Assembly (NCBI RefSeq): GCF_020524765.1
Contig: NZ_JAIVLR010000001.1
Coordinates: forward strand, 1-64,000
Reading direction: 5' to 3'
Origin: Qipengyuania gaetbuli
Lineage (GTDB): Bacteria > Pseudomonadota > Alphaproteobacteria > Sphingomonadales > Sphingomonadaceae
DNA: 64,000 bases
In this document: piece by piece, positions 1 to 64,000 of the stretch
Layout: every line of letters starts with the position of its first letter
Numbering within the stretch: position 1 is the first letter of the stretch
The notes under the pieces: model-generated
The model's input: the letters and a program-made list of their open reading frames with translations, nothing else
What the model was told of the DNA's origin: nothing
Database searches by the model: none
Program-made: the position numbers and the translations under genes

Positions 1-56
1 ATCTCCGCCTCACGCAGCTTGGCGATGATCTCCTCCGGCTTGTGCTTTCTTGCCAT
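1..56 (-). CDS. IS3-family transposase OrfA, N-terminal fragment (window edge)
   Basis: The minus strand from base 56 encodes 18 residues beginning MARKHKPEEIIAKLREAE before the window ends. This is the characteristic N-terminus of the OrfA (IS511/IS407-type HTH) subunit of IS3-family transposases, where the helix-turn-helix follows and OrfB is normally made by programmed -1 frameshifting. A good ribosome site (GAAGGAGG) lies about ten bases upstream, just after the inverted repeat. The truncation is due to the window, so whether the full transposase is intact is unknown. Confidence 0.8.
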   Translation of the reverse strand, partial: MARKHKPEEIIAKLREAE

Positions 57-119
57 TCCATTCCTCCTTCGTGGCCATTTCTAAAATAGAAAATGGGCCA
101 CTCAGAAGGGGGCAGATCA
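1..119 (-). mobile_element. IS3-family insertion sequence, left part only, cut by window edge
   Basis: A transposase OrfA start is read leftward off the window edge, and the outer end of the element appears to be at position 119, where the minus strand begins TGATCTGCCCCC. IS3 elements normally start with TG and carry 20-40 bp terminal inverted repeats. The second end is outside the window, so neither the repeat nor a target duplication can be verified. Positions 71-102 form a near-perfect inverted repeat (GTGGCCATTTCTA against TAGAAAATGGGCCAC) directly upstream of the OrfA start. Hairpins placed like this in IS elements can block translation of transposase from transcripts that read in from outside. 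The element lies 22 bases beyond the stop codon of the neighbouring gene. Confidence 0.75.
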
Positions 120-140
120 CGGTTATGAACAAAAGAACAG

Positions 141-1316
141 TCACTTTGCCGAGGAGATTGTCAAAGGAGAAATGGCTCCCCTCAGAGCAGATTGACCGGA
201 CCACGCCCGCCCGAGAAGGGCGAGCTTAACGTACTGACAAGCCGATGGAACTTCACTGACTGAGAGTGATAATCCGCTTTGACGAAATCCCGCTTCCGAG
301 ATCGGTTCGTCGCTATCCGCACAAGTCACGACGATTTTTACATCGTTCGAGAGGCTGCTGGGGGAAATCCGATGCGATGCGGAGATGGAAAACGGAGTAT
401 CAGGGGCCTCTATAATCCGTTCGGCAAACTGCCCTCCATTTCCAGGCCGGATGTAAAGCTCGAGCTCCTCAGATTCTTGGCTTTTCTGCGCTCGAAAATC
501 AGCGGTGTCGATAAACCTCCAGTCGAAGGGCTCGAAGGTAGATACCCACCTCAAGACTTGTCTAGTCCTTCCGCCATGGGCCGTCTCGGATAGCTGGCGA
601 TATAAGGCGAAAGAGGCATCAAGATCACCCTCTGAGGCAAAATTGCGCAACAAGGCCTTGTCAAGCTCCTGGTCGCCAAATGACTGTCGCGAACGCAGTT
701 CGACAAGATTTTGAAGCGCCTCTGATTGTCCGATTGCATAACTGAGAAAACGTTGATGCCAAGGAGAAGACCCGTCGATTACTCGTGAAAATTCTTCTAC
801 CGCTCCATCTTGTATAAATACTCTTATCAAGACCGGAAAAAGTTCTGTAGACCTTGAAGGGCGAACACGGAGAATTTCGTCTATCGTGCCGACTGCACCT
901 GGGTAATTATCCGCCAAGACTTGCTCTTGAAGAACTAAACCTTGAAGGCTTGCCTCACGACGATTCAACCGCGAAGCGAGATTGACGATTTCAGTGCGCA
1001 GCCTTCCCTGAGCTTCAGCAAGCGCGAGAATTGCATGCGATTCCGGAGTGAGAGGCTCCCTCAAATAGGACGACCGGGCCCACACCTCCACGCTCCGCGC
1101 CGCTGCCTCCGGTTCCTTTGAAAACGCGACGGAAGATGCGAACGCATCGGAAGCAAAATTCTCTTGCGCCAAACCATTCAGCGGGAACAGGTTGGCTGCA
1201 GTTGCTGGCGCTTTGCTTGTCAAAGCTATCCCAGCAGACTGGAAGCCAAGCCCAGCAGCCAAGAGAACACATACAAGGCTAACAACGGAAAACCTGAAAG
1301 GTTTGGCGAGTTTCAT
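141..1316 (-). CDS. Exported helical-repeat protein of the EPS locus, function unknown
   Basis: The 391-residue product starts with a clear signal peptide: basic residues MKLAKPFR followed by a hydrophobic stretch to about residue 28. Export to the periplasm or outer membrane is therefore likely. The middle (about residues 60-250) is rich in Ala, Leu, Arg and Glu and reads like irregular TPR-type helical hairpins. The last 120 residues look more beta-rich and contain two cysteines. It follows the Wzc-like kinase by about 20 bases in the same direction, so it is probably co-transcribed as the last gene of the EPS export operon. Repeat proteins in such places often help assemble or secrete the polymer, but no specific role can be assigned. 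The stop is 22 bases from an IS end and the C-terminus appears natural. Confidence 0.7.
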   Translation of the reverse strand: MKLAKPFRFSVVSLVCVLLAAGLGFQSAGIALTSKAPATAANLFPLNGLAQENFASDAFASSVAFSKEPEAAARSVEVWARSSYLREPLTPESHAILALAEAQGRLRTEIVNLASRLNRREASLQGLVLQEQVLADNYPGAVGTIDEILRVRPSRSTELFPVLIRVFIQDGAVEEFSRVIDGSSPWHQRFLSYAIGQSEALQNLVELRSRQSFGDQELDKALLRNFASEGDLDASFALYRQLSETAHGGRTRQVLRWVSTFEPFDWRFIDTADFRAQKSQESEELELYIRPGNGGQFAERIIEAPDTPFSISASHRISPSSLSNDVKIVVTCADSDEPISEAGFRQSGLSLSVSEVPSACQYVKLALLGRAWSGQSALRGAISPLTISSAK

Positions 1317-1336
1317 GAATGGGACCTAGCCTGTCT

Positions 1337-3475
1337 TTATGCCTTTTCAACTTTTCCACTCTCGCCGTAGCCGTAGCCGTAGCCGTAGCCGTAGCCGTAA
1401 CCGTATGCGGAATTCTTTTGGCTCACCTTGGTCACGACCGCGCCGTACACCTGGGCGCCGGATCGCATCAGCCGACCAAGTGCATTTTCGATGCCACGGA
1501 GCTTGATCCGTTCAGTCTCAATCACAAATATTACCCCGTCCACGGCTTTGGACATTTCAATAGCATCTGCCAGCGCGAGCATCGGTGCGCCATCGATCAG
1601 CACCTGATCATATGAGCCTCTAGCTGCCTCGATGATTTGTGCAAACCGCTCTCCCGCCAGAAGCTCTACCGGGTTGGGCGGAGTATGCCCCATGGGAAGC
1701 ATATCAAACCCAAACTCACTGAGGGTTATAATTTGCGACGCCAAATCAGATTTCTGGTTGGTTAGCAGCGCAGTTAGGCCGCCCTTGTCGTAATCCTCAA
1801 TTCCGAGAGTATTCCGAAGTTTGGAGTTCCGAAGATCGGCATCGATGAGCAGTGTACGCTTACCCAATTGGGCGAAGCTCGCAGCCGTTCCTAACGTTGA
1901 AATACTTTTTCCTTCTGCCGGGACAGATGAAGTGAACATCAACACTTGTGGCGCACCCTGAGGGGTGAGGAAGTTTATATTCGTCCTTACTGTAGTGTAC
2001 GCTTCGCTAATCTCAGAAGATCGCTCTGCGACCTTGTCAGCCATTTGCCCGTCGTCATTACGTGGAATGGCGCCCAGGAGAGGTATGCCAAGTCGCCTTC
2101 GGACATCTTCTGGATCTTGCAAGGTCTGGCTGAGCGCAACGCGCAGATATACCAAGCCCCCAGCGATAACTAAACTACCCACTATGGCAATCAGGAGGTT
2201 CTGAATTAGCGACGGCGCATAAGGCTTATCGGGCGCTTCCGCCAGATCGATGATCTGGATATTATTTTGTCCAGCGCCAGACGCCTCGAGCTCCTTGAAG
2301 CGTTGTAACAATGCAGCATAAATCTCACGGTTTGTATCGACTTCGCGCTTGAGGATACCATAGCTAATGCCCTGCCCTTGCTGACCCAAAAAGCGCCGCT
2401 TGGCCTCTTCCAATTGTCCGCGCAGTTCAGCCTCCCTGACGCGAGCCCCTTGAAGCGATGCACGAGCGCCGTTCGAAATTGCAGAATTCAATGAGGTTAC
2501 TTCAGCCTGCTTTTCCACGACCTCCGGATATTCCGGACCATAGTTGGATCGCAGCACCGCAAGCTCTGCTTTCGCCTCACTCAGTTTCGTAAGAAGTTCG
2601 TTACGAGGATCATTCCCAGCAAACTCACCCGCCACTACCGCAGCCTGCGCACTGACTCGATCAGCCACTGCCTCGGCAAGCGCTGTATTCAGAGCCTGCA
2701 AATCGGCACCAACAAGTGTTTGCCCAGCGCTCTCAGCTCCGGAATCCTCTCCCGAATTGAGCACGAGAATTTCGTTTGCATTCGCGTATTCAACGAGCTC
2801 TCGCTCAGACTGCGCCAACCGGTCTCTGAGTTCAGCGATTTGACTTTGCAGGAAATCGCGGGCCTCAATGTTAGCCCCGAAACGTTTCTCGTAATTGGCG
2901 GCCACGAACTCCTGCGCCCATAAATTCGTAATCTCCGCCGAAACAGTAGGACTTGGGCTGGAGAACCTCACATCAACCAGACTTGACTGGGTAATAGGGT
3001 CGATACTGATGTTTTCCAGGAGCGCCCTTTCGATTGAACGATTGAGATCTAAATCCTCATCAAAATCGAAGGCTTCCAAAAATTCTTGATCTCGGGACAA
3101 GTTGCCCGCTTCCAGCACGCGTTTAGCCATGAACTGCGAGACCAATAGCTCGTACTGAGTGTTGAGATACTGCAACTCCGAGACCAGTCCGTCTGAGTCG
3201 AGAGAATCCAAATTAGTGACATCGGCCGTAACCTGCGACACCTCCAACCGTGACTTAGCCATGTATACAGGTGTGGCGAGGAGAGTAACCAAGACGCCAA
3301 GCAAAACGCCCAGCGCGATTATCCCGGCAAGCCAATACTTTAAATCGAGCGCCTCATGCCAGTAGCGCTCTAGGTCCAACGCGAAGGAGGCGTTATCACC
3401 GATTTCGTTATCGGAGGCCTGAACCTTGGCATTCTGCTCCAACACCCCAGGCGCTGCGAAATCAACTTTGTTCAT
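1337..3475 (-). CDS. Wzc/ExoP-like polysaccharide co-polymerase and tyrosine autokinase
   Basis: The 712-residue product has the full domain order of a proteobacterial BY-kinase. It has a Wzz domain with a first membrane segment at about 48-70, a long periplasmic coiled-coil and GNVR part (about 75-420), a second membrane segment at about 424-446, and a cytoplasmic CpsD/CapB-type ATPase. The ATPase shows Walker A SVPAEGKS (516-524), Walker A' LLIDADLR (542-549) and Walker B VLIDGAPM (625-632). The C-terminus carries seven consecutive YG dipeptides (691-704), which is the expected tyrosine cluster for autophosphorylation. Such proteins control chain length and export with a Wza channel at the inner membrane. 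The start overlaps the stop of the Wza-like gene by four bases (ATGA), indicating translational coupling. Confidence 0.93.
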   Translation of the reverse strand: MNKVDFAAPGVLEQNAKVQASDNEIGDNASFALDLERYWHEALDLKYWLAGIIALGVLLGVLVTLLATPVYMAKSRLEVSQVTADVTNLDSLDSDGLVSELQYLNTQYELLVSQFMAKRVLEAGNLSRDQEFLEAFDFDEDLDLNRSIERALLENISIDPITQSSLVDVRFSSPSPTVSAEITNLWAQEFVAANYEKRFGANIEARDFLQSQIAELRDRLAQSERELVEYANANEILVLNSGEDSGAESAGQTLVGADLQALNTALAEAVADRVSAQAAVVAGEFAGNDPRNELLTKLSEAKAELAVLRSNYGPEYPEVVEKQAEVTSLNSAISNGARASLQGARVREAELRGQLEEAKRRFLGQQGQGISYGILKREVDTNREIYAALLQRFKELEASGAGQNNIQIIDLAEAPDKPYAPSLIQNLLIAIVGSLVIAGGLVYLRVALSQTLQDPEDVRRRLGIPLLGAIPRNDDGQMADKVAERSSEISEAYTTVRTNINFLTPQGAPQVLMFTSSVPAEGKSISTLGTAASFAQLGKRTLLIDADLRNSKLRNTLGIEDYDKGGLTALLTNQKSDLASQIITLSEFGFDMLPMGHTPPNPVELLAGERFAQIIEAARGSYDQVLIDGAPMLALADAIEMSKAVDGVIFVIETERIKLRGIENALGRLMRSGAQVYGAVVTKVSQKNSAYGYGYGYGYGYGYGESGKVEKA
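1364..1405. repeat. Hexanucleotide tandem repeat (6 perfect GCCGTA plus 1 ACCGTA)
   Basis: Seven adjacent 6-base units lie inside the 3' end of the tyrosine kinase gene. On the coding strand each reads TACGG(C/T), giving Tyr-Gly seven times. Because the unit is six bases, slippage during replication would change the number of tyrosines by whole YG steps without breaking the frame. The six rightward units are identical to the base, which suggests recent expansion rather than old conserved coding sequence. Confidence 0.95.
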
Positions 3476-4197
3476 CGCCCAATCCTATCGATCAAAATTG
3501 CTGAGGTCGAAAGCAAGGGCGCAAAGCGCAAAATATTATCAAGTCGTCTCCTTGCGGGAGAATCCCCCACGATGACAATGTCATTGGGATAAAGTGTTGG
3601 ATCGGCATAATTACCGCGCTGAATAGCTTGGATGTTATAGGCCCCTATGTAGCGCTGGCCCGCAACTGTGCGCAAAACCAGAACATCCTGCAAATCAGCG
3701 TATTCCGCAAGCCCACCAGCCTGGTTCACAACTCGCAATAGTGATTGCCTAACGGGGACAGGGTACTCTCCCGGCTTATTTACCTGCCCGCCCACCGAAA
3801 CTGTTCGTGGCGGAAGCTCGCTGGGCAATACACGCACTTCAGGATTCAGAAGATACGTTCCCCGTAAGGAATTAGCAATCAAGTCCGCTGCCTCGTTGGG
3901 CGCAAGACCGTCTATCTCAAGTACACCCAGCAAAGGGAAAGAAATGCGCCCAAGCCCATCGGTGAGGTATGTACCGCTCAGCCGCTCTGCACCAACAACT
4001 TCAATTTCCAAAGACTCTTGGGGACCTATGACATATAGGTTCTCAATTTGCGGCGCAGGCAATTCTTCAAGCTGCGCTATTTCAATCCCCGGCGCGTTAC
4101 CGTAGGTACGGTCGGTCGCGCACCCTGACAACGCGATAGCGGCCGCTAGGCCGGCAAAACCCGTTCTCAATTCTCTCACAACACGTATTCTTTTCAT
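3472..4197 (-). CDS. Wza-like polysaccharide export lipoprotein
   Basis: The 241-residue product begins with a lipoprotein signal peptide: basic start, hydrophobic core and lipobox LSGC with the lipidated cysteine at about residue 26. A Poly_export domain follows (about 55-130, with phrases such as IGPQESLEIEVVG), then an SLBB-type domain (about 133-215, RTVSVGGQVNKPGEYPV). This is the outer-membrane polysaccharide export family that forms the Wza channel. It is shorter than E. coli Wza (about 380 residues) and like the short alphaproteobacterial members of the family. The gene lies directly upstream of the Wzc-like kinase and overlaps it by four bases, the usual export pair. No strong ribosome site is visible. 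Confidence 0.92.
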   Translation of the reverse strand: MKRIRVVRELRTGFAGLAAAIALSGCATDRTYGNAPGIEIAQLEELPAPQIENLYVIGPQESLEIEVVGAERLSGTYLTDGLGRISFPLLGVLEIDGLAPNEAADLIANSLRGTYLLNPEVRVLPSELPPRTVSVGGQVNKPGEYPVPVRQSLLRVVNQAGGLAEYADLQDVLVLRTVAGQRYIGAYNIQAIQRGNYADPTLYPNDIVIVGDSPARRRLDNILRFAPLLSTSAILIDRIGR

Positions 4198-4267
4198 GCT
4201 GGGCGCATTAGCGCATTTCTGACGCCGAGAAAGTCAGTTTATCGCTCAGAAGGATTGTCCCGGCGAT

Positions 4268-5674
4268 TCATGTGTCTTCCGCGTCACGATAATCGCGCGA
4301 GAGAGCCAGCAGGAGCCAAATCAGGACAAGCTGAAAGATTGGCGTTCTCAAGGGATAGTCCACTAGCGACGCTGCGCCGATTATGCTGAATATGCTGATC
4401 CAGAAAATTCCTAAAAAAGGCCCCGCTCGGCCACGAAATATTCTCAATATGGATTTTACCAGCCACACAGTCAATCCAGCCAACAAGGCCCCCGCCATAA
4501 CCCCGCCTTCAATGACGAATTGCAACCAGTCATTGTGGGCTTGGTTCACATACTGTGGCATCAAAAGTTCCGATGGCTCGTAGATGTGGTAAACTTGTTC
4601 AAAGGAGCCGAACCCTGAACCGACCAACCAGTGTGTCGAGAGCATCTCGGAAATGATGGGCAGAATCGACCAGCGCAAATCTGCAAAACTGTCTTTCGCT
4701 AGGATATCGCTGAAGGCGGGTGCCCGGCCAAGGGCGATAAAAGCAAAAATGGTCAAGGACAAAACCAAGAGCGGCAGAGCCGCGACCAGGTAGGGGCGCC
4801 GCTCGCTCAACCGACTAAGTTGATCAGAAGTAGATTTTCCACTCCATCGAGCTGGCGACACGCCAATCATTCCTACTGAGGTGAGTGCTGCCCCCAAGCA
4901 TGCGACAAACCCCGCACGCGATCCACTAACCAAAGCTACGAAGACTATAAAGAAGAAGGAAGCGGGGTAGAATATGCTCAACCATCTCGCGCTCCGATGC
5001 ATTCGCGTTTCTATGCCAAGCCTCGCGACGACCAGCAGCGAGCAAGCAGCGAAGACTGCCGAGTGGTTCTCATTGGCAAAAATGCCGACTGCCGAGCCCC
5101 AATTGGTAAGTTCGTAAAAATAGAGGGGGCTGGACCGTCCCGAGATCACTTGCAGTAATCCCAGCGCTGCATTCAAAATTCCCAGTCCAGCAATAATTCG
5201 AAGTAGATCCTGGGCCCTTGCTCTAAGGGCAATCGCCATCAGGAGTCCTGCCGCGGGAACGACTAAGCTGCCGAGGGCATTCCATGTTCGCATAGGGGTC
5301 AAGGAGAGCGGGCGCCAGACATCGGCGTACCCCCACGCGCGGTCCAGTTGTTCGATAGCATTTCGGCCAGCCAATGCGTGCCAGATATCCGGAGGCAGCG
5401 GAACGAGCTGCAGCCCAACGAGCATCACGAATAGAACAAAGAGAGAGACGAGCGCCGCCTCTCGCTTAAGGTCATGCCATGCGAGATAATAAAGCGCAGG
5501 GATTAGAAGCAAGCCCGACAAGGCGCGCAGTGGTACGATTTGGATCGCATCATACCTTGAAGCCCCCCCGAAGAAGGCCGCCACAGCGGCGACGAGCACT
5601 AACAAGATCCACCCCTTGGATGACTGAATTTCAAACGGTCTGTAAGGGGAGCGGCGGCTGGAGCCCTTGGCCAT
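4268..5674 (-). CDS. O-antigen ligase/polymerase family membrane protein (Wzy_C)
   Basis: The 468-residue protein has about ten to twelve hydrophobic segments. It carries two features of the Wzy_C (WaaL/Wzy) superfamily: the motif IFANENHSAVF before a membrane segment, and a large periplasmic loop with GSGFGSFEQVYH followed by QAHNDWLQ. These proteins move or polymerise polyprenyl-linked glycans on the outer face of the inner membrane. It is read in the same direction as the Wza and Wzc genes, about 70 bases upstream of them. A second polymerase-like gene exists at 10-11 kb, so this one may be the ligase or act on another glycan. The sequence does not show which. Confidence 0.88.
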   Translation of the reverse strand: MAKGSSRRSPYRPFEIQSSKGWILLVLVAAVAAFFGGASRYDAIQIVPLRALSGLLLIPALYYLAWHDLKREAALVSLFVLFVMLVGLQLVPLPPDIWHALAGRNAIEQLDRAWGYADVWRPLSLTPMRTWNALGSLVVPAAGLLMAIALRARAQDLLRIIAGLGILNAALGLLQVISGRSSPLYFYELTNWGSAVGIFANENHSAVFAACSLLVVARLGIETRMHRSARWLSIFYPASFFFIVFVALVSGSRAGFVACLGAALTSVGMIGVSPARWSGKSTSDQLSRLSERRPYLVAALPLLVLSLTIFAFIALGRAPAFSDILAKDSFADLRWSILPIISEMLSTHWLVGSGFGSFEQVYHIYEPSELLMPQYVNQAHNDWLQFVIEGGVMAGALLAGLTVWLVKSILRIFRGRAGPFLGIFWISIFSIIGAASLVDYPLRTPIFQLVLIWLLLALSRDYRDAEDT

Positions 5675-5824
5675 CAGATACTATTGACCTTTGCAATCTC
5701 AATGGTGCAGAAAATTTAGTGGGCTGCCTCTGAAGGGAATACCAACTGATTGCAAGCCCGCGGCGGCATGAACCGGGACAGCTTGCGCGAGGACAGCTAA
5801 AACCCAACATCTTATGTACGGCGG

Positions 5825-5839
5825 TGCACTTTAAGTGCA
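5825..5839. promoter_or_regulatory. 15-bp perfect palindrome upstream of recombinase gene
   Basis: TGCACTTTAAGTGCA is a 7-1-7 inverted repeat that ends five bases before the ATG of the tyrosine recombinase pseudogene, and a further TGCAC follows at 5847-5851. It may be an operator, a recombinase core site, or chance. No second copy was found after the recombinase gene, so an attachment-site role is not supported. Confidence 0.4.
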
Positions 5840-5844
5840 GTTAT

Positions 5845-6782
5845 ATGCACCAAATACGCATTTATCCTAGCCGCGACTGGCGCTCCGAATTCAGGCGCCT
5901 TGAGGGCGCCTATGCGCCATCAACAATGCGCAGTTACCGCGCCGATGTCGAGGCTTTCGAAAACTGGTGCGTGGAGAACGGTATCATCCAACCCTTCCCC
6001 GCCTCCGTCGAAACCGTCTGCCGATTCCTCGAAGACCAGGGGGAGACCAAGGCCCCGTCAACCATCCAGCGCCGGCTCTATGCGATCCGCAAGGTCCACC
6101 GCTTGATCAGGCTTCCCGACCCGACCTATGACGAGGACATCAATCTCGCCATGCGCAAGGTCCGGCGCCAAAAATCCATTCGCCCGCGCCAGGCCAAGGG
6201 ACTGACGCGCGACTATCTCGAGATTTTCCTGGAAAGCGAGCCCGATACCCCGTGGGGCCTGCGCAATAGCGCGATGCTGGCGCTTGGCTATGAATTGCTC
6301 ACGCGGCGATCTGAACTGATCGCGCTGCGCAATCAGGATATCACCGAGCGGGCAGATGGCACGCTGAGAGTGCTGATCCGTCGAAGCAAGGCCGATCCCT
6401 ACGGCCAGGGGCGTATCGCTTTCACATCAAAGCGCACGGCCGACTTGCTTCGGGAATGGCTTTCCCGCCGCGGCCCAGAAATCGAGTGGCTGTTCTGCCC
6501 GATCTACCAGGGCAAGGCGATCGCTGTCTCGAGACAACGACAGTGCGACGGGTGATCAAGGAAGCGGCGCAGCGCTGCGGCCTGCGCGCGGACCAGGTCG
6601 CATCCTTCAGCGGCCATTCGATGCGAGTGGGCGCTGCGCAGGACTTGTTGAAGCGGGGGTTTGATACAGCCGCCATTATGCGCGCGGGCGGCTGGAAATC
6701 AGTGAATGTGCTCGCCCGCTATCTGGAAATGGCTGAGCACAACGTTTGGCAAGGATCTGGATCGAGGCAGGCTTCTTGGTAA
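5845..6782 (+). pseudogene. Tyrosine recombinase/integrase, broken by a frameshift
   Basis: The first part (5845-6555) encodes an N-terminal SAM-like core-binding domain (WRSEFRRLEGAYAPSTMRSY onward) and the first half of the catalytic domain, with the box I arginine in LLTRRSELIALR and a lysine in IRRSKAD. The rest is in another frame (about 6528-6782) and supplies box II GHSMRVGAAQ, GGWKS and the tyrosine of ARYLEMAEHN. The two halves join around 6520-6545, consistent with loss of one base or gain of two. All catalytic residues are still recognisable, so the break is recent or is a sequence error. It is the only plus-strand gene in this block. It is also more GC-rich than its neighbours, and no matching attachment repeats were seen around it. 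Confidence 0.85.
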
Positions 6783-6876
6783 GAGAGGGCGCTCCCCGCC
6801 AACAAGTGAAAACTAGGGAGCTGAGTTCGGCAAACATCACACAAATATATTCGTATGCTGAAGTCGCTCAAATTCG

Positions 6877-7974
6877 CTAAGGTTTAGTTTCACGATTTAG
6901 CACTTCCTCGTAGACTTCGAGGAATCGTGCGCTCATCAATTCGCGCGAGAACTCTTTTTCGAAGCGAGCCCGGGCACTCTCGCCCAATCTAAAAATCTCC
7001 TCTGAATCAGCCAGAAGGAAATCCAGAACTTCAGCCAACGCCTTCGGATCTTCAACTGGCACGTTTATACCACTAGAATTCACCCAAGGCACTCCGCTGC
7101 CAGGAATGTCAGTAGCGATGATAGCTCGTCCTGCACGCATGGCTTCCAGGAGGACGACTCCGAAGGCCTCCAGTCGATTGACCGAGGGCAAGCAGAACAC
7201 AGCCGCTCCCGCAAACTGCTCTTGCAGCCGCGCCTCATCCACACGCCCCATGAATGTTACTCGGTTTGATATTGCAAGGCGTTGAGCCTGCTTCTTTAGT
7301 GCAGTCTCTTGCGGTCCGACACCAACTATGCGGAATTCCGCGTCGCTCTCGACCCTTGAGATAGCGTCCAGTAGCACGCTTAGCCCTTTGTAGGGAACCA
7401 GCCTGCCGACAAAAAGCACGTAAGGGCGCTGTACACTCTTGGACTCCGGTGGATTTTCAAGATCAGCAATGCCGATAGGTATCACCTTGATGCGATCAGA
7501 GAAGGGGGCGAGCGCCGCAGAGGTATCGCCATACGCCTTGGTTGTCACAACCACTAGGCTAGCGCGACGAAGCATGGCCCTTTCAATTGGGCGCACAAGG
7601 CGCCCCATGATTCCTTTTCCTGCAATATCAGCGTGCCAATGAACTATTGCGGGTGTGTGACGTGGGAGCAGACAAACTGCCAGTGCCGCCAATACGTTGG
7701 GTGTATGGACGTGAACTAGGTCGGCATCTTGCCCCGCGCGTATGCAGGCTTGAACATAACTGAGAGCAAGCGGTTGTGAAACTTTCTCAGCCCACACTCT
7801 AATCCGCCGAAGGGTCAGCCGCCCCTTGCGCTCCATGCAAGCGGCGCCACGGGTGAAGCAAACTACGTCTACATTGTGGCCCTTGGCAGCGTGATCTTCG
7901 GCCAAGGCCTCCGTGACGCTTTCAATACCGCCGTATTCAGGCGGATAATACTTCCCGAAATGAACAATTTTCAT
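6877..7974 (-). CDS. GT4-family glycosyltransferase
   Basis: The 365-residue product is a GT-B fold retaining glycosyltransferase. The N-terminal GT4 acceptor domain begins MKIVHFGKYYPPEYGGIE, a start typical of WcaL/WbpY-like enzymes. The C-terminal domain has FVGRLVPYKG (about 195-205) and the donor-binding E-x7-E motif in EAFGVVLLEAM. It would transfer a hexose or related sugar from a nucleotide-sugar donor to the lipid-linked repeat unit at the cytoplasmic face of the membrane. Its ATG overlaps the stop of the flippase gene by four bases. It is the last gene of the long glycan operon before the broken recombinase. Donor and acceptor cannot be read from sequence. Confidence 0.9.
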   Translation of the reverse strand: MKIVHFGKYYPPEYGGIESVTEALAEDHAAKGHNVDVVCFTRGAACMERKGRLTLRRIRVWAEKVSQPLALSYVQACIRAGQDADLVHVHTPNVLAALAVCLLPRHTPAIVHWHADIAGKGIMGRLVRPIERAMLRRASLVVVTTKAYGDTSAALAPFSDRIKVIPIGIADLENPPESKSVQRPYVLFVGRLVPYKGLSVLLDAISRVESDAEFRIVGVGPQETALKKQAQRLAISNRVTFMGRVDEARLQEQFAGAAVFCLPSVNRLEAFGVVLLEAMRAGRAIIATDIPGSGVPWVNSSGINVPVEDPKALAEVLDFLLADSEEIFRLGESARARFEKEFSRELMSARFLEVYEEVLNRETKP

Positions 7975-9263
7975 AAGAAAAGCTCAGTCAAGGCTATCAA
8001 TAGGCCCGCCCCTGCGGTGCAGGCCGCCACCGATAACCACAGCCTTATGAAGAGGTGGCCCAACCACCAAGATACTGCGCATTGCAGCGCATAGAATCCA
8101 GCCATCAAACAAAAATGTCCGAGAATGAAGCCATGCAGAAGGTCACTGATCTCGACTGACTGGGCATGGTTCCAAACCCATAGGTAAAGCGCTCCTAGCC
8201 CAATCAAAAGATACGGCGCGGTCACAAGTGTAACGCGCCCAGCGATCTGTAAACGTGAATTTATTAGATCGTTCAGCGCGATGGCCGACCAGAGAATTGT
8301 CTGCACTAGTAAGACTAGACCTTCGGCACGGTAGGCCGCAAAGACTTCGACAAAGCGCGGCCCCAGCAGCCAACCCAGCCAGGGTTCCAGCAACCAAAAC
8401 GCCGCTGCCATGGCGCTGACACCGAGCACGATTATCGTTAGCCGCTGGCGCAGTGATTCTTCGGACCACGAAAAGATGTGGCGAAAAAAGCCTACGATAA
8501 GGATTTGGTGCCCGACTAATGGAATCGTTGTAGATCTGAATAGCACAGCATAAAGCCCAACGGCTTCAACTCCGGAGGATTGGCCTAGAATTAGTCGCCC
8601 TGAAGAACTTAGTATAGCAGTTAGCAAACTGCTTAACATCAGCGGCATTCCCAGTTCAAAGTTGCGCCTTAGATCCTTTGCGTCAAAGGAGCCGGTTCGA
8701 GCGCGGACCAGCTTTGCTAAAGTTACCGTCATCAGGCCGACCGCATAGATAAGCAGGGCTACCGTAATCGTGCTGTCAGGAAGCCACTTACCCGTTAAGG
8801 CGATCAAACCGGCGCCCAATACGGCCACGCCCCAGAAACCCGCCTCGACAAAAACAGCACTGGTCGAGCGCCCATCAGTCTTCAGCAAGGTAGCCCAAAA
8901 CCCCTGCAAAATCAGAACTGCTATGGCCAGCAGCACGAGCACCGGAGTCTCATAAAGGCTACGCATTCCTGCCGCTGCCAGACCCGCCGCCAAAAGGCTA
9001 ATCCCTGCCAGGGACGCGATCAGCCCCAGCAATGTGTCCCATCGGCCCGCGACCTCATCGCGCAGACGTATTAGCGGAACAGTCGCCGGAAGCCCAAAAC
9101 CCAGCAGCAATGCCCCAATCGTGGCATAAGAATGCGCCAATTCAAATTGGCCATAGCCTTCCAATGAAAGCAGGTTTGCCAATACGATAGGCGACGCGAA
9201 AAGCAGGGCACGCGCGACGCCAAATCCTGCGCTGAAGCGCAAGATACTAAGCAATCGAGTCAT
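7971..9263 (-). CDS. Wzx-like polysaccharide flippase (MOP superfamily)
   Basis: The product (about 430 residues) has twelve to fourteen hydrophobic segments and an N-terminus typical of the polysaccharide/oligosaccharide flippase family (LLSLEGYGQFELAHSY, then a long run of paired helices). It would move the undecaprenyl-linked repeat unit across the inner membrane. A longer reading starts with TTG at 9284, but the ATG at 9263 has AGAAAG just upstream and a normal start to the first helix, so I prefer it. The gene overlaps the acyltransferase gene by 17 bases and the GT4 gene by four, a tightly coupled set. Annotation as Wzx rests on family and context. Confidence 0.87.
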   Translation of the reverse strand: MTRLLSILRFSAGFGVARALLFASPIVLANLLSLEGYGQFELAHSYATIGALLLGFGLPATVPLIRLRDEVAGRWDTLLGLIASLAGISLLAAGLAAAGMRSLYETPVLVLLAIAVLILQGFWATLLKTDGRSTSAVFVEAGFWGVAVLGAGLIALTGKWLPDSTITVALLIYAVGLMTVTLAKLVRARTGSFDAKDLRRNFELGMPLMLSSLLTAILSSSGRLILGQSSGVEAVGLYAVLFRSTTIPLVGHQILIVGFFRHIFSWSEESLRQRLTIIVLGVSAMAAAFWLLEPWLGWLLGPRFVEVFAAYRAEGLVLLVQTILWSAIALNDLINSRLQIAGRVTLVTAPYLLIGLGALYLWVWNHAQSVEISDLLHGFILGHFCLMAGFYALQCAVSWWLGHLFIRLWLSVAACTAGAGLLIALTELFL

Positions 9264-10017
9264 GCTTTCTGTAGACGGTTTCAACTAGGTTCTGCGCAAC
9301 AACTCGCTTCATATCTTTACGTGTTGCAGGCTCCGCTGGCAGTTCCACTCTTCGCAAAGGGCCCGATACATAGTGCCCCTGTTCATAGAGGTTCTTGCTG
9401 ATCGTCGTACCAACGCCCACCATAATGCCGTCAGCAATCGTAACTCCCCCTGTAATGATAGATCGGGAGCCTACGTTTACATTGTTGCCAAACCGCACAC
9501 CCCCATCAATTCGATAGCGTTCGGGACCACAATTTGAATGTACATATCCGTGTGTCCAAATCTGTGTGCCTGCGCCAGCAAGTGTGCAATAAGCACCGAA
9601 GTGGACGGAATTCATGCAGTCGATTTTGTGACCCGCAGTGATCTTCGTTAGCTCTCCAAGCTTAAGATAGGCGGGCCCATAACTTACCCCCAAGCGGGCG
9701 CGGGTCACGACATTGCGATTTCCGATACCAGCACGTTCACCAAGGATCACGCCAAATGGTCCCTTGAGAAAATTCATATGGCCGAAGTAAGCACCTCGCC
9801 GCAAAACCACTCGCTTCACGCAAACTAGCGAGAAGTGTCCAACACGAGCCCCACGATCCAGGCACAACTGATCGACATAGACAAAGGAGAATCCAATTCG
9901 CGCTCCGGCCGCTACCTTATGGCCCAATAGGCGCAAACATAAAGATAATGGTGTAGACGGGAGAATTAGACAAAGTACGCAGGTGATCACCTTTCTCAGG
10001 TTCTTGGCGCGCCTCAT
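9247..10017 (-). CDS. Hexapeptide-repeat (left-handed beta-helix) acyltransferase
   Basis: The 256-residue product has a short hydrophobic N-terminus (about 10-30) and then many degenerate hexapeptide turns with I/V-G-x4 periodicity, such as GARVGHFSLVCVKRVVLRRG and NNVNVGSRSIITGGVTIADG. It ends with the classic GIMVGVGTTISKNL seen in O-acetyltransferases of the WcaF/NodL/LbetaH group. These enzymes use acetyl-CoA to acetylate a sugar. The first part is less regular than in small trimeric acetyltransferases, and the hydrophobic start hints at a membrane-associated form. It overlaps the polymerase gene by four bases (ATGA). A role in O-acetylation of the repeat unit is inferred from its place. 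Confidence 0.82.
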   Translation of the reverse strand: MRRAKNLRKVITCVLCLILPSTPLSLCLRLLGHKVAAGARIGFSFVYVDQLCLDRGARVGHFSLVCVKRVVLRRGAYFGHMNFLKGPFGVILGERAGIGNRNVVTRARLGVSYGPAYLKLGELTKITAGHKIDCMNSVHFGAYCTLAGAGTQIWTHGYVHSNCGPERYRIDGGVRFGNNVNVGSRSIITGGVTIADGIMVGVGTTISKNLYEQGHYVSGPLRRVELPAEPATRKDMKRVVAQNLVETVYRKHDSIA

Positions 10018-11180
10018 TGTCTAAGTCCTTCATGCCCATGAAAGAATCCCCAAATGAAGATCCAAAATAGAATGGCGGCGTTGAGTGATTGGATGAATGG
10101 AAAGACGGCCATAGCAACACCAATCACAAGAAAATGAAAGGATTTCTCATACCCTATTTTTTTTGCCTTGGCGAAGGCGCCAATCAAAAATATTAAGTAA
10201 GCAAAAAGTGATAAGAAACCTGCGTCCATCAATATCCTGAGAAAGTCACTCTCAGTTGAGCCAATGACGCGGTTTGCATAGCCAAGATTACCAAAAGCGG
10301 CATTTGCTGCGCTATAATTCAGGTAATGCGAAAGATTTTCCTGCCAAAAATAAATTCGTGCCGAATTACCTGATGACGCTAAATCAAAGGCTGCCGTAAA
10401 GAAGCTGGGTAGAGACATGATTTGCGGCGCGAGATATAGAAAGATTGCAGCAACCAGAATAATCAGAAATCTCCTAATGGAACCAGCTGCCGAGAAAATT
10501 CGCGCAATGAAAAGCGAAAACATGAGGATAATTCCCAGCCTGCCGTACGCGAGGACGGCACCGATAGTGCCGAGACCGATATTCAGAGTTTTTGGGGATA
10601 AGAGCGCAAACAGGATGTAGAAAGCGACAGCACTCAAGGGTCCTTGAAACAGTCCCTTCGCCCTCATTACGCCCGCGTGACCAGCGAAATGCGTGTTATC
10701 CAAGATAGATCCGTCTGCTGCGACGACCTCAAAGATGTATGCGCCAATCACTTGCTCATAGGCCTGCAAGACCACACTTACTATCGCGTGGACGATCATA
10801 AAGGACATGAACATTGATCTCGAGGATCTAGAAATAATGAGCCCGATGATGGGGGCAATCAGGTAATTGCTAAAGGCAAAGCCTCCCGCCATGGAAGTAT
10901 TGATCAGAGCAAGAATTCCAAAAGTAAAGGCGACAATCACATCGTAGTTTGAAAATCTTGCGGCGCCTGAGATAAGAATGGCAACCACCCCACTAGCTAA
11001 CAATAGTGTGGCATCGACATTTGTCAGGCTTGGGCCGATTGCGTCTCGCAAATACACCGAAACATAGATCGTCAGACAGCCGAAAAGGAGTAGCGCGCCT
11101 TGGACAGACGGCCACTTGACTCCGTTATTGGGAGGCCTTGATTTTCGTGCCTTTTGGGCCTGAAACCCTGTCGGAAGCAT
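10014..11180 (-). CDS. Wzy-like polysaccharide polymerase (polytopic membrane protein)
   Basis: The product (388 residues from this start) is highly hydrophobic with about ten to eleven membrane segments and a periplasmic loop before the last two helices (NLGYANRVIGSTESDFLRIL). That layout fits Wzy-type polymerases, which are poorly conserved in sequence. The ATG at 11180 has a strong ribosome site, GAGGAAG, three bases upstream. A longer reading from 11225 would run into the pseI gene and lacks this signal. It sits between pseI and the acyltransferase gene in one operon. The assignment comes from topology and context. No residue motif is decisive. Confidence 0.75.
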   Translation of the reverse strand: MLPTGFQAQKARKSRPPNNGVKWPSVQGALLLFGCLTIYVSVYLRDAIGPSLTNVDATLLLASGVVAILISGAARFSNYDVIVAFTFGILALINTSMAGGFAFSNYLIAPIIGLIISRSSRSMFMSFMIVHAIVSVVLQAYEQVIGAYIFEVVAADGSILDNTHFAGHAGVMRAKGLFQGPLSAVAFYILFALLSPKTLNIGLGTIGAVLAYGRLGIILMFSLFIARIFSAAGSIRRFLIILVAAIFLYLAPQIMSLPSFFTAAFDLASSGNSARIYFWQENLSHYLNYSAANAAFGNLGYANRVIGSTESDFLRILMDAGFLSLFAYLIFLIGAFAKAKKIGYEKSFHFLVIGVAMAVFPFIQSLNAAILFWIFIWGFFHGHEGLRQ

Positions 11181-11188
11181 TGACTTCC

Positions 11189-12244
11189 TCAATCCAGAAT
11201 GCGGGGGGGCGATAGTACATCCCAACTACAAGGCGAATTGGCCGTAACATCTCGTGCAACTCGCCGGCCAATTACTGCATCCAGGTATTTGGGTGCCAGT
11301 CCGTAGCCCGGACGCACAGAACGAATTGCGTCCGCAGTGACGACGTCTCCGGCATCAAGGTCCTTTACGAAATAGAGTGAGCGGCGGAACGTGACATTGC
11401 CGATCTCGCTTGACTTTCGGCCATAGTCTACGCGCCCGACCGCCTCCCAGGCAGTGCGAACACCGTTGCAGAGCTCTTTCAACTCATGCGGCTCTAGAGA
11501 GAAGCTGTCATCAGGACCGCCCCCCGAGCGATCAAGCGTGAAGTGCTTCTCTATCACCGAGGCCCCCAACGCAATGCTTGCGATCGCTGTGGCGTTGTCC
11601 AGCGTGTGATCGGAAAGGCCTACCGGTACGCCCCAACGACGCGCCATGTCAGGTATGGTGGCAAGATTGTAGTCAGACGCTGGAGCAGGGTAACCCGAAA
11701 CACAGTGCAACAAGGCAAGTTCCTTACAGCCGCCTTCACGCGCCGCCTCCACTGCCTCGCCTATCTCCTCCTCGTCGGCCATTCCGGTAGAAATGATCAT
11801 CGGCTTGCCAGTCGAGGCGACGTAGCGAATTAAAGGTAAGTCTATCACTTCGAATGAGGCGATTTTGAAAGCCGGCGCGTTCAGGTCCATCAACAGGTCG
11901 ACAGCGGTGGTATCGAACGGAGATGAAAACATAGTAATCCCAATCTTATGGGCGTGCTCGAATAGTGGTTTGTGCCAATCCCAAGGTGTATGGGCTTCAT
12001 CATAGAGATCATAAAGAGTGCGCCCATCCCACAATCCGCCCTTGACTACAAAGTCTTCGCTAGTGGCGTTCAGAGTAATGGTGTCAGGGCGATAGGTCTG
12101 TATCTTGACAGCATCAGCACCCATCTCTTTCGCGGCATCGACAATACGCAACGCCTGTTCGAAGTTTCCGTTATGGTTAGCAGAAAGTTCGGCAATGACG
12201 TAGGGGGGGTTCTGAGCCCCAATCGGGCGCCCTGCGATTTCCAT
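11189..12244 (-). CDS. pseI: Pseudaminic acid synthase
   Basis: The 351-residue enzyme condenses 6-deoxy-AltdiNAc (or a variant) with phosphoenolpyruvate to give pseudaminic acid in the cytoplasm. The N-terminal NeuB TIM barrel begins MEIAGRPIG with PPYVIAELSANHNG, the signature of the PseI branch, and contains KIQTYRPDTI, FSSPFD and GLSDHT. The C-terminal SAF antifreeze-like domain covers about 285-345 (RRSLYFVKDLDAGDVV). The length matches characterised PseI proteins when the second ATG (12244) is used. This ATG has GGAAG upstream, whereas the first ATG at 12259 has no ribosome site. Between it and the formyltransferase gene is a gap of about 150 bases where I see no gene. Confidence 0.93.
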   Translation of the reverse strand: MEIAGRPIGAQNPPYVIAELSANHNGNFEQALRIVDAAKEMGADAVKIQTYRPDTITLNATSEDFVVKGGLWDGRTLYDLYDEAHTPWDWHKPLFEHAHKIGITMFSSPFDTTAVDLLMDLNAPAFKIASFEVIDLPLIRYVASTGKPMIISTGMADEEEIGEAVEAAREGGCKELALLHCVSGYPAPASDYNLATIPDMARRWGVPVGLSDHTLDNATAIASIALGASVIEKHFTLDRSGGGPDDSFSLEPHELKELCNGVRTAWEAVGRVDYGRKSSEIGNVTFRRSLYFVKDLDAGDVVTADAIRSVRPGYGLAPKYLDAVIGRRVARDVTANSPCSWDVLSPPRILD

Positions 12245-12402
12245 ACTTAGTTCTTCCATTTTCTATGGTGTGAGCTCACCGACAGCGAGAAAGTCTCGGA
12301 AGCGGGCGGCTCGCGCTAAATGCTACGGCTGCGACTAGCCAAGAGCCAAGCGGTCAATATGATAGAAGATCGGGCTCCAAGGCCCTGTAAGAGGCGTTGG
12401 CG

Positions 12403-13056
12403 TCATGTTTCATCATGGTCCATCTTCCTAAGTGTAATCCTATATTTGGCCCCTCGATAATTCATAAAGGCAGGATACCGATCGGGGTCAGCGACACGTA
12501 GTAGATCAAACTGCTCGGCGATCGACTTTTCTGAATCTATCTCGCTGTCTGAGGGGCTCCTTCTTGGGTACCATGTTCTCCCGGCCTCGGCCTGAGGGGA
12601 GGGGCTTTCCCCATTCTTTACCATTCGGATCCCTTCATCGATCAATTTTAGCTCCGCATCAAACAGTAGGGAATTAATCTCGTCAAATAATGCGGTTTCG
12701 GGAACGTCGAACTGTGTCTTGGCCCAAACATCGCCTGTATCGACCGGATCGGCCGCCTCAATCAACGACAGTGTTAGAACCTTTGCGCCCGCAAGGATCT
12801 CCCAAATATGAGGGCTCCATCCTCGGCCTTTCGGCAAATCGCTTGCATGCAGCACCATTGTGCGGCCAAAATTCGCGCGCTGCTCTTCGGAAACCAGGTG
12901 GGAGCATGACACCAAGAACAGGATGTCGGCAGGTCTGAGTTCATCCAGCGCATGCGCGATCTCAACATCGTGAAGAAGTTCGTTATCTTCCTTCCATGCC
13001 TTCAACCGGGGAACAACCGGATGCTCCGGGTCTGAACAAAGAAATGCAATCCTCAT
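12403..13056 (-). CDS. Formyltransferase-like protein of the pseudaminic acid locus
   Basis: The 217-residue protein resembles the N10-formyl-THF-dependent formyltransferase fold. It has a short Rossmann-like start (MRIAFLCSD), the substrate loop LHASDLPKGRGWSPHIW with the catalytic histidine, and VDTGDVW with the catalytic aspartate. By hand alignment, the asparagine of the usual N-x-H triad appears to be valine here (MVLH). It lacks the C-terminal domain of tRNA formyltransferases. It is translationally coupled to pseG (ATGA overlap, ribosome site AGGAG). No PseH-type acetyltransferase is found in the locus, so it may formylate the 4-amino group of the PseC product. That would yield a 7-N-formyl pseudaminic acid. 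This role is inferred. Confidence 0.75.
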   Translation of the reverse strand: MRIAFLCSDPEHPVVPRLKAWKEDNELLHDVEIAHALDELRPADILFLVSCSHLVSEEQRANFGRTMVLHASDLPKGRGWSPHIWEILAGAKVLTLSLIEAADPVDTGDVWAKTQFDVPETALFDEINSLLFDAELKLIDEGIRMVKNGESPSPQAEAGRTWYPRRSPSDSEIDSEKSIAEQFDLLRVADPDRYPAFMNYRGAKYRITLRKMDHDET

Positions 13057-14159
13057 TCCTGCTCCTGCATGTGCTTTAATACTCGGGACGTCCCCTCGCC
13101 GTCACAAACTGCGGCGGCTTTTCGAGCCAAAGAGCGATAAGCATCTGGACTCACAAGCGCCCGAAAGGCGCCAGAGAAACGCAATTCGAAGTCGTCCATT
13201 TCTGGGCGCCCGAGAGAAATAGCTGCGCCAGCCTCTTGTAGCGCCGTCGCGGCAGATTGCTGATTGTCTGCAAGGGTGACGATGAAAGTCGGCAGCCCTA
13301 GGCAACAGCGCTCCCAGCTCGTTGTACCCGCACCGCCAATACAAAGATCGGCTCCTGACATTATGCTAGACATATCCGACGATCCGACGACGACCTGTGT
13401 ACTAACAGGCATTCTACGAGCGCGTGCCTGAACGGGCTCCACCCATGGCGCAGACGCCCCCAAGACTACCGTTATTCTCTCGAGCCATTTGATTTCTAAT
13501 CTCGCCAGCATGTCGAGAATTCTCATCGTCACATTATCGCGATCAACGCCGCCCAACGAGATCATAATATGAGATATTTGTGCAGCCTCGCGGCGCTCTA
13601 AAGTTTGTTCTCTCGATGCTGCGAATTGAGGGCGCAAGAGAGCATAGTCTGGACCTATCAAACGACAACAGCCTGACGGGACAAGATGATCATAGTCGCC
13701 TTTCTGGCGGCCAAGGTTTTGGTCCAACAACAGATCCGCAGAATGTTGGCGATCGGCAAGGTCATCGATCACCAGGATCTTAGAGCTTTTTGTTACCGCA
13801 ACGTCCTGCCAACGATGATCTAGCCCATAGTGGTCTACAACTACCCAACTAGGGCTGTATTCAGCAATATATCGCGCACTTTCTGATGCGTCTTTTAGCC
13901 ATGGCACCCCCAACCACGCCGCGTGTGGCGGGACTTGCGCACCAAGCATTTCGATAGGCTCCAGGGGGCGCCTTAAGCACTTCACTTTATGGCCTCGAGA
14001 AACGATCAAGTCCGCGAGATGGCCGGGATGCTCCCTACACAAGAAGAGCGACTCTGATCCTTGCCCTGCCAGCCCGTCAGCCAAGGTGAGACATCGCATG
14101 ATATGGCCGGTGCCGATTTCCAGAGATGCGTCTGTTCTGAAGAGAACGCGACCCGTCAT
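13053..14159 (-). CDS. pseG: UDP-2,4-diacetamido-2,4,6-trideoxy-L-altropyranose hydrolase
   Basis: The 368-residue GT-B-like protein removes UDP from the PseH-type product before PseI acts. The diagnostic N-terminus is GTGHIMRCLTLADGL, where the histidine is the general base in studied PseG enzymes. A second domain carries ISLGGVDRDN and the UDP-binding GGAGTTSWERCCLGLP, close to MurG-type nucleotide-binding loops. The ATG at 14159 is preceded by GAGG at nine bases. A GTG at 14165 is a less likely alternative. It is coupled to the formyltransferase gene by a four-base overlap. In this pathway the hydrolase would have to accept an N-formyl substrate if the neighbour acts as proposed. Confidence 0.93.
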   Translation of the reverse strand: MTGRVLFRTDASLEIGTGHIMRCLTLADGLAGQGSESLFLCREHPGHLADLIVSRGHKVKCLRRPLEPIEMLGAQVPPHAAWLGVPWLKDASESARYIAEYSPSWVVVDHYGLDHRWQDVAVTKSSKILVIDDLADRQHSADLLLDQNLGRQKGDYDHLVPSGCCRLIGPDYALLRPQFAASREQTLERREAAQISHIMISLGGVDRDNVTMRILDMLARLEIKWLERITVVLGASAPWVEPVQARARRMPVSTQVVVGSSDMSSIMSGADLCIGGAGTTSWERCCLGLPTFIVTLADNQQSAATALQEAGAAISLGRPEMDDFELRFSGAFRALVSPDAYRSLARKAAAVCDGEGTSRVLKHMQEQE

Positions 14160-14217
14160 CGACACAATCCTCGGGGCGCCGCAGCTATCTCGCTTTTTCT
14201 AAAGGACACCATGTTGC

Positions 14218-15525
14218 CTAGGCTTCAATTTCCGAAGCAATTGCACTGGCTACCAGCTCTAAGTTTTGAGGGTCAACTGCGCGACGATCGAAAAGCGGTT
14301 CGTTGACTATGCCGGGGTAAGAAACTCGGACGAAGTAATCCATCAACTTTGTTGCGGAGGCCTCATTACCAATGCCAGCTTCAGGCTGTTCAATCAGCCG
14401 CGCTACACCATCAGCTATTGAGTCGGCGTGAAAATTTGGAAATTCTGATTTGAGCACGGGGTGCCTCAATGCAATGCACCTCCCTTTACCGAGTACGGCT
14501 TCGAACGCCACGGTGCCAGTCACGGTCAAAGTCCCCAGGGTTTGGGCCTGCGCATCTGCCATGCTGAAATTAAGAGGCAGGAGCACCAGTCTCGATTCAC
14601 AAGATGCCAACTCAATGAGTTCATCTGTGAGCTCATACTTGGCTTTGGGATTTGCCTTAACCGCAACGCTGACATGCCTCGGGGTAGCCCGCAACATCTC
14701 CCTAAGGGTTACAACCTGTTCGGAAAATGGATGCCCCCATACATCGAGGTTTGCTTCAGGCTGCATCTGCAGAGGATAAAGCAATGCAAGCTCATTCGAA
14801 GCAATTGGTCGCGCCATGGCTGTCCATTGTGCAATCCGTTTTCGAAGCAAATGACTGAGGATCATTTTGCGCGAAAACGATGGCGTATTGTAGCGCTCGC
14901 CAGCAAGCCTGGCTGCCCAGCCAAACGCCGCGTCCTTGGTTGCTCGCAGTTTACGCATGCGATCAAGCTTGCGCATGTAGCTTGGAATAGTCTTACCCGT
15001 TGATACTGACCTTATGAATTCCAACGTCCGGTCATGAGGCCAACGATCGCCGCTCCCACCCAACGGATTCTGAGTATCTCCCTCTAATATCATAAACCTA
15101 TCAGGGGGGTATCGGGTCATACTGGGGTGCAGAAAACGAATGCCCCGTTGGCGACAGACTCTAACTGCTATTTGTTCATGAAATAGCGTAGCCTCGCCGA
15201 TCACCACGTCAGGACCAAAGGCGTCAAGAGATCGCTCAATCTGCATCGCGTAGTAAGAGTAATGCGAGTTGCCGTTCCCAAAGTGGCGCCGCCCTCTATC
15301 AGCAGAAAGTAAGATATCGAGCTCTTCTGCGGGTTCAGTCAGTTGTTCCGCCTTAGGGTAAGGGATGACTATCACAACATCCCCAGCTGCAACGGCTCCT
15401 CGCGGTGTGAAGGCGTGATTTTGAACAATCCAGCCAATATTGTGTCCGCGCTTACGCAAGACATTGGCTATGCCTGCCCAGAACTGCGTTTTGCCCCGGT
15501 TCTCAATGAAGCAAATCTTGCTCAT
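14218..15525 (-). CDS. Putative capsule-type glycosyltransferase (possible pseudaminic acid transferase)
   Basis: This 435-residue soluble protein has a GT-B-like outline: N-terminal MSKICFIENRGKTQFW with a nucleotide-fold start, GPDVVIGEATLFHEQ and GIRFLHPSMTRYPPDR. A C-terminal half follows with LLYPLQMQPEANLDVWG and TVTGTVAFEAVLGKG. The phrases PLQ-QPEA and GTVAFEA resemble capsule synthesis (KpsS/KpsC-like, Kdo-type) and related transferases. It lies three bases after pseF, so a CMP-activated pseudaminic acid donor is plausible. I infer a CMP-nonulosonate transferase from context. Direct evidence for the donor is lacking, and a different capsule-processing role is possible. There is a gap of 58 bases to pseG. 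Confidence 0.6.
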   Translation of the reverse strand: MSKICFIENRGKTQFWAGIANVLRKRGHNIGWIVQNHAFTPRGAVAAGDVVIVIPYPKAEQLTEPAEELDILLSADRGRRHFGNGNSHYSYYAMQIERSLDAFGPDVVIGEATLFHEQIAVRVCRQRGIRFLHPSMTRYPPDRFMILEGDTQNPLGGSGDRWPHDRTLEFIRSVSTGKTIPSYMRKLDRMRKLRATKDAAFGWAARLAGERYNTPSFSRKMILSHLLRKRIAQWTAMARPIASNELALLYPLQMQPEANLDVWGHPFSEQVVTLREMLRATPRHVSVAVKANPKAKYELTDELIELASCESRLVLLPLNFSMADAQAQTLGTLTVTGTVAFEAVLGKGRCIALRHPVLKSEFPNFHADSIADGVARLIEQPEAGIGNEASATKLMDYFVRVSYPGIVNEPLFDRRAVDPQNLELVASAIASEIEA

Positions 15526-15528
15526 TTT

Positions 15529-16230
15529 TCAATCGTGGAATGTAGCCTGCTGTAATAGCGCCGACATTAGGAATTCGGCTCGCACCCAGTCTTCTTCGGT
15601 GTCGATATCTTGCACCCGGTAGCGGGGAAGCGTCATCCCATGAGCCCCCGGCGCAAAGATTCCGAGCCCCGGTTTTGACCACTCGGACGCCCGGGCCCAA
15701 TAAAACTGCCCTGCGTCATGCCACGCCTCTTCCAGATCCTGAGACCGCGTAAGCATATTTGCGGGCTCGATCATTTCGATTCGGCCATCCCCAAACCTTC
15801 GAAGCGCCCGCTGAATGGGAAAAGCGTAACTTGTCACCGAGACAACAAAGCGGGCTTGCTGACCTTCAAGGATCTCCAGCCCTTCCACGAGATCGTCAGC
15901 TCGTACAAAAGGCGCTGTGGCATAAAGGCAGCATATTGGTTCGCCAGGCATCACGCCCAATCGAGATACCGCATCTGCAATGACGGGTGCTGTCGTGGTC
16001 GTGTCGTCTGAAAGTGATGGGTCACGGCGAAACGGAACTTCAGCGCCTACTGCAGAAGCTATTTCTGCAATCTCATCATCGTCGGTTGAGACCACAACTC
16101 TTTCGAAGCAGCCAGCCTCCTTGGCCGCTGAGATTGACCATGCAATCATCGGCTTCCCCAGAAATTCGCGGATGTTTTTCCGCGGAATCCGCTTGGACCC
16201 TCCACGCGCAGGAATGACACAAACCGTCAT
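15529..16230 (-). CDS. pseF: CMP-pseudaminic acid cytidylyltransferase
   Basis: The 233-residue enzyme activates pseudaminic acid with CTP to CMP-pseudaminic acid. The N-terminus VIPARGGSKRIPRKNI is the CTP-binding signature of the NeuA/PseF family. VVVSTDDDEIAEIA and the LSDDTTTT segment follow, as usual for PseF. Its length equals that of characterised PseF proteins (about 230) and is shorter than NeuA. It overlaps the pseC stop by four bases (ATGA). The pseB-pseC-pseF order is the common operon head for pseudaminic acid synthesis. The specificity call between PseF and legionaminic LegF rests mainly on these neighbours. Confidence 0.92.
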   Translation of the reverse strand: MTVCVIPARGGSKRIPRKNIREFLGKPMIAWSISAAKEAGCFERVVVSTDDDEIAEIASAVGAEVPFRRDPSLSDDTTTTAPVIADAVSRLGVMPGEPICCLYATAPFVRADDLVEGLEILEGQQARFVVSVTSYAFPIQRALRRFGDGRIEMIEPANMLTRSQDLEEAWHDAGQFYWARASEWSKPGLGIFAPGAHGMTLPRYRVQDIDTEEDWVRAEFLMSALLQQATFHD

Positions 16231-17378
16231 GGCACAAAGGTCGATCGTATCGATTCAACAACCAAGTTCTGATCCGCTTCGGTCATGCCTGAATAAAGCG
16301 GAATGCTGATCGCCCGCTCGTAATAATCCTCCGCAATCGGAAAATCGCCATCTGCAAAACCAAGATCCCTGTAGTAAGGCTGAAGGTGCACCGGGATGTA
16401 ATGCAAGTTCACCCCGATGCCATCCGCCCGCAACGCCTCAAAGATCGCGCAGTGGCGCGTTTCGTCCTGCAGCCGAACAACATAGAGATGAAACGCCGAG
16501 CGCGCTCCCTCCAGCCGTCCTGGGAGATGCAACGGCAGATCGGCAAGCAGGGCATCATAGCGCTCGGCCAACGCGTTGCGGCGATCAACGAATTCCGACA
16601 AGCGAGTCAGCTGGCTAATGCCGAGCGCCGCTTGCATCTCGGTCATGCGATAATTCCAGCCCAAGTCGATCTGTTGATAGTACCAGGGTCCATCTGGTTC
16701 ATGGGTCATCAACGAAGGGTCGCGCGTTATGCCATGGGAACGCAATCGCTCCATCCGGGCAGCAAGTTCCGCGTCGTTGGTAAGCGCCATTCCGCCTTCG
16801 GCGGTGGTGATAATTTTTACTGGGTGAAAGCTGAAGATGGTAATGTCGGAATACCGGCATGAGCCTATTGGCTGGCCGAGGTAACTACCGCCTACGGCAT
16901 GGCTTGCATCCTCGATGATACGAATACCGTAGGGATGCACCAGCTCAGCAATCTCCCGGGTGGCAGTCGACTGGCCGCACATGTGAACCGGAACGATGAT
17001 CTTGGGGAGCCGTCCGGCGGATTTCGCCTGTTCCAGCTTGGCGGCCAGCGCCTTTGGGCACATGTTAAACGTGTCGGGATCGATGTCGACAAAATCGACA
17101 TCTGCACCGACATATCGGGCACAGTTGGCAGAAGCGACGAAGGTAATCGGGGAGGTCCACAACAAGTCACCGGGCCCAAGGCCCAGCGCCGCACAAGCGA
17201 TATGAAGCGCAGATGTCGCGGAGTTCACAGCCACCCCATATCTGGCACCTACTCGATCTGCGACAGACTGCTCGAAGCGAGCCACCACGGGGCCTTGGGT
17301 AAGAAAATCAGAATTGAGTATCTCAACAACGGCGTCCACGTCCTGTTGCGAAATGCTCTGGCGGCCGTAGGGTATCAC
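16227..17378 (-). CDS. pseC: UDP-4-amino-4,6-dideoxy-N-acetyl-L-altrosamine transaminase
   Basis: The 383-residue PLP enzyme of the DegT/DnrJ/EryC1 family converts the 4-keto PseB product to the 4-amino sugar. It has IPYGRQSISQQDVDAVV at the start, the cofactor site VNSATSALHIACAALG, EDASHAVGGSYLG, and the Schiff-base lysine in FHPVKIITTAEGG. It starts with GTG overlapping the pseB stop by one base (TAGTG), so coupling is very tight. Its 4-amino product would be the substrate of the acyl or formyl step. That step normally belongs to PseH, which is missing here. Confidence 0.94.
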   Translation of the reverse strand: MIPYGRQSISQQDVDAVVEILNSDFLTQGPVVARFEQSVADRVGARYGVAVNSATSALHIACAALGLGPGDLLWTSPITFVASANCARYVGADVDFVDIDPDTFNMCPKALAAKLEQAKSAGRLPKIIVPVHMCGQSTATREIAELVHPYGIRIIEDASHAVGGSYLGQPIGSCRYSDITIFSFHPVKIITTAEGGMALTNDAELAARMERLRSHGITRDPSLMTHEPDGPWYYQQIDLGWNYRMTEMQAALGISQLTRLSEFVDRRNALAERYDALLADLPLHLPGRLEGARSAFHLYVVRLQDETRHCAIFEALRADGIGVNLHYIPVHLQPYYRDLGFADGDFPIAEDYYERAISIPLYSGMTEADQNLVVESIRSTFVP

Positions 17379-18376
17379 TATATTGCCCCAATCTTCTTGT
17401 GGTTCGCTTCAATCCAGCTGGCCAACGCATCGAGCGGCATCCACTCGGGATTGTTTTCGCTCGTGTAGGAGAAATCTTCAGCCACCTTCTGCCCCTGCTT
17501 TATCCGCGTCTCGTCGACCGCCCAATCGTTGATCGCAGGTAGGATCTTGAAATGCTCATCGTACTCATAGGTGAAGGGTGCGTCTTCAATTCCGATCATC
17601 TGCTCGTGCAGTTTTTCACCTGGGCGAATACCGACGACTTCTTGCCTCGCTTCTGGCGCGATAACGTGGGCGATGTCTGTCACCTTCATTGACGGAATCT
17701 TCTTCACATAGATTTCCCCGCCGACCATGTCTTCGAAGGCATGCCACACCAATTCCACACCCTGCTCGAGACTAATCATGAACCGTGTCATCCGGTTATC
17801 AGTGATCGGCAGGGTGCCGTTATCCCGAATTGACATGAAGAAAGGGATGACCGAGCCACGCGACCCCATCACATTACCGTAGCGAACAACGCTGAAGCGG
17901 GTCGCGTGCTCTCCAGAATAGGCATTGCCTGCGACAAACAATTTGTCCGACGCTAATTTTGAAGCGCCGTAGAGATTGATGGGGCTGGAGGCTTTGTCGG
18001 TCGAGAGTGCCACTACCCCCTTTACGCCCTTGTCGATCGCTGCATCGATCACGTTCATCGCGCCGTTAACATTCGTTTTGATGCATTCGAATGGATTGTA
18101 TTCGGCCGTTGGCACGATTTTCGTGGCGGCCGCATGGACAACGTAATCCACGCCAGAAAATGCCCTGTAAAGCCGTTCTCTGTCTCGTACGTCGCCGATA
18201 AAGAAACGGACGCGATTGTCGTCGTCAAACAGCTTCGCCATTTCCCACTGCTTCATTTCGTCGCGGGAAAAGATAATGATTTTCTTGGGATTATATTTGG
18301 CGAGTGTCATTGGGACAAATGTGTTTCCGAACGAACCGGTTCCGCCGGTAATAAGAATTGTAGATCCGGTTAGCAT
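17378..18376 (-). CDS. pseB: UDP-N-acetylglucosamine 4,6-dehydratase (inverting)
   Basis: The 332-residue SDR enzyme carries out the first step of pseudaminic acid synthesis, inverting C5 of UDP-GlcNAc while forming the 4-keto-6-deoxy sugar. The sequence shows the NADP-binding motif TGGTGSFG, ALSTDKASSP with the Asp/Lys pair that marks inverting FlaA1-type dehydratases, and the catalytic YGASK. A good ribosome site AGGAG lies seven bases upstream of the ATG. It is the first gene of the minus-strand operon, and about 200 bases of non-coding DNA upstream should hold its promoter. That stretch also borders the MarR-type regulator gene. Confidence 0.95.
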   Translation of the reverse strand: MLTGSTILITGGTGSFGNTFVPMTLAKYNPKKIIIFSRDEMKQWEMAKLFDDDNRVRFFIGDVRDRERLYRAFSGVDYVVHAAATKIVPTAEYNPFECIKTNVNGAMNVIDAAIDKGVKGVVALSTDKASSPINLYGASKLASDKLFVAGNAYSGEHATRFSVVRYGNVMGSRGSVIPFFMSIRDNGTLPITDNRMTRFMISLEQGVELVWHAFEDMVGGEIYVKKIPSMKVTDIAHVIAPEARQEVVGIRPGEKLHEQMIGIEDAPFTYEYDEHFKILPAINDWAVDETRIKQGQKVAEDFSYTSENNPEWMPLDALASWIEANHKKIGAI

Positions 18377-18582
18377 CTAGGTCTCCTGAGGTGCTAATTT
18401 GCGTTGTTTGCGTCGCGTTTCATTGAATGCAGCAAATATTCGGGCGTGCCCTTAACGTTGAGGGGGTGTTTTGCAACTAAGCTTCCATCGCTTGGGTTCC
18501 GGACACCGACAAACCAAGAGCATCCGGGAAAGCCCCAAACCCCCGATAACGCAAACTCTCGAAATCCCGTGCGGCACCGTGA

Positions 18583-18969
18583 TCACCCATGCCCCTTGCG
18601 CGACCGGACGTCCTGCCGATCTTCGCGCTCATCTGCGTTGATCTCAGCCTTCAACTCCTCGATCTCGCGCTTCAAAGCTTCGTATTCCTCGAGTTTGCGT
18701 GCGAGAAATGTTTTCGTGATCGCGGCCTTCTCGGCGAGCCCTTTGGGCGTCAAAATGTAAGCATAGCGGCGCTTGTCGTCACTCGCACTGAAGTTTCCCA
18801 GCTTGAGCAGACCCCTTTCCACCAGCGCACTCAGGACGTAATGCACGCCGCCGACGCTGATCCCGACCGCCTCGGCAAGTTCGCGCTGTGACATTTCTGG
18901 CTTGGCTTCCAAAAGCCGCAAAACCCGGAAGCGAGCATCTTCCTGCAGATCCGCCTTACGAGAACGCAT
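18583..18969 (-). CDS. EPS-associated MarR-family transcriptional regulator
   Basis: The 128-residue protein has a winged helix-turn-helix (MSQRELAEAVGISVGGVHYV, about 27-46, then a wing with DDKRRYAYILTPKG) and a C-terminal coiled-coil helix rich in Glu and Lys. This is the layout of the MarR-type regulators that occur beside exopolysaccharide loci in proteobacteria. The conserved start is MRSRKADLQEDARFRVLRLL at 18969. Upstream in-frame codons to 19119 look like non-coding sequence. It is divergent from the NusG-like gene and upstream of pseB in the same direction. It therefore probably controls the glycan operon, by inference. Confidence 0.87.
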   Translation of the reverse strand: MRSRKADLQEDARFRVLRLLEAKPEMSQRELAEAVGISVGGVHYVLSALVERGLLKLGNFSASDDKRRYAYILTPKGLAEKAAITKTFLARKLEEYEALKREIEELKAEINADEREDRQDVRSRKGHG

Positions 18970-19211
18970 TGATAATGCGCAAGCTACCGCACCAAGCCTG
19001 GCACGCACCAAGCCGGGACGTAATGGAGCCGACGATGTGGCATTGCCATTGCATCGTTCAATATTGAGCGGTAACAATACCCACGCCAAACGCAACACTA
19101 ATTTGGATTTTTCCGACAAACCGCTACGCCCAACCCTTTCGTCAGAGCATCTCTGCGAAGAATGCGCGACTTCCCGTGGCGTTTCAATATCTTAAAGTGA
19201 TGCCCCTCAGA

Positions 19212-19727
19212 ATGAACAGCACCTCGCCATCAGCATGGTTTCTCGCGCAATTGAAGCCGAACTGCGGTTCAATTGCCGAACGGAACTTGGCCCAGCAAGG
19301 GTTTGCAACCTTTCTTCCCATGGAACGAAGGACGAAGAACAAAAATGGGCAACTGATTCAGGTGAAAGTTCCGTACTTCCCCGGATACATCTTCGTTAGG
19401 GACGATGCCCGCGCTTCCCCTTGGCGCGCCATCCATTCAACTTACGGCATATCCCGACTGGTAAGTTTCGGGGCCCGCCCTGCGCCTGTACCTCCAGAAA
19501 TCATCAACCAATTGCTGGAATGCTGCGATTCCCACGGTTGCATACAGAGGCTCGATCAGTTCGCGGTTGGCGATGAGGTCCAAGTTTGCGACGGCCCCTT
19601 GGTGAACTTTACAGGCATAGTAGATAAACTGGCCCCCGCTGAGAGAGCTTGGTTATTGATCGACATCATGGGAAAGGCGACACGCTCTCTCGTCAGATGC
19701 GCAGACCTGCGACTAGCTAGTACGTGA
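19212..19727 (+). CDS. NusG/RfaH-like transcription antiterminator of the EPS locus
   Basis: The protein of about 171 residues contains an NGN domain (WFLAQLKPNCGSIAERNLAQQG, then VKVPYFPGYIFVR, about 9-110) and a C-terminal KOW domain (FAVGDEVQVCDGPLVNFTGIVDKL, about 120-165). Specialised NusG paralogues such as RfaH, LoaP and UpxY bind paused RNA polymerase and help it through long polysaccharide operons. It is smaller and more divergent than housekeeping NusG and stands at the head of an EPS locus of about 17 kb, which supports that role. Alternative starts are an ATG at 19200 and a GTG at 19176. None has a strong ribosome site. No clear recruitment element was found upstream of pseB. Confidence 0.87.
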   Translation: MNSTSPSAWFLAQLKPNCGSIAERNLAQQGFATFLPMERRTKNKNGQLIQVKVPYFPGYIFVRDDARASPWRAIHSTYGISRLVSFGARPAPVPPEIINQLLECCDSHGCIQRLDQFAVGDEVQVCDGPLVNFTGIVDKLAPAERAWLLIDIMGKATRSLVRCADLRLAST

Positions 19728-19754
19728 TTGACCACTAGTTGCGACCAGGGCCTT

Positions 19755-21095
19755 CTATTTTGCTCCGAATCCGGAAAAGACCACTTTCACGGTGCGCAAA
19801 GCAATAACAAGATCGAGCCAATATGAAAGATTCTTGACGTAGTAGAAGTCGTATTGGAGCTTCTCATCGACCTCGTCGATCTCGGCCACATGACCTTGGT
19901 TCACCTGAGCCCAGCCACTGATACCCGGCCGAACCATGTGACGATAACGGTAGAATGGAATTTCACTCTCATACCACTTCGAGAGGCTCACCGCTTCCGG
20001 CCGCGGGCCGATCCAACTCATCTCGCCCCGAAGGATGTTATAGATTTGGGCGAGCTCATCGAGGCGAGTGCGGCGCAAGAAGCCACCAATTCTCGTGATC
20101 CGCGCATCGCCTGACTTGGTTATGGAGAGGTCACGGACCCCACCATTATGCCCATGGGTCATTGTGCGCAGCTTTAGTACGTCAAATTCCATACCGCGAA
20201 AGCCCATCCGCCGCTGGCGAAAAAAAACAGGCCCCGGGCTGTCGTGCTTTATCAGGATCGCACAGATACCAATTATCGCAATGGCTATCGGCAACACCGC
20301 AATAGCAGACACCAAGTCGATCGCGCGCTTCAATTTCTGATATGAAAAGCTGGGCAGAAGTGCCCCGAAATTATTCTCAGAGAGATGGTCTATTTGAACC
20401 TTCCCGGTCTCAGCTTCCCATACCTGCTTGTAATGGTAAATCGGACGACCGGATATCGCAGCGTCCGCTAAGAACCGCTCCCATTTTTCTCCGAGATCCG
20501 CATGAAGATCAGCGACGATTGCGCAATCAGGTAAACCCGCGAGCGACGCCGACTTGAGCATGCAAACCGGTGCAGATTTGATTTGAAAGATCAGATCCGA
20601 CCGACCGCCAGGTACTACATAGTAAAGCAACCCCTTCGCACGGCTTCGCATTGCCGTAATTGCAAATCGCGCCAAAAGCACCCCAAAAAAGCACGACAAA
20701 ATCAGCTTGTTGTAATATTCCAACCTCAATCCAGCGATCACGCCAATCATCACACCGAACATGAGTGCAACTACCGGCAAGATTGATCGAGCTACCGCTA
20801 CCCCTGGAAGGTAGCGTAGTCGCCTTAAAATGCCGATCGAGAACAAGGCACAAACGCCACTTCCAACCAATGAATTGGTTACGCCGGGCTGAGTGAGCCA
20901 AGCCCAGGTTTCCACCGGGCCAACGGGTCGACCACCATCAAAAAATGCAAGCACCACAAGCGGAAATGTAACGCCGAATAGCAACACGAATGCGAGTTCG
21001 AAACGCAATGAATGCACTAACCCGCGCCGAACAATTGGAGAAAGGAATGGCGCTGACAATTTTTTGCTCCGAATCACCTTGATACGCTGCCGCAT
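19755..21095 (-). CDS. Polyprenyl-phosphate sugar-1-phosphate transferase (initiating EPS transferase)
   Basis: The protein of about 446 residues has four N-terminal membrane segments (about 25-165), a central cytosolic Rossmann-like region and a C-terminal bacterial sugar transferase domain after a fifth hydrophobic segment. The catalytic part shows the membrane re-entrant start KRAIDLVSAI, DSPGPVFFRQ, KLRTM, RRTRLDELAQ, GEMSWIGPRPE and PGISGWAQVNQG. It would transfer a sugar-phosphate (often glucose- or galactose-1-phosphate) to undecaprenyl phosphate to start each repeat unit. The ATG at 21095 is preferred over a TTG at 21110. The gene faces the NusG-like gene tail to tail. Confidence 0.92.
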   Translation of the reverse strand: MRQRIKVIRSKKLSAPFLSPIVRRGLVHSLRFELAFVLLFGVTFPLVVLAFFDGGRPVGPVETWAWLTQPGVTNSLVGSGVCALFSIGILRRLRYLPGVAVARSILPVVALMFGVMIGVIAGLRLEYYNKLILSCFFGVLLARFAITAMRSRAKGLLYYVVPGGRSDLIFQIKSAPVCMLKSASLAGLPDCAIVADLHADLGEKWERFLADAAISGRPIYHYKQVWEAETGKVQIDHLSENNFGALLPSFSYQKLKRAIDLVSAIAVLPIAIAIIGICAILIKHDSPGPVFFRQRRMGFRGMEFDVLKLRTMTHGHNGGVRDLSITKSGDARITRIGGFLRRTRLDELAQIYNILRGEMSWIGPRPEAVSLSKWYESEIPFYRYRHMVRPGISGWAQVNQGHVAEIDEVDEKLQYDFYYVKNLSYWLDLVIALRTVKVVFSGFGAK

Positions 21096-21400
21096 CCACC
21101 CGCAGCGCAATCATCAAACTGGCTTGATTATATGTTCATATTGAACAGTCTTTGCTCCCTTAGGAGCCTTTTTTCCAGGTTGCCAATCTCATTTGATACG
21201 AAGCGGTTTTTAACGCTCTTAGCCATGTTGAGACAAACCCAGTGCGAGTTGCCAGAAGCGAATGAATACAGAGGCAACACTTGGGCGATTTGGCGAAACA
21301 CCGAGGATCCCTGACGCCGCGGTGTCAAATCACCCTACCTTGCCCTCGGCCACACCTCTGCTAAAGCGCGCGCAAATCCATTCGAACTGACAGGAAACCC
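21096..21400. other. Intergenic divergent promoter region between sugar transferase and icd
   Basis: These 305 bases separate two divergent genes and mark the border between the AT-richer glycan locus and the GC-rich core region. No credible coding sequence was seen. The only clear structure is the palindrome at 21133-21147. A ribosome site CAGGAAA precedes icd at the right end. The stretch 21170-21300 has mixed composition with no obvious repeat. Confidence 0.6.
21133..21147. promoter_or_regulatory. 15-bp palindrome, operator candidate for the sugar transferase gene
   Basis: TGTTCATATTGAACA is a perfect 6-3-6 inverted repeat about 38 bases upstream of the initiating sugar transferase start. 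The size and spacing suit a dimeric repressor such as a MarR or TetR protein, and a MarR-type regulator is encoded 2 kb away. The half-sites are inverted, so it does not fit the direct-repeat SOS box of this group. Confidence 0.4.
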
Positions 21401-22621
21401 ATGGCCAAGATCAAGGTAGCCAACCCGGTCGTCGAACTCGACGGCGACGAAATGACGAAGATCATCTGGAAGTGGATCCGCGAGCGGCTGATCCTTCCGT
21501 ATCTCGACATCGACCTGAAGTATTACGACCTCTCGATCGAGAAGCGCGACGAGACGGACGACCAGATCACCGTCGATGCGGCCAACGCGATCAAGGAACA
21601 CGGCGTCGGCGTGAAGTGCGCCACGATCACTCCGGACGAAGCTCGCGTCGAGGAATTCAACCTCAAGAGCATGTGGCGTTCGCCCAATGGCACCATCCGC
21701 AACATCCTCGGCGGCGTGGTCTTCCGCGAACCGATCGTGATCGACAACGTGCCGCGCCTCGTGCCCGGCTGGACCGATCCCATCGTCGTCGGCCGCCACG
21801 CTTTCGGTGACCAGTACCGTGCCACCGACACGCTCATTCCGGGCGCCGGCAAGCTGCGCCTCGTCTTCGAAGGCGAGAACGGCGAGAACATAGATCTCGA
21901 CGTGTTCGAATTCCAGAGCCCAGGCGTCGCCATGGCGATGTACAACCTCGACGACAGCATCCGCGATTTCGCGCGCGCCAGCTTCGCTTACGGTCTTGAT
22001 CGCAAGTGGCCGGTGTACCTGTCGACCAAGAACACCATCCTCAAGAAGTACGACGGCCGTTTCAAGGACCTGTTCCAGGAAGTCTTCGACGCCGAGTTCA
22101 AGGCTGAATTCGACAAGCACGGCATCTTCTACGAACACCGTCTGATCGACGACATGGTCGCAGCGGCCCTCAAGTGGAGCGGCAAGTTCGTCTGGGCCTG
22201 CAAGAACTATGACGGTGACGTGCAATCGGACATCGTGGCACAGGGCTTCGGCTCGCTCGGCTTGATGACCTCGGTCCTGATGACGCCGGACGGCAAGACC
22301 GTGGAAGCGGAAGCCGCGCACGGCACCGTTACCCGCCACTATCGCCAGCACCAGCAGGGCAAGGCGACCTCGACCAACCCGATCGCCAGCATCTTCGCCT
22401 GGACCCGCGGCCTCATGTACCGCGGCAAGTTCGACAATACGCCCGACGTGGTGCGCTTTGCCGAAACGCTCGAGGAAGTCTGCATCAAGACCGTCGAAAG
22501 CGGCAAGATGACCAAGGACCTCGCGCTGCTGATCGGTCCGGACCAAAGCTGGATGACCACCGAGCAGTTCTTCGAGGCGATCGTCGAGAACCTCGAAAAG
22601 GAAATGGCCAACTGGGCCTGA
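21401..22621 (+). CDS. icd: Isocitrate dehydrogenase (NADP+)
   Basis: The 406-residue enzyme oxidises isocitrate to 2-oxoglutarate in the citric acid cycle. The start [19 protein letters not shown] and the segments [30 protein letters not shown] and [12 protein letters not shown] identify the eukaryote-type homodimeric NADP enzyme common in alphaproteobacteria, rather than the E. coli type. The phosphosite region and substrate residues around the SPNGT motif are intact. The ATG is preceded by CAGGAAA. A strong terminator follows 45 bases after the stop, so it is a single-gene unit. Confidence 0.97.
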
Positions 22622-22666
22622 AACCCATTGCCTGCTACGTCATTTCGTAGACAAGGCTAGACCAAG

Positions 22667-22695
22667 CGGGGTCGGCTCGATGCCGGCCCCGTTTT
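22667..22695 (+). terminator. Intrinsic terminator of icd
   Basis: A 10-bp stem (CGGGGTCGGC with GCCGGCCCCG, one G-U pair) and a 5-base loop TCGAT are followed by TTTT. It stands between the icd stop and the next gene. Nearly the same stem is used at 61518-61551. Confidence 0.88.
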
Positions 22696-22725
22696 CGTTT
22701 CGGGACGCAGGAAAGCGGGAAGAGC

Positions 22726-24381
<1,656 letters not shown>

Positions 24382-24385
24382 CGCC

Positions 24386-26833
24386 TCAGAACGTGGCGCG
24401 GTAGCTGACGGCGGCCCCGTAATCGGGCTTCGTATAGGCGCGATGGAACGGGTCCTTGCGGTAGAATAGCGACGCCCCGCCCCAGCCCCAGCCCATCGGG
24501 CCGCTCCAGCGTGCTTCGCCCACGATCTCGCGCGATGAGGGCGTGAGCGACAGCAGGCGGTCGCCGAACAGGGCGCTTTCGGTGGCGTAATCGTACCCAA
24601 CCGGCAGGCGCAGGTTGAGGCCGCCGTTCTCGACTCTCAGGGGTTGCGAGAGGCGGAAGGCGAGGCGATCTTGCGCACCGAAGACACCTCGCCGGTCGAG
24701 ATCGATCGACCAGCTACTGGTGGCAAGACGCGAATTCGCACCGATAAGCCCCGCGGTATCGACCATGGTCCAGCCGCGGCGCATGGTGCCTGCGAGCGTC
24801 CATTGCGGCGCAAGATCGTAACCCAGCGTTCCGGTCAGCAGGACCGTTTCGGCCCCCTCGCCGCCCAGCGTACCGCCGAACCAGCCGCCAAGGACGGTGC
24901 TGTCCTCGCGGATCCAGTCCAGCCCCAGCGATCCCCGCAGATCGCCGAAGATGCGGTCCAGCTGTCCACCGGCTCTGAGGTAGCGGTTGCGATCGAACAG
25001 GACGCGCGTGGGTTCCGGCAGCGGACCTTCAGAGGATACCGACACATCGCCACTTTCCATCGAGAGGCTGAGGCCCGTGCTGCGGTCGATTTCATAGCGC
25101 GCTGCAATCGTGCGCATATCGCGCGCCTGAAGCGGGGAGGCGGAGCCAGACCCTGCAACCAGGAACGCCGGAGCATCGCTACCTTCAAGCTGAGCGGCTA
25201 GGCCGTCGCTGCCTTCCCTGATGGCAAACCCCAGTTGCAGCTTGGGCGAGATGCGCGCTGCAATGCGTCCGGCCAGCACCCGTGCTGCTTCAGCCTCATT
25301 CCTGCTGAGGAGCAGCTCGGCAACCGGCTCAAGCCCGCTGTTGGCGGCAGACCGGTCCGCAACGGTAAAGCCCATTGCCAGCAGCTCGTTGCCGGCCGAC
25401 ACGCGTCGGCCACCGGGTGCGAGCGCTGCCCTCAGGCGGTCGCCGTCCTCGAACCCGTCACGCATCCCCCGACCGAGGTCGACGGAGTAGGCGCGGGCGT
25501 ACTTGTCCGTCGCGACAGTGGTCACGCCTCCATTTGCAGACAGTGCATCACCCATGGCGGGCGAGCCGACAGCAACGGGCTGGCCGCTGGAGACAGCCAG
25601 ACGCGTTCCGGCAATCGAGAGTACGCCTGCCGGCTGGAATGCCCGCGCAATGTCGAGGATGCCGCGTCCAAAAGTCGTATCGGTCCCGGGGTCGCCCCCG
25701 TCCCTTGCGCTATCGAGCAGGAGTTCGACGATTTCCGCGCCGGTCAGATTGGGGAAGGCTTGCTTGAGCAGCGCCACCGCGCCCGACACCTGCGGTGCCG
25801 CGAAGCTCGTGCCCGAAAAGAGCACCACGTAATCGCCGTTAGCATCTGTGCCGACGAAGATCCGGCCATCCTCGTAGACGCAACACAGCCGCTCGCCGCG
25901 GGCCGCTAGGTAGAAGTCTGCCTGCGCGCCTGCCGGATTGGCGAAACTGGAGAAGGCCCCGCTCTCGTCGACCGAGCCGACGATGATGACATTGTTCCCC
26001 CCAGCATCGCGGATGGCGGAGGCAAATGGCAGCGGCTGGAACCGGTCGAAATCGGGATCGCTCCCGTCGCCCGAATTGCCCGAGGCGACAATGATCACGA
26101 CACCCGCTGCCGAAGCACGTGCGACCGCATCGAGCACCGCCTGCCCGGGCGCTCCTCCGCCAAGCGAAAGGTTGATGACGGTCGCACCCGCATTCACCGC
26201 AACGTCGATCCCGCGCGCGATGTCGCGATTGATGAAGCTGCAGCCGAGCGAGGGATCGTCTGGTGTATCGGTAGCGCAGGTGCCCGGCGCATCGGCGCGC
26301 AGGGCCAGGACGTCGGCCTGGAAGGCGATACCCACGATGCCCTGGTTGTTACGCGCGGCGGCGGCGATCAGGCTCACATTGGTGCCATGATCGTCCTCCG
26401 CCTCGATCCCGCGGTTCCCGGCTACGTCCTGCGATGCGGGGTGGATGCGTCCGGCAAATTCCGGGCTGTCGCTGTCGATCCCTGTATCGATCACTGCGAT
26501 GACCGACCCCGTGCCTGTGGCTCCCGCTTCCCACGCGGTAATCGCCCCATGGAACGCTGGCCCGTCGGACCGCTCATATTCCGCCGTAACAAAGCCGCTC
26601 GGTGGCGGAGTTGGGGTCGGCGTGGGGCTCGGCGTTGGTGTCGGGGTCGGGGTCGGCGTCGGTGTCGGAGACGGCGCGGGCCTGGGGGCGGATACCGGCG
26701 GCCCTCCTCCTCCACCGCCGCACGCAGCCAGCATGAGCACGAGGCTCATCGCGGCGCCGGTCCTCGAAAGGGACGTTCTGGAGGGGTATTTTTTCACGAT
26801 GCGACCTGGTTGGAGGAAATCTACGTCTTTCAT
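24386..26833 (-). CDS. Subtilisin-like S8 serine protease, autotransporter-type surface lipoprotein
   Basis: The 815-residue product begins with a signal peptide and lipobox LAAC (Cys about 38) followed by a poly-Gly run and a Pro-Thr repeat linker (about 52-78). The S8 peptidase domain (about 100-395) carries the catalytic triad Asp116 (IDTGID), His149 (DDHGTN) and Ser344 (SGTSFAAP). The last 300 residues alternate polar and hydrophobic residues and end in an aromatic residue (YRATF), as expected for an outer-membrane beta-barrel. Lipid-anchored subtilase autotransporters such as Bordetella SphB1 are known. A second in-frame ATG (residue 29) could also serve as start. The gene is convergent with the GNAT/nitrilase gene, with four bases between the stops. 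Confidence 0.88.
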   Translation of the reverse strand: MKDVDFLQPGRIVKKYPSRTSLSRTGAAMSLVLMLAACGGGGGGPPVSAPRPAPSPTPTPTPTPTPTPSPTPTPTPPPSGFVTAEYERSDGPAFHGAITAWEAGATGTGSVIAVIDTGIDSDSPEFAGRIHPASQDVAGNRGIEAEDDHGTNVSLIAAAARNNQGIVGIAFQADVLALRADAPGTCATDTPDDPSLGCSFINRDIARGIDVAVNAGATVINLSLGGGAPGQAVLDAVARASAAGVVIIVASGNSGDGSDPDFDRFQPLPFASAIRDAGGNNVIIVGSVDESGAFSSFANPAGAQADFYLAARGERLCCVYEDGRIFVGTDANGDYVVLFSGTSFAAPQVSGAVALLKQAFPNLTGAEIVELLLDSARDGGDPGTDTTFGRGILDIARAFQPAGVLSIAGTRLAVSSGQPVAVGSPAMGDALSANGGVTTVATDKYARAYSVDLGRGMRDGFEDGDRLRAALAPGGRRVSAGNELLAMGFTVADRSAANSGLEPVAELLLSRNEAEAARVLAGRIAARISPKLQLGFAIREGSDGLAAQLEGSDAPAFLVAGSGSASPLQARDMRTIAARYEIDRSTGLSLSMESGDVSVSSEGPLPEPTRVLFDRNRYLRAGGQLDRIFGDLRGSLGLDWIREDSTVLGGWFGGTLGGEGAETVLLTGTLGYDLAPQWTLAGTMRRGWTMVDTAGLIGANSRLATSSWSIDLDRRGVFGAQDRLAFRLSQPLRVENGGLNLRLPVGYDYATESALFGDRLLSLTPSSREIVGEARWSGPMGWGWGGASLFYRKDPFHRAYTKPDYGAAVSYRATF

Positions 26834-26923
26834 GTGAGCAAATCATGAACTGCCTGACGACAGCTTCGATCCATCTCGCCTTAACCGGATGACAGAGCGG
26901 GTTTCAGCCCATAAGACACCCCC

Positions 26924-28684
26924 ATGGCATCCGGCGAACTGGCTTCTCCCGCAATTTCCGACGCACTGGTGATCCTCGGCGCTGCCGGGCTGGTCATTCC
27001 GGTCTTCACCCGCTTCCGCATCACCCCGGTCATCGGCTTCATCCTGATCGGCATCCTTGTCGGCCCATATGGCCTCGGTCAATTGGTCTACGAGCGACCA
27101 TTGCTCGAACATTTCACGATATCCGATCCCGAGGCGCTGGAGCCATTCGCCGAGTTCGGGATCATCTTGCTGCTGTTCGCCATCGGCCTCGAACTGTCAT
27201 TCAAGCGATTGTGGCAGTTGCGCAAGCTGGTCTTCGGCCTCGGCGCGATGGAATTGATGATCGGCGGCATCTGCATCGCGGCGGTCCTGGCGATGATGGG
27301 CCAGTACTGGACCGGCGCATTGGCGCTGGGCTTTGCCCTGGCGTTCTCGTCCACCGCCATCGTCCTGCCGATTTCCGGCAGCTCCAGCCCCGTAGGCCGC
27401 GCGGCGCTGTCGATGCTGCTGTTCGAGGACATCATGATCGTACCGATCATCTTCGTCCTCGGCGCAATGGCACCCAATGCACAGGCGGACGGCTGGGAAG
27501 GCCTGCTGCAGACACTGTGGCAAGGTGCGTTGGTGATCGGCGTCATGATGATCGCAGGCCGCATCCTCCTGCCCCGCCTTTTCGCGCAGGCAGCCCGGAC
27601 CAAGAGCCCCGAACTGTTCCTCGCCGCCGCCCTTCTGGTGGTCATCGGGTCGAGCCTTGCGACCGCAGCCGTCGGCCTGTCGCCTATCGTGGGCGCACTG
27701 ATTGCGGGCCTGCTGATCGCCGAGACCGAATATCACGGCGAGGTCGAGACCATCATGGAGCCGTTCAAGGGCCTCGCGCTGGGTATCTTCCTCATCACCG
27801 TGGGCATGAGCATCGACCTCAGGACCATCTGGGAAAACCTCGGTATCATCGCCGTCGCGGTTGTTGGCGTGCTCGTATTCAAGGCACTGCTTACCGGCGT
27901 CCTCCTGCGCCTGATGGGCGCACGTCGCAGCACGGCGGCGGAAACCGGCATCCTGATGGCAAGTCCTTCGGAAACGACGCTGATCGTGCTGGCGGCGGCG
28001 AGCAGCGCGCTGCTCATCCAGCCCGGCACGGCGCAGTTCTGGCAGATCGTGACGGCCATCGGCCTCACCATCACGCCCTTGCTGGCACGGCTGGGCCGCA
28101 TGGTCGCCCGCCGTATCGAACCCGCCCCCGAACTGCCGCCCGAAGACGAGGGCGAACCGCGCGTCATTATCGTGGGCGCCGGCCGCGTCGGGCGCCTGAT
28201 TGCCCAGATGCTGGACGCGCACGACAAGCCCTATGTCGCGATCGATTCCGATGCCGACATGATCGAGAGCGCCAAGCGCAAGGGCTATCGGGCGACCTTC
28301 GGCGATGCAGCCCGGGGGGATGCGCTCAGGAGGCTGGGCGTCGACAATGCGCTGGCGGTCGTCCTGACCATGGACGAGCCTGTGCTGGCCCAGCGTCTCG
28401 TGTCGAAACTTCGGGCAGAGCATCCGGACCTGCTGATCGTCGCGCGTGCCCGCGACATCGCCCACGCATCGGAGCTCTACCGTGCAGGCGCCAGCCATGC
28501 CGTGCCCGAAACGCTGGAAGCGACGCTGCAGCTTTCCGAGGCAGTGCTGGTCGACATCGGCGTCGCCATGGGACCTGTCATTGCCTCCATCCACGAGAAG
28601 CGCGACGAATTCCGTGCGCGGATCGAAGAAGACGGTGCGCTGACCTACAAGCCGAAGCTGAGGTCGAGCACGGCGGAAGGCTGA
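26924..28684 (+). CDS. CPA2-family monovalent cation:proton antiporter with RCK domain (KefB-like)
   Basis: The 586-residue protein has about twelve membrane helices forming a Na+/H+ exchanger domain (about 15-395), including ITPVIGFILIGILVGPYGL and FSSTAIVLPI typical of KefB/KefC. A cytosolic TrkA-N (RCK) domain follows, with the nucleotide-binding motif VIIVGAGRVGRLIAQML (about 407-423). It would expel potassium or sodium in exchange for protons at the inner membrane, gated by a nucleotide bound to the RCK domain. The gene is divergent from the protease gene. No KefF/KefG-like ancillary gene is beside it. Confidence 0.94.
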   Translation: MASGELASPAISDALVILGAAGLVIPVFTRFRITPVIGFILIGILVGPYGLGQLVYERPLLEHFTISDPEALEPFAEFGIILLLFAIGLELSFKRLWQLRKLVFGLGAMELMIGGICIAAVLAMMGQYWTGALALGFALAFSSTAIVLPISGSSSPVGRAALSMLLFEDIMIVPIIFVLGAMAPNAQADGWEGLLQTLWQGALVIGVMMIAGRILLPRLFAQAARTKSPELFLAAALLVVIGSSLATAAVGLSPIVGALIAGLLIAETEYHGEVETIMEPFKGLALGIFLITVGMSIDLRTIWENLGIIAVAVVGVLVFKALLTGVLLRLMGARRSTAAETGILMASPSETTLIVLAAASSALLIQPGTAQFWQIVTAIGLTITPLLARLGRMVARRIEPAPELPPEDEGEPRVIIVGAGRVGRLIAQMLDAHDKPYVAIDSDADMIESAKRKGYRATFGDAARGDALRRLGVDNALAVVLTMDEPVLAQRLVSKLRAEHPDLLIVARARDIAHASELYRAGASHAVPETLEATLQLSEAVLVDIGVAMGPVIASIHEKRDEFRARIEEDGALTYKPKLRSSTAEG

Positions 28685-28739
28685 CTTTCCAAGAACCTTC
28701 ACCTTTTCCGTGCGTTGATCGGGAAAGGAGATAATTCTT

Positions 28740-28919
28740 ATGAGCAACCCTGACCCGACCCAGCCAACGCCGAACAGCGAAAAGTTCAAGCCGCAGAACG
28801 TGGCCGATCCCCTGAAGGACCAGGCGCCCGACCAGCTTCGCGGCAAGCCGGGCGACACGGAGGGCTACGATATCGAGCAAGGCTCCAGCGGCGTCACCAA
28901 GAAGACGCCCGCCGCCTGA
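28740..28919 (+). CDS. Small hydrophilic protein of 59 residues
   Basis: An ATG at 28740 opens a 59-residue frame preceded by an excellent ribosome site (AAAGGAGAT, eight bases upstream), and a terminator follows the stop. The product begins MSNPDPTQPTPNSEKF and has no cysteine, tryptophan or hydrophobic segment. It is rich in Pro, Gln, Lys, Asp and Gly and probably intrinsically disordered. It starts 55 bases after the antiporter gene and may be co-transcribed with it. I do not recognise the family. The strong translation signals support a real gene. Confidence 0.7.
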   Translation: MSNPDPTQPTPNSEKFKPQNVADPLKDQAPDQLRGKPGDTEGYDIEQGSSGVTKKTPAA

Positions 28920-28935
28920 ACCGGCTGAGATAGGT

Positions 28936-28966
28936 AACGCCTGGTGGTAAACGTCAGGCGTTTTCT
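28936..28966 (+). terminator. Terminator after the small protein gene, overlapping the alaS 3' end
   Basis: The inverted repeat AACGCCTG/CAGGCGTT with an 11-base loop is followed by TTC and TTT on the plus strand. Its right arm lies within the last codons of the convergent alaS gene, so it probably ends plus-strand transcription before it runs into alaS. Confidence 0.7.
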
Positions 28967-31617
28967 TTGGCCAGCGCCTCTCGCACCGCGGCAATCGCGT
29001 CCTCGGCCTTCGAACCGTCCGGCCCGCCGCCCTGCGCCATGTCCGGACGGCCACCGCCGCCCTTGCCGCCGAGCGCCTCTACACCGACGCGCACGAAATC
29101 GACCGCACTGAAGCGAGAGATCAGGTCATCGGTCACGGCAACCGCGAATGCGCCCTTGCCGTCATTGACCGCGCAGATTGCCGCGACGCCCGAACCCAGG
29201 CGCTTCTTCGCCTCGTCCAGCAGGGGGCGCAGGTCCTTGGGATTGAGGCCTTCGATCACCTGTCCGGAAAATGCGACGCCGCCGATCTCTTCGTCGGCAG
29301 ACCCTGCATCGCCGCTGCCACCGCCGCCCAGCGCGAGAGCACGTTTGGCTTCGGCGAGTTCCTTTTCGAGGCGCTTGCGCTCCTCTACCAGTGCCGAAAC
29401 GCGCGCGGCTGCCTCGTCAGGCGAGGTCTTGAGCGCGCCGGCAATGACGCGGACAGCCTCGTCACGGGCGAGAAGCCACTGGCGCGCCGCTTCGCCGGTC
29501 AGCGCCTCGATACGGCGCACACCGGAGCTGACCGCGCTTTCCGACACGATCTTGAACAGGCCGATGTCGCCCGTGGCTTCCACATGGGTGCCGCCGCACA
29601 GTTCGACCGAGTAGTTCTTCCCGCCATCGGCCTTGCGGCCCATCGACAGGACGCGGACTTCATCGCCGTACTTCTCGCCGAACAACGCGAGCGCGCCTGC
29701 TGCGACCGCATCGTCGGGCGACATGAGGCGCGTGCCCACGCGTTCGTTGGCGCGGATTTCGGCGTTCACCTCGGCCTCGATCGCCGCAATATCCTCGTCT
29801 GCAAGCGGCTTGGGATGCGAGAAATCGAAGCGGAAGCGGTCGTCGGACACGAGCGAGCCCTTCTGCGTGACATGGTCGCCGAGCCGGTTGCGCAGCGCTG
29901 CATGGACGAGGTGCGTCGCCGAATGGTTCGCGCGGATGCGGTCGCGTCGATCGGCATCGATTTCCAGATGCACTGCATCGCCGACCTTCACGCTGCCCTT
30001 TTCCACCTTGGCGACATGCGCGTGCAGGCGACCGAGCGGCTTGTTGGTCGTGCTGACGGTGATCTCAAGGCCTTCGGGTGTCCAGATACGCCCGGCATCG
30101 CCGGTCTGGCCGCCGCTTTCGCCATAGAATGGTGTCTGGTTGGTAAGGACGATCAGCTCATCGCCCGCCGCAGCGCTGGCGACTTCCTGCCCATCCTTGA
30201 CCAGCGCGACCACTGCGGCCTCGCCCGTGTCGGAGCTGTAGCCGGTGAATTCCGTCGAGCCTTCGCGCTCGGCGATGTCGAACCAGACTTCCTCGCTGGC
30301 CGCTTCGCCCGAACCCTTCCATGCAGCCCGCGCAGCCGCTTTCTGCTGCGCCATGGCAGCATCGAAACCGGCCTTGTCGACGCCGATACCGCGATTGCGC
30401 AGCGCGTCCTCGGTAAGGTCGTAGGGGAAGCCGTAGGTGTCGTAGAGCTTGAAGGCCGTCTCGCCGTCGAGCGTGCCGCCCTCGCCCATGTCGCCGGTCG
30501 CTTCGTCCAGCAGCTTGAGACCCTTGTCGAGCGTGCGGCGGAACTGGGTTTCTTCGCGCTCCAGCACTTCCTGGATCAGCGCCTGACCGCGGACGAGTTC
30601 AGGATAGGCAGCGCCCATCTCGCTCACCAGTTCGGGCACGAGGCGGTGCATCAGCGGCTGGCTTGCGCCGAGCAGGTGGGCGTGGCGCATGGCGCGACGC
30701 ATGATCCGGCGCAGGACATAGCCGCGCCCTTCATTACTCGGCAGGACGCCGTCCGCCAGCAGGAAGCTGGTCGAGCGCAAATGGTCCGCGATCACGCGGT
30801 GGCTGGCCTGCTGGTCGCCTTCGGCCTTCACGCCGGTGAGCGCTTCGCTCGCGCCGATCAGTGCCTTGAAGGTGTCGGTGTCGTAATTGTCGTGCACGCC
30901 CTGCATGACGGCGGCCACGCGCTCGATCCCCATGCCGGTGTCGATGCTGGGCTTGGGCAGGTCGCCGACGATCTCGTCGTTTTCCTGCGTGAACTGCATG
31001 AAGACGAGGTTCCAGATCTCGACGAAACGATCGCCGTCCTCTTCCGGCGATCCGGGAGGGCCGCCCCAGATGTGATCACCGTGATCGTAGAAGATTTCCG
31101 AACACGGCCCGCACGGACCGTCCGAACCCATGGCCCAGAAATTGTCCTTGGTCGGGATGCGGATAATGCGGTCGTCGGCAAAGCCGGTGCGCTTCTTCCA
31201 CAGGTCGAAGGCTTCGTCGTCGGTGTGGTAGACGGTGACCAGCAGCCGGTCCTTGTCCAGCCCCCATTCCTTGGTCAGCAGAGTCCAGGCATGGTCGATC
31301 GCCTGTTCCTTGAAGTAATCGCCGAACGAGAAATTGCCGAGCATCTCGAAGAAGGTGTGATGCCGCGCCGTGTAACCGACATTGTCGAGATCGTTGTGCT
31401 TGCCGCCGGCACGCACGCACTTCTGCGCGGTGGTCGCACGGGGAGCAGGCGGCGTTTCGAGGCCCGTGAAGGCGTTCTTGAACGGCACCATCCCGGCGTT
31501 CACGAACATCAGCGTCGGATCGCTGAAGGGGACGAGCGGCGCGCTCTGGATTTCCGCGTGCCCGTTGGCAGCGAAATAATCGAGGAAAGAGCGGCGGATT
31601 TCGTTGGTCGACGTCAT
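28954..31617 (-). CDS. alaS: Alanine--tRNA ligase
   Basis: The 887-residue enzyme charges tRNA-Ala. The class II catalytic core starts [15 protein letters not shown] with [17 protein letters not shown] and has the [10 protein letters not shown] motif. The editing domain contains the zinc-binding pattern [10 protein letters not shown] (about 567-576) and the later [13 protein letters not shown]. The C-terminal C-Ala domain is glycine-rich ([16 protein letters not shown]). The ATG at 31617 gives the canonical N-terminus. A longer frame to 31653 adds residues not found in the family. All expected domains are present and the length is normal. Confidence 0.97.
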
Positions 31618-31694
31618 GGGAGCGCAGTTAGGCAATCGGCGCGCAACCGACAAGCGCGAATGCCCGTTCAGACTGTGCAGAGCCTGCGATCAGT

Positions 31695-32519
31695 TCAGGC
31701 GCGCGCCGTTACGATCCAGCTGGAGGCGAGGAGAGCTACCCGTTCGCCATCGAAATTCGCGGATAGTAATTCGCGCAGACGCTCGATCGCCGCGGCGCGT
31801 TCGTCAGCGTCAAGGGCTGCAATCGCTCCCGCGGCAGGGCCGATGCGGAGGAAGTAGGACAGCGCATCCTCGACCGCATCGGCCCCCTCGCCCGCGATCA
31901 TGGGGTAATCGACCGCCTCGAAACCGATGTCGCTCCAGCGCGCGGACGAAAGAACCTGCTCCACGTATTCCGCATCGCCAAACGCGAAGGGACCGGGCGC
32001 ACGGGGGTCGGAAGGCGGCGACGCGTTGCCCGCAACTACGTTCACCAGCTTCATCGCCCATTCGTTCGCGGATCGTGCCCGGAAGCACGAAAAGACGAGG
32101 CGGCATCCCTCTTCGGCCTGCGACCGGATATGTGCAAAGGCTGCTTCCGGCTGGCCGAAGAACATCACGCCGTGGCGCGACAGGACGAGATCGGGCCGTT
32201 TCTGCCCGCTCGCCGTCCACTTCGAGGCATCTGCGAACCGGAATTCGACATGGGCACGACCGCCGACCCGCTCGCGCGCCATGGCCAGCAGGTCTTCGCT
32301 GATATCGATGCCGATCACGCGCGCTTCACGGCGGGCATCGGCCAGTCTGAGCGAGGTTTCCCCGGCCCCGCAACCGATATCGAGCGCAAGGCTGAACGCC
32401 TCCCGCGTGGCAACCTCGACCAGCCTGTCCGTCAGTACGCCGAAACTCCGGTCGGTCCGGCGCCATTCATCGGCCCAGCTGCGCCCGACGCGCCCTTCCC
32501 AGTCCGAACGGTCCGTCAT
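31695..32519 (-). CDS. Class I SAM-dependent methyltransferase
   Basis: The 274-residue protein has a Rossmann-type methyltransferase domain with motif I LDIGCGAGETSLRLA (about 46-60), the acidic residue after strand 2 (VIGIDIS) and motif IV DLVLSRHGVMFF. The substrate is not evident. The N-terminal WEGRVGRSWADEW and the fold resemble UbiE-like or small-molecule methyltransferases. It starts three bases after the stop of the epimerase gene, forming an operon ugd-epimerase-methyltransferase. A methylated uronic acid or unrelated metabolite is possible. I cannot decide from sequence. Confidence 0.85.
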   Translation of the reverse strand: MTDRSDWEGRVGRSWADEWRRTDRSFGVLTDRLVEVATREAFSLALDIGCGAGETSLRLADARREARVIGIDISEDLLAMARERVGGRAHVEFRFADASKWTASGQKRPDLVLSRHGVMFFGQPEAAFAHIRSQAEEGCRLVFSCFRARSANEWAMKLVNVVAGNASPPSDPRAPGPFAFGDAEYVEQVLSSARWSDIGFEAVDYPMIAGEGADAVEDALSYFLRIGPAAGAIAALDADERAAAIERLRELLSANFDGERVALLASSWIVTARA

Positions 32520-32522
32520 CGC

Positions 32523-33545
32523 CTAGGCCCGGTAATAATCGCGATACCAGTCGGTGAAGCGGCGGACACCTTCCCGGATATCGGTTTGCGGTACGTAACC
32601 GGTGAGCGATCTCAGCAATTCCGCATCGGCCCATGTCGCAGGGACATCGCCCGGCTGCATCGGCATCAGGTTCCGCTTCGCCTCGATGCCCAGTGCGTCT
32701 TCGACCGCCGCGATCATCTCGCCCAGCTGGACCGGCTGCGAATTGCCGATGTTGACGACCCGCCATGGTGCGACGGGTGAAAGGCTGTCGCCTTCCGCAA
32801 TGTCATCACGGTTTTCGGGACGCACCGGCGGAGTATCGATCAGGCGGCGGATCGCCTCTACGAGGTCTTCTACATAGGTGAAGTCGCGCATCATCTCGCC
32901 GTGATTGTACACGTCGATCGGATCCCCGTTCAGCATCGCCTTGGTGAACTTGAACAGCGCCATGTCCGGGCGGCCCCACGGACCGTAAACGGTGAAGAAG
33001 CGGAACATGGTGACCGGCAGGGCGAAAAGGTGGGCGTAGGAATGCGCCATCGCCTCGTTTGCCTTCTTGGTCGCCGCATAGAAGGACATCTGATGGTCCG
33101 TCTTCATCGTCTCGCGATAGGGCATTTCCTCGTTCGACCCGTAGGCCGAGGACGTCGAGGCGAGCAGCATGTGCTGCGGCGGGTGAGCGCGTGCCGCTTC
33201 GAGCAACTCGAATGTACCGACCAGATTGCTTTCCAGGTACGATCGGGGGTTCTCGATCGAGTAGCGCACACCTGCCTGCGCGGCGAGATGGACAACCACG
33301 TCGGGTTTTTCGTCCGCGAACATCTGAATCAGCAGGCCGGGCGTCTCGATCGGTTCGTTTTCGATCCGGAAACCGGCATTCTGCAGCAGTTCGGCCTGCC
33401 GCCGGCGCTTGAGCTGCGGGTCGTAATAGTCGCTGAGGGAATCGATGCCGACGACGCGGAAGCCGTCCGCCAGCAGGCGCTTGCACGTGAAGTAGCCGAT
33501 AAACCCTGCAGCACCGGTGACCAGCGCAGTGCGCGCTTCGCCCAT
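32523..33545 (-). CDS. NAD-dependent epimerase, probable UDP-glucuronate 4-epimerase
   Basis: The 340-residue extended SDR enzyme has the NAD-binding motif TGAAGFIGYF and HLAAQAGVRYSIENPRSYLESN. It also has the catalytic tyrosine region of the family (MSFYAATKKANEAMAHSY) and FFTVYGPWGRPDMALFKF, the last phrase being typical of UDP-glucuronate 4-epimerases. It would interconvert UDP-glucuronate and UDP-galacturonate. The ATG shares one base with the ugd stop (TGATG), so the dehydrogenase that makes its substrate is translated just before it. A longer reading frame upstream is a shadow of ugd. In Sphingomonadales, UDP-glucuronate and UDP-galacturonate also feed glycosphingolipid synthesis, which is a plausible use. 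Confidence 0.92.
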   Translation of the reverse strand: MGEARTALVTGAAGFIGYFTCKRLLADGFRVVGIDSLSDYYDPQLKRRRQAELLQNAGFRIENEPIETPGLLIQMFADEKPDVVVHLAAQAGVRYSIENPRSYLESNLVGTFELLEAARAHPPQHMLLASTSSAYGSNEEMPYRETMKTDHQMSFYAATKKANEAMAHSYAHLFALPVTMFRFFTVYGPWGRPDMALFKFTKAMLNGDPIDVYNHGEMMRDFTYVEDLVEAIRRLIDTPPVRPENRDDIAEGDSLSPVAPWRVVNIGNSQPVQLGEMIAAVEDALGIEAKRNLMPMQPGDVPATWADAELLRSLTGYVPQTDIREGVRRFTDWYRDYYRA

Positions 33546-34711
33546 CAATCGGCTCCGAACAGGTCGCGGGTGAAGACCTTGTCGCTCACATCGGCGAGTT
33601 CGGGATCGAGGCGGTTGGCGATGATTACGTCGGCATCGGCCTTGAACCTTGATAGGTCGCGTTCCACGCGCGAACCGAAGAAGCTGTCCTCCTCCATCAC
33701 TGGCTCGTAGACGATGACCTCGATACCCTTGGCCTTGATCCGTTTCATGATTCCCTGGATCGAGGACTGGCGGAAATTGTCCGATCCCGCCTTCATCACA
33801 AGACGGAAAACGCCGACTTTCGCCGGGTTCTTCTCGATTATGCGGTCGGCGAGGAAATCCTTCCGGGTCCGGTTGGCATCGACGATCGCGCGGATGAGGT
33901 TCTGCGGTACTTCGCTGTAATTGGCGAGGAGCTGCTTGGTGTCCTTCGGCAGGCAATAGCCACCGTAGCCGAAGGAAGGATTGTTGTAGTGCGAACCGAT
34001 GCGCGGATCGTGCCCGATTCCCTCGATGATCTGGCGCGTGTCGAGGCCGCGGGACAGGGCGTAGCTGTCGAGCTCGTTGAAGAAAGCGACGCGCATGGCA
34101 AGGTAGGTGTTGGCGAACAGCTTGATCGCCTCGGCCTCGTCGGCATCGGTCAGAAGGACCGGCACATCGTCGTCGAGCGCGGGCTGGAGCAGGAGGTCGG
34201 CAAAACGCTGGCCCCGCTCCGAACGTTCACCCACGATGATCCGCGAAGGATGGAGATTGTCGTGCAGCGCCTGCCCTTCGCGGAGGAACTCGGGGCTGAA
34301 CATGATCCGGTCGCTGCCGAAGCGTTCGCGAGCGGAGGAAACGTAACCCACCGGGATCGTCGACTTGATCACGATCACCGTGCGGTCATTTGCCGCCAGC
34401 ACGGTCTCGATCACGGAATCGACTGCGGATGTGTCGAAGAAGTTCGTATCGACATCGTAATTGGTCGGCACGGCCACGATGGCGAACTCCGCCCCTGCGA
34501 CGGTTTCGGCAAAATCGGTCGTGAAGGTCAGGTCGAGGTCGGCTTCGGACAGGTACTGCTGCACCAATGCGTCCTGGATCGGCGACTTTCCATCCCGGAG
34601 CATCGCCACGCGATCGGAAGAAACATCACAGCCGACGACAGTGTTGTGCTGGGCGAGCATGATGGCGTTTGACAGCCCGACATAGCCGAGCCCGAAAACT
34701 GCAATCTTCAT
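33545..34711 (-). CDS. ugd: UDP-glucose 6-dehydrogenase
   Basis: The 388-residue enzyme oxidises UDP-glucose to UDP-glucuronate using two NAD+. The start [16 protein letters not shown] has the NAD-binding GxGYVG motif. [29 protein letters not shown] and the active-site region [18 protein letters not shown] with the catalytic cysteine follow. The length matches the short Klebsiella/E. coli Ugd type. The ATG at 34711 is chosen because residues upstream do not match the family. It overlaps the epimerase gene by one base. The pair supplies uronic acid donors for surface glycans or glycolipids. Confidence 0.94.
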
Positions 34712-34810
34712 CTTGTTACCCGTGTTGAAGGCGACGGCGGATGCCGTTCGGTCGGGGCGCATGTAGAGGCTCGGCCCGCCGGATTGCAAGGCCGGTGCAG
34801 TTCCGGGAGC

Positions 34811-35437
34811 CTACCAGACGAAATAGGCCCCGCCCCGCTCACGGGCACGCAGCCAAGCCGGGCGCGCATGGATCGCCTCGACGAAACGCGCGAGTTTGGG
34901 CGCGCGCTCGCCGTAGCCCTGCATGACGGCGATTTCCGCCGGGAAGCTCATCATGACATCGGCGGCGCTCCAGTCGTTGCCCACGAAATGGAGATCGTCG
35001 GAGATATTCTGTTCCGCGAAATCGATGTGTGCAGCCAGTTGTTCGTCCACGCGCGGCATCAGCGGTGCCGCCGCTTCACCCAGACGGCCTGCATAGATCT
35101 TGAGCATGACCGGCACGAAGAAGGAACTCTCGCCGAACTGCATCCATTCCAGATGGTCCACCCACTCATCCGATCCCTGCGCAGGCAGCCAGGCCTCGCC
35201 GCCGTGCCGGGCGCAGAGGTATTCGATGATGGCACCGCTTTCGGAGACCATCCGCCCGTCGTCCTCGATGACCGGCGATTTGCCGAGCGGGTGCACGCCC
35301 TTGAGTTCGGGCGGAGCGAGATTGGTTTCCGCATCACGCTGGTAGGCCTTGATCTCATAATCCGCACCCAGCTCTTCGAGCAGCCAGAGAATGCGCTGCG
35401 AACGGCTGTTGTTGAGATGGTGGACGATGATGGTCAT
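34811..35437 (-). CDS. Glutathione S-transferase family protein
   Basis: The 208-residue protein has an N-terminal thioredoxin-like GST domain (about 1-80, with NNSRSQRILWLLEELG, the cis-proline region GKSPVIEDDGRMVSESGAI) and an all-helical C-terminal domain (about 90-200). The ESGAI stretch is the usual glutathione gamma-glutamyl binding site. It may conjugate glutathione to electrophiles or act as a peroxidase. The ribosome site CAGGAG is six bases from the ATG. It lies between recA and ugd in the same direction and seems to be a separate unit. Confidence 0.92.
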   Translation of the reverse strand: MTIIVHHLNNSRSQRILWLLEELGADYEIKAYQRDAETNLAPPELKGVHPLGKSPVIEDDGRMVSESGAIIEYLCARHGGEAWLPAQGSDEWVDHLEWMQFGESSFFVPVMLKIYAGRLGEAAAPLMPRVDEQLAAHIDFAEQNISDDLHFVGNDWSAADVMMSFPAEIAVMQGYGERAPKLARFVEAIHARPAWLRARERGGAYFVW

Positions 35438-35503
35438 GCACTGCTCCTGCTGGTTACGGCAGCCTGCCTACGCCCGTGGCAGGTCCATTACCATAGGCGG
35501 ATA

Positions 35504-35554
35504 CGGAAAAGCCGGTGCGGCAGCCTTGGAATGGGCGCGCGCACCGGCTTTCCG
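35504..35554. terminator. Strong hairpin downstream of recA
   Basis: Arms CGGAAAAGCCGGTGCG and CGCACCGGCTTTCCG pair over about 15 bp with one bulged A and a 20-base loop, about 85-140 bases beyond the recA stop. It probably ends recA transcription (minus strand). No long U tract follows in either direction, so the efficiency is uncertain. Confidence 0.6.
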
Positions 35555-35640
35555 TTTCATCGGGAGCACCGGGGGACAGTCCGGCTTGCTGGCGGCAGGG
35601 GTTGAAGCGCCGCCCGCGCTCCCGCTTCGAGGAGTGAGGA

Positions 35641-36702
35641 TCAGTCGTCCGCGTCCGGACCGGTCATCATTTCCTCGGCGACCTCGTCGGTTTTGCCGCG
35701 AATGGCGGCTTCCAACTTGGCACACATCTCGGGGTTTTCCTTCAGGAAGGTCTTGGCGTTCTCGCGGCCCTGGCCGATGCGAACGCTGTCGTAGCTGAAC
35801 CAGCTACCCGACTTCTCGACGACGCCGGCCTTCACGCCGAGATCGAGGATCTCGCCGATCTTGGAAATGCCTTCGCCGTACATGATGTCGAATTCGACCT
35901 GCTTGAACGGGGGGGCAACCTTGTTCTTGACCACCTTCACGCGGGTCGAGTTGCCGATGATATCGTCACGATCCTTGATCTGGCCGGTGCGGCGAATGTC
36001 GAGACGGACCGATGCATAGAACTTGAGCGCATTGCCGCCCGTCGTGGTTTCCGGATTGCCGTACATCACGCCGATCTTCATGCGCAGCTGGTTGATGAAG
36101 ATCACCATGCACTTGGAGCGGTTGATCGAACCGGTCAGCTTGCGCAGCGACTGGGACATGAGGCGGGCCTGGAGGCCGACGTGGCTGTCACCCATCTCGC
36201 CTTCGATTTCGGCGCGCGGCACGAGAGCTGCGACCGAGTCGACCACCAGCACGTCGATCGCGTTGGAACGTACCAGCGTGTCGGTGATTTCCAGCGCCTG
36301 TTCGCCGGTATCGGGCTGCGAGACGATCAGTTCGTCGATGTCGACGCCCAGCTTCTTGGCGTAAACGGGGTCGAGGGCATGTTCGGCGTCGACGAAAGCG
36401 GCAGTGCCGCCGGCCTTCTGCGCTTCGGCGATGACATGCAGCGCAAGCGTCGTCTTGCCCGAGCTTTCCGGACCGTACACTTCGATCACGCGGCCTTTCG
36501 GGAGGCCGCCCACGCCGAGCGCGATGTCGAGGCCGAGCGAGCCGGTGGAGATGACCTCCACGTTCATGGCTTCCTTCTGGCCCAGCTTCATCGCCGAGCC
36601 TTTACCGAATGCGCGATCGATCTGCGCGAGAGCTGCGTCCAATGCCTTCTGGCGATCTGCGTCCACTTGTTTTCCTTCCACGAGCTTCAGACTGGCCGCC
36701 AT
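35641..36702 (-). CDS. recA: Recombinase RecA
   Basis: The 353-residue protein polymerises on single-stranded DNA to drive homologous recombination and triggers LexA self-cleavage. Walker [10 protein letters not shown] (about 74-82), Walker B region [17 protein letters not shown], the L1/L2 DNA-binding loops (around [25 protein letters not shown]) and an acidic C-terminus (ending GPDADD) are all present. AAAGGGG lies upstream of the ATG. A perfect alphaproteobacterial SOS box is centred about 85 bases upstream, so LexA control is expected. Confidence 0.98.
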
Positions 36703-36779
36703 GACACATACCCCTTTCGTATTTCCAGAGCCGTTCGTGACTCTTCAACACAACAGGGTGTACCCACTTTGTTCCATAA

Positions 36780-36794
36780 GAACAAGAGTGGAAC
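36780..36794 (-). promoter_or_regulatory. LexA (SOS) box of recA
   Basis: GAAC-AAGAGTG-GAAC (minus strand GTTC-N7-GTTC) matches exactly the direct-repeat LexA site known in alphaproteobacteria. It lies 78 bases upstream of the recA start, in a short AT-rich promoter region between recA and the DUF4139 gene. Confidence 0.9.
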
Positions 36795-36824
36795 GAAATT
36801 TTTTTGCCAGTCTAGATTTTACGC

Positions 36825-38447
36825 TTAGTCCTGCCGCTCCCGGTAACGCACGGCGCGGCGTGAATTCGCGGGCACTTCGAACTCGTAGATCACCCGCCCG
36901 TCCTTGATCTTCGTGCCCGACAAATTCCGCAGCCTGGTGTAGCCGGCCATGCCGAGATCGAGCCTGACGGTCACCGGCGCATCGTTGGCATTGGATACCT
37001 GCGCCCGCTTGCGGATCCAGCGATTTCCATCGTCCAGCTCGTCGTCGTCCACGTGGCCGCACTGGGCGAAGACCTGCGAACTCGCACCGAGCTCCAGCTC
37101 GATAACTTCCGACAGGGCGAAATCGCGCAGGCGGGTTTCGGCGACGAGCAGGTCGCCTGCCGCAGTAGTTTCATAGATCGCCATACCGCCCATCGGCAGC
37201 GACTGGCCCAGCCCCTTCGCTTCCTCGTTGGCTGTCACCAGCAGCATCGGGACGGGATCGAAATACTCGACCTCGTCATAGGCATCGACCTCGCCATAAT
37301 CGCAAGAGACCCGGTAAACGAAACGCACCTCGACCGCGTCTTTCTCGAGGAAGGCGATCTGCTTCTGGCCTTGCGCCGACACGGTGACCGGTTCCGGAAT
37401 GCGATACAGCTTGAGGTCGCCCAGCGCCTCCTCGGCAGCGATCACGGCGACCGGCGCGGCCGCTTCCGCCATGACCTTCTGCACCCGAGCCCCGGTGACG
37501 ACGATCGCGTTGGCGCTGTCGTACATCATCGTGGCCGGAGCCGGCGGCGGAGGTGGTGGCGGTGGCGGCGGATAGGCGACCGGACTACCGCGTGCCGTGC
37601 TGCCGAAGGGATAGCAGGTCAGCCGCAAGGGATTGGCCACCGGTTCTTCCGACAATTCGTCGAAGTCGCTCTCGATATTGAGCGTGCCGGCCACCGCCAT
37701 CAGGTCGGCATCGGGAAAGCTCTGGTTGTTGTCGTTGAGGATGGTGAGCCAGGACAGCAGCTCCATCCGCAGCGTGCCGTCGCGCTTTGCTTCCTGGAGG
37801 CGCGCGACGTAGTTCGCTTCCCAGTCGAAGCCCCATGCAAGGTAGGACAGTGTCACCGTATAGGTGCCCCCCTCTTCGCTCCGCGTATCGATGGAAAACA
37901 CGGGGTCCGGGGAAAGGCCGGACGGGACGCGGTCGAAGACGAGCTTTTCCGGAAGGCCCGAACAACGCACCGCCTCGTACCCTTGCTGTGTCTGCAGCAC
38001 CAGGCCGCCATCCGCCCGCGTCCTGACGATGGCATCTTCGGAGCGCGCGATACCGGTGGCTGGATCTGTCCGCGTGATGGTGACACGGTTACCGAGCGAG
38101 CGGTCGACCAGCGCGGCCGGGCTCAGCAGTTCGGCATTGCGGTTCTTCTCGATCGTGCCGCCGGGCAGGCCGGTGACGATGGCGCTCACCGCCACCATGC
38201 CCTCTGCAACGCCTGTAAAGCGGATGGTCGAGACGCCCTTGGGCAGAGTGACGGTCCGCACCTCGCTGATCATGGCGAAGCCTTCAGGCCAGTCGCGGTT
38301 CATCCGGCTTTCCTGGTCCCGGCCGGGATCGCGGTAGACCGTCACCGCAAGGCTCTGCGGTTTCGAGGCATCGACCGCCTCGCGCGCGGCAGCGGGAGCC
38401 GCGACGGATGCCGCGAATGCCGCCAGTCCGATGAGGATGCGCTTCAT
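36825..38447 (-). CDS. Secreted DUF4139-domain protein with TonB-box-like motif
   Basis: The 540-residue product has a signal peptide (MKRILIGLAAFAASVAAPAAA) and then a DUF4140/DUF4139-type body. LAWGFDWEANYVARL and the later beta-rich half are shared with the upstream paralogue. A run of ten prolines (about residues 295-305) is followed by ANAIVVTGARVQK, a phrase close to the motif at the N-terminus of sphingomonad TonB-dependent receptors. The last part ends EVPANSRRAVRYRERQD. Function is unknown. It is probably periplasmic or outer-membrane associated. It starts ten bases after the paralogue's stop with GAGGA seven bases upstream, so the two genes form an operon. Confidence 0.82.
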   Translation of the reverse strand: MKRILIGLAAFAASVAAPAAAREAVDASKPQSLAVTVYRDPGRDQESRMNRDWPEGFAMISEVRTVTLPKGVSTIRFTGVAEGMVAVSAIVTGLPGGTIEKNRNAELLSPAALVDRSLGNRVTITRTDPATGIARSEDAIVRTRADGGLVLQTQQGYEAVRCSGLPEKLVFDRVPSGLSPDPVFSIDTRSEEGGTYTVTLSYLAWGFDWEANYVARLQEAKRDGTLRMELLSWLTILNDNNQSFPDADLMAVAGTLNIESDFDELSEEPVANPLRLTCYPFGSTARGSPVAYPPPPPPPPPPAPATMMYDSANAIVVTGARVQKVMAEAAAPVAVIAAEEALGDLKLYRIPEPVTVSAQGQKQIAFLEKDAVEVRFVYRVSCDYGEVDAYDEVEYFDPVPMLLVTANEEAKGLGQSLPMGGMAIYETTAAGDLLVAETRLRDFALSEVIELELGASSQVFAQCGHVDDDELDDGNRWIRKRAQVSNANDAPVTVRLDLGMAGYTRLRNLSGTKIKDGRVIYEFEVPANSRRAVRYRERQD

Positions 38448-38457
38448 CGCGATGTCC

Positions 38458-39984
38458 TCAGAAGCGCGCCTCGTAGGTCACGGTGATTTCGCGCTTGCTG
38501 TTGGCGGCGACCGGCACGGTCCATTCGCGGCGGTCGAGGCCGGACCGGCGACCCTGAATGTCCTCGGAAATGACGCGGTAGTCCTCCGACCACCATCCGC
38601 GATAGAGGCCCGCCTGCGACAGCTCGACCTCGACCGGGACGGGCTTGGCGTTGGTGATGGTGTAGCGCATGGTCGTGCGCCAGAATTCCTTGGCCTCCTC
38701 CACTTCGACATCGCGGATGACCTTGCCGTTCTCGATCACGCGGTAGCGCGCGGACTTTTCGAATTCGGCCGAGGTGATCTTCTCGCGCTCGACGACTTCG
38801 GCAAGGACGAGCACGTCGAAAGCATCGCCCGTCTGCAGGGTCAGCTGGCTGCCCATGGGCGTGTGGCCGATGCCGCTTTCGCCGATGAACTGCGGGTTCC
38901 CCTGCGCATCGCGCTGGTAGAAACGGACCGTGCCTGCGGGAAGCGCATCGCCCAGCCCCTGGTCGCGGCTGGTGCTGAACTGCAACTGGCTGGCGACATT
39001 GATCGAACGGGCGTCGTTCGTCAGCCAGTCGACCGTGCGCTCGTACCGCCGCTTGGCAGGCACGCTCTGTACGTCGAGGAAGCTGACCTGCTTGGTTTGC
39101 TGGTTGGCGATCGTTGTACGCTCGGACAGCGGATAGAGGTAGAAATCGCCCAACTGCTCGCGGTTCGCCGTTTCCGTGCCGGGGCGCATGGCGTTGGGCG
39201 GCGGAGGCGGCGACGGGCGGCGGCGCGGATTGTAATTGCCGTTGTTTCCGCCTGCCGGGCTTCCGGCGACGAGCAGCGTGTCCGCCCGATGGAAGGTCGT
39301 GCCGGTCTGGTTGGTCAGCGTCACCCAGCCCTGCATGTCCACGGTTCCGCGCTGCTCGTCGAACAGCGCGACGTAATCCGCGCTCCAGCCAAGGCCGGGC
39401 GTGAGATAGCGGATCGAGGCCGGACGCGTCCCGCTGCGGTCGCTTTCGACCGTGACCGAAAGGGTCGGGCGTGCGCGCAAATTGGTCGGCACGCGGTCGA
39501 AGATGGCGCGAACCGGCAGGCCGTCGTCGCGCAGCACCTCGATGCGGTCGCCGATCTTCACCACCACACCGCCGGCGGTGGAGAGCACAGTCGCCCGCTC
39601 GCGCGTCTCAGCGCCGGTCGCGGGGTTGGTGCGGATCAGCGTGATGGTCTGGCCGATGGCCTTTTCCATCAGCTTGGTCGGGGTCAGCAAGTCGAAGTCG
39701 AAATTCTGCTCGACGATGCCGGCACCCGCCGCCGCGAAGCTGAGCGTTTCGGGCCGGATGCGCGCAGATACGTCCGGAAACTCGATCCGGCTTCGACCGG
39801 CACCTATGGCCAGCTGCCGCACGTCCTGCACCAGCGCCTGGTCGTTGTTGTAGATGGTGACGGAGACATCGCCCTGCGCGGTGGCGTCAGGATCGGCCAG
39901 CACCTGCTCTGCCGACTGGGCCAGCAAGGGTGCCACCCCCAGCGCCGCAAGACCTGCCAGAGCCGTTATCGAATGCACCTTCAT
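38458..39984 (-). CDS. Secreted DUF4139-domain protein
   Basis: The 508-residue product has a signal peptide cleaved near LLAQS (about 22). Its N-terminal half reads VSVTIYNNDQALVQDVRQL and its central signature is YLTPGLGWSADYVALFD, as in the DUF4139 family. It shares the overall arrangement of its downstream neighbour but lacks the proline run and the TonB-box-like phrase. A proline-rich loop is present at about 260 (RRRPSPPPPPN). A good ribosome site (GGAGGGA) precedes the ATG. The role is unknown. Family members are large beta-rich envelope proteins. It lies just after cckA but is separated by 38 bases. Confidence 0.83.
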   Translation of the reverse strand: MKVHSITALAGLAALGVAPLLAQSAEQVLADPDATAQGDVSVTIYNNDQALVQDVRQLAIGAGRSRIEFPDVSARIRPETLSFAAAGAGIVEQNFDFDLLTPTKLMEKAIGQTITLIRTNPATGAETRERATVLSTAGGVVVKIGDRIEVLRDDGLPVRAIFDRVPTNLRARPTLSVTVESDRSGTRPASIRYLTPGLGWSADYVALFDEQRGTVDMQGWVTLTNQTGTTFHRADTLLVAGSPAGGNNGNYNPRRRPSPPPPPNAMRPGTETANREQLGDFYLYPLSERTTIANQQTKQVSFLDVQSVPAKRRYERTVDWLTNDARSINVASQLQFSTSRDQGLGDALPAGTVRFYQRDAQGNPQFIGESGIGHTPMGSQLTLQTGDAFDVLVLAEVVEREKITSAEFEKSARYRVIENGKVIRDVEVEEAKEFWRTTMRYTITNAKPVPVEVELSQAGLYRGWWSEDYRVISEDIQGRRSGLDRREWTVPVAANSKREITVTYEARF

Positions 39985-40022
39985 CGCAGTCCCTCCCCGC
40001 GGCCAGATGCACCCGAAAAACC

Positions 40023-42506
40023 CTAGGCGTCGATCTTGGCCTGTTCTCCAAGCACTTCTGATACCTTACCGTTTATTTGCTGTACGCTGAACGGCTTAGG
40101 AATGAAGTGCATGTTGTCGATGTCGATTTCGTTGCGCAACTGCTCTTCGGCGTAACCCGACATGAAAAGGATCGGGATCTTCGGTTTTACCCGGCGAATT
40201 GCCCGCGCCATCGCCGGACCATCCATCGCCGGCATGACCACGTCCGACACGATGAGGTCGAATTCGGTCTTGCCATTGGCAACGGCCGCCAGCCCTTCTT
40301 CGCCGTCGCGCGCGGTGGTGACGGTATAGCCTGCCCGCGTAAGCGCGCGTTCGGCGACTGCGCGGACCATGTCTTCGTCCTCGACCAGCAGGAGATTGCC
40401 GCCGCCCGACCATTCGCTGGCCTTGGCATCCTCGCCATCGTCGGAGCGCTGGACGACGGGCATCTCGCCCTTGTGGACCGGCAGGTAGATGGTGAAGCGC
40501 GCGCCGGAGGGGCGGCCGTCAGGCCCGCCGATATTGTCGGCGAAGATGAAGCCGTTGGACTGCTTGACGATACCGTAGACCGTCGAAAGGCCGAGGCCGG
40601 TGCCCTTGCCCTGTTCCTTGGTGGTGAAGAACGGCTCGAAGATCTTGCTGAGGTGTTCGGCGGGAATGCCCCCGCCTGTGTCCTGGACGATCAGCACGGT
40701 GTAATCGTCGGCGGGCATGATATCGATGCCCATCTTGCGCACGTCGCGCGCGGAAACGCGGCGGGTCGCAAGGGTCAGCTTGCCCTTCCAGTTTTCCTTG
40801 CCCGAGCGCGCGGCATGGGCCTGCATGGCATCGCGCGCATTCACGGCAAGGTTGATGATGACCTGTTCGAGCTGCTGCGGGTCGGCGCGGACCGGCCCAA
40901 GCTCGCGGTCGTGGCGCACGGCGAACTCGATCTTGTCGCCCATCAGGCGCTTGAGCAGCTGGCTGACTTCGCTCACCACGTCGGGCAGTTGGAGGACCAC
41001 GGGGCGCAGCGTCTGCTGGCGGCTGAAGGCGAGCAGCTGGCGGGTCAGGCTGGCCGCGCGGTTGGAATTCGCCTTGATCTGCTGGATGTCGTCGTAATCG
41101 CTGTCACCCGGTGTGTGGCGCAGCAGCATGAGGTCGCAATAGCCGATGATGGCGGTCAGCACGTTGTTGAAGTCATGCGCTACACCGCCTGCCAGCTGGC
41201 CGACGGCCTGCATCTTGGTGGCCTGCGCGACCTGGCGGCGCAGGCGCTTTTCCTCGGTGGAATCGGTGATCGAGAGCAGCACCGCCGCATCGCCCAGCCC
41301 GCGCACACCGGCGAGGCCGATCGACACCGGTTCTTCCTTGTCGCCTGCAAGCCGCACGGCCATGTCGCCGCTCGACGTCGCGCCCTTGGCGAAGCGGCGC
41401 ACGGTGTCGGCAATGGCCGGCTTGTCCTCGCGCACGACGAGGTCGGAGGGGAATTGGGGCAGGCCCTGTTCCTCGCGCTCCACCGCGCGCAGGAACGCCT
41501 TGTTGGCGAACAGGAAGCGGCCGTCGCGGTCGGTCAGTGCCAAGCCCAGCGGCAGCGCGGAAAGCAGCGCCTCCAGCTGCGGGATGGCCGCCTTGCCGCT
41601 GCCCTGCCAGCCACCGCCGATGCCGACATTGCTGTCGACCAGCAGCATAAGCGACGGTGCCTTGTCGGCGGGTGCGCCAGCATCGCCGTCGGGCTGGTCG
41701 AGCGGGATGTGCACCAGCGTCTGGGGCGTGCCCTGCTGGCCTTCGCGCGCAAAGAAGATGCGGTCGCGGTCGTCGGACCGCAGGAGCTGCACGAATTCCT
41801 GCCCCACCAGCGATCCGCCAAGTTCGCCCAGCGCCCGCTCTGCGAGGCCGGGCGTCGCCGACTGCACGATGCCGTCGGGCGCAACCAGTGCGAGTTCGAT
41901 GCCCGAAGCAGACAGCAACGCGCCGAAAGGTCCGGCAATGCGGTCGGCAACGCCTTCCTGACCCTTGTCGTCGATCCGCTCGCCGAAACGCCAGACGAGG
42001 TAGTCCTCGCCGCGCCCGACCCGCTCGACTTGCAGGGTGAAGCTTCGATCCCTAGCCGGGGTCGACAGCTCGTCGGTTTCGGCCGATCCTTCGCGCCATG
42101 CCTGCCGCGCCGCATCAGCGAGCCGCTTGCGTGACGCTTCGTCCAGCGCGATTTCATGCGGGGCGCCCTGCCCGCCGAACCATGCCTCGTAAGTGGCATT
42201 CGCACACACGAGCCGGTTGGCGCGGTCGATGATGGCCACCGCCCGGCGGCGGTTTTCGATCGCCGCAGCAGTCACCGCCCAGTCGGGCTGGGTCAGATGG
42301 GCCGTCTCCTCGGGCGTTTTAAGCCGTGCCGCCAGCAACAGGGTGAGCAGAACGGCCACCAATGCACCGCCGTACGAAAGCGCGACGAGCGAGGTGCCGC
42401 CGACCAGCCAGACCAGCCCGACCGATACGGCCAGCGCCAGCAGGATGCCGAAAAGCAGCGGAATGGGCGGGAGGCCGGGCCCGTCGCCGTGGCTACCGAG
42501 GCTCAC
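40023..42506 (-). CDS. cckA: Hybrid histidine kinase/phosphatase CckA
   Basis: The protein of about 827 residues has two membrane helices (about 15-60) and PAS-like domains. The kinase core has the phosphoaccepting histidine in [17 protein letters not shown], and the ATPase has [11 protein letters not shown] and [21 protein letters not shown]-terminal receiver domain follows ([37 protein letters not shown]). This matches CckA, which drives the CtrA phosphorelay through ChpT in alphaproteobacteria. The GTG at 42506 overlaps the preceding DUF2062 stop (GTGA) and has AAGGAA at a good distance. Longer frames to 42593 run inside that gene. Confidence 0.93.
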
Positions 42507-43090
42507 TGGCCGTGTTCCTTGAGCCGTTCGACGAGGCGCTGCTCCATCTTCACCAGCCGCTTGCGGCGCTTGTGAGCGACGATGTAGCGCCATCCGAACC
42601 CTGCGATCAGGTAGCCGAGCGCCGCGCTGACCACGGCGAGCACAACGAAGCCGAAAGCAGTCACGCCCCCCACCTCGAGCCAGCGAGCCAGCACGCCGCT
42701 GTCTTCAGCCAGCGTATTGGCGGCGCCTGCGCCCAGAGTGGCGTCGATGTTGAGCGTGAGTTCGCCCACGCGATTGGCGACCACCAGCCAGAAGGGCAGC
42801 GTGAAGGGGTTGGTCACGAAGGTCACGAGCGCCGACAGCGGCACGTTCGCACGCGCGGGCAGCGCCAGGAAAGCGGCAAGGAATATCTGGCCGAGCGGCA
42901 CGATGAAGGCCGCGAACAGCCCCAGCGCCACGCCGCGCGGCACGCTACGGCGGGTGAACCGCCAGAGTTCGGGCGACAGGAAACGGTGGGCAATGGGGCG
43001 CAAATAGCGGTTGGACGCCATTTCCTCGCGCGTGGGCATGTGCTTGCGGATCAGGTCCGACAGCCAGGTCTTCGATCTGGGCCCGCTCAT
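42503..43090 (-). CDS. DUF2062 inner-membrane protein
   Basis: The 195-residue protein has three or four hydrophobic segments and the DUF2062 signature VTNPFTLPFWLVVANRVGE, with VPRGVALGLFAAFIVPLGQ before it. An N-terminal cytosolic region is basic (MSGPRSKTWLSDLIRKHMP). The ATG at 43090 is chosen because AGGA lies eight bases upstream. An ATG at 43096 is too close to it. The gene overlaps cckA by four bases, an arrangement suggesting coupled production with the kinase. DUF2062 has no settled function. Confidence 0.88.
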   Translation of the reverse strand: MSGPRSKTWLSDLIRKHMPTREEMASNRYLRPIAHRFLSPELWRFTRRSVPRGVALGLFAAFIVPLGQIFLAAFLALPARANVPLSALVTFVTNPFTLPFWLVVANRVGELTLNIDATLGAGAANTLAEDSGVLARWLEVGGVTAFGFVVLAVVSAALGYLIAGFGWRYIVAHKRRKRLVKMEQRLVERLKEHGQ

Positions 43091-43214
43091 TGGCATGTTC
43101 CTGCAATGGGACGCGGCCCTGCCAAGCGCAAGGAGCGGCAATCAGATATCGGCGACGAAAACTGCATGGCTGGCGACGGGATTAGCACGATTTGATTGCG
43201 GCTTGCTGAAAAGC

Positions 43215-43697
43215 TCAACCTTTCTCCCGCATCAGGCGCGCTTTGTCGCGCTGCCAGTCCCGGTCCTTGATCGTCTGGCGCTTGTCGTGGGACTGCTTGC
43301 CCTTGGCGAGAGCCAGCTCCACTTTCGCCCGTCCGGTCGAGTTGAAGTAGATCGACAGCGGCACCAGCGTCATGCCCTTGCGCTCGACCGCGCCGAACAG
43401 CTTCTCGATCTCGCGCGCATGGAGCAGCAGCTTGCGCGGCCGGCGCGGCTCGTGGTTCAGGCGGTTGCCGTGCGAATATTCGGGGATGTTGGCATTGACC
43501 AGCCAGACCTGCCCGTCGCGCACCTCGGCATAGGCTTCCTTGATCGACGCCTCGCCAGCCCGCAGCGCCTTGACCTCGGTTCCCTGCAGGGCAAGCCCTG
43601 CCTCGAACGTATCCTCGACATGATAGTCGAACCGCACGCGCCGGTTGTCGGCGACGGTTTTCTGCTTGTCGAAAGTGGCGGGTTTGGGACGAGCCAT
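43215..43697 (-). CDS. smpB: SsrA-binding protein SmpB
   Basis: The 160-residue protein delivers tmRNA to stalled ribosomes. The start [20 protein letters not shown], the OB-fold core ([38 protein letters not shown]) and the basic C-terminal tail ([25 protein letters not shown]) are all typical. The ATG at 43697 matches the family start. It is upstream of DUF2062-cckA in the same direction, with a 125-base gap. The partner tmRNA gene was not found in the window. Confidence 0.96.
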
Positions 43698-43792
43698 AGG
43701 GTGGGCGCATGTAGGCGAGGCATGCGCGATTGGAAAGGGCACAGGCGCGAATTCACTTGCCAAAGAGCGCCGCTGCGTGGCGAAAGCAGGCA

Positions 43793-44866
43793 ATGGACGC
43801 AGGAAATTCGAACGAACCGTTTGCCATTCACGACAAGGTGATCGCTCCCGGGACGAGCGCGACGGTCTCGATCCCGGTCAGCCAGCACGTCACCGGCCTC
43901 GATTCCTCGCTGTCGCTCAAGGTTTTCAACGGCGCGAAGCGCGGCGCCTGCATTTTCGTGAGCGGAGCGATCCACGGCGACGAGATCATCGGCGCGGCGG
44001 TAATCCAGCGACTGATCGAGCAAATCTCGCCCGAAATGCTGTCGGGCACGATCATCTTCGCACCCGTGGTCAATATCTACGGTTTCGTGTCGCACAGCCG
44101 CTACCTGCCCGACCGGCGCGACCTCAATCGCAGCTTTCCGGGCGCGGAACGCGGCAGCCTGGCAGCGCAATTGGCGCATTGCTTTCTCGAGAACGTGATC
44201 GACCGCTGTTCGCTCGGCATCGATATCCACTCGGCCGCCGTGCATCGCTACAACCTGCCGCAGATACGCATTGCCTCGGGTAGCCCTTACCTCTCCGAAC
44301 TCGCCATGGCTTTCGGCGCACCGATCATCATCGAAAGCCCCTTGCGCCCCGGTTCGATGCGCGCGCTTGCTGCCGAACGCGAGACACCGATGCTGTTGCT
44401 CGAAGCAGGAGAGGCGCTGCGTTTCGACCGCTTCGCGATCGAGGTCGGGGTGGCCGGCGTGCTGCGCGTGCTCGCCCATATCGGCATGATCGACGCCGAC
44501 GACGGCCTCGAAGAAGTCGAGGTCCCGCTGCGTTCGAGCCGATCGACCTGGGTAAGGGCGCCGCGCGGCGGGATCAGCCGCCGCGCCTGCAAATCGGGCG
44601 ATGTGGTGCGCGCGGGCGAAATGCTGGCAATGGTCGGCGGACTGTTCGGCGAGGATCCCGAAGATCTGGTCAGCCCATTCGACGGCGTGGTGATCGGCCA
44701 CGCGACCCTGCCCATCGTCAACCAGGGCGACGCGCTGTTCCATATCGCCGAAGTCGAGGGGCTCGACCACGCAGGCCAGCACGCCAACAGCATCGTTGAA
44801 GCGCTCGCCGTCAGTGCGCCGCCCTTTCCGGCGACCCCGCTGCTGGACGAGGACGAGGTGCTCTAG
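43793..44866 (+). CDS. Succinylglutamate desuccinylase/aspartoacylase-family zinc hydrolase
   Basis: The 357-residue protein is an M14-like zinc enzyme. The metal ligands are in [13 protein letters not shown] (His and Glu) and [10 protein letters not shown] (His). [11 protein letters not shown] is the substrate-binding arginine motif of the AstE/ASPA/RimB group, and EAGEALRFD carries the catalytic Glu. A C-terminal beta-rich domain follows (about 265-340, lipoyl-like with [14 protein letters not shown]). Related proteins often sit by RimK-type ligases and may remove glutamate or acyl groups, but no RimK gene is nearby. The stop overlaps that of the convergent dapA by four bases. The ATG at 43793 is preferred because the stretch upstream is outside the family. 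Confidence 0.88.
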
Positions 44867-45744
44867 AGCAGGCCTGCGATTTCCAGCGCCTCGTCGACTG
44901 CCCTGCGCGAAGCTTCGCTTGCGGGAACCAGTGGCAGGCGGACCTCGTCGGAAAACCAGTCATGCACGCGGCTGAGCGCGTATTTGGCCGGCGCCGGGCT
45001 CGCGTCGGAGAACATGGCGTAGTGGAGCGGGAACAGCCGGTCGTTGAGCTTGCGTGCCTTGACGAGGTCGTTGGCAGCGATTGCCTCGTGGAATTCGGCG
45101 CACAGGGCCGGCGCGACGTTCGCCGTCACGGAGATGCATCCCGCACCGCCCGCAGCCGAATGTGGCAGCCACAATTCGTCATTGCCCGACAGCTGGCAGA
45201 AATCGTGGCCGATGCCCATGCGGTGGTCCGCCACGCGCGACAGGTCCCCGCTCGCATCCTTGATGGCGACGATCCGGTCGGGATACTTGCGCACCAGTTC
45301 GACCACGGTTTCGTCTTCGAGGTCGGTCACCGTGCGCCCGGGAACGTTGTAAAGAACGATCGGCAGGTCGCTGTTTTCCGCAAGGAAACTGAAATGCGCG
45401 ATCAGACCCGCCTGGCTCGGCCGGTTGTAATAGGGCGCCACGCACAGGCCCGCGGTCGCACCCGCCTTCTTCGAGAAATTCATGTGCAGCAGCGCATTGC
45501 GCGTGTCGTTCGAACCGCAGCCGGCGATAACCGGTACGCGCCCGGCAGCCTGTTCGATGCAGACCTCGATCACGCGATGGTGTTCGGCATTGGACAGCGT
45601 CGACGCTTCACCGGTGGTGCCGCAGGGCACGAGACCCTTGCTGCCGTTTTCGATCTGCCAGTCGACGAGCTTGCGGAAAGCGGCCTCGTCAAACGATCCG
45701 TCGCGAAAAGGAGTCGCCAGAGCCGGAATTGAGCCAGAGAACAT
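44863..45744 (-). CDS. dapA: 4-hydroxy-tetrahydrodipicolinate synthase
   Basis: The 293-residue enzyme condenses pyruvate with aspartate semialdehyde in lysine and peptidoglycan precursor synthesis. It shows GSIPALATPFRDG, the GTTGEASTLS substrate loop, APYYNRPSQAGL, LYNVPGRT with the catalytic tyrosine, and the Schiff-base lysine in IVAIKDASGDLSR. The length and all active-site motifs are normal. It is divergent from the lytic transglycosylase gene, which is also a cell-wall gene. A ribosome site AGGAC is visible upstream. Confidence 0.97.
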   Translation of the reverse strand: MFSGSIPALATPFRDGSFDEAAFRKLVDWQIENGSKGLVPCGTTGEASTLSNAEHHRVIEVCIEQAAGRVPVIAGCGSNDTRNALLHMNFSKKAGATAGLCVAPYYNRPSQAGLIAHFSFLAENSDLPIVLYNVPGRTVTDLEDETVVELVRKYPDRIVAIKDASGDLSRVADHRMGIGHDFCQLSGNDELWLPHSAAGGAGCISVTANVAPALCAEFHEAIAANDLVKARKLNDRLFPLHYAMFSDASPAPAKYALSRVHDWFSDEVRLPLVPASEASRRAVDEALEIAGLL

Positions 45745-45839
45745 TTACGCGAGTCCTGCGTTAGAGCTATGAAAAGGGGCGCTTTGTGGCACTCCGTGCC
45801 GCAATTCATTCAGCGCCTGATAAGGAGGGGCCGGGCACT

Positions 45840-47789
45840 ATGTCCAGCATGGGCAGTAAATCTCTTGTTTCGTTCGTTTTCCTTGCCGGCAGCGCGCTGG
45901 CTTCACCCGCATTCGCGCAGACGATCGAAGTGCCCCAGCGGACCATGGTAGCCCAGCAGCCCACCAAGATGGCGGCTGCCCTGTCGCAGTGGGAATATCT
46001 GACCAAGACCGACAACCTGTCTTTCTCGCAATATGCGGGCTTCCTTTCCACATATCCCAACTTCCCGAAGGCCGAACTGATCCAGCGCCGCGCCGAGGCT
46101 GCGCTCGACAATGATGCGGTCTCGCCGCAGTCGCTGGTCGCTTTCTTCCAACAGAACCCTCCGCTCTCGAACGGGGCTAAGGCGCGCTATGCCCTCGCCC
46201 TTGCCGCGATGAACCGGCCGGAAGCCTTCGACCTCGCCCGCGCGGCCTGGCGCGGCGGCCGGATGAGCGGCCCGGCAGAAGCTTACATGCAGGGCCTGTT
46301 CGGCCAGCGCTTTGGCCCTGAAGACCATGACGCGCGCATGGACGCGCTGCTCTGGCAGGGCGAATCCGAAGCGGCCGTGCGCCAGATCGTGCGCGTGTCG
46401 CCCGCCTATCGCGACATGGCGCAGGCACGCCTCTCGCTCCTCCAGGGGACCGATCCCGCCAGTATCGGCCTGCGCGTTCCGGCTGGCGCGATGAACGATG
46501 CGGGCTACGTCTACAATCTTGCGCGCTACAAGCGCAGCAGCGGCAACCTGCCCGAAGCGGTAAACCTGCTCGCCACCCGCGCTCCTTCAACCACCCCGGC
46601 TTTCGACGGCACGGATTTCGTCGTCGAGGCGCTGCGCATCGCCAAGGGCGCGGGCACCTCGCAGGCGATCGCGATTGCCAGCAAGGTCGACGACCTGTTC
46701 GCCCCCGGCACCGACATTTCGCAGGGCAGCTTCCAGCTGCGCGACAAGTACACCGACCTCATGTGGCTCGGCGGCACGAAGGCGCTGTGGTCGATGGGCG
46801 ACGGCGCGAAAGCCGCCCCCTTGTTCTATCGCTACGGCTCTGCAGCAAAAAGCCAGCTGACCCGCGCCAAGGGCTTCTACTGGGCCGGCCGCGCCGCGGC
46901 GCGCGCAGGCAATCGCGAAGAGGCGCAGCGCTATTGGGAAATGGCCGCCCGCCATCCCGAATATTACTACGGCCAACTCGCCCTGAGCGAATTGGGTCGC
47001 CCGATGAAGCAATTCGCCGGCGGCCTTCCCGTGCAGCCCTCGCCGGAGCAGCGCGCCGCGTTCAACGCGCAGCCGCTGACGCAGGCCCTGCGTGAAATCT
47101 CGCGCAACCGGCGCGCCTGGCAGACGGAACGCGCTTTCTTCGAAGCCATCGCCGAAAATGCCAAGGCGCCCGAAGAGATGGCCCTCGTCGCCGAACTGGC
47201 ACGCGAGACAGGCCTTGAGGAAATGGCCGTTGTCGCCGGCATGGTCGCTGGCGAGCGCGATTTCGCCGATTTCGAATGGCTTGGCTTCCCGACCGTGCCC
47301 ACCCACTCGGGCGCGAACTGGACGATGGTCCATGCGATTGCCCGGCAGGAAAGCGAATTCGACCGCACCCGTGTCAGCCATGCCGGCGCGCGCGGGATGA
47401 TGCAGTTGATGCCCGGCACCGCCCGCGAAGAGGCAGGCAAGCTCGGCATCACCTATATGTCGGCAAACCTGACCGACAGCCCGAGCTACAACATCCGCCT
47501 CGGCGATGCGCATTTCGCGCGGCTGATGGACCGCTACAACGGCGCCTATCCGCTCGCCATCGCGGCGTACAACGCCGGGCCGGGACGCGTGAACGAATGG
47601 CTGCGGCTCAATGGCGATCCGCGCACGGGAGCGGTCGACTGGATTTCGTGGATCGAGCAGATCCCGTCCAACTTCGAGACCCGCTATTACGTCATGCGCG
47701 TGATCGGGAATGCGGTCACCTACGCCAACCTGCATCCGGACAAGTCGGCCCCCTACGAACGCGATATTCGCCATTACGTCGGGCGCTGA
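45840..47789 (+). CDS. Soluble lytic murein transglycosylase (Slt-like)
   Basis: The product of about 649 residues has a signal peptide (LVSFVFLAGSALASPAFAQ) and a long superhelical region of alpha-hairpins (about 40-470). A C-terminal GH23 lysozyme-like domain has the catalytic glutamate in IARQESEFD (about 520), followed by GARGMMQLMPGTA and AAYNAGPGRVNEW. It cleaves peptidoglycan in the periplasm. The ATG at 45840 is chosen because it starts the signal peptide and follows AAGGAGG at eleven bases. The 5' extension to 45786 is not credible. It is followed by greB after 23 bases. Confidence 0.94.
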   Translation: MSSMGSKSLVSFVFLAGSALASPAFAQTIEVPQRTMVAQQPTKMAAALSQWEYLTKTDNLSFSQYAGFLSTYPNFPKAELIQRRAEAALDNDAVSPQSLVAFFQQNPPLSNGAKARYALALAAMNRPEAFDLARAAWRGGRMSGPAEAYMQGLFGQRFGPEDHDARMDALLWQGESEAAVRQIVRVSPAYRDMAQARLSLLQGTDPASIGLRVPAGAMNDAGYVYNLARYKRSSGNLPEAVNLLATRAPSTTPAFDGTDFVVEALRIAKGAGTSQAIAIASKVDDLFAPGTDISQGSFQLRDKYTDLMWLGGTKALWSMGDGAKAAPLFYRYGSAAKSQLTRAKGFYWAGRAAARAGNREEAQRYWEMAARHPEYYYGQLALSELGRPMKQFAGGLPVQPSPEQRAAFNAQPLTQALREISRNRRAWQTERAFFEAIAENAKAPEEMALVAELARETGLEEMAVVAGMVAGERDFADFEWLGFPTVPTHSGANWTMVHAIARQESEFDRTRVSHAGARGMMQLMPGTAREEAGKLGITYMSANLTDSPSYNIRLGDAHFARLMDRYNGAYPLAIAAYNAGPGRVNEWLRLNGDPRTGAVDWISWIEQIPSNFETRYYVMRVIGNAVTYANLHPDKSAPYERDIRHYVGR

Positions 47790-47812
47790 TCGGCGCTAGA
47801 GCCCCTCGCCTG

Positions 47813-48292
47813 ATGCAGGGCAAGACCAATCCGATTACGCCAGCGGGCTATTCCGCGATGAAGGCGCGTTACGACCATCTGCTGGGTAAGGAACGCCCAG
47901 AGATCGTCGAAATCGTCAGCTGGGCGGCCGGCAATGGCGATCGCAGCGAGAACGGCGATTACCTGTATGGCCGCAAGCGCATGCGCGAAATCGACCGCGA
48001 GCTTGCCCATCTCGCCCGGCGAATGAAGGCCGCGCGCGTCATCGAACCTTCCGAACAGCCCGACAAGAGCCGTGCCTTTTTCGGCGCGCGCGTCACCCTG
48101 GCGGACGAGGACGATGTCGAGAAGGTCGTGACGCTCGTCGGCGATGACGAACAGGACGCAAGCGCCGGCAGGATTGGCTGGTCCAGCCCCCTCGCCCGCG
48201 CGCTCAAGGGTGCAAGCGTCGGGGATTTGCGCAGCGTGCGGCTTCCATCGGGCGACAAGGAATGGGAAGTCGTGGCAATCGACTATGCGTAG
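47813..48292 (+). CDS. greB: Transcription elongation factor GreB
   Basis: The 159-residue protein rescues backtracked RNA polymerase by stimulating RNA cleavage. It has the Gre N-terminal coiled coil with the acidic tip (GNGDRSENGDYLYGRKRMREID) and the C-terminal FKBP-like domain (ARVTLADEDDVEKVVTLVGDDE, GWSSPLARALKGASVGD). The tip residues and PAGYSAMKARYDHLL agree better with GreB than GreA. It is placed just behind the transglycosylase gene, and its stop overlaps the next gene by eight bases. Confidence 0.94.
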   Translation: MQGKTNPITPAGYSAMKARYDHLLGKERPEIVEIVSWAAGNGDRSENGDYLYGRKRMREIDRELAHLARRMKAARVIEPSEQPDKSRAFFGARVTLADEDDVEKVVTLVGDDEQDASAGRIGWSSPLARALKGASVGDLRSVRLPSGDKEWEVVAIDYA

Positions 48293-48770
48293 CCTGTTCC
48301 TCGTCTCCCTCCCCCTGCTCCTCGCCACGCCGCTGGCGGCGAAGGATAGCCTGGGAGTGTTCGGAGACTGGGGCGCCTTTCGCGATGCGAGCGTCCCGCG
48401 ATGCTATGCGATTTCCTCGCCCATTCCCGACCGCGGGGCCACCAATCGCGGGGCTTATGCCAGCGTCGGCACCTGGCCGCGCCAGCGCATTCGCGGACAG
48501 GTCTATTTCAGACTGTCCCGCCCCGCTCCCTCGAAGAGTGCAACACTACGCATCGGCAGGCAGAGCTTTGCCTTGAGAGCCGAAGGCGACGGGGCTTGGG
48601 CTCGCGATGCGAAGATGGATGCCGCAATCGTCGCCGCCATGCGCTCTGCCAGCGAAATGACCGTCCGCTCGCGCGGGGCAGACGGGCGCAGCTACTCCGC
48701 CACATACCGGCTTGGCGGCGCTGCCAGCGCGCTGGACGCGGCAACACTGGCTTGTGCCCGGCGGAAATAG
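48285..48770 (+). CDS. Exported IalB-like protein
   Basis: The 161-residue product has a signal peptide (MRSLFLVSLPLLLATPLAA). Its body resembles the invasion-associated locus B family: FGDWGAFRDASVPRCYAIS at the start, PRQRIRGQVYFRLSRP, and a C-terminal cysteine (TLACARRK). Two cysteines could form a disulphide. The family is periplasmic and beta-rich with unknown biochemical role. The ATG overlaps the greB stop by eight bases, and a strong hairpin follows the gene. I rate the family assignment as moderate. Confidence 0.75.
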   Translation: MRSLFLVSLPLLLATPLAAKDSLGVFGDWGAFRDASVPRCYAISSPIPDRGATNRGAYASVGTWPRQRIRGQVYFRLSRPAPSKSATLRIGRQSFALRAEGDGAWARDAKMDAAIVAAMRSASEMTVRSRGADGRSYSATYRLGGAASALDAATLACARRK

Positions 48771-48772
48771 AA

Positions 48773-48806
48773 ACGGGGCCGGCAGCACCATGGCTACCGG
48801 CCCCGT
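48773..48806. terminator. Convergent terminator hairpin
   Basis: A 10-bp perfect stem ACGGGGCCGG/CCGGCCCCGT with a 14-base loop lies between two convergent genes. On the minus strand it is followed by TTCTATTT, so it may end the outer-membrane protein transcript. On the plus strand no U tract is seen. Confidence 0.75.
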
Positions 48807-48824
48807 CCATCGGTTCAGCTACGC

Positions 48825-49487
48825 TTAGAAGCGGTAGCCGAAGCCGACCATGACCTGGTGGCGGTCGGTGTCGATCTCGCCGAGTTCCACGTCGGGCGCG
48901 TCACCTTCGAAGTCGAGTTCCGCGTCGCTGTAGTTCGAATAGCGGTATTCGACCTTGGCGAAGGTGTTCTGGTTGAGCGCGTATTCCACGCCCGCACCCA
49001 CGCGGAAACCGTCGGTATCGATCTTCGAATTGTACTGCTCGCCGTCGAACGAGCTTTCGACGTTGTAACGGGCGTTGGTGTAGCCGCCCTTGGCGTAGAT
49101 CAGCAGGTCCGGCTGGGCGAGCACGCCGACGCGGGCACCGAGATAGAGGTCGCGGCCAGTTTCGACTTCGCCGAGGCCGAAGCCTTCGAAATCGCCGTCC
49201 TCGACATCGACGCTCGCGGTCGAGTCGGTCAGTTCGGCCTCGAGGCCGAGGACTACGCCGCCGGCGTTGAAGTCGTAGCCGACGCCCACGCCGTAGCCGA
49301 CGCCTTCGATCGACTGGTCGTTGTCTTCGTTGATGTCGTCATCGACCGAGCTGCCAGCCTTGCTTACATCATAACCGGCGAGGACTTCCACGCGCGGACC
49401 GGTGAAGGGCGTGTTGTCCTGCGCCATGGCGGGGGTTGCGACTGCTGCTGCCGTGCCTGCGACCAGAAGGGCTGCGAACTTGTTCAT
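48825..49487 (-). CDS. Outer-membrane beta-barrel protein (OmpA/Opa-type porin fold)
   Basis: The 220-residue product has a signal peptide (MNKFAALLVAGTAAAVATPAMAQ). About eight amphipathic strands follow, with typical pieces RVEVLAGYDVSK, GVGYGVGVGYDF, LYLGARVGVL, FAKVEYRYSNY and the terminal phenylalanine of HQVMVGFGYRF. Loops are highly acidic (SSVDDDINEDNDQ). It belongs to the small 8-stranded barrel group seen as abundant outer-membrane proteins in this order. The ATG at 49487 has GGAG at eight bases. A longer frame beyond is non-coding. Upstream 90-150 bases contain inverted repeats that may control it. Confidence 0.92.
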   Translation of the reverse strand: MNKFAALLVAGTAAAVATPAMAQDNTPFTGPRVEVLAGYDVSKAGSSVDDDINEDNDQSIEGVGYGVGVGYDFNAGGVVLGLEAELTDSTASVDVEDGDFEGFGLGEVETGRDLYLGARVGVLAQPDLLIYAKGGYTNARYNVESSFDGEQYNSKIDTDGFRVGAGVEYALNQNTFAKVEYRYSNYSDAELDFEGDAPDVELGEIDTDRHQVMVGFGYRF

Positions 49488-49574
49488 TGGGTAACTCCAT
49501 TGTTGTTTTCTACGCACCGTCAGCGATGCGTGGACCCATTCAACGGAGCGGCGGGCCTCGCGTTTCATTAACGC

Positions 49575-49639
49575 TGCACAACAAGAACACGTTGTTTTTG
49601 TGCAACAAATTCGTCGACGAGTTGCACACGTTGTGCGAC
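49575..49639. promoter_or_regulatory. Cluster of TTGTGCA-type inverted repeats upstream of the barrel protein gene
   Basis: TGCACAA (49575-49581) pairs with TTGTGCA (49598-49604), and GTTGCACA (49621-49628) pairs with TGTGCGAC (49632-49639). All carry the half-site TTGTGCA or its complement, 88-152 bases upstream of the outer-membrane protein start and also upstream of rlmN. This looks like several operators for one regulator. The identity of the regulator is unknown. Confidence 0.45.
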
Positions 49640-49770
49640 GAAACGACGGGAACCGAAAAAATCGATGAGCCGGTCCGAATTGGGCGCCGGAACCGGAAAC
49701 CGAACGCGCTTTTGCGGATTGGTCGCGCCCCTTTCCTTTGCGTGCGCTCGCGACTATATGCGCCGCTCCC

Positions 49771-51012
49771 ATGGCCGATACGACACTCATGAGCATCCCC
49801 GGGCAGATCGACCCGGTTCCCGTCGCGCGTGACATCACGCCGCGCGCCGATGGCCGCATCGATTTGATCGGCCTGCCCAAGGACCGCATCCGCGAACTCT
49901 TCGCCGACGCCGGGCTCGAGCCGAAGCAGGCCAAGCTGCGCGCCAAGCAGGTGTTCCACTGGCTCTACCACCGCGGCGTAACCGATTTCGAGGCGATGAC
50001 CGACATCGCCAAGACGATGCGCCCGTGGCTTGCGGAACGCTTCGTCATCGGCCGGCCCGAGGTGGTCGAGGCCCAGCATTCGGTCGACGGCACCCGCAAG
50101 TGGCTGCTGCGCACGGCCGACGGCCACGATTTCGAGATGGTCTTCATCCCCGACGCGGATCGCGGCACGCTGTGCGTGTCGAGCCAGGTCGGCTGCACGC
50201 TGAATTGCCGCTTCTGCCACACCGGCACGATGAAGCTGGTGCGCAATTTGACCCCCGGCGAAATCGTCGGCCAGGTCATGCTGGCACGCGACGCGCTGGG
50301 CGAATGGCCCAAGGGTTCGATGGCCGGCCTCGACGAGGCCGAGGACGAGGGCCACTACACCTCGGACGGCCGCCTGCTTACCAACATCGTGATGATGGGC
50401 ATGGGCGAGCCGCTCTACAATTTCGACAATGTGAAGGGCGCGCTGAAGCTCGTCATGGACGGCGACGGGCTGGCCCTGTCGAAGCGCCGCATCACCCTGT
50501 CGACCAGCGGCGTCGTGCCGATGATGGACCGCTGCGGCGAGGAAATCGGCGTGAACCTGGCCGTCTCGCTCCACGCGGTGACCAATGAAATCCGCGACGA
50601 GATCGTGCCGCTCAACAAGAAGTACGGCATCGAGGAACTGCTCGAAGCCTGCGCCGCCTATCCCGGTGCCAGCAACGCCCGCCGCATCACGTTCGAATAC
50701 GTGATGCTCAAGGACAAGAACGACAGCGACGAACACGCGCGTGAACTCGTCCGCCTGCTCAAGCACTACAAACTGCCGGCCAAGGTGAACCTCATCCCGT
50801 TCAACCCCTGGCCGGGCGCGGAATACGACACCTCGACTCCGGAACGGGTGAAGCGTTTCTCCGACATCGTCTTCGAGGGCGGCATTAGCGCGCCGGTCCG
50901 CACCCCGCGCGGGCGTGACATCGACGCGGCCTGCGGCCAGCTCAAGACGGCGGCCGAGAAGAAAAGCCGCGCCCAGCTGGACCGCGAGGCGGCAGAGGCT
51001 GCATCCGCGTGA
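49771..51012 (+). CDS. rlmN: 23S rRNA (adenine2503-C2)-methyltransferase
   Basis: The 413-residue radical-SAM enzyme methylates A2503 of 23S rRNA and A37 of some tRNAs. The CxxxCxxC cluster is [18 protein letters not shown] precedes it, and [22 protein letters not shown], and the final [12 protein letters not shown] with the catalytic cysteine follow. The N-terminal helical domain contains [16 protein letters not shown]. The first ATG at 49771 is chosen. No good ribosome site is visible, and a start at 49789 would also fit. Its stop overlaps the next gene by four bases. Confidence 0.95.
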
Positions 51013-51608
51013 CCGCCGACGCGGCGACGATCGCTTTTTATGAAGCGAACGCCCCGCGCTACACGCTGAGCTTCGGCCAGGCGCCAAGCCCTCATCTCGA
51101 CCGTTTTCTCGACCGGCTGGAAACGGGCGCCCGTATCCTTGAACTTGGGTGCGGTGCAGGACGCGATTCCGCCCGCATGGTGGAGCGCGGTTTCCGGCCC
51201 GACCCTACCGACGGCACGTCCGCTATGGTCCGCAAGGCGCAGGAGAGGTTTGACCTCCCCGCCCGGCAGTTGCGGTTTCACGAACTCGACGCCGATGCGG
51301 AATATGACGCCATCTGGGCGCACGCCTGCCTGATCCATGTCGCCCGCGCGGATTTTCCTGCAGTACTAAAAAGGATAGGCAAAGCGCTCGTCCCGGCGGG
51401 CTGGCATTATGCCAATTTCAAGCTCGGTGATGGCGAAGGCCGCGATCCGCTGGGACGTCTGCACAACTTCCCCGAACAAGAATGGCTGGAGGATGCGTAT
51501 CGAGACGCGGGCTTCTCGCTGGTTGAGACGGAACGCTACCGCGGAGAAGGCGCAGACGGCGTTGTGCGCGACTGGTACTCGCTGACCGTGCGGAGGGGCA
51601 CGCAATGA
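51009..51608 (+). CDS. Class I SAM-dependent methyltransferase (small)
   Basis: The 199-residue protein has [14 protein letters not shown] at the start and motif [20 protein letters not shown] (about 44-62), with [16 protein letters not shown] and [14 protein letters not shown] typical of the TehB-like or tRNA-methyltransferase-like group. The end contains [18 protein letters not shown]. It overlaps rlmN by four bases (GTGA) and the MOSC gene by four, so the three are one operon. The substrate is unknown. Confidence 0.87.
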
Positions 51609-52246
51609 CCTGCGAAATCCGGGTGATCTGCGTCGGCCTGCCCAAGCCCTTCAACGGTGCCGAACTGAGCGCAATCGCCAAGGCTCCGGTCGAAGGACGG
51701 GTAAAGATCCGCGCCTTCGGCATCGAAGGCGACATGGTGGCGGATACGAAACACCACGGCGGGGCCGACATGGCGGTGCACCACTATCCGGGCGACCACT
51801 ATGCCGACTGGAACGAGTGGCTCGGTGGCCACGAACTGCTCGCAGGCCCTGCCGCATTCGGCGAGAACCTCATGTCTCTCGGCCTTACGGAAACGCAGGT
51901 CCATGTCGGCGACCGGTTCCGGCTTGGTACCGCGATCCTCGAGATCAGCCAGGGCCGCCAGCCCTGCTGGAAGATCGAGCACCGCTTCCAGCGCAAGGGC
52001 ATGGTCGCGCGCATCCTCGAGACCGGCCGGTGCGGCTGGTACTACCGCGTGATCGAGGAAGGCGAAGCTTCTGCGGGCGACAGGCTCGAACGCATCGAGA
52101 CGGCGAACCCGGATTGGTCCGTGGCGCGCGTTTTCGCAGCGCTTTACGACAAGGCGAATCCGCCTTCGACCGAAGACCTCGAAGCCCTCGCCACTATGGA
52201 CCGGCTCAGCGAGGTCTGGCGCGGCAAGGCAGCCGCAAGGCTTTGA
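51605..52246 (+). CDS. MOSC-domain protein (YiiM-like)
   Basis: The 213-residue protein has a MOSC domain (GIEGDMVADTKHHGGADMAVHHYPG, FGENLMSLGL, HVGDRFRLGTAILEISQGRQPCWKI). The cysteine in GRQPCWK is the conserved residue that binds sulphur or molybdenum ligands in the family. The C-terminal three-helix part (about 165-213) is like YiiM, an enzyme linked to reduction of N-hydroxylated bases. It is the last gene of the rlmN operon. The function is inferred from family only. Confidence 0.9.
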   Translation: MTCEIRVICVGLPKPFNGAELSAIAKAPVEGRVKIRAFGIEGDMVADTKHHGGADMAVHHYPGDHYADWNEWLGGHELLAGPAAFGENLMSLGLTETQVHVGDRFRLGTAILEISQGRQPCWKIEHRFQRKGMVARILETGRCGWYYRVIEEGEASAGDRLERIETANPDWSVARVFAALYDKANPPSTEDLEALATMDRLSEVWRGKAAARL

Positions 52247-52374
52247 ATTGCGAACAACTCGTCCCGCGTTTCGCCACGGTTTATCGCTAATTTCGGGTTA
52301 AGCGCATTCGTTCAGGCGGGGTTGTAATCGCTGGCGCATTCTGGCGGTCGAACAATCCTAAAAGGGACCGCACA

Positions 52375-52761
52375 ATGAAGAAGATCGCTCTCGCTCTTGC
52401 CGCCGCCACGATGGCCCTCACCGGCCTCGGCACTGCAGCGCCCGCTGCCGCAGACCCGCCGCACTGGGCCCCGGCCCACGGCAAGCGCGCCAAGGATCGC
52501 GCCATGTACGATTCGCGCGGCTATTACGTGCAGCCGCGCCGTATCTCCCGCGACAGCTACATGTGGCGCGGCCGCGATGGCCGTTACTATTGCAAGCGCG
52601 ACAATGGCACGACCGGCCTGGTGATCGGCGCAGGCGTCGGCGCCCTTGCCGGCCACGAGCTCGCCGGCCGCGGCGACAAGACGCTCGGCGCGATCCTCGG
52701 CGGTGCGATCGGTGCCGTGGTCGGACGCGAAATCGATCGTGGCAGCCTGAGCTGCCGCTGA
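52375..52761 (+). CDS. Glycine-zipper 2TM-domain envelope protein
   Basis: The 128-residue product has a signal peptide (MKKIALALAAATMALTG through APAAA), a basic and tyrosine-rich middle (RRISRDSYMWRGRDGRYYCKRDNG) and a C-terminal glycine-zipper (VIGAGVGALAGHELAG, AILGGAIGAVVGREI, about 83-120). Two cysteines (YYCKR, LSCR) could bond. Such small proteins occur in the outer membrane or periplasm. The ribosome site is weak (AAAAGGGA). A very clear terminator follows, so it is a single-gene unit. Confidence 0.85.
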   Translation: MKKIALALAAATMALTGLGTAAPAAADPPHWAPAHGKRAKDRAMYDSRGYYVQPRRISRDSYMWRGRDGRYYCKRDNGTTGLVIGAGVGALAGHELAGRGDKTLGAILGGAIGAVVGREIDRGSLSCR

Positions 52762-52842
52762 CCTTGTAGGGCTTTCCTACCTGCGCCGGCGCCGCTAGGC
52801 GTTGGGCATGCAAGGACCGCAAAGCCTTCCCAGGATACATGG

Positions 52843-52875
52843 CGCCGCTCCCGATCCGTCGGGGGCGGCGTTTTT
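52843..52875 (+). terminator. Intrinsic terminator after the glycine-zipper gene
   Basis: A 12-bp stem (CGCCGCTCCCGA with TCGGGGGCGGCG, one G-U pair) closes on a 4-base loop TCCG and is followed by TTTTT. It ends the plus-strand unit starting at 52375. Confidence 0.92.
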
Positions 52876-52879
52876 GCTG

Positions 52880-52913
52880 CAGGACCGTGTTCCATCCGTT
52901 CCATCCTGTAGGA
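52880..52913 (-). repeat. Dispersed GGAACGGATGGAACA repeat, copy A
   Basis: On the minus strand this reads CTACAGGATGGAACGGATGG and then AACACGGTCCTG. It is one of three copies in the window and lies between the terminator of the preceding gene and the start of the folM-like gene. Its edge contributes the AGGAG ribosome site of that gene (52910-52914). See copies B and C. Confidence 0.85.
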
Positions 52914-52920
52914 GTATGCG

Positions 52921-53688
52921 ATGAGCTCTCCTGCCGTGCTCGTGACGGGCGGAGCGGCACGGATCGGTGCCGCGATCAGCCGCGCCTTCGCCGCTGCCGG
53001 ATGGCACGTGATCATCCATTACCGCGATTCCAGCGACGAGGCAGAAGCGCTCGCCGCCACCCTGCCCTCTGCCGAAACGGTCCGCTGCGACCTGTCGGAC
53101 ATGCAGGCGGCGGTGGCGATGATCGGCAATCTGGCAGAACGGCTCGATGACTGGCGGGTGCTGGTCAACAATGCCTCGCTGTTCGAGTGGGACGATGTAA
53201 CCGCGCTCGACCTGCCGACGAACGAACGGGCCATGCAGGTCAACGCCCAGACTCCCGCGCGCATGGCGCAGGCCTTTCTCGCCCATGCCAGGGCGAAGGG
53301 CGGGCGCAGGGTCATCCAGGTCACCGACCAGAAGCTGCGCAATCCGAATCCCGACTTCTTCAGCTACACCATGAGCAAGCACGCTCTGGACGCGACCATC
53401 CCGATGCTGGCGATGGGCGCAGCGCAGCCCGACGACCGGATCTACGGACTGGCGCCGGGTGCCATCCTGCCGAGCCACGACCAGTCCGACGCGGAAGCCG
53501 AAGTGTCGCACCGGCTGAACCTGCTCGCCCGCCGCACCGGACCAGGTGAAATCGCGGATGCCGCCCTGTTTCTCGCATCGGGAGCGCTGGCGAGCGGCCA
53601 GACGCTTTACATCGACAGTGGACAGCACCTGATGCGGCAGGACCGCGACGTCATCTATCTCGCCCGCGAAGGAGCCGGGGCATCGTGA
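52921..53688 (+). CDS. FolM-like SDR oxidoreductase (pteridine reductase type)
   Basis: The 255-residue short-chain dehydrogenase has TGGAARIGAAISRAFA at the cofactor site and LVNNASLFEWDD. The catalytic YTMSKHALDA replaces the common YxxxK with the arrangement of dihydromonapterin reductase FolM and protozoan pteridine reductases. The stretch HYRDSSDEAEAL gives NADP preference. The AGGAG ribosome site lies six bases upstream. The gene overlaps the cytochrome gene by four bases (GTGA) and is followed by a molybdopterin enzyme, so a pterin-related role is attractive. The exact substrate remains inferred. Confidence 0.83.
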   Translation: MSSPAVLVTGGAARIGAAISRAFAAAGWHVIIHYRDSSDEAEALAATLPSAETVRCDLSDMQAAVAMIGNLAERLDDWRVLVNNASLFEWDDVTALDLPTNERAMQVNAQTPARMAQAFLAHARAKGGRRVIQVTDQKLRNPNPDFFSYTMSKHALDATIPMLAMGAAQPDDRIYGLAPGAILPSHDQSDAEAEVSHRLNLLARRTGPGEIADAALFLASGALASGQTLYIDSGQHLMRQDRDVIYLAREGAGAS

Positions 53689-54356
53689 AGCGCCACGCCC
53701 TTTCCACGCGGCTGTGGCACTGGGTGAACCTCGTGTGCGTGGTGGTCCTGTTCATGTCGGGCCTCACCATCTCGAACGCGCACCGGCTGCTCTACTGGGG
53801 CGACTGGGGTTTCTCGCGCTCGCAGGCATGGTTCGAGGTGCCGCGCTTTCCCGACTGGATGACCATTCCGGGCTATTACGACCTCGCCCTTGCGCGGGAC
53901 TGGCACATCCTGACCGCCTGGCCCTTTGCGCTGGGATTGCTGTTCATGTGGGCCGCGATGCTGCTGAACCGACATTTCCGCCGCGATATCGCTACCTCGA
54001 TCAGCGAATGGCGCTGGCCGGCAATCCGCGAAGACATCCTCCGCCACCTGAAGCTCGATTTCGACCACGGCGATGGCAAGTACAACTTCCTCCAGAAGCT
54101 CGCTTACGGGCTCGTCCTCGGCGTATTCCTGCCGATGATGGTGTTCACGGGGCTGGCGATCAGCCCGGGTATCGAACCCGTGCTCGGCTGGATGGTCGAC
54201 CTGCTCGGCGGCAGGCAATCTGCGCGCAGCCTGCACTTCATCTTCGCCTTCGCGCTCTTCGGCTTCTTCCTCGTCCACCTGGCACTCGTGCTGCTGTCCG
54301 GTCCGGTGAAGCAGGTGCGCGCGATGATTACAGGGGGCCGCAGCGATGAAGCGTAG
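53685..54356 (+). CDS. Cytochrome b/b6-type membrane subunit
   Basis: The 223-residue protein has four membrane segments (about 10-30, 78-100, 135-158, 185-210) and histidines well placed for two haems: LSTRLWHWVNL, LARDWHILTAWP, ARSLHFIFAF and FLVHLALV. This is the pattern of the cytochrome b561/Ni-Fe hydrogenase b-type family that passes electrons between quinols and periplasmic oxidoreductases. It starts with GTG inside the folM-like stop and overlaps the next molybdoenzyme gene by 11 bases. It is likely the redox partner of that protein. Confidence 0.87.
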   Translation: MKRHALSTRLWHWVNLVCVVVLFMSGLTISNAHRLLYWGDWGFSRSQAWFEVPRFPDWMTIPGYYDLALARDWHILTAWPFALGLLFMWAAMLLNRHFRRDIATSISEWRWPAIREDILRHLKLDFDHGDGKYNFLQKLAYGLVLGVFLPMMVFTGLAISPGIEPVLGWMVDLLGGRQSARSLHFIFAFALFGFFLVHLALVLLSGPVKQVRAMITGGRSDEA

Positions 54357-55086
54357 GGGCTTCCTTGCCGTTATGGGCGCTGCTTTCGTCGCCGGCTGCA
54401 ACAAGCTCGCCGAAAGCGAGACGGGATCGCGCCTGCTCGGGGCGGCGGAAGGCTGGCACAAGAGCGCGCATCGCTTCTTGCAGGACCGCAAGGCGCTGGC
54501 CCCGGAATTCCCGCGCAGTGCGGTCTCGCCCTACTTTCGCGGCAACGGCTCGGTCGATCCCCAGAACGGGGACTATCCTTCGCAGGCGGCGAACGGTTTT
54601 GCCGACTGGCGGCTGGAAGTCCGCGGGCTGGTGGAAACACCGCTTTCGCTCAGCCTCGACAACATCAGGCGGCTGCCGCAGCGCACGCAGGTCACGCGCC
54701 ACGATTGCGTTGAAGGGTGGAGCGCGATCGGGGAATGGACCGGGCCGCAATTGTCCGTCCTGCTCGATGCGGCTAGGCTGAAGCCCGAAGCGAAGTTCAT
54801 CGTGTTCCGCTGCGCCGACAATCTCAACGGGCAGGATTATTACGAAAGCGTCGACCTCATCGATGCCTACCACCCGCAGACCATCGTGGCGCATTTGCTG
54901 AACGGCGAACCGCTGCCGATCCGCAACGGGGCGCCGCTGCGGATTAGGATCGAGCGGCAGCTCGGCTACAAGCACGCCAAGTATCTCACGGCCATCGAAG
55001 CGGTCGCCAGCCTCGACGATATCGGCGGCGGGAAAGGGGGCTACTGGGAAGATCGCGCCGGATACCAGTGGTACGCGGGGATCTGA
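54346..55086 (+). CDS. Tat-exported lipoprotein molybdopterin oxidoreductase (sulfite oxidase/MsrP-like)
   Basis: The 246-residue product begins MKRRGFLAVMGAAFVAGC. This has a twin-arginine motif RRGFL and a lipobox ending in Cys18, so it is probably folded with its cofactor, exported by Tat and anchored as a lipoprotein. The body is the SUOX-type molybdopterin domain, with the molybdenum cysteine in RHDCVEGWSAIGEWTG (about 121), FVFRCADNLNG-like region and GAPLRIRIERQLGYKHAKYL. The length equals the catalytic domain only. The substrate (sulfite, methionine sulfoxide or other) is undetermined. The upstream cytochrome gives the electron path. Confidence 0.87.
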   Translation: MKRRGFLAVMGAAFVAGCNKLAESETGSRLLGAAEGWHKSAHRFLQDRKALAPEFPRSAVSPYFRGNGSVDPQNGDYPSQAANGFADWRLEVRGLVETPLSLSLDNIRRLPQRTQVTRHDCVEGWSAIGEWTGPQLSVLLDAARLKPEAKFIVFRCADNLNGQDYYESVDLIDAYHPQTIVAHLLNGEPLPIRNGAPLRIRIERQLGYKHAKYLTAIEAVASLDDIGGGKGGYWEDRAGYQWYAGI

Positions 55087-55524
55087 CTATTCGGGGTAGA
55101 GCCGCGCCATCGCGTCCCAGTCGTTGCGAAGCATCTCCTCCAGCACCGCCATGTTCACGTCGGCCAGCTTATTGATGTAGAGGCAGCTCTTGCCGCTGGA
55201 GTACTTGCCCAGCTTCGCGAGCAGCGCATCGCGGCGCTTGCCGGTCAGTTCATCGCAATATCCGCCCATCAGGTAGAGCGAATGCTTCGCTTTTCGGGGG
55301 CTGAAACCGGTCCGCATCCAGTGCACGTCGCGGCCGCTGGCATAGGTGGTCCGGTACTGGCCATAGCCGATGATCGACGCCCCCCACATGACGGGCAGCT
55401 CGCCCGTCACCTTGCGGAACAGGGCATCGAGGACCAGCGCCTCCTCCCGGCGCCGCTCGGGTTCCACCCCGGCGATGAAGTCGGCAGGCGACTGGTCCGT
55501 GATCGTGGTTTTCGCCTCGGCCAT
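55087..55524 (-). CDS. DUF1801-domain protein
   Basis: The 145-residue cytosolic protein has DUF1801 features: ADFIAGVEPERRREEALVLDALF, VMWGASIIGYGQYRTTYASGRDVHW and KSCLYINKLADVNMAVLEEML. The family is small and widespread with no known role. It is convergent with the molybdoenzyme gene, with adjacent stops, and divergent from the cyclopropane synthase gene. Confidence 0.87.
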   Translation of the reverse strand: MAEAKTTITDQSPADFIAGVEPERRREEALVLDALFRKVTGELPVMWGASIIGYGQYRTTYASGRDVHWMRTGFSPRKAKHSLYLMGGYCDELTGKRRDALLAKLGKYSSGKSCLYINKLADVNMAVLEEMLRNDWDAMARLYPE

Positions 55525-55605
55525 TGGATGAAGCCTACCACCACCCGCCGCCGGGCGCGACAGGTGACTTAACAGCGGGTGTGAAAACGCATATCCATTG
55601 TGCTC

Positions 55606-56850
55606 ATGAGCAAGCGACTTCTCACGCGCTTCCTGGGATCGGTGGTCAAATCCGGCACGCTAGAGATCGCTTATGCCGACGGCACGCACGAGAAGCTCGG
55701 AACGCCCGCAGAGGGCTTTCGTGACGTCGCCATCCGCTTCACCGACGACAAGGCGCCGCGTGACATCCTCCTCGATCCCCGGCTCGGCGCGGCGGAGGCT
55801 TTCATAGACGGGCGGCTGGTGGTCGAGCGTGGCGGGATCATGGAACTCGTCGAACTCCTGCGCAGCAACCAGCCCTGGGACCGGGGCGGCGAACTGCGCG
55901 GACCGAATCTGCGCAAACGGGTGCTCAATTCGCTCGGTTTCGCACGGGAATCGGTCAACAACCGGATCGGCGCCAAGCGCAATATTGCCCATCACTATGA
56001 CATCGGGAACGACTTCTACCGGCTGATGCTCGATGCCGAGCACATGCAATACAGCTGCGCCTACTGGACGGCGGAGACCGCGACACTCGCCGAGGCGCAG
56101 GAGGCCAAGCTGGCGCATATCGCGGCGAAGCTGGCGATCGCACCGGGCCAGCGGGTGCTCGACATCGGCTGCGGATGGGGCGGCATGGCGATCTACCTTG
56201 CCCGGCACTACGACGTGCGCGTCCACGGCATCACGCTGTCCGAAGAGCAACTGGCCCTGGCCCGCGTCCGGGCGAGCGAAGCCGGCGTGAGCGACCGGGT
56301 GCAGTTCGAACTCGTCGACTACCGCGATCTCGCCGCGCGGGGCGAAGGCTTCGACCGGATCGTGTCGGTCGGCATGTTCGAACACGTCGGCCGCCCGCAG
56401 TTCGAGGCCTTCTTCCAGGCCTGCACCGCGCTGTTGAAGGCTGACGGCGTGATGCTGTTGCACACCATCGGCCGCTTCGGCTCGCCCGGGACGACCGACG
56501 CCTTCACGCGCAAGTACATCTTCCCCGGAGGCTACATCCCAGCCCTGTCCGAGACGGTTGCGGCAAGCGAGAAGTTCCGCCTGATCGCGACCGACGTCGA
56601 AACGCTGCGGCTGCATTACGCAAAGACCCTGCGCGCTTGGTACGCCAGTTGCGAGGCGAACCGCGAGGCCATCGTCGCCATGTACGACGAGCGCTTCTAC
56701 CGCATGTGGACCTTCTACCTCGCCGGGGCGACGGCGGCCTTCGAATGGGGCGGCATGGGCAACTACCAGATCCAGTTCGCCCGCAGCCGCCACGCCCTGC
56801 CCCTCACCCGCGACTACATGGCGGCGGCAGAGGCGAAGCTCACCGGCTGA
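55606..56850 (+). CDS. cfa: Cyclopropane-fatty-acyl-phospholipid synthase
   Basis: The 414-residue protein has an N-terminal lipid-binding part (FIDGRLVVERGGIMELVELL) and then a SAM methyltransferase core, AHHYDIGNDFYRLML, MQYSCAYW, VLDIGCGWGGMAIYLA (about 183-198) and VSVGMFEHVGR. These are the signatures of CFA synthases, which add a methylene bridge to unsaturated phospholipid acyl chains at the inner membrane. The ATG at 55606 is chosen. A GTG at 55600 would add two residues. Confidence 0.94.
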   Translation: MSKRLLTRFLGSVVKSGTLEIAYADGTHEKLGTPAEGFRDVAIRFTDDKAPRDILLDPRLGAAEAFIDGRLVVERGGIMELVELLRSNQPWDRGGELRGPNLRKRVLNSLGFARESVNNRIGAKRNIAHHYDIGNDFYRLMLDAEHMQYSCAYWTAETATLAEAQEAKLAHIAAKLAIAPGQRVLDIGCGWGGMAIYLARHYDVRVHGITLSEEQLALARVRASEAGVSDRVQFELVDYRDLAARGEGFDRIVSVGMFEHVGRPQFEAFFQACTALLKADGVMLLHTIGRFGSPGTTDAFTRKYIFPGGYIPALSETVAASEKFRLIATDVETLRLHYAKTLRAWYASCEANREAIVAMYDERFYRMWTFYLAGATAAFEWGGMGNYQIQFARSRHALPLTRDYMAAAEAKLTG

Positions 56851-56920
56851 GCGGCTGGCGGAGCGCCGCGCGAGGCGGAGCGACGCCCTGTAGGACCGAA
56901 GTAGGGTTTGTGCTCGCAAG

Positions 56921-56971
56921 TCCCGACAGGATGGAACGGATGGAACACGGTCCTGGGGGGAATTTCTTCGG
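56921..56971 (+). repeat. Dispersed GGAACGGATGGAACA repeat, copy B
   Basis: CAGGATGGAACGGATGG followed by AACACGGTCCTGG and GGGGAATTTC lies in the 292-base gap after cfa. It agrees with copy C into the AATTTC tail (except a few bases) and with copy A across about 29 bases. The rest of this gap shows no gene. A 7-bp inverted repeat GCAGCTG/CAGCTGC is at 57076-57097. Confidence 0.85.
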
Positions 56972-57142
56972 TGTGCGCGAGGGGACTTGTGGGGCCGTGT
57001 GGGTGGGGATGGACGGTTTGAAAGAGCTAACGCCGTCCTAATGGGTACTCCCAATGTAGGAAAGCGATGCTCCACGCAGCTGCCTACCATCAGCTGCATA
57101 GCATTCTCTTACGGGTACCGCGCCCGAAAGTAATTAAACGCG

Positions 57143-57985
57143 TTAGAAGTTGCTCGGCATTGCAGGCGGATAAACTTGCGTAATGCTCCACCGGTCTGGC
57201 CGGTATCCTCCCATCTCTTGCCAAGCTACATTGAAGCAGAAATAAGCCTTAAATTTCTGATTTTTAAGCGTGGTGTATTCCACGCTCCCATTGAGCCAAC
57301 CCTCACTGAACTCGGTGAAGATGAGCGCGCCAATCTCTCGATCTTCACCCGCTGGAATCAGCTTCCGCCTGGCGAGTGTGCTCATGCCATCCGGGTCCCA
57401 CGTCCCTTGCGGCACCAACTTGTAGTTTATCGCGAATATTTCGAGGGGACTAAGTCCGACGTTTCGAAGGTTGATTATGACACCCGGTCTTAATGGCTCA
57501 GGTGACACATCAATGTACTCAGCCCCAGTGGCCTCGACGTAACCTCGCTCCTTTGCAATGTAGGCGTTTAGGGTTTCGCGACTATTTGAGGCGGCTTGCC
57601 GGGTCGCGTCCCAAGTGCGCCAAATAAGTCCTAATCCAAAAATGCCGACACCCATGCCGACAAGAGCAGCAAGTCCCATAGCGCGAGTCCAAGCCGCCAT
57701 TGTTTGCTGGGCAGACAGATCTAATTCGTCACGCTGCTTTGGGCGATAAGTCTCCTCCGCCTTCTCGCTGCATTCCTCAGCAGAGAGTTCATTGGCGATA
57801 CAGGTAGAGGTTAGCTCCTCGCGTGCTGTGTTGGCATATCCGACAGAACGCACTTCGGCCTCAATCTCGCTAGCCGTTTGGCGGCTGGCGGCGTCCCAAT
57901 ATATAAAGCCGCCGATGATCGTAGCTGATGCTAGTGCTACAACCAGCCAAGCCTCAGATCGCTTACCACTATCGCCATTGGACAT
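57143..57985 (-). CDS. Two-TM membrane protein with beta-rich domain, function unknown
   Basis: The 280-residue product has membrane helices at about 15-33 and 105-130 separated by an acidic stretch with two cysteines (TCIANELSAEECSEK). A helix with TRQAASNSRETLNAYIAKERGYVE follows, then a beta-rich domain (PGVIINLRNVGLSPLEIFAINYKL). This order resembles a common group of uncharacterised proteobacterial accessory proteins. The ATG at 57985 is chosen over a GTG at 57994. Base composition is AT-richer than the neighbours, which suggests recent acquisition. No partner gene is adjacent. Confidence 0.75.
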   Translation of the reverse strand: MSNGDSGKRSEAWLVVALASATIIGGFIYWDAASRQTASEIEAEVRSVGYANTAREELTSTCIANELSAEECSEKAEETYRPKQRDELDLSAQQTMAAWTRAMGLAALVGMGVGIFGLGLIWRTWDATRQAASNSRETLNAYIAKERGYVEATGAEYIDVSPEPLRPGVIINLRNVGLSPLEIFAINYKLVPQGTWDPDGMSTLARRKLIPAGEDREIGALIFTEFSEGWLNGSVEYTTLKNQKFKAYFCFNVAWQEMGGYRPDRWSITQVYPPAMPSNF

Positions 57986-58162
57986 TGAACACACAGCACC
58001 GTTTCAATTTTGATTGAATTTATCTTGTTCAATATATTTGGCTGCATGTCCACACTTCCGCTTTCGCCAATTTACTCAAGAATTTGGCCTTATTGGGTTC
58101 GGAATTCTCAATTATACTTTCAGAGTTGCTGGAGCACAGAGCGCCGCAAACAGAATATTGGC

Positions 58163-59482
58163 TCACCCCCGCACCCACCCATACACCGGCCCGAACCCCA
58201 CCAGCGCCGCGCCCACGAAGGGCAGCGCCACCACCCATAGGCGAACGCCGGTCACGCCTTCCGGGCTGGCGATGCTTATGGCGGCGGTCATGGCTAGCCC
58301 CACGCAGATTGCGATCATGCCGATGACGAGGCGCAGGCGGGGTACGGGGCGCTCGCGGGTGGCGGGAACGCTGCCGCGCTCGTAGCGGGCGAAGATCGCG
58401 ATCAGCGGCAGCAGCGCCGCGATCCACAGCGCGAACCAGACAGGCCGGCCCAGCCACCATTCGCACGTGCCCGGCATGACGCGCAGGCCGATCCCTCCGG
58501 CAAGCCAAGCCGCCACCATCACCAGCACGTAGGCCGTCAGGTGCCAAAGATAGACGGTCATGATCATGCCGTTCATCAGCACGGTCGCGGTCCAGAGCGT
58601 GAGGTTGTCGAGCAGCTTCCTGCCCCACGGCTCCAGCGCCAGCACCAGACCGGTCTGTGCCAAGCCCAGCGCCAGAAGCGCGAGCGTCGGCGGCATGGAA
58701 TTGGTGATCTCCGCCCCCGGAACGCCGATCATGGCAATCGGGTACGGGCCATAGACGGTGAGGCCTACCAGCACGGCGAGGCCGGCGAGGAACAGCGCAA
58801 ACGCTTTGTTCGGCCCCAGCCTCCCCTGCTGCCAGGCATAACCGAGCTGGTGGATGCCGACCCACACGAAAATGAAATTGGCAAAGTTCACGTAAGGCAC
58901 GCCGTGCGCCAGCGTCAGCCAATCCACCGCCACCGCACCTGCCACCAGCAGGGCGACGCTGCCGAAGCCCAGCCTCTCCCAAAGTTTCCACGTCAGCGGG
59001 GCGAGCGCGGTCACCAGCAGATAGACCGCGAGGAACCACACCGGGATCAGCGCAAGGAAGACCCCCATCCGCACCGTCTCGCGCGCCATCCCCATTTGCG
59101 TCGCGGCAAAGGCGAATGCGGCCCAGACCAGCAACACGGGGAATACGGGGTTGATCAGGCGCTGGATGCGGCTGGCGAACCAGTCGGAATAATGGCCGCC
59201 CTTCGCGCGGGTCGAAGCCCAGCTCACGCCGTTGGAATAGCCACCCACGAGGAAGAACACCGGCATGACCTGGAAGCCCCAGGTGAGCCATTGCGACCAG
59301 GGCAGTATCCCGAGCAGATGGCCGCCCACCACCTCCCCGCTCGCATCGATATAGGGCGCCGCGACCAGCCAGTGCCCGACCACGACGGCGAGAATGGACA
59401 AGGCGCGCAGGAAATCGACATAGCGGTTGCGTTCGGGCGGGGCCTGCTGCGCCAGCCCCTTCGCCTTGCTCCACATGCCCAT
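58163..59482 (-). CDS. Acyltransferase-3-family membrane protein
   Basis: The 439-residue protein has about eleven membrane segments and the acyltransferase-3 signature [20 protein letters not shown] (active-site His) near residues 20-39, with [12 protein letters not shown] following. Such proteins O-acylate sugars or lipids at the outer face of the inner membrane. The C-terminus ends in a hydrophobic helix. The gene is divergent from argG and has a weak upstream signal. It could modify surface glycans, but nothing ties it to the EPS locus 40 kb away. Confidence 0.88.
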
Positions 59483-59638
59483 CAGCTACGCCCTCCCCCG
59501 CTGTGTCCTGACAATCTAGGGTCTTGCCTCGCGCCGAACCAGTCATCGCGCCATCTTTCCCGCAACTTAGCGCTTCTTGATTGCCTACAGCGTGGCGCTC
59601 CTGCTAGCGGCGCGCCCGTAATCGAAAGGTGTGTCCGA

Positions 59639-60853
59639 ATGTCCGATATCAAGCGTGTCGTCCTCGCCTATTCCGGCGGCCTCGATACCTCCGTCATCGC
59701 CAAGTGGCTCGAAGTGGAACGCGGCCTCGAAGTCGTCACGTTCACTGCCGACCTCGGACAGGGCGAGGAAATCGAACCGGCCCGGGCCAAGGCGCGCGCC
59801 ATGGGCATTCCGGACCAGCACATCTTCATCGAGGACCTGCGCGAGGAATTCGTGCGCGACTTCGTCTTCCCGATGATGCGCGCCAATGCCCGCTATGAAG
59901 GCGACTACCTGCTCGGCACCTCGATCGCGCGCCCGCTGATTTCCAAGCGCCTCGTCGAGATCGCGCACGAAACCGGCGCGGACGCCATCGCGCATGGCGC
60001 AACCGGCAAGGGCAACGACCAGGTCCGCTTCGAACTGTCGGCCTATGCGCTCGATCCCGACATCAAGGTGATCGCTCCGTGGCGCGAATGGGATCTGACG
60101 AGCCGCACCGCGCTGATCGCCTGGGCCGAAGCGCACCAGATCGCCGTCCCCAAGGACAAGCGCGGCGAAAGCCCGTTCTCGACCGATGCGAACCTGCTGC
60201 ACACCTCTTCGGAAGGAAAGGTGCTGGAGGATCCGTGGGAAGAGACGCCCGACTACGTCTATTCGCGCACCGACCATCCGGAAAACGCGCCGGACACGCC
60301 CGAATACATCACGATCGATTTCGAGAAGGGCGACGGCGTTGCCCTGAATGGCGAGGCGATGAGCCCGGCCACCTTGCTGGCCGCGCTGAACGATCTCGGC
60401 CGCACGCATGGCATCGGCCGCCTCGACCTCGTCGAAAACCGCTTCGTCGGCATGAAGAGCCGCGGCATGTACGAAACCCCGGGCGGTGAGATCTACGCCC
60501 GCGCCCACCGGGGGATCGAGCAGATCACGCTCGATCGCGGGGCGGCGCATCTCAAGGACGAGCTCATGCCGCGCTATGCCGAGCTGGTGTACAACGGCCT
60601 GTGGTTCAGCCCGGAACGCGAAATGCTGCAGGCTGCCGTCGACCTCAGCCAGGAGAAGGTGTCGGGCACCGTCAGGCTCAAGCTCTACAAGGGCAATGCG
60701 ATGGTCGTCGGCCGCAAGTCGCCCAACAGCCTCTATTCCGAAGCGCACGTCACTTTCGAGGACGATGCGGGCGCCTACGACCAGAAGGATGCGGAAGGCT
60801 TCATCAAGCTCAACGCCCTGCGCCTCCGCCTGCTGGCCAAGCGCGACCGGTAA
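59639..60853 (+). CDS. argG: Argininosuccinate synthase
   Basis: The 404-residue ATP-pyrophosphatase enzyme joins citrulline and aspartate in arginine synthesis. The PP-loop [18 protein letters not shown] starts the protein. [33 protein letters not shown] and [21 protein letters not shown] follow, as in all ArgG. Translation starts at ATG 59639. Much longer frames upstream are artefacts. There is no gene between its end and rlpA, but a likely structured RNA. Confidence 0.97.
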
Positions 60854-60933
60854 TTGCGTGAAATCGGGTGCGGGAAGCGCAAAATTGCGCATTGCCTGCG
60901 CTCGCCTTCTGGAAATTGCGACGAACCGTTGAC

Positions 60934-60977
60934 TTATCCACCTCCGTCCACAGCGAATTCGGGGGAAAGTGGATAAC
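60934..60977. promoter_or_regulatory. Pair of inverted DnaA-box-like sequences
   Basis: TTATCCACC (60934-60942) and, inverted, GTGGATAAC (60969-60977, i.e. GTTATCCAC) each differ from the TTATCCACA box by one base. A third partial box (GTCCACAG) lies between. This could be a DnaA-binding site or a transcription control element of the downstream RNA region, or chance. No oriC gene context (dnaA, hemE, repeated boxes) is present. Confidence 0.35.
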
Positions 60978-61020
60978 TCGCGTCTTGCAAGCTTGAAGAA
61001 TCGGGCGATCAGGCGCAGCT

Positions 61021-61551
61021 TCAATTCATCGGAACGGCGAAGAAAGCTTCCGGTCCAGACGGTCTAACGACCTGAAAGACTTAGGAAATTCGGAACCGGA
61101 AAGACGTAGCGGGATCTGTCCGCGCGACTTTCGAGACCCTCGTGCAGAAGGCTTCGGCCAGACGCAAGGCGGGTCGATGACGGAGACGCGTAACATCCCA
61201 TTACGGGCCGGACCAACCCGGTCGGATGCCGAGGAGGCGTCGCAGAAAGGTCTTCGGACCGGATGGTGATGCAACCGCTCGAGGCTCCGGCCATCAACGG
61301 AAGGTCGGGCTGCGGAGCCGCCCGTCGAAGGTCGGCTGGGGAAGGTAAGCGAATGGCTTCGGCCACGACGCGACCGGACCGGGCTGATTGGAGGGTGGAG
61401 CCGGATGCCGGTGCGAGCGCCGGTGACAGACCCGGAAGACCGTCTTCGGACGGACAGAAGGGAAAAGCATCGGATGCCAAGCTCTCGTCTTCGGACAAGA
61501 CCACGCATCGGTGAGAGTGGGGTCGGCAGCAATGCCGGCCCCATTTGCTTT
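61021..61551 (+). ncRNA. Putative structured non-coding RNA with UUCG hairpins (undescribed)
   Basis: No protein frame here looks genuine: long open frames exist on both strands, all rich in Arg, Ser, Gly and Ala without conserved features. Instead the plus strand carries a run of small hairpins closed by the stable UUCG tetraloop: at 61150-61159 (GGC-TTCG-GCC), 61249-61260 (GGTC-TTCG-GACC), 61354-61365 (TGGC-TTCG-GCCA), 61440-61453 (CCGTC-TTCG-GACGG) and 61487-61496. The GGTC-TAAC-GACC hairpin (61051-61062) and a 7-bp repeat GGCTCCG/CGGAGCC also lie here. The motif CGGATGCC recurs three times. The region ends in a rho-independent terminator. It does not show RNase P, tmRNA or 6S signatures that I know. 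The 5' end is uncertain. Confidence 0.55.
61518..61551 (+). terminator. Intrinsic terminator of the putative RNA gene
   Basis: A 10-bp stem TGGGGTCGGC/GCCGGCCCCA with one G-U pair and loop AGCAAT is followed by TTTGCTTT. No coding gene precedes it within 660 bases, which argues that it ends a non-coding transcript. Confidence 0.88.
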
Positions 61552-61758
61552 GGGGCGCCCTTCCCGCATTGCTGCTTTTCCACGCCAGGCATGCAAACCC
61601 TCGAATCACGCGATAGTGTGATTGCCCTGTGCCACCCACGAGATGCTGTAGGAAAGCGCGCCCGATCCGCGCCGCGAGGCCGCAATCGCGACGAACTGTG
61701 GCCGAATCGAGGCAGCCGCCCCTGGCCTTAACGACTCCGCCTGCGGGGCCGTCTATAG

Positions 61759-61779
61759 CCTCCCGAACCGAACGGGAGG
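61759..61779 (+). promoter_or_regulatory. Hairpin covering the rlpA ribosome binding site
   Basis: CCTCCCG (61759-61765) and CGGGAGG (61773-61779) form a perfect 7-bp stem with a 7-base loop AACCGAA. The right arm holds the GGGAGG ribosome site, seven bases before the rlpA ATG, so folded mRNA would hide it. It could be a translational control switch or a thermosensor-like element. Confidence 0.55.
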
Positions 61780-61786
61780 TCCATTC

Positions 61787-62299
61787 ATGGCCAAACGCGC
61801 GCTACGCAGCATGCTCTTCTTCGCAGCCCTTACGCTGCCCGGTACCGCCGGTCATTCCGAAGAGCGCGAGCTTACCCCAGTAACCGACACCCAGTTCGCG
61901 GCCACTTTCGCCGCCTACGCGCCCCTGCCCGAAGCACCTGCGCCGGGTCCGGAGGCGGTCGACCTCGCCACGATCGAGCCGGTCGTCGAGGCGGAACCTG
62001 CGGGCACCTCGCTCGGCTCGGGCGTCGCCTCCTATTACGGCAAGCGTTTCCATGGCCGCCGCACCGCCAGCGGAGAACGGTTCGACATGAACGGCTACAC
62101 CGCCGCGCACCGCACCCTGCCCTTCGGCAGCCGCGTTTCGGTGACCAACCCGCGCACCGGCAAGTCGGTGGTGGTCCGCATCAACGACCGCGGTCCCTTC
62201 CACGGCGGCCGCACAATCGACCTGTCGCGCGCCGCGGCAGAGGAGATCGGCATCGTCAACCGCGGCCACGGCGAAGTGGAACTGGCGCTGCTCGACTGA
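61787..62299 (+). CDS. rlpA: RlpA-family septal peptidoglycan hydrolase (double-psi beta barrel)
   Basis: The 170-residue product has a signal peptide ([24 protein letters not shown]), a spacer rich in Pro, Ala and Glu (about 45-75), and then a DPBB domain (about 78-165). The domain has [32 protein letters not shown] and [16 protein letters not shown] with the catalytic aspartate. It lacks the SPOR domain of E. coli RlpA and is a short form common in alphaproteobacteria. The ribosome site GGGAGG is strong but lies in a hairpin. Confidence 0.9.
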
Positions 62300-62321
62300 G
62301 CGGGCGCCCTACTCCCCTCCC

Positions 62322-63128
62322 TCACTCTCCGCCCCCGCCCGCAGCGTGCAGCGCCGCCGCCAGCTCCTCGTCGGTGGTGAGCAGCCACCATTCGGGCAAG
62401 CCCGCCTCGTAGGCCTCCATCTGCACCGCCTCCACCTCGTGGCGGTCGAGCTCCCACCCGGCGAGCTGGGCAAAGCTCTCCACGCCAGCGGGCCGCGCGT
62501 CGTAGAACCGCTCGAGCCGGTTGCCGAACCACTGGCAATCGGCCTGCGTCAGCTTGGCCTCGGGATCGTCGCATTGCCCTCCGCACTTCCTACAGGGTGG
62601 AACGGATGGAACAGGGTCCTGGGGAGAATTTCCGGCGGCCTCCGCAGCACCGGCAGCATCGGCACCGGGCCGGTCTTCCAGCGCGCACCCTTCGCGCAAG
62701 GCCTCGATATCCCCGTCGAGCGTGGCGAGCGCCGCGACCACCTCGGGCCGCTCCTCCAACTGGTCGAGCCGCGCCAGGTGCGCGAGCAGCAGGCGGCTGT
62801 CATAGCGCCGCCGCCGCGCGACCTCCTCGCCGTGGTAGAACACTGCCTCCTCCACCCCCTCGATCGCCCGCTCCGCCAGCGTAGCCTCCGCATGCGCGCG
62901 CGCCGCGAGCAGCGCCGCATCCCACGCCCGCGCGAGCGCCGGAGAGGCCCGCCGCTGGCGATAGGCTGTCTGCGCCGAGACCCGCGCCGCGCGGCACGCG
63001 AGCCGGACATTGCCGAATAGTTGGAGACTGGCGAGAAACTCGGCCTGCCGCGCGGGCGAGAAGACGGTGTGCCCCTCCCCGTGCGGGCCGGCGGTGGGAG
63101 CGGGTTCAATCGGGACGAGAGCGTTCAT
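62322..63128 (-). CDS. Terminase small-subunit-like HTH protein, accessory
   Basis: The 268-residue protein has an N-terminal region like small phage terminase subunits, with the helix-turn-helix FGNVRLACRAARVSAQTAYRQR (about 38-58), and then an Arg/Ala-rich helical stretch. Three cysteines lie in PCRKCGGQC at about 181-188. The C-terminal 80 residues contain WWLLTTDEELAAALHA. Repeat copy C lies inside the coding sequence and encodes NSPQDPVPSVPPCR in this frame. No other phage genes are nearby, so it is best read as a chromosomal HTH protein of unknown role. The ribosome site GAGGTG is five bases from the ATG. Confidence 0.7.
   Translation of the reverse strand: MNALVPIEPAPTAGPHGEGHTVFSPARQAEFLASLQLFGNVRLACRAARVSAQTAYRQRRASPALARAWDAALLAARAHAEATLAERAIEGVEEAVFYHGEEVARRRRYDSRLLLAHLARLDQLEERPEVVAALATLDGDIEALREGCALEDRPGADAAGAAEAAGNSPQDPVPSVPPCRKCGGQCDDPEAKLTQADCQWFGNRLERFYDARPAGVESFAQLAGWELDRHEVEAVQMEAYEAGLPEWWLLTTDEELAAALHAAGGGGE
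62588..62639 (+). repeat. Dispersed GGAACGGATGGAACA repeat, copy C
   Basis: CTACAGGGTGGAACGGATGG followed by AACAGGGTCCTGG and GGAGAATTTCC lies inside the HTH protein gene. It shares about 42 of 51 positions with copy B. It is read antisense in that gene and adds a proline-rich stretch without breaking the frame. Confidence 0.85.
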
Positions 63129-63289
63129 GGTTCACCTCATGAAGTGGAGTGAACCGGGTTAGTTATACGGGGATTGGGGAGTAGGACAGGTAGATCATAA
63201 TCAGAGCCTAGGAACTTCCGGCCAGTTCTGTCACCCATTGCAAATCACAAGAATCATTCTACGTTCATGGTGTGTTCCGCGAGGTTTCG

Positions 63290-63709
63290 GTGCCTAAGTC
63301 CCTGATAGTCATAACAGCAATCATTCTCCTGCTTCTGGGTGCCGCCTTGATGTACGCCATTGAGGCAGCCTCAGGCTTAACCTTCACTCGCACGCAGAAT
63401 CTAACACCAGCCGAATTCATCACCATCGTCCTCTCCGCGTTGGGCGTCATCCTTGCCGCGATGACACTGATGATTGGTGCACTAGCGATAATTGGCTGGA
63501 ACAGCATTCAATCGCGTGTCGAACGAAAAGTTGATGAATCTTCAGAGGATTATCTGAAGCGCCGATTTAGCGATGATGATGAGGAATATCAGCAATTTGT
63601 CGAAGACATCAAAGAGGACGTAAGGGTTCGCTTGCTCGCCTTTACAAGGCAGTTCCAACGCGAGATCGACGAAGAAGATGAGCGTGAGCAAGGCGACCCA
63701 GACGCATGA
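63290..63709 (+). CDS. Two-TM membrane protein, partner of ImmA/IrrE gene
   Basis: The 139-residue protein (GTG start at 63290, with GAGG five to six bases upstream; an earlier in-frame GTG at 63272 lacks a site) has two membrane helices at about 5-25 and 40-65 (LTPAEFITIVLSALGVILAAMTLM). An acidic, helical tail follows (SSEDYLKRRFSDDDEEYQQFVEDIKED, REIDEEDEREQ). The tail is probably cytosolic. The stop overlaps the start of the ImmA-like gene by four bases, so the pair is co-translated. The function is unknown. The region is AT-richer than average. Confidence 0.75.
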   Translation: MPKSLIVITAIILLLLGAALMYAIEAASGLTFTRTQNLTPAEFITIVLSALGVILAAMTLMIGALAIIGWNSIQSRVERKVDESSEDYLKRRFSDDDEEYQQFVEDIKEDVRVRLLAFTRQFQREIDEEDEREQGDPDA

Positions 63710-64000
63710 TCATTCCATCAAAATTCATACCGATTATCGACAAGTATACAGCTGAGGCGCCGGTCAACTTGGGAGGCTTGGCATCGGAACTCGGCCTGGA
63801 AGTGTACCAGTCTACCTTAGAGCCAAAGATCTCTGGATTGATCGAACCATCAAATACGGCCCCGTCGGGTTTCTTAATTAAACTGAACCGCCATGATCCC
63901 ATTGTACGTCAGCGCTTCACGCTGGCGCACGAAATTGCACATTTCCTCTTGCATCGGTTTGATATTGGCCGAGGGGTCGTTGATGACACACTCTATCGAT
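63706..64000 (+). CDS. ImmA/IrrE-family metallopeptidase, cut by window edge
   Basis: The first 98 residues are visible. The zinc-metallopeptidase motif HEIAHFLLH (HExxH, about 82-90) follows QRFTLA, which is the typical ImmA/IrrE active-site context. The preceding segment (ASELGLEVYQSTLEPKISGLIE) is the usual N-terminal part of the family. These proteases cleave a repressor in mobile elements or stress systems (for example ImmR by ImmA, DdrO by IrrE). Here the partner is a membrane protein rather than a classical HTH repressor. The rest lies outside the window. Confidence 0.85.
   Translation, partial: MIIPSKFIPIIDKYTAEAPVNLGGLASELGLEVYQSTLEPKISGLIEPSNTAPSGFLIKLNRHDPIVRQRFTLAHEIAHFLLHRFDIGRGVVDDTLYR

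Follow-up and report, generated by a model that had tools for sequence, protein, structure and literature searches.

A conserved, highly structured noncoding RNA gene between argG and rlpA of Qipengyuania gaetbuli, with a predicted DnaA- and CcrM/GcrA-type promoter

What is encoded between argG and rlpA of Qipengyuania gaetbuli, where no protein gene is apparent? In the window, that is, the whole stretch of 64,000 nucleotides that was analyzed, argG stops at 60853 and rlpA lies at 61787. Inspection of the open reading frames agreed with the first-pass annotation that the ~930 bp between them hold no convincing gene. The same annotation had suggested a new structured RNA of 400–600 nt at this place, a suggestion supported by covariation, by conservation and by the lack of an Rfam match. 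Sequence comparison supports well the assignment of 61028-61551 on the plus strand as an independent gene whose product is a highly structured noncoding RNA; the fold and its strand, the conserved place, the terminator hairpin and the near-invariant positions of the promoter are likewise well backed. The −35 and −10 positions in the window put the inferred start near 61028, and thus indicate an RNA of about 520 nt. In the 116 copies, the length measured from a common alignment position ranged from 428 to 604 nt, with a median of 515. The gene and the elements of its predicted fold are as follows.

61028-61551, plus strand: structured noncoding RNA of about 520 nt; start predicted from the promoter, end from the terminator, with covariation
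61029-61104, plus strand: helix set A (5′ domain), helices 1–5, with covariation
61105-61205, plus strand: helix set B, helices 6–11, a long rod with the UUCG hairpin 61150-61159 as cap and CUGUCC in an internal loop
61220-61292, plus strand: helix set C, helices 12–14, with the UUCG hairpin 61249-61260 and covariation
61309-61406, plus strand: helix set D, helices 15–17, with the UUCG hairpin 61354-61365 and covariation
61407-61512, plus strand: conserved 3′ domain with GCGAGCG and GCCAAG motifs, a branch hairpin at 61481-61502 and a variable UUCG hairpin near 61440
61515-61546, plus strand: terminator hairpin with a GNRA loop, replaced by UUCG in 2 of the 30 aligned copies

The conservation of this stretch in related genomes was analyzed, and the results spoke in favor of the first proposal. 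A DNA search alone found the stretch in 68 of the 199 genomes of the family, and an exact pattern for the 3′ end found 111 stretches in named genomes; the titles of the 80 listed among these were Erythrobacteraceae genera or broader groups, up to "Proteobacteria bacterium". The exact pattern gave 141 loci with one match each, 132 of them with the whole gene, and removal of near-duplicates left the 116 distinct copies that were aligned. In all 30 loci fetched from the DNA search, the RNA lay downstream of argG on the same strand. Where enough sequence was available, a co-oriented argG preceded the RNA in 121 of 122 loci and a co-oriented rlpA followed it in 120 of 123, at a median of 307 nt from the RNA end to the aligned rlpA start. 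Because named strains carry the RNA, deletion and synchrony experiments are possible. Farther out in the window, the minus-strand gene beside argG (58163-59482) encodes a protein with an Acyl_transf_3 domain, and the minus-strand frame after rlpA (62322-63128) has 268 aa and no Pfam match. A plus-strand frame in a low-GC stretch (63706-63999) runs off the window and contains the motif HEIAHFLLH, which we take to be typical of ImmA/IrrE-like metallopeptidases.

RNAalifold was then applied to all 116 sequences, and it gave five helix sets plus the terminator hairpin. In helix set B, double changes were observed in 26 of the 28 pairs of helices 6–11, and the motifs of the 3′ domain were kept in 105 (GCGAGCG) and 115 (GCCAAG) of the 116 sequences. 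When the structure was mapped on an alignment of 30 sequences, the 117 pairs were paired in 88.4% of cells compared to 78.7% in shuffled alignments, and in only 33–44% when the partners were slid. Double changes occurred in 74 of the 117 pairs (44.9 in shuffles) and in 363 cells (117.9 in shuffles), and none of 500 shuffles scored as high as the real alignment. Since the structure had been derived from an alignment that contained the 30 tested sequences, a held-out test was performed in which one clade was folded and the other tested. Pairing reached 77.0% when the fold came from 54 sequences and was tested on 62, and 84.0% in the reverse direction, compared to 31.6–45.6% for slid control structures. 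The two independent clade folds, of 136 and 107 pairs, had 81 pairs in common. G-U cells numbered 1736 and A-C cells 452, an excess that favors the plus strand.

A test of all column pairs against a tree-based null (40 replicates) was weaker; three pairs reached E ≤ 0.05, all of them complementary, and eight reached E ≤ 1. The covariation that the first-pass annotation had asked to be sought is thus supported through tests of a proposed structure, including the held-out one, more than through a search of all pairs. The stretch was more stably folded than dinucleotide shuffles, with z values of −4.81 for 60950-61552 (20 shuffles) and −3.40 for 61028-61551 (100 shuffles). A pseudoknot between CUGUC and GACAG is suggestive only: per-pair support was 0.71–0.97, with 14 U-A against 64 C-G at one pair, but the flanking pairs failed (0.27 and 0.02) and one base is shared with another helix. 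An RNA hairpin formed by the inverted TTATCCAC...GTGGATAA was unsupported: there is little variation in its core pairs, and the RNA is predicted to start only downstream of the site, so we rejected it.

The first reading had rested on at least four clean UUCG hairpins, a recurring motif and a strong intrinsic terminator, and these held in part. On the plus strand of the 64-kb window, only three TTCG loops sit on perfect stems of at least 4 bp, and all three lie in the RNA (61253, 61358 and 61445); the minus strand has two such loops, neither of them at the RNA. The fourth hairpin, at 61150, has a 3-bp stem (GGC/GCC) and falls below that 4-bp limit, yet it is conserved, with UUCG in 65 of 116 copies, compared to 67 for the loop at 61253 and 82 for that at 61358. 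At 61253, GCAA or GCGA replaced UUCG in 16 of 116 copies. The motif CGGATGCC does occur three times in the RNA stretch, but broad conservation applies to the middle copy only (CCGGATGCCGG in 89 of 116); the third covaries with its partner (CGGGCGCC and others), and the first drifts. The terminator hairpin proved nearly invariant, with 14 pairs, 100% of cells paired and double changes in 3 pairs in the 30-sequence alignment. Its T-tract, however, is short (ATTTGCTTT), and a generic consensus scan of 60800-61800 called neither a terminator nor a promoter.

Next, the RNA was compared with known families. With the covariance models of Rfam 15, the whole window gave no match at the gathering thresholds, and at E ≤ 10 the region 60860-61790 gave only a 23-nt match to SpF59 with 16.2 bits against a cut-off of 37.2. 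The RNA thus represents a family absent from Rfam 15. RNase P RNA, alpha-tmRNA and 6S RNA were each located elsewhere in the same genome; known housekeeping RNAs were therefore rejected as its identity, just as the first reading had held. Long bacterial RNAs as structured as this one are few, and their function is often unknown. Among the matches listed from the open-licence full-text literature, no description of this RNA was found, which is not proof that it is unpublished. A study that sought structured RNAs across 26 genomes mentions, in the part of the text available, a Sphingomonas solely in connection with a uORF motif (PMC8632094).

Upstream of the inferred start, the alignment revealed a set of conserved positions that the first-pass annotation had not reported, and a predicted cell-cycle-type promoter with DnaA-box-like and CcrM sites is our addition to it. 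The elements, with positions relative to the inferred start, are as follows.

60934-60941, plus strand: DnaA-box-like site 1, TTATCCAC, about −94 to −87, assigned by motif only
60946-60952, plus strand: DnaA-box-like site 2, weaker, GTCCACA, about −82 to −76, with TCCAC in 116 of 116 copies
60969-60976, minus strand: DnaA-box-like site 3, inverted, GTGGATAA, about −59 to −52
60993-60998, plus strand: −35 element TTGAAG, with its T, T and G in 116, 110 and 116 of 116 copies
60998-61002, plus strand: GAATC, a CcrM site (GANTC) at the junction of −35 element and spacer, in the orientation of the GcrA motif
61016-61021, plus strand: −10 element CAGCTT after a 17-bp spacer, with C, A and the final T each in 116 of 116 copies

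By motif, boxes of the form TTWTCCAC(A) thus lie upstream of the promoter, as at promoters regulated by DnaA. The DnaA box rule has a W at the third position of TTWTCCAC(A). In site 1 (columns 7–14 of the 116 copies), each column is kept in at least 114 copies except the third, where 95 copies have A, 15 have G and 6 have U; the 15 with G depart from the TTWTCCAC form. In site 3 (GTGGAWAA), the W column, 74 U and 42 A, fits W in all 116 copies, and the other columns are kept in 114–116. The three-site pattern was found in 69 of 199 family genomes and its reversed control in 1; the 69 are genomes with the pattern at any place, whether or not at the RNA locus, and some of them, G017, G051 and G195 for instance, look like chance. 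The GTCCACA of site 2 is itself a DnaA motif listed for Caulobacter mipZ P2 in the available text of PMC4287350.

GANTC was present within positions 60–85 in 87 of 116 copies, 69 of which have it at one of two spacings to both promoter elements, and was missing there from the other 29. Seven other palindromes of the GANTC form occurred in 0–17 of the 116 copies, and GANTC was far denser over the first 110 bases, at 8.4 per kb, than across the RNA body, at 0.35 per kb. A GANTC inside a sigma70 promoter, as expected for GcrA/CcrM control, is thus found here, and so is the extended GcrA motif, given as YGAKTCK (PMC7987155, text seen in part). Its reverse complement, MGAMTCR, fitted 75 of 90 promoter GANTC sites, with 5 in the forward form and 10 in neither; because the copies are related, these counts are not independent. 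Among the 79 GANTC sites of the window, 6 fitted MGAMTCR, 7 the forward form and 66 neither. The genome encodes gcrA, with PF07750 over its cut-off at G000:C1:630114-630365 and 630582-630734. One study of Sphingomonadales, in its available part, describes at least one GANTC in every ctrA promoter examined (PMC8116508). From these sites, we infer that the promoter may be of the DnaA plus CcrM/GcrA type found at Caulobacter cell-cycle promoters.

The breadth of the family was then analyzed with a model of the 3′ end; of the 396 genomes of the order, 194 had a match at E ≤ 0.001. At least 115 places were listed at E ≤ 1.6e-12, followed by a gap to 2.8e-9. Within the genus itself, 3 of the 31 listed genomes (G337, G386 and G391) had no match to the model, through loss, filter loss or an assembly gap. 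Eight of 289 genomes of the class were matched, three of them in the family; the five outside were weak (E 1.3e-7 to 7.5e-4), and the four inspected resemble terminator hairpins, so that these were rejected.

Among the matches listed, 33 weak places in six other genera were analyzed (35 stretches were fetched, and two strong matches were left out). In 20 of them, from five genera, a DnaA box plus an oriented GANTC lay 416–793 nt upstream of the match end. Elsewhere on the same strand, a looser promoter motif was absent from all 33 loci. The opposite strand had 9 loose matches in 8 loci, and 8 of these matches begin within that element's own inverted box. The strict promoter motif is missing from the remaining 13 places, 10 of which are without the loose one as well; several of the weak places may be ordinary terminators. 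A stricter promoter pattern was found in 26 of 199 genomes and its reversed controls in 5; the window's own genome stands outside the 26 because its site reads GAATC. In 23 of the 26, a terminator-like hairpin followed within 1 kb, a count taken without a control.

As for gene order, 7 of 8 loci in genus g96 follow argG, while in g78 and other genera the RNA-like locus lies elsewhere in the chromosome, neither argG nor rlpA being found at g78-type loci. The g78 loci (L184-L201) have a similar promoter and terminator at their other chromosomal place, and L186 and L194 carry three GANTC in the promoter. When the 3′ model was applied to the sequence after argG in 29 other family genomes, only L211 was matched at E ≤ 0.001, and the box motif is present there as well; the remaining 28 thus either lack the RNA at this place or have a copy that is too diverged. 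The L211 locus (genus g2), some 660 nt past argG, has a DnaA-box cluster and a terminator about 800 nt apart, and this is probably a longer version of the RNA gene. Judged by its similar start and end, a diverged version is probably present elsewhere in some other genera as well. A wide family, with homologous RNA bodies in these distant copies too, is probable rather than proven.

The DnaA boxes raised the question of a replication origin. oriC is located near hemE in most Sphingomonadaceae, according to the available text of PMC4741004. We sought hemE in 15 genomes; in 11 of them, the RNA was about 0.86–1.05 Mb away, or 0.285–0.391 of the length of the longest contig. Four genomes were left out of this range: the window's own, with hemE 1.25 Mb from the RNA on a 1.69-Mb contig, and three with the two on different contigs. 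Distance from hemE led us to reject an origin. Expressed as a share of the chromosome, the distance from hemE is similar in the 11 genomes and puts the RNA at roughly the middle of the replichore or farther out; this constancy may reflect function or only gene order, as synteny alone could explain it.

From the sites and the fold, we consider it reasonably probable that DnaA and CcrM/GcrA couple production of the RNA to replication and that the RNA acts in trans as a folded scaffold. Passage of the replication fork would leave the GANTC site hemimethylated and thereby yield a pulse of RNA, with DnaA modulating the promoter. The RNA would then act in trans mainly through its fold, in which many of the hairpins are capped and a single 3′ domain is conserved, and its most likely action would be the binding of a protein. 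The timing is deduced from the promoter sites, and the protein-binding scaffold would be the molecular role suggested by a selected fold, drifting loops, stable tetraloops and a conserved 3′ domain, which favor it over base pairing. With such a start, a structured RNA would join the cell-cycle circuit in bacteria outside Caulobacter. Tentatively, and with less confidence, this could extend to much of the Sphingomonadaceae, each with one copy of a fast-evolving folded RNA of ~400–800 nt that would serve as a replication-timed cell-cycle arm, again by scaffolding and not base pairing.

Against this stand several other readings. The RNA might be a cell-cycle sRNA that base-pairs with mRNAs, like CcnA or EcpR1, its helices merely presenting short unpaired seeds. 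CcnA is indeed described as a cell-cycle-regulated noncoding RNA that binds the ctrA and gcrA mRNAs (PMC8959179, in its available part), and the CUGUCC word in the internal loop is found in 91 of 116 copies. However, the present RNA is near 520 nt long, much of it is paired, and its hairpin loops drift or are stable tetraloops; we regard base pairing as rather unlikely, though it is the alternative to be taken most seriously. The locus could also be mainly a DNA element with the RNA secondary. DnaA-binding loci of this kind are known as datA and DARS. The conserved cluster of three boxes and the range of distances from hemE would suit such an element, but selection acts on the RNA fold, the boxes, spanning about −94 to −52, occupy a possible activator position at a conserved promoter, and synteny alone could fix the distance, which together make this improbable.

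If the stretch were a long 3′ UTR of argG, or a leader or attenuator acting in cis on rlpA, the almost constant flanking genes would be accounted for, but this fits poorly with the promoter-like positions and terminator hairpin of the RNA itself and with the 307-nt gap before rlpA. The g78-type genera, whose probable version has a like promoter and terminator with neither neighbor found, argue against an argG tail or rlpA leader too, and we hold this reading to be very improbable. Least credible is a protein-coding gene on either strand. The minus strand has open frames of 219 and 191 codons, and its longest stop-free runs are somewhat above those of shuffles (mean 153 vs 132). In contrast, plus-strand runs equal shuffles (mean 110 vs 111 aa), the lengths of 1672 of the 2000 alignment indels are not divisible by three, and tblastn matches to four open frames covered a median of 35–64 aa, with stops in 103 of 396. 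Coding was rejected for either strand, and the first-pass expectation that no protein frame would be conserved held. The scaffold RNA made in step with replication is thus the reading we prefer, and its likeness to known systems can be set out.

Like the present RNA as we read it, CcnA of Caulobacter crescentus is an alphaproteobacterial noncoding RNA tied to the DnaA-GcrA-CcrM-CtrA cell-cycle circuit. It is 182 nt long and lies inside the replication origin, as given in the available text (PMC8959179), and a CCCC loop mediates its pairing with the leaders of ctrA and gcrA. The present RNA, at about 520 nt and far from hemE, has neither the size of about 180 nt nor the place in oriC, so on size and place we do not file it as CcnA. 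EcpR1 of Sinorhizobium is reportedly a cell-cycle sRNA that acts by base pairing with mRNAs. For the promoter, the available text of PMC4287350 places a GANTC of Caulobacter podJ P2 at −24 and its DnaA motif at −82, and gives DnaA motifs at −52 and −83 for mipZ P2. The spacings here are similar, with GANTC at about −30 to −26 and boxes beginning at about −94, −82 and −59; podJ P2 and mipZ P2, however, drive protein genes, whereas the predicted promoter here would drive an RNA. RNase P RNA, alpha-tmRNA and 6S RNA are likewise structured, but each has its own place in this genome. OLE, GOLLD, ROOL and raiA are large, ornate bacterial RNAs. They are likewise long, with many conserved helices and no coding frame, and the present RNA differs from them in having no Rfam match and in its lineage and gene setting.
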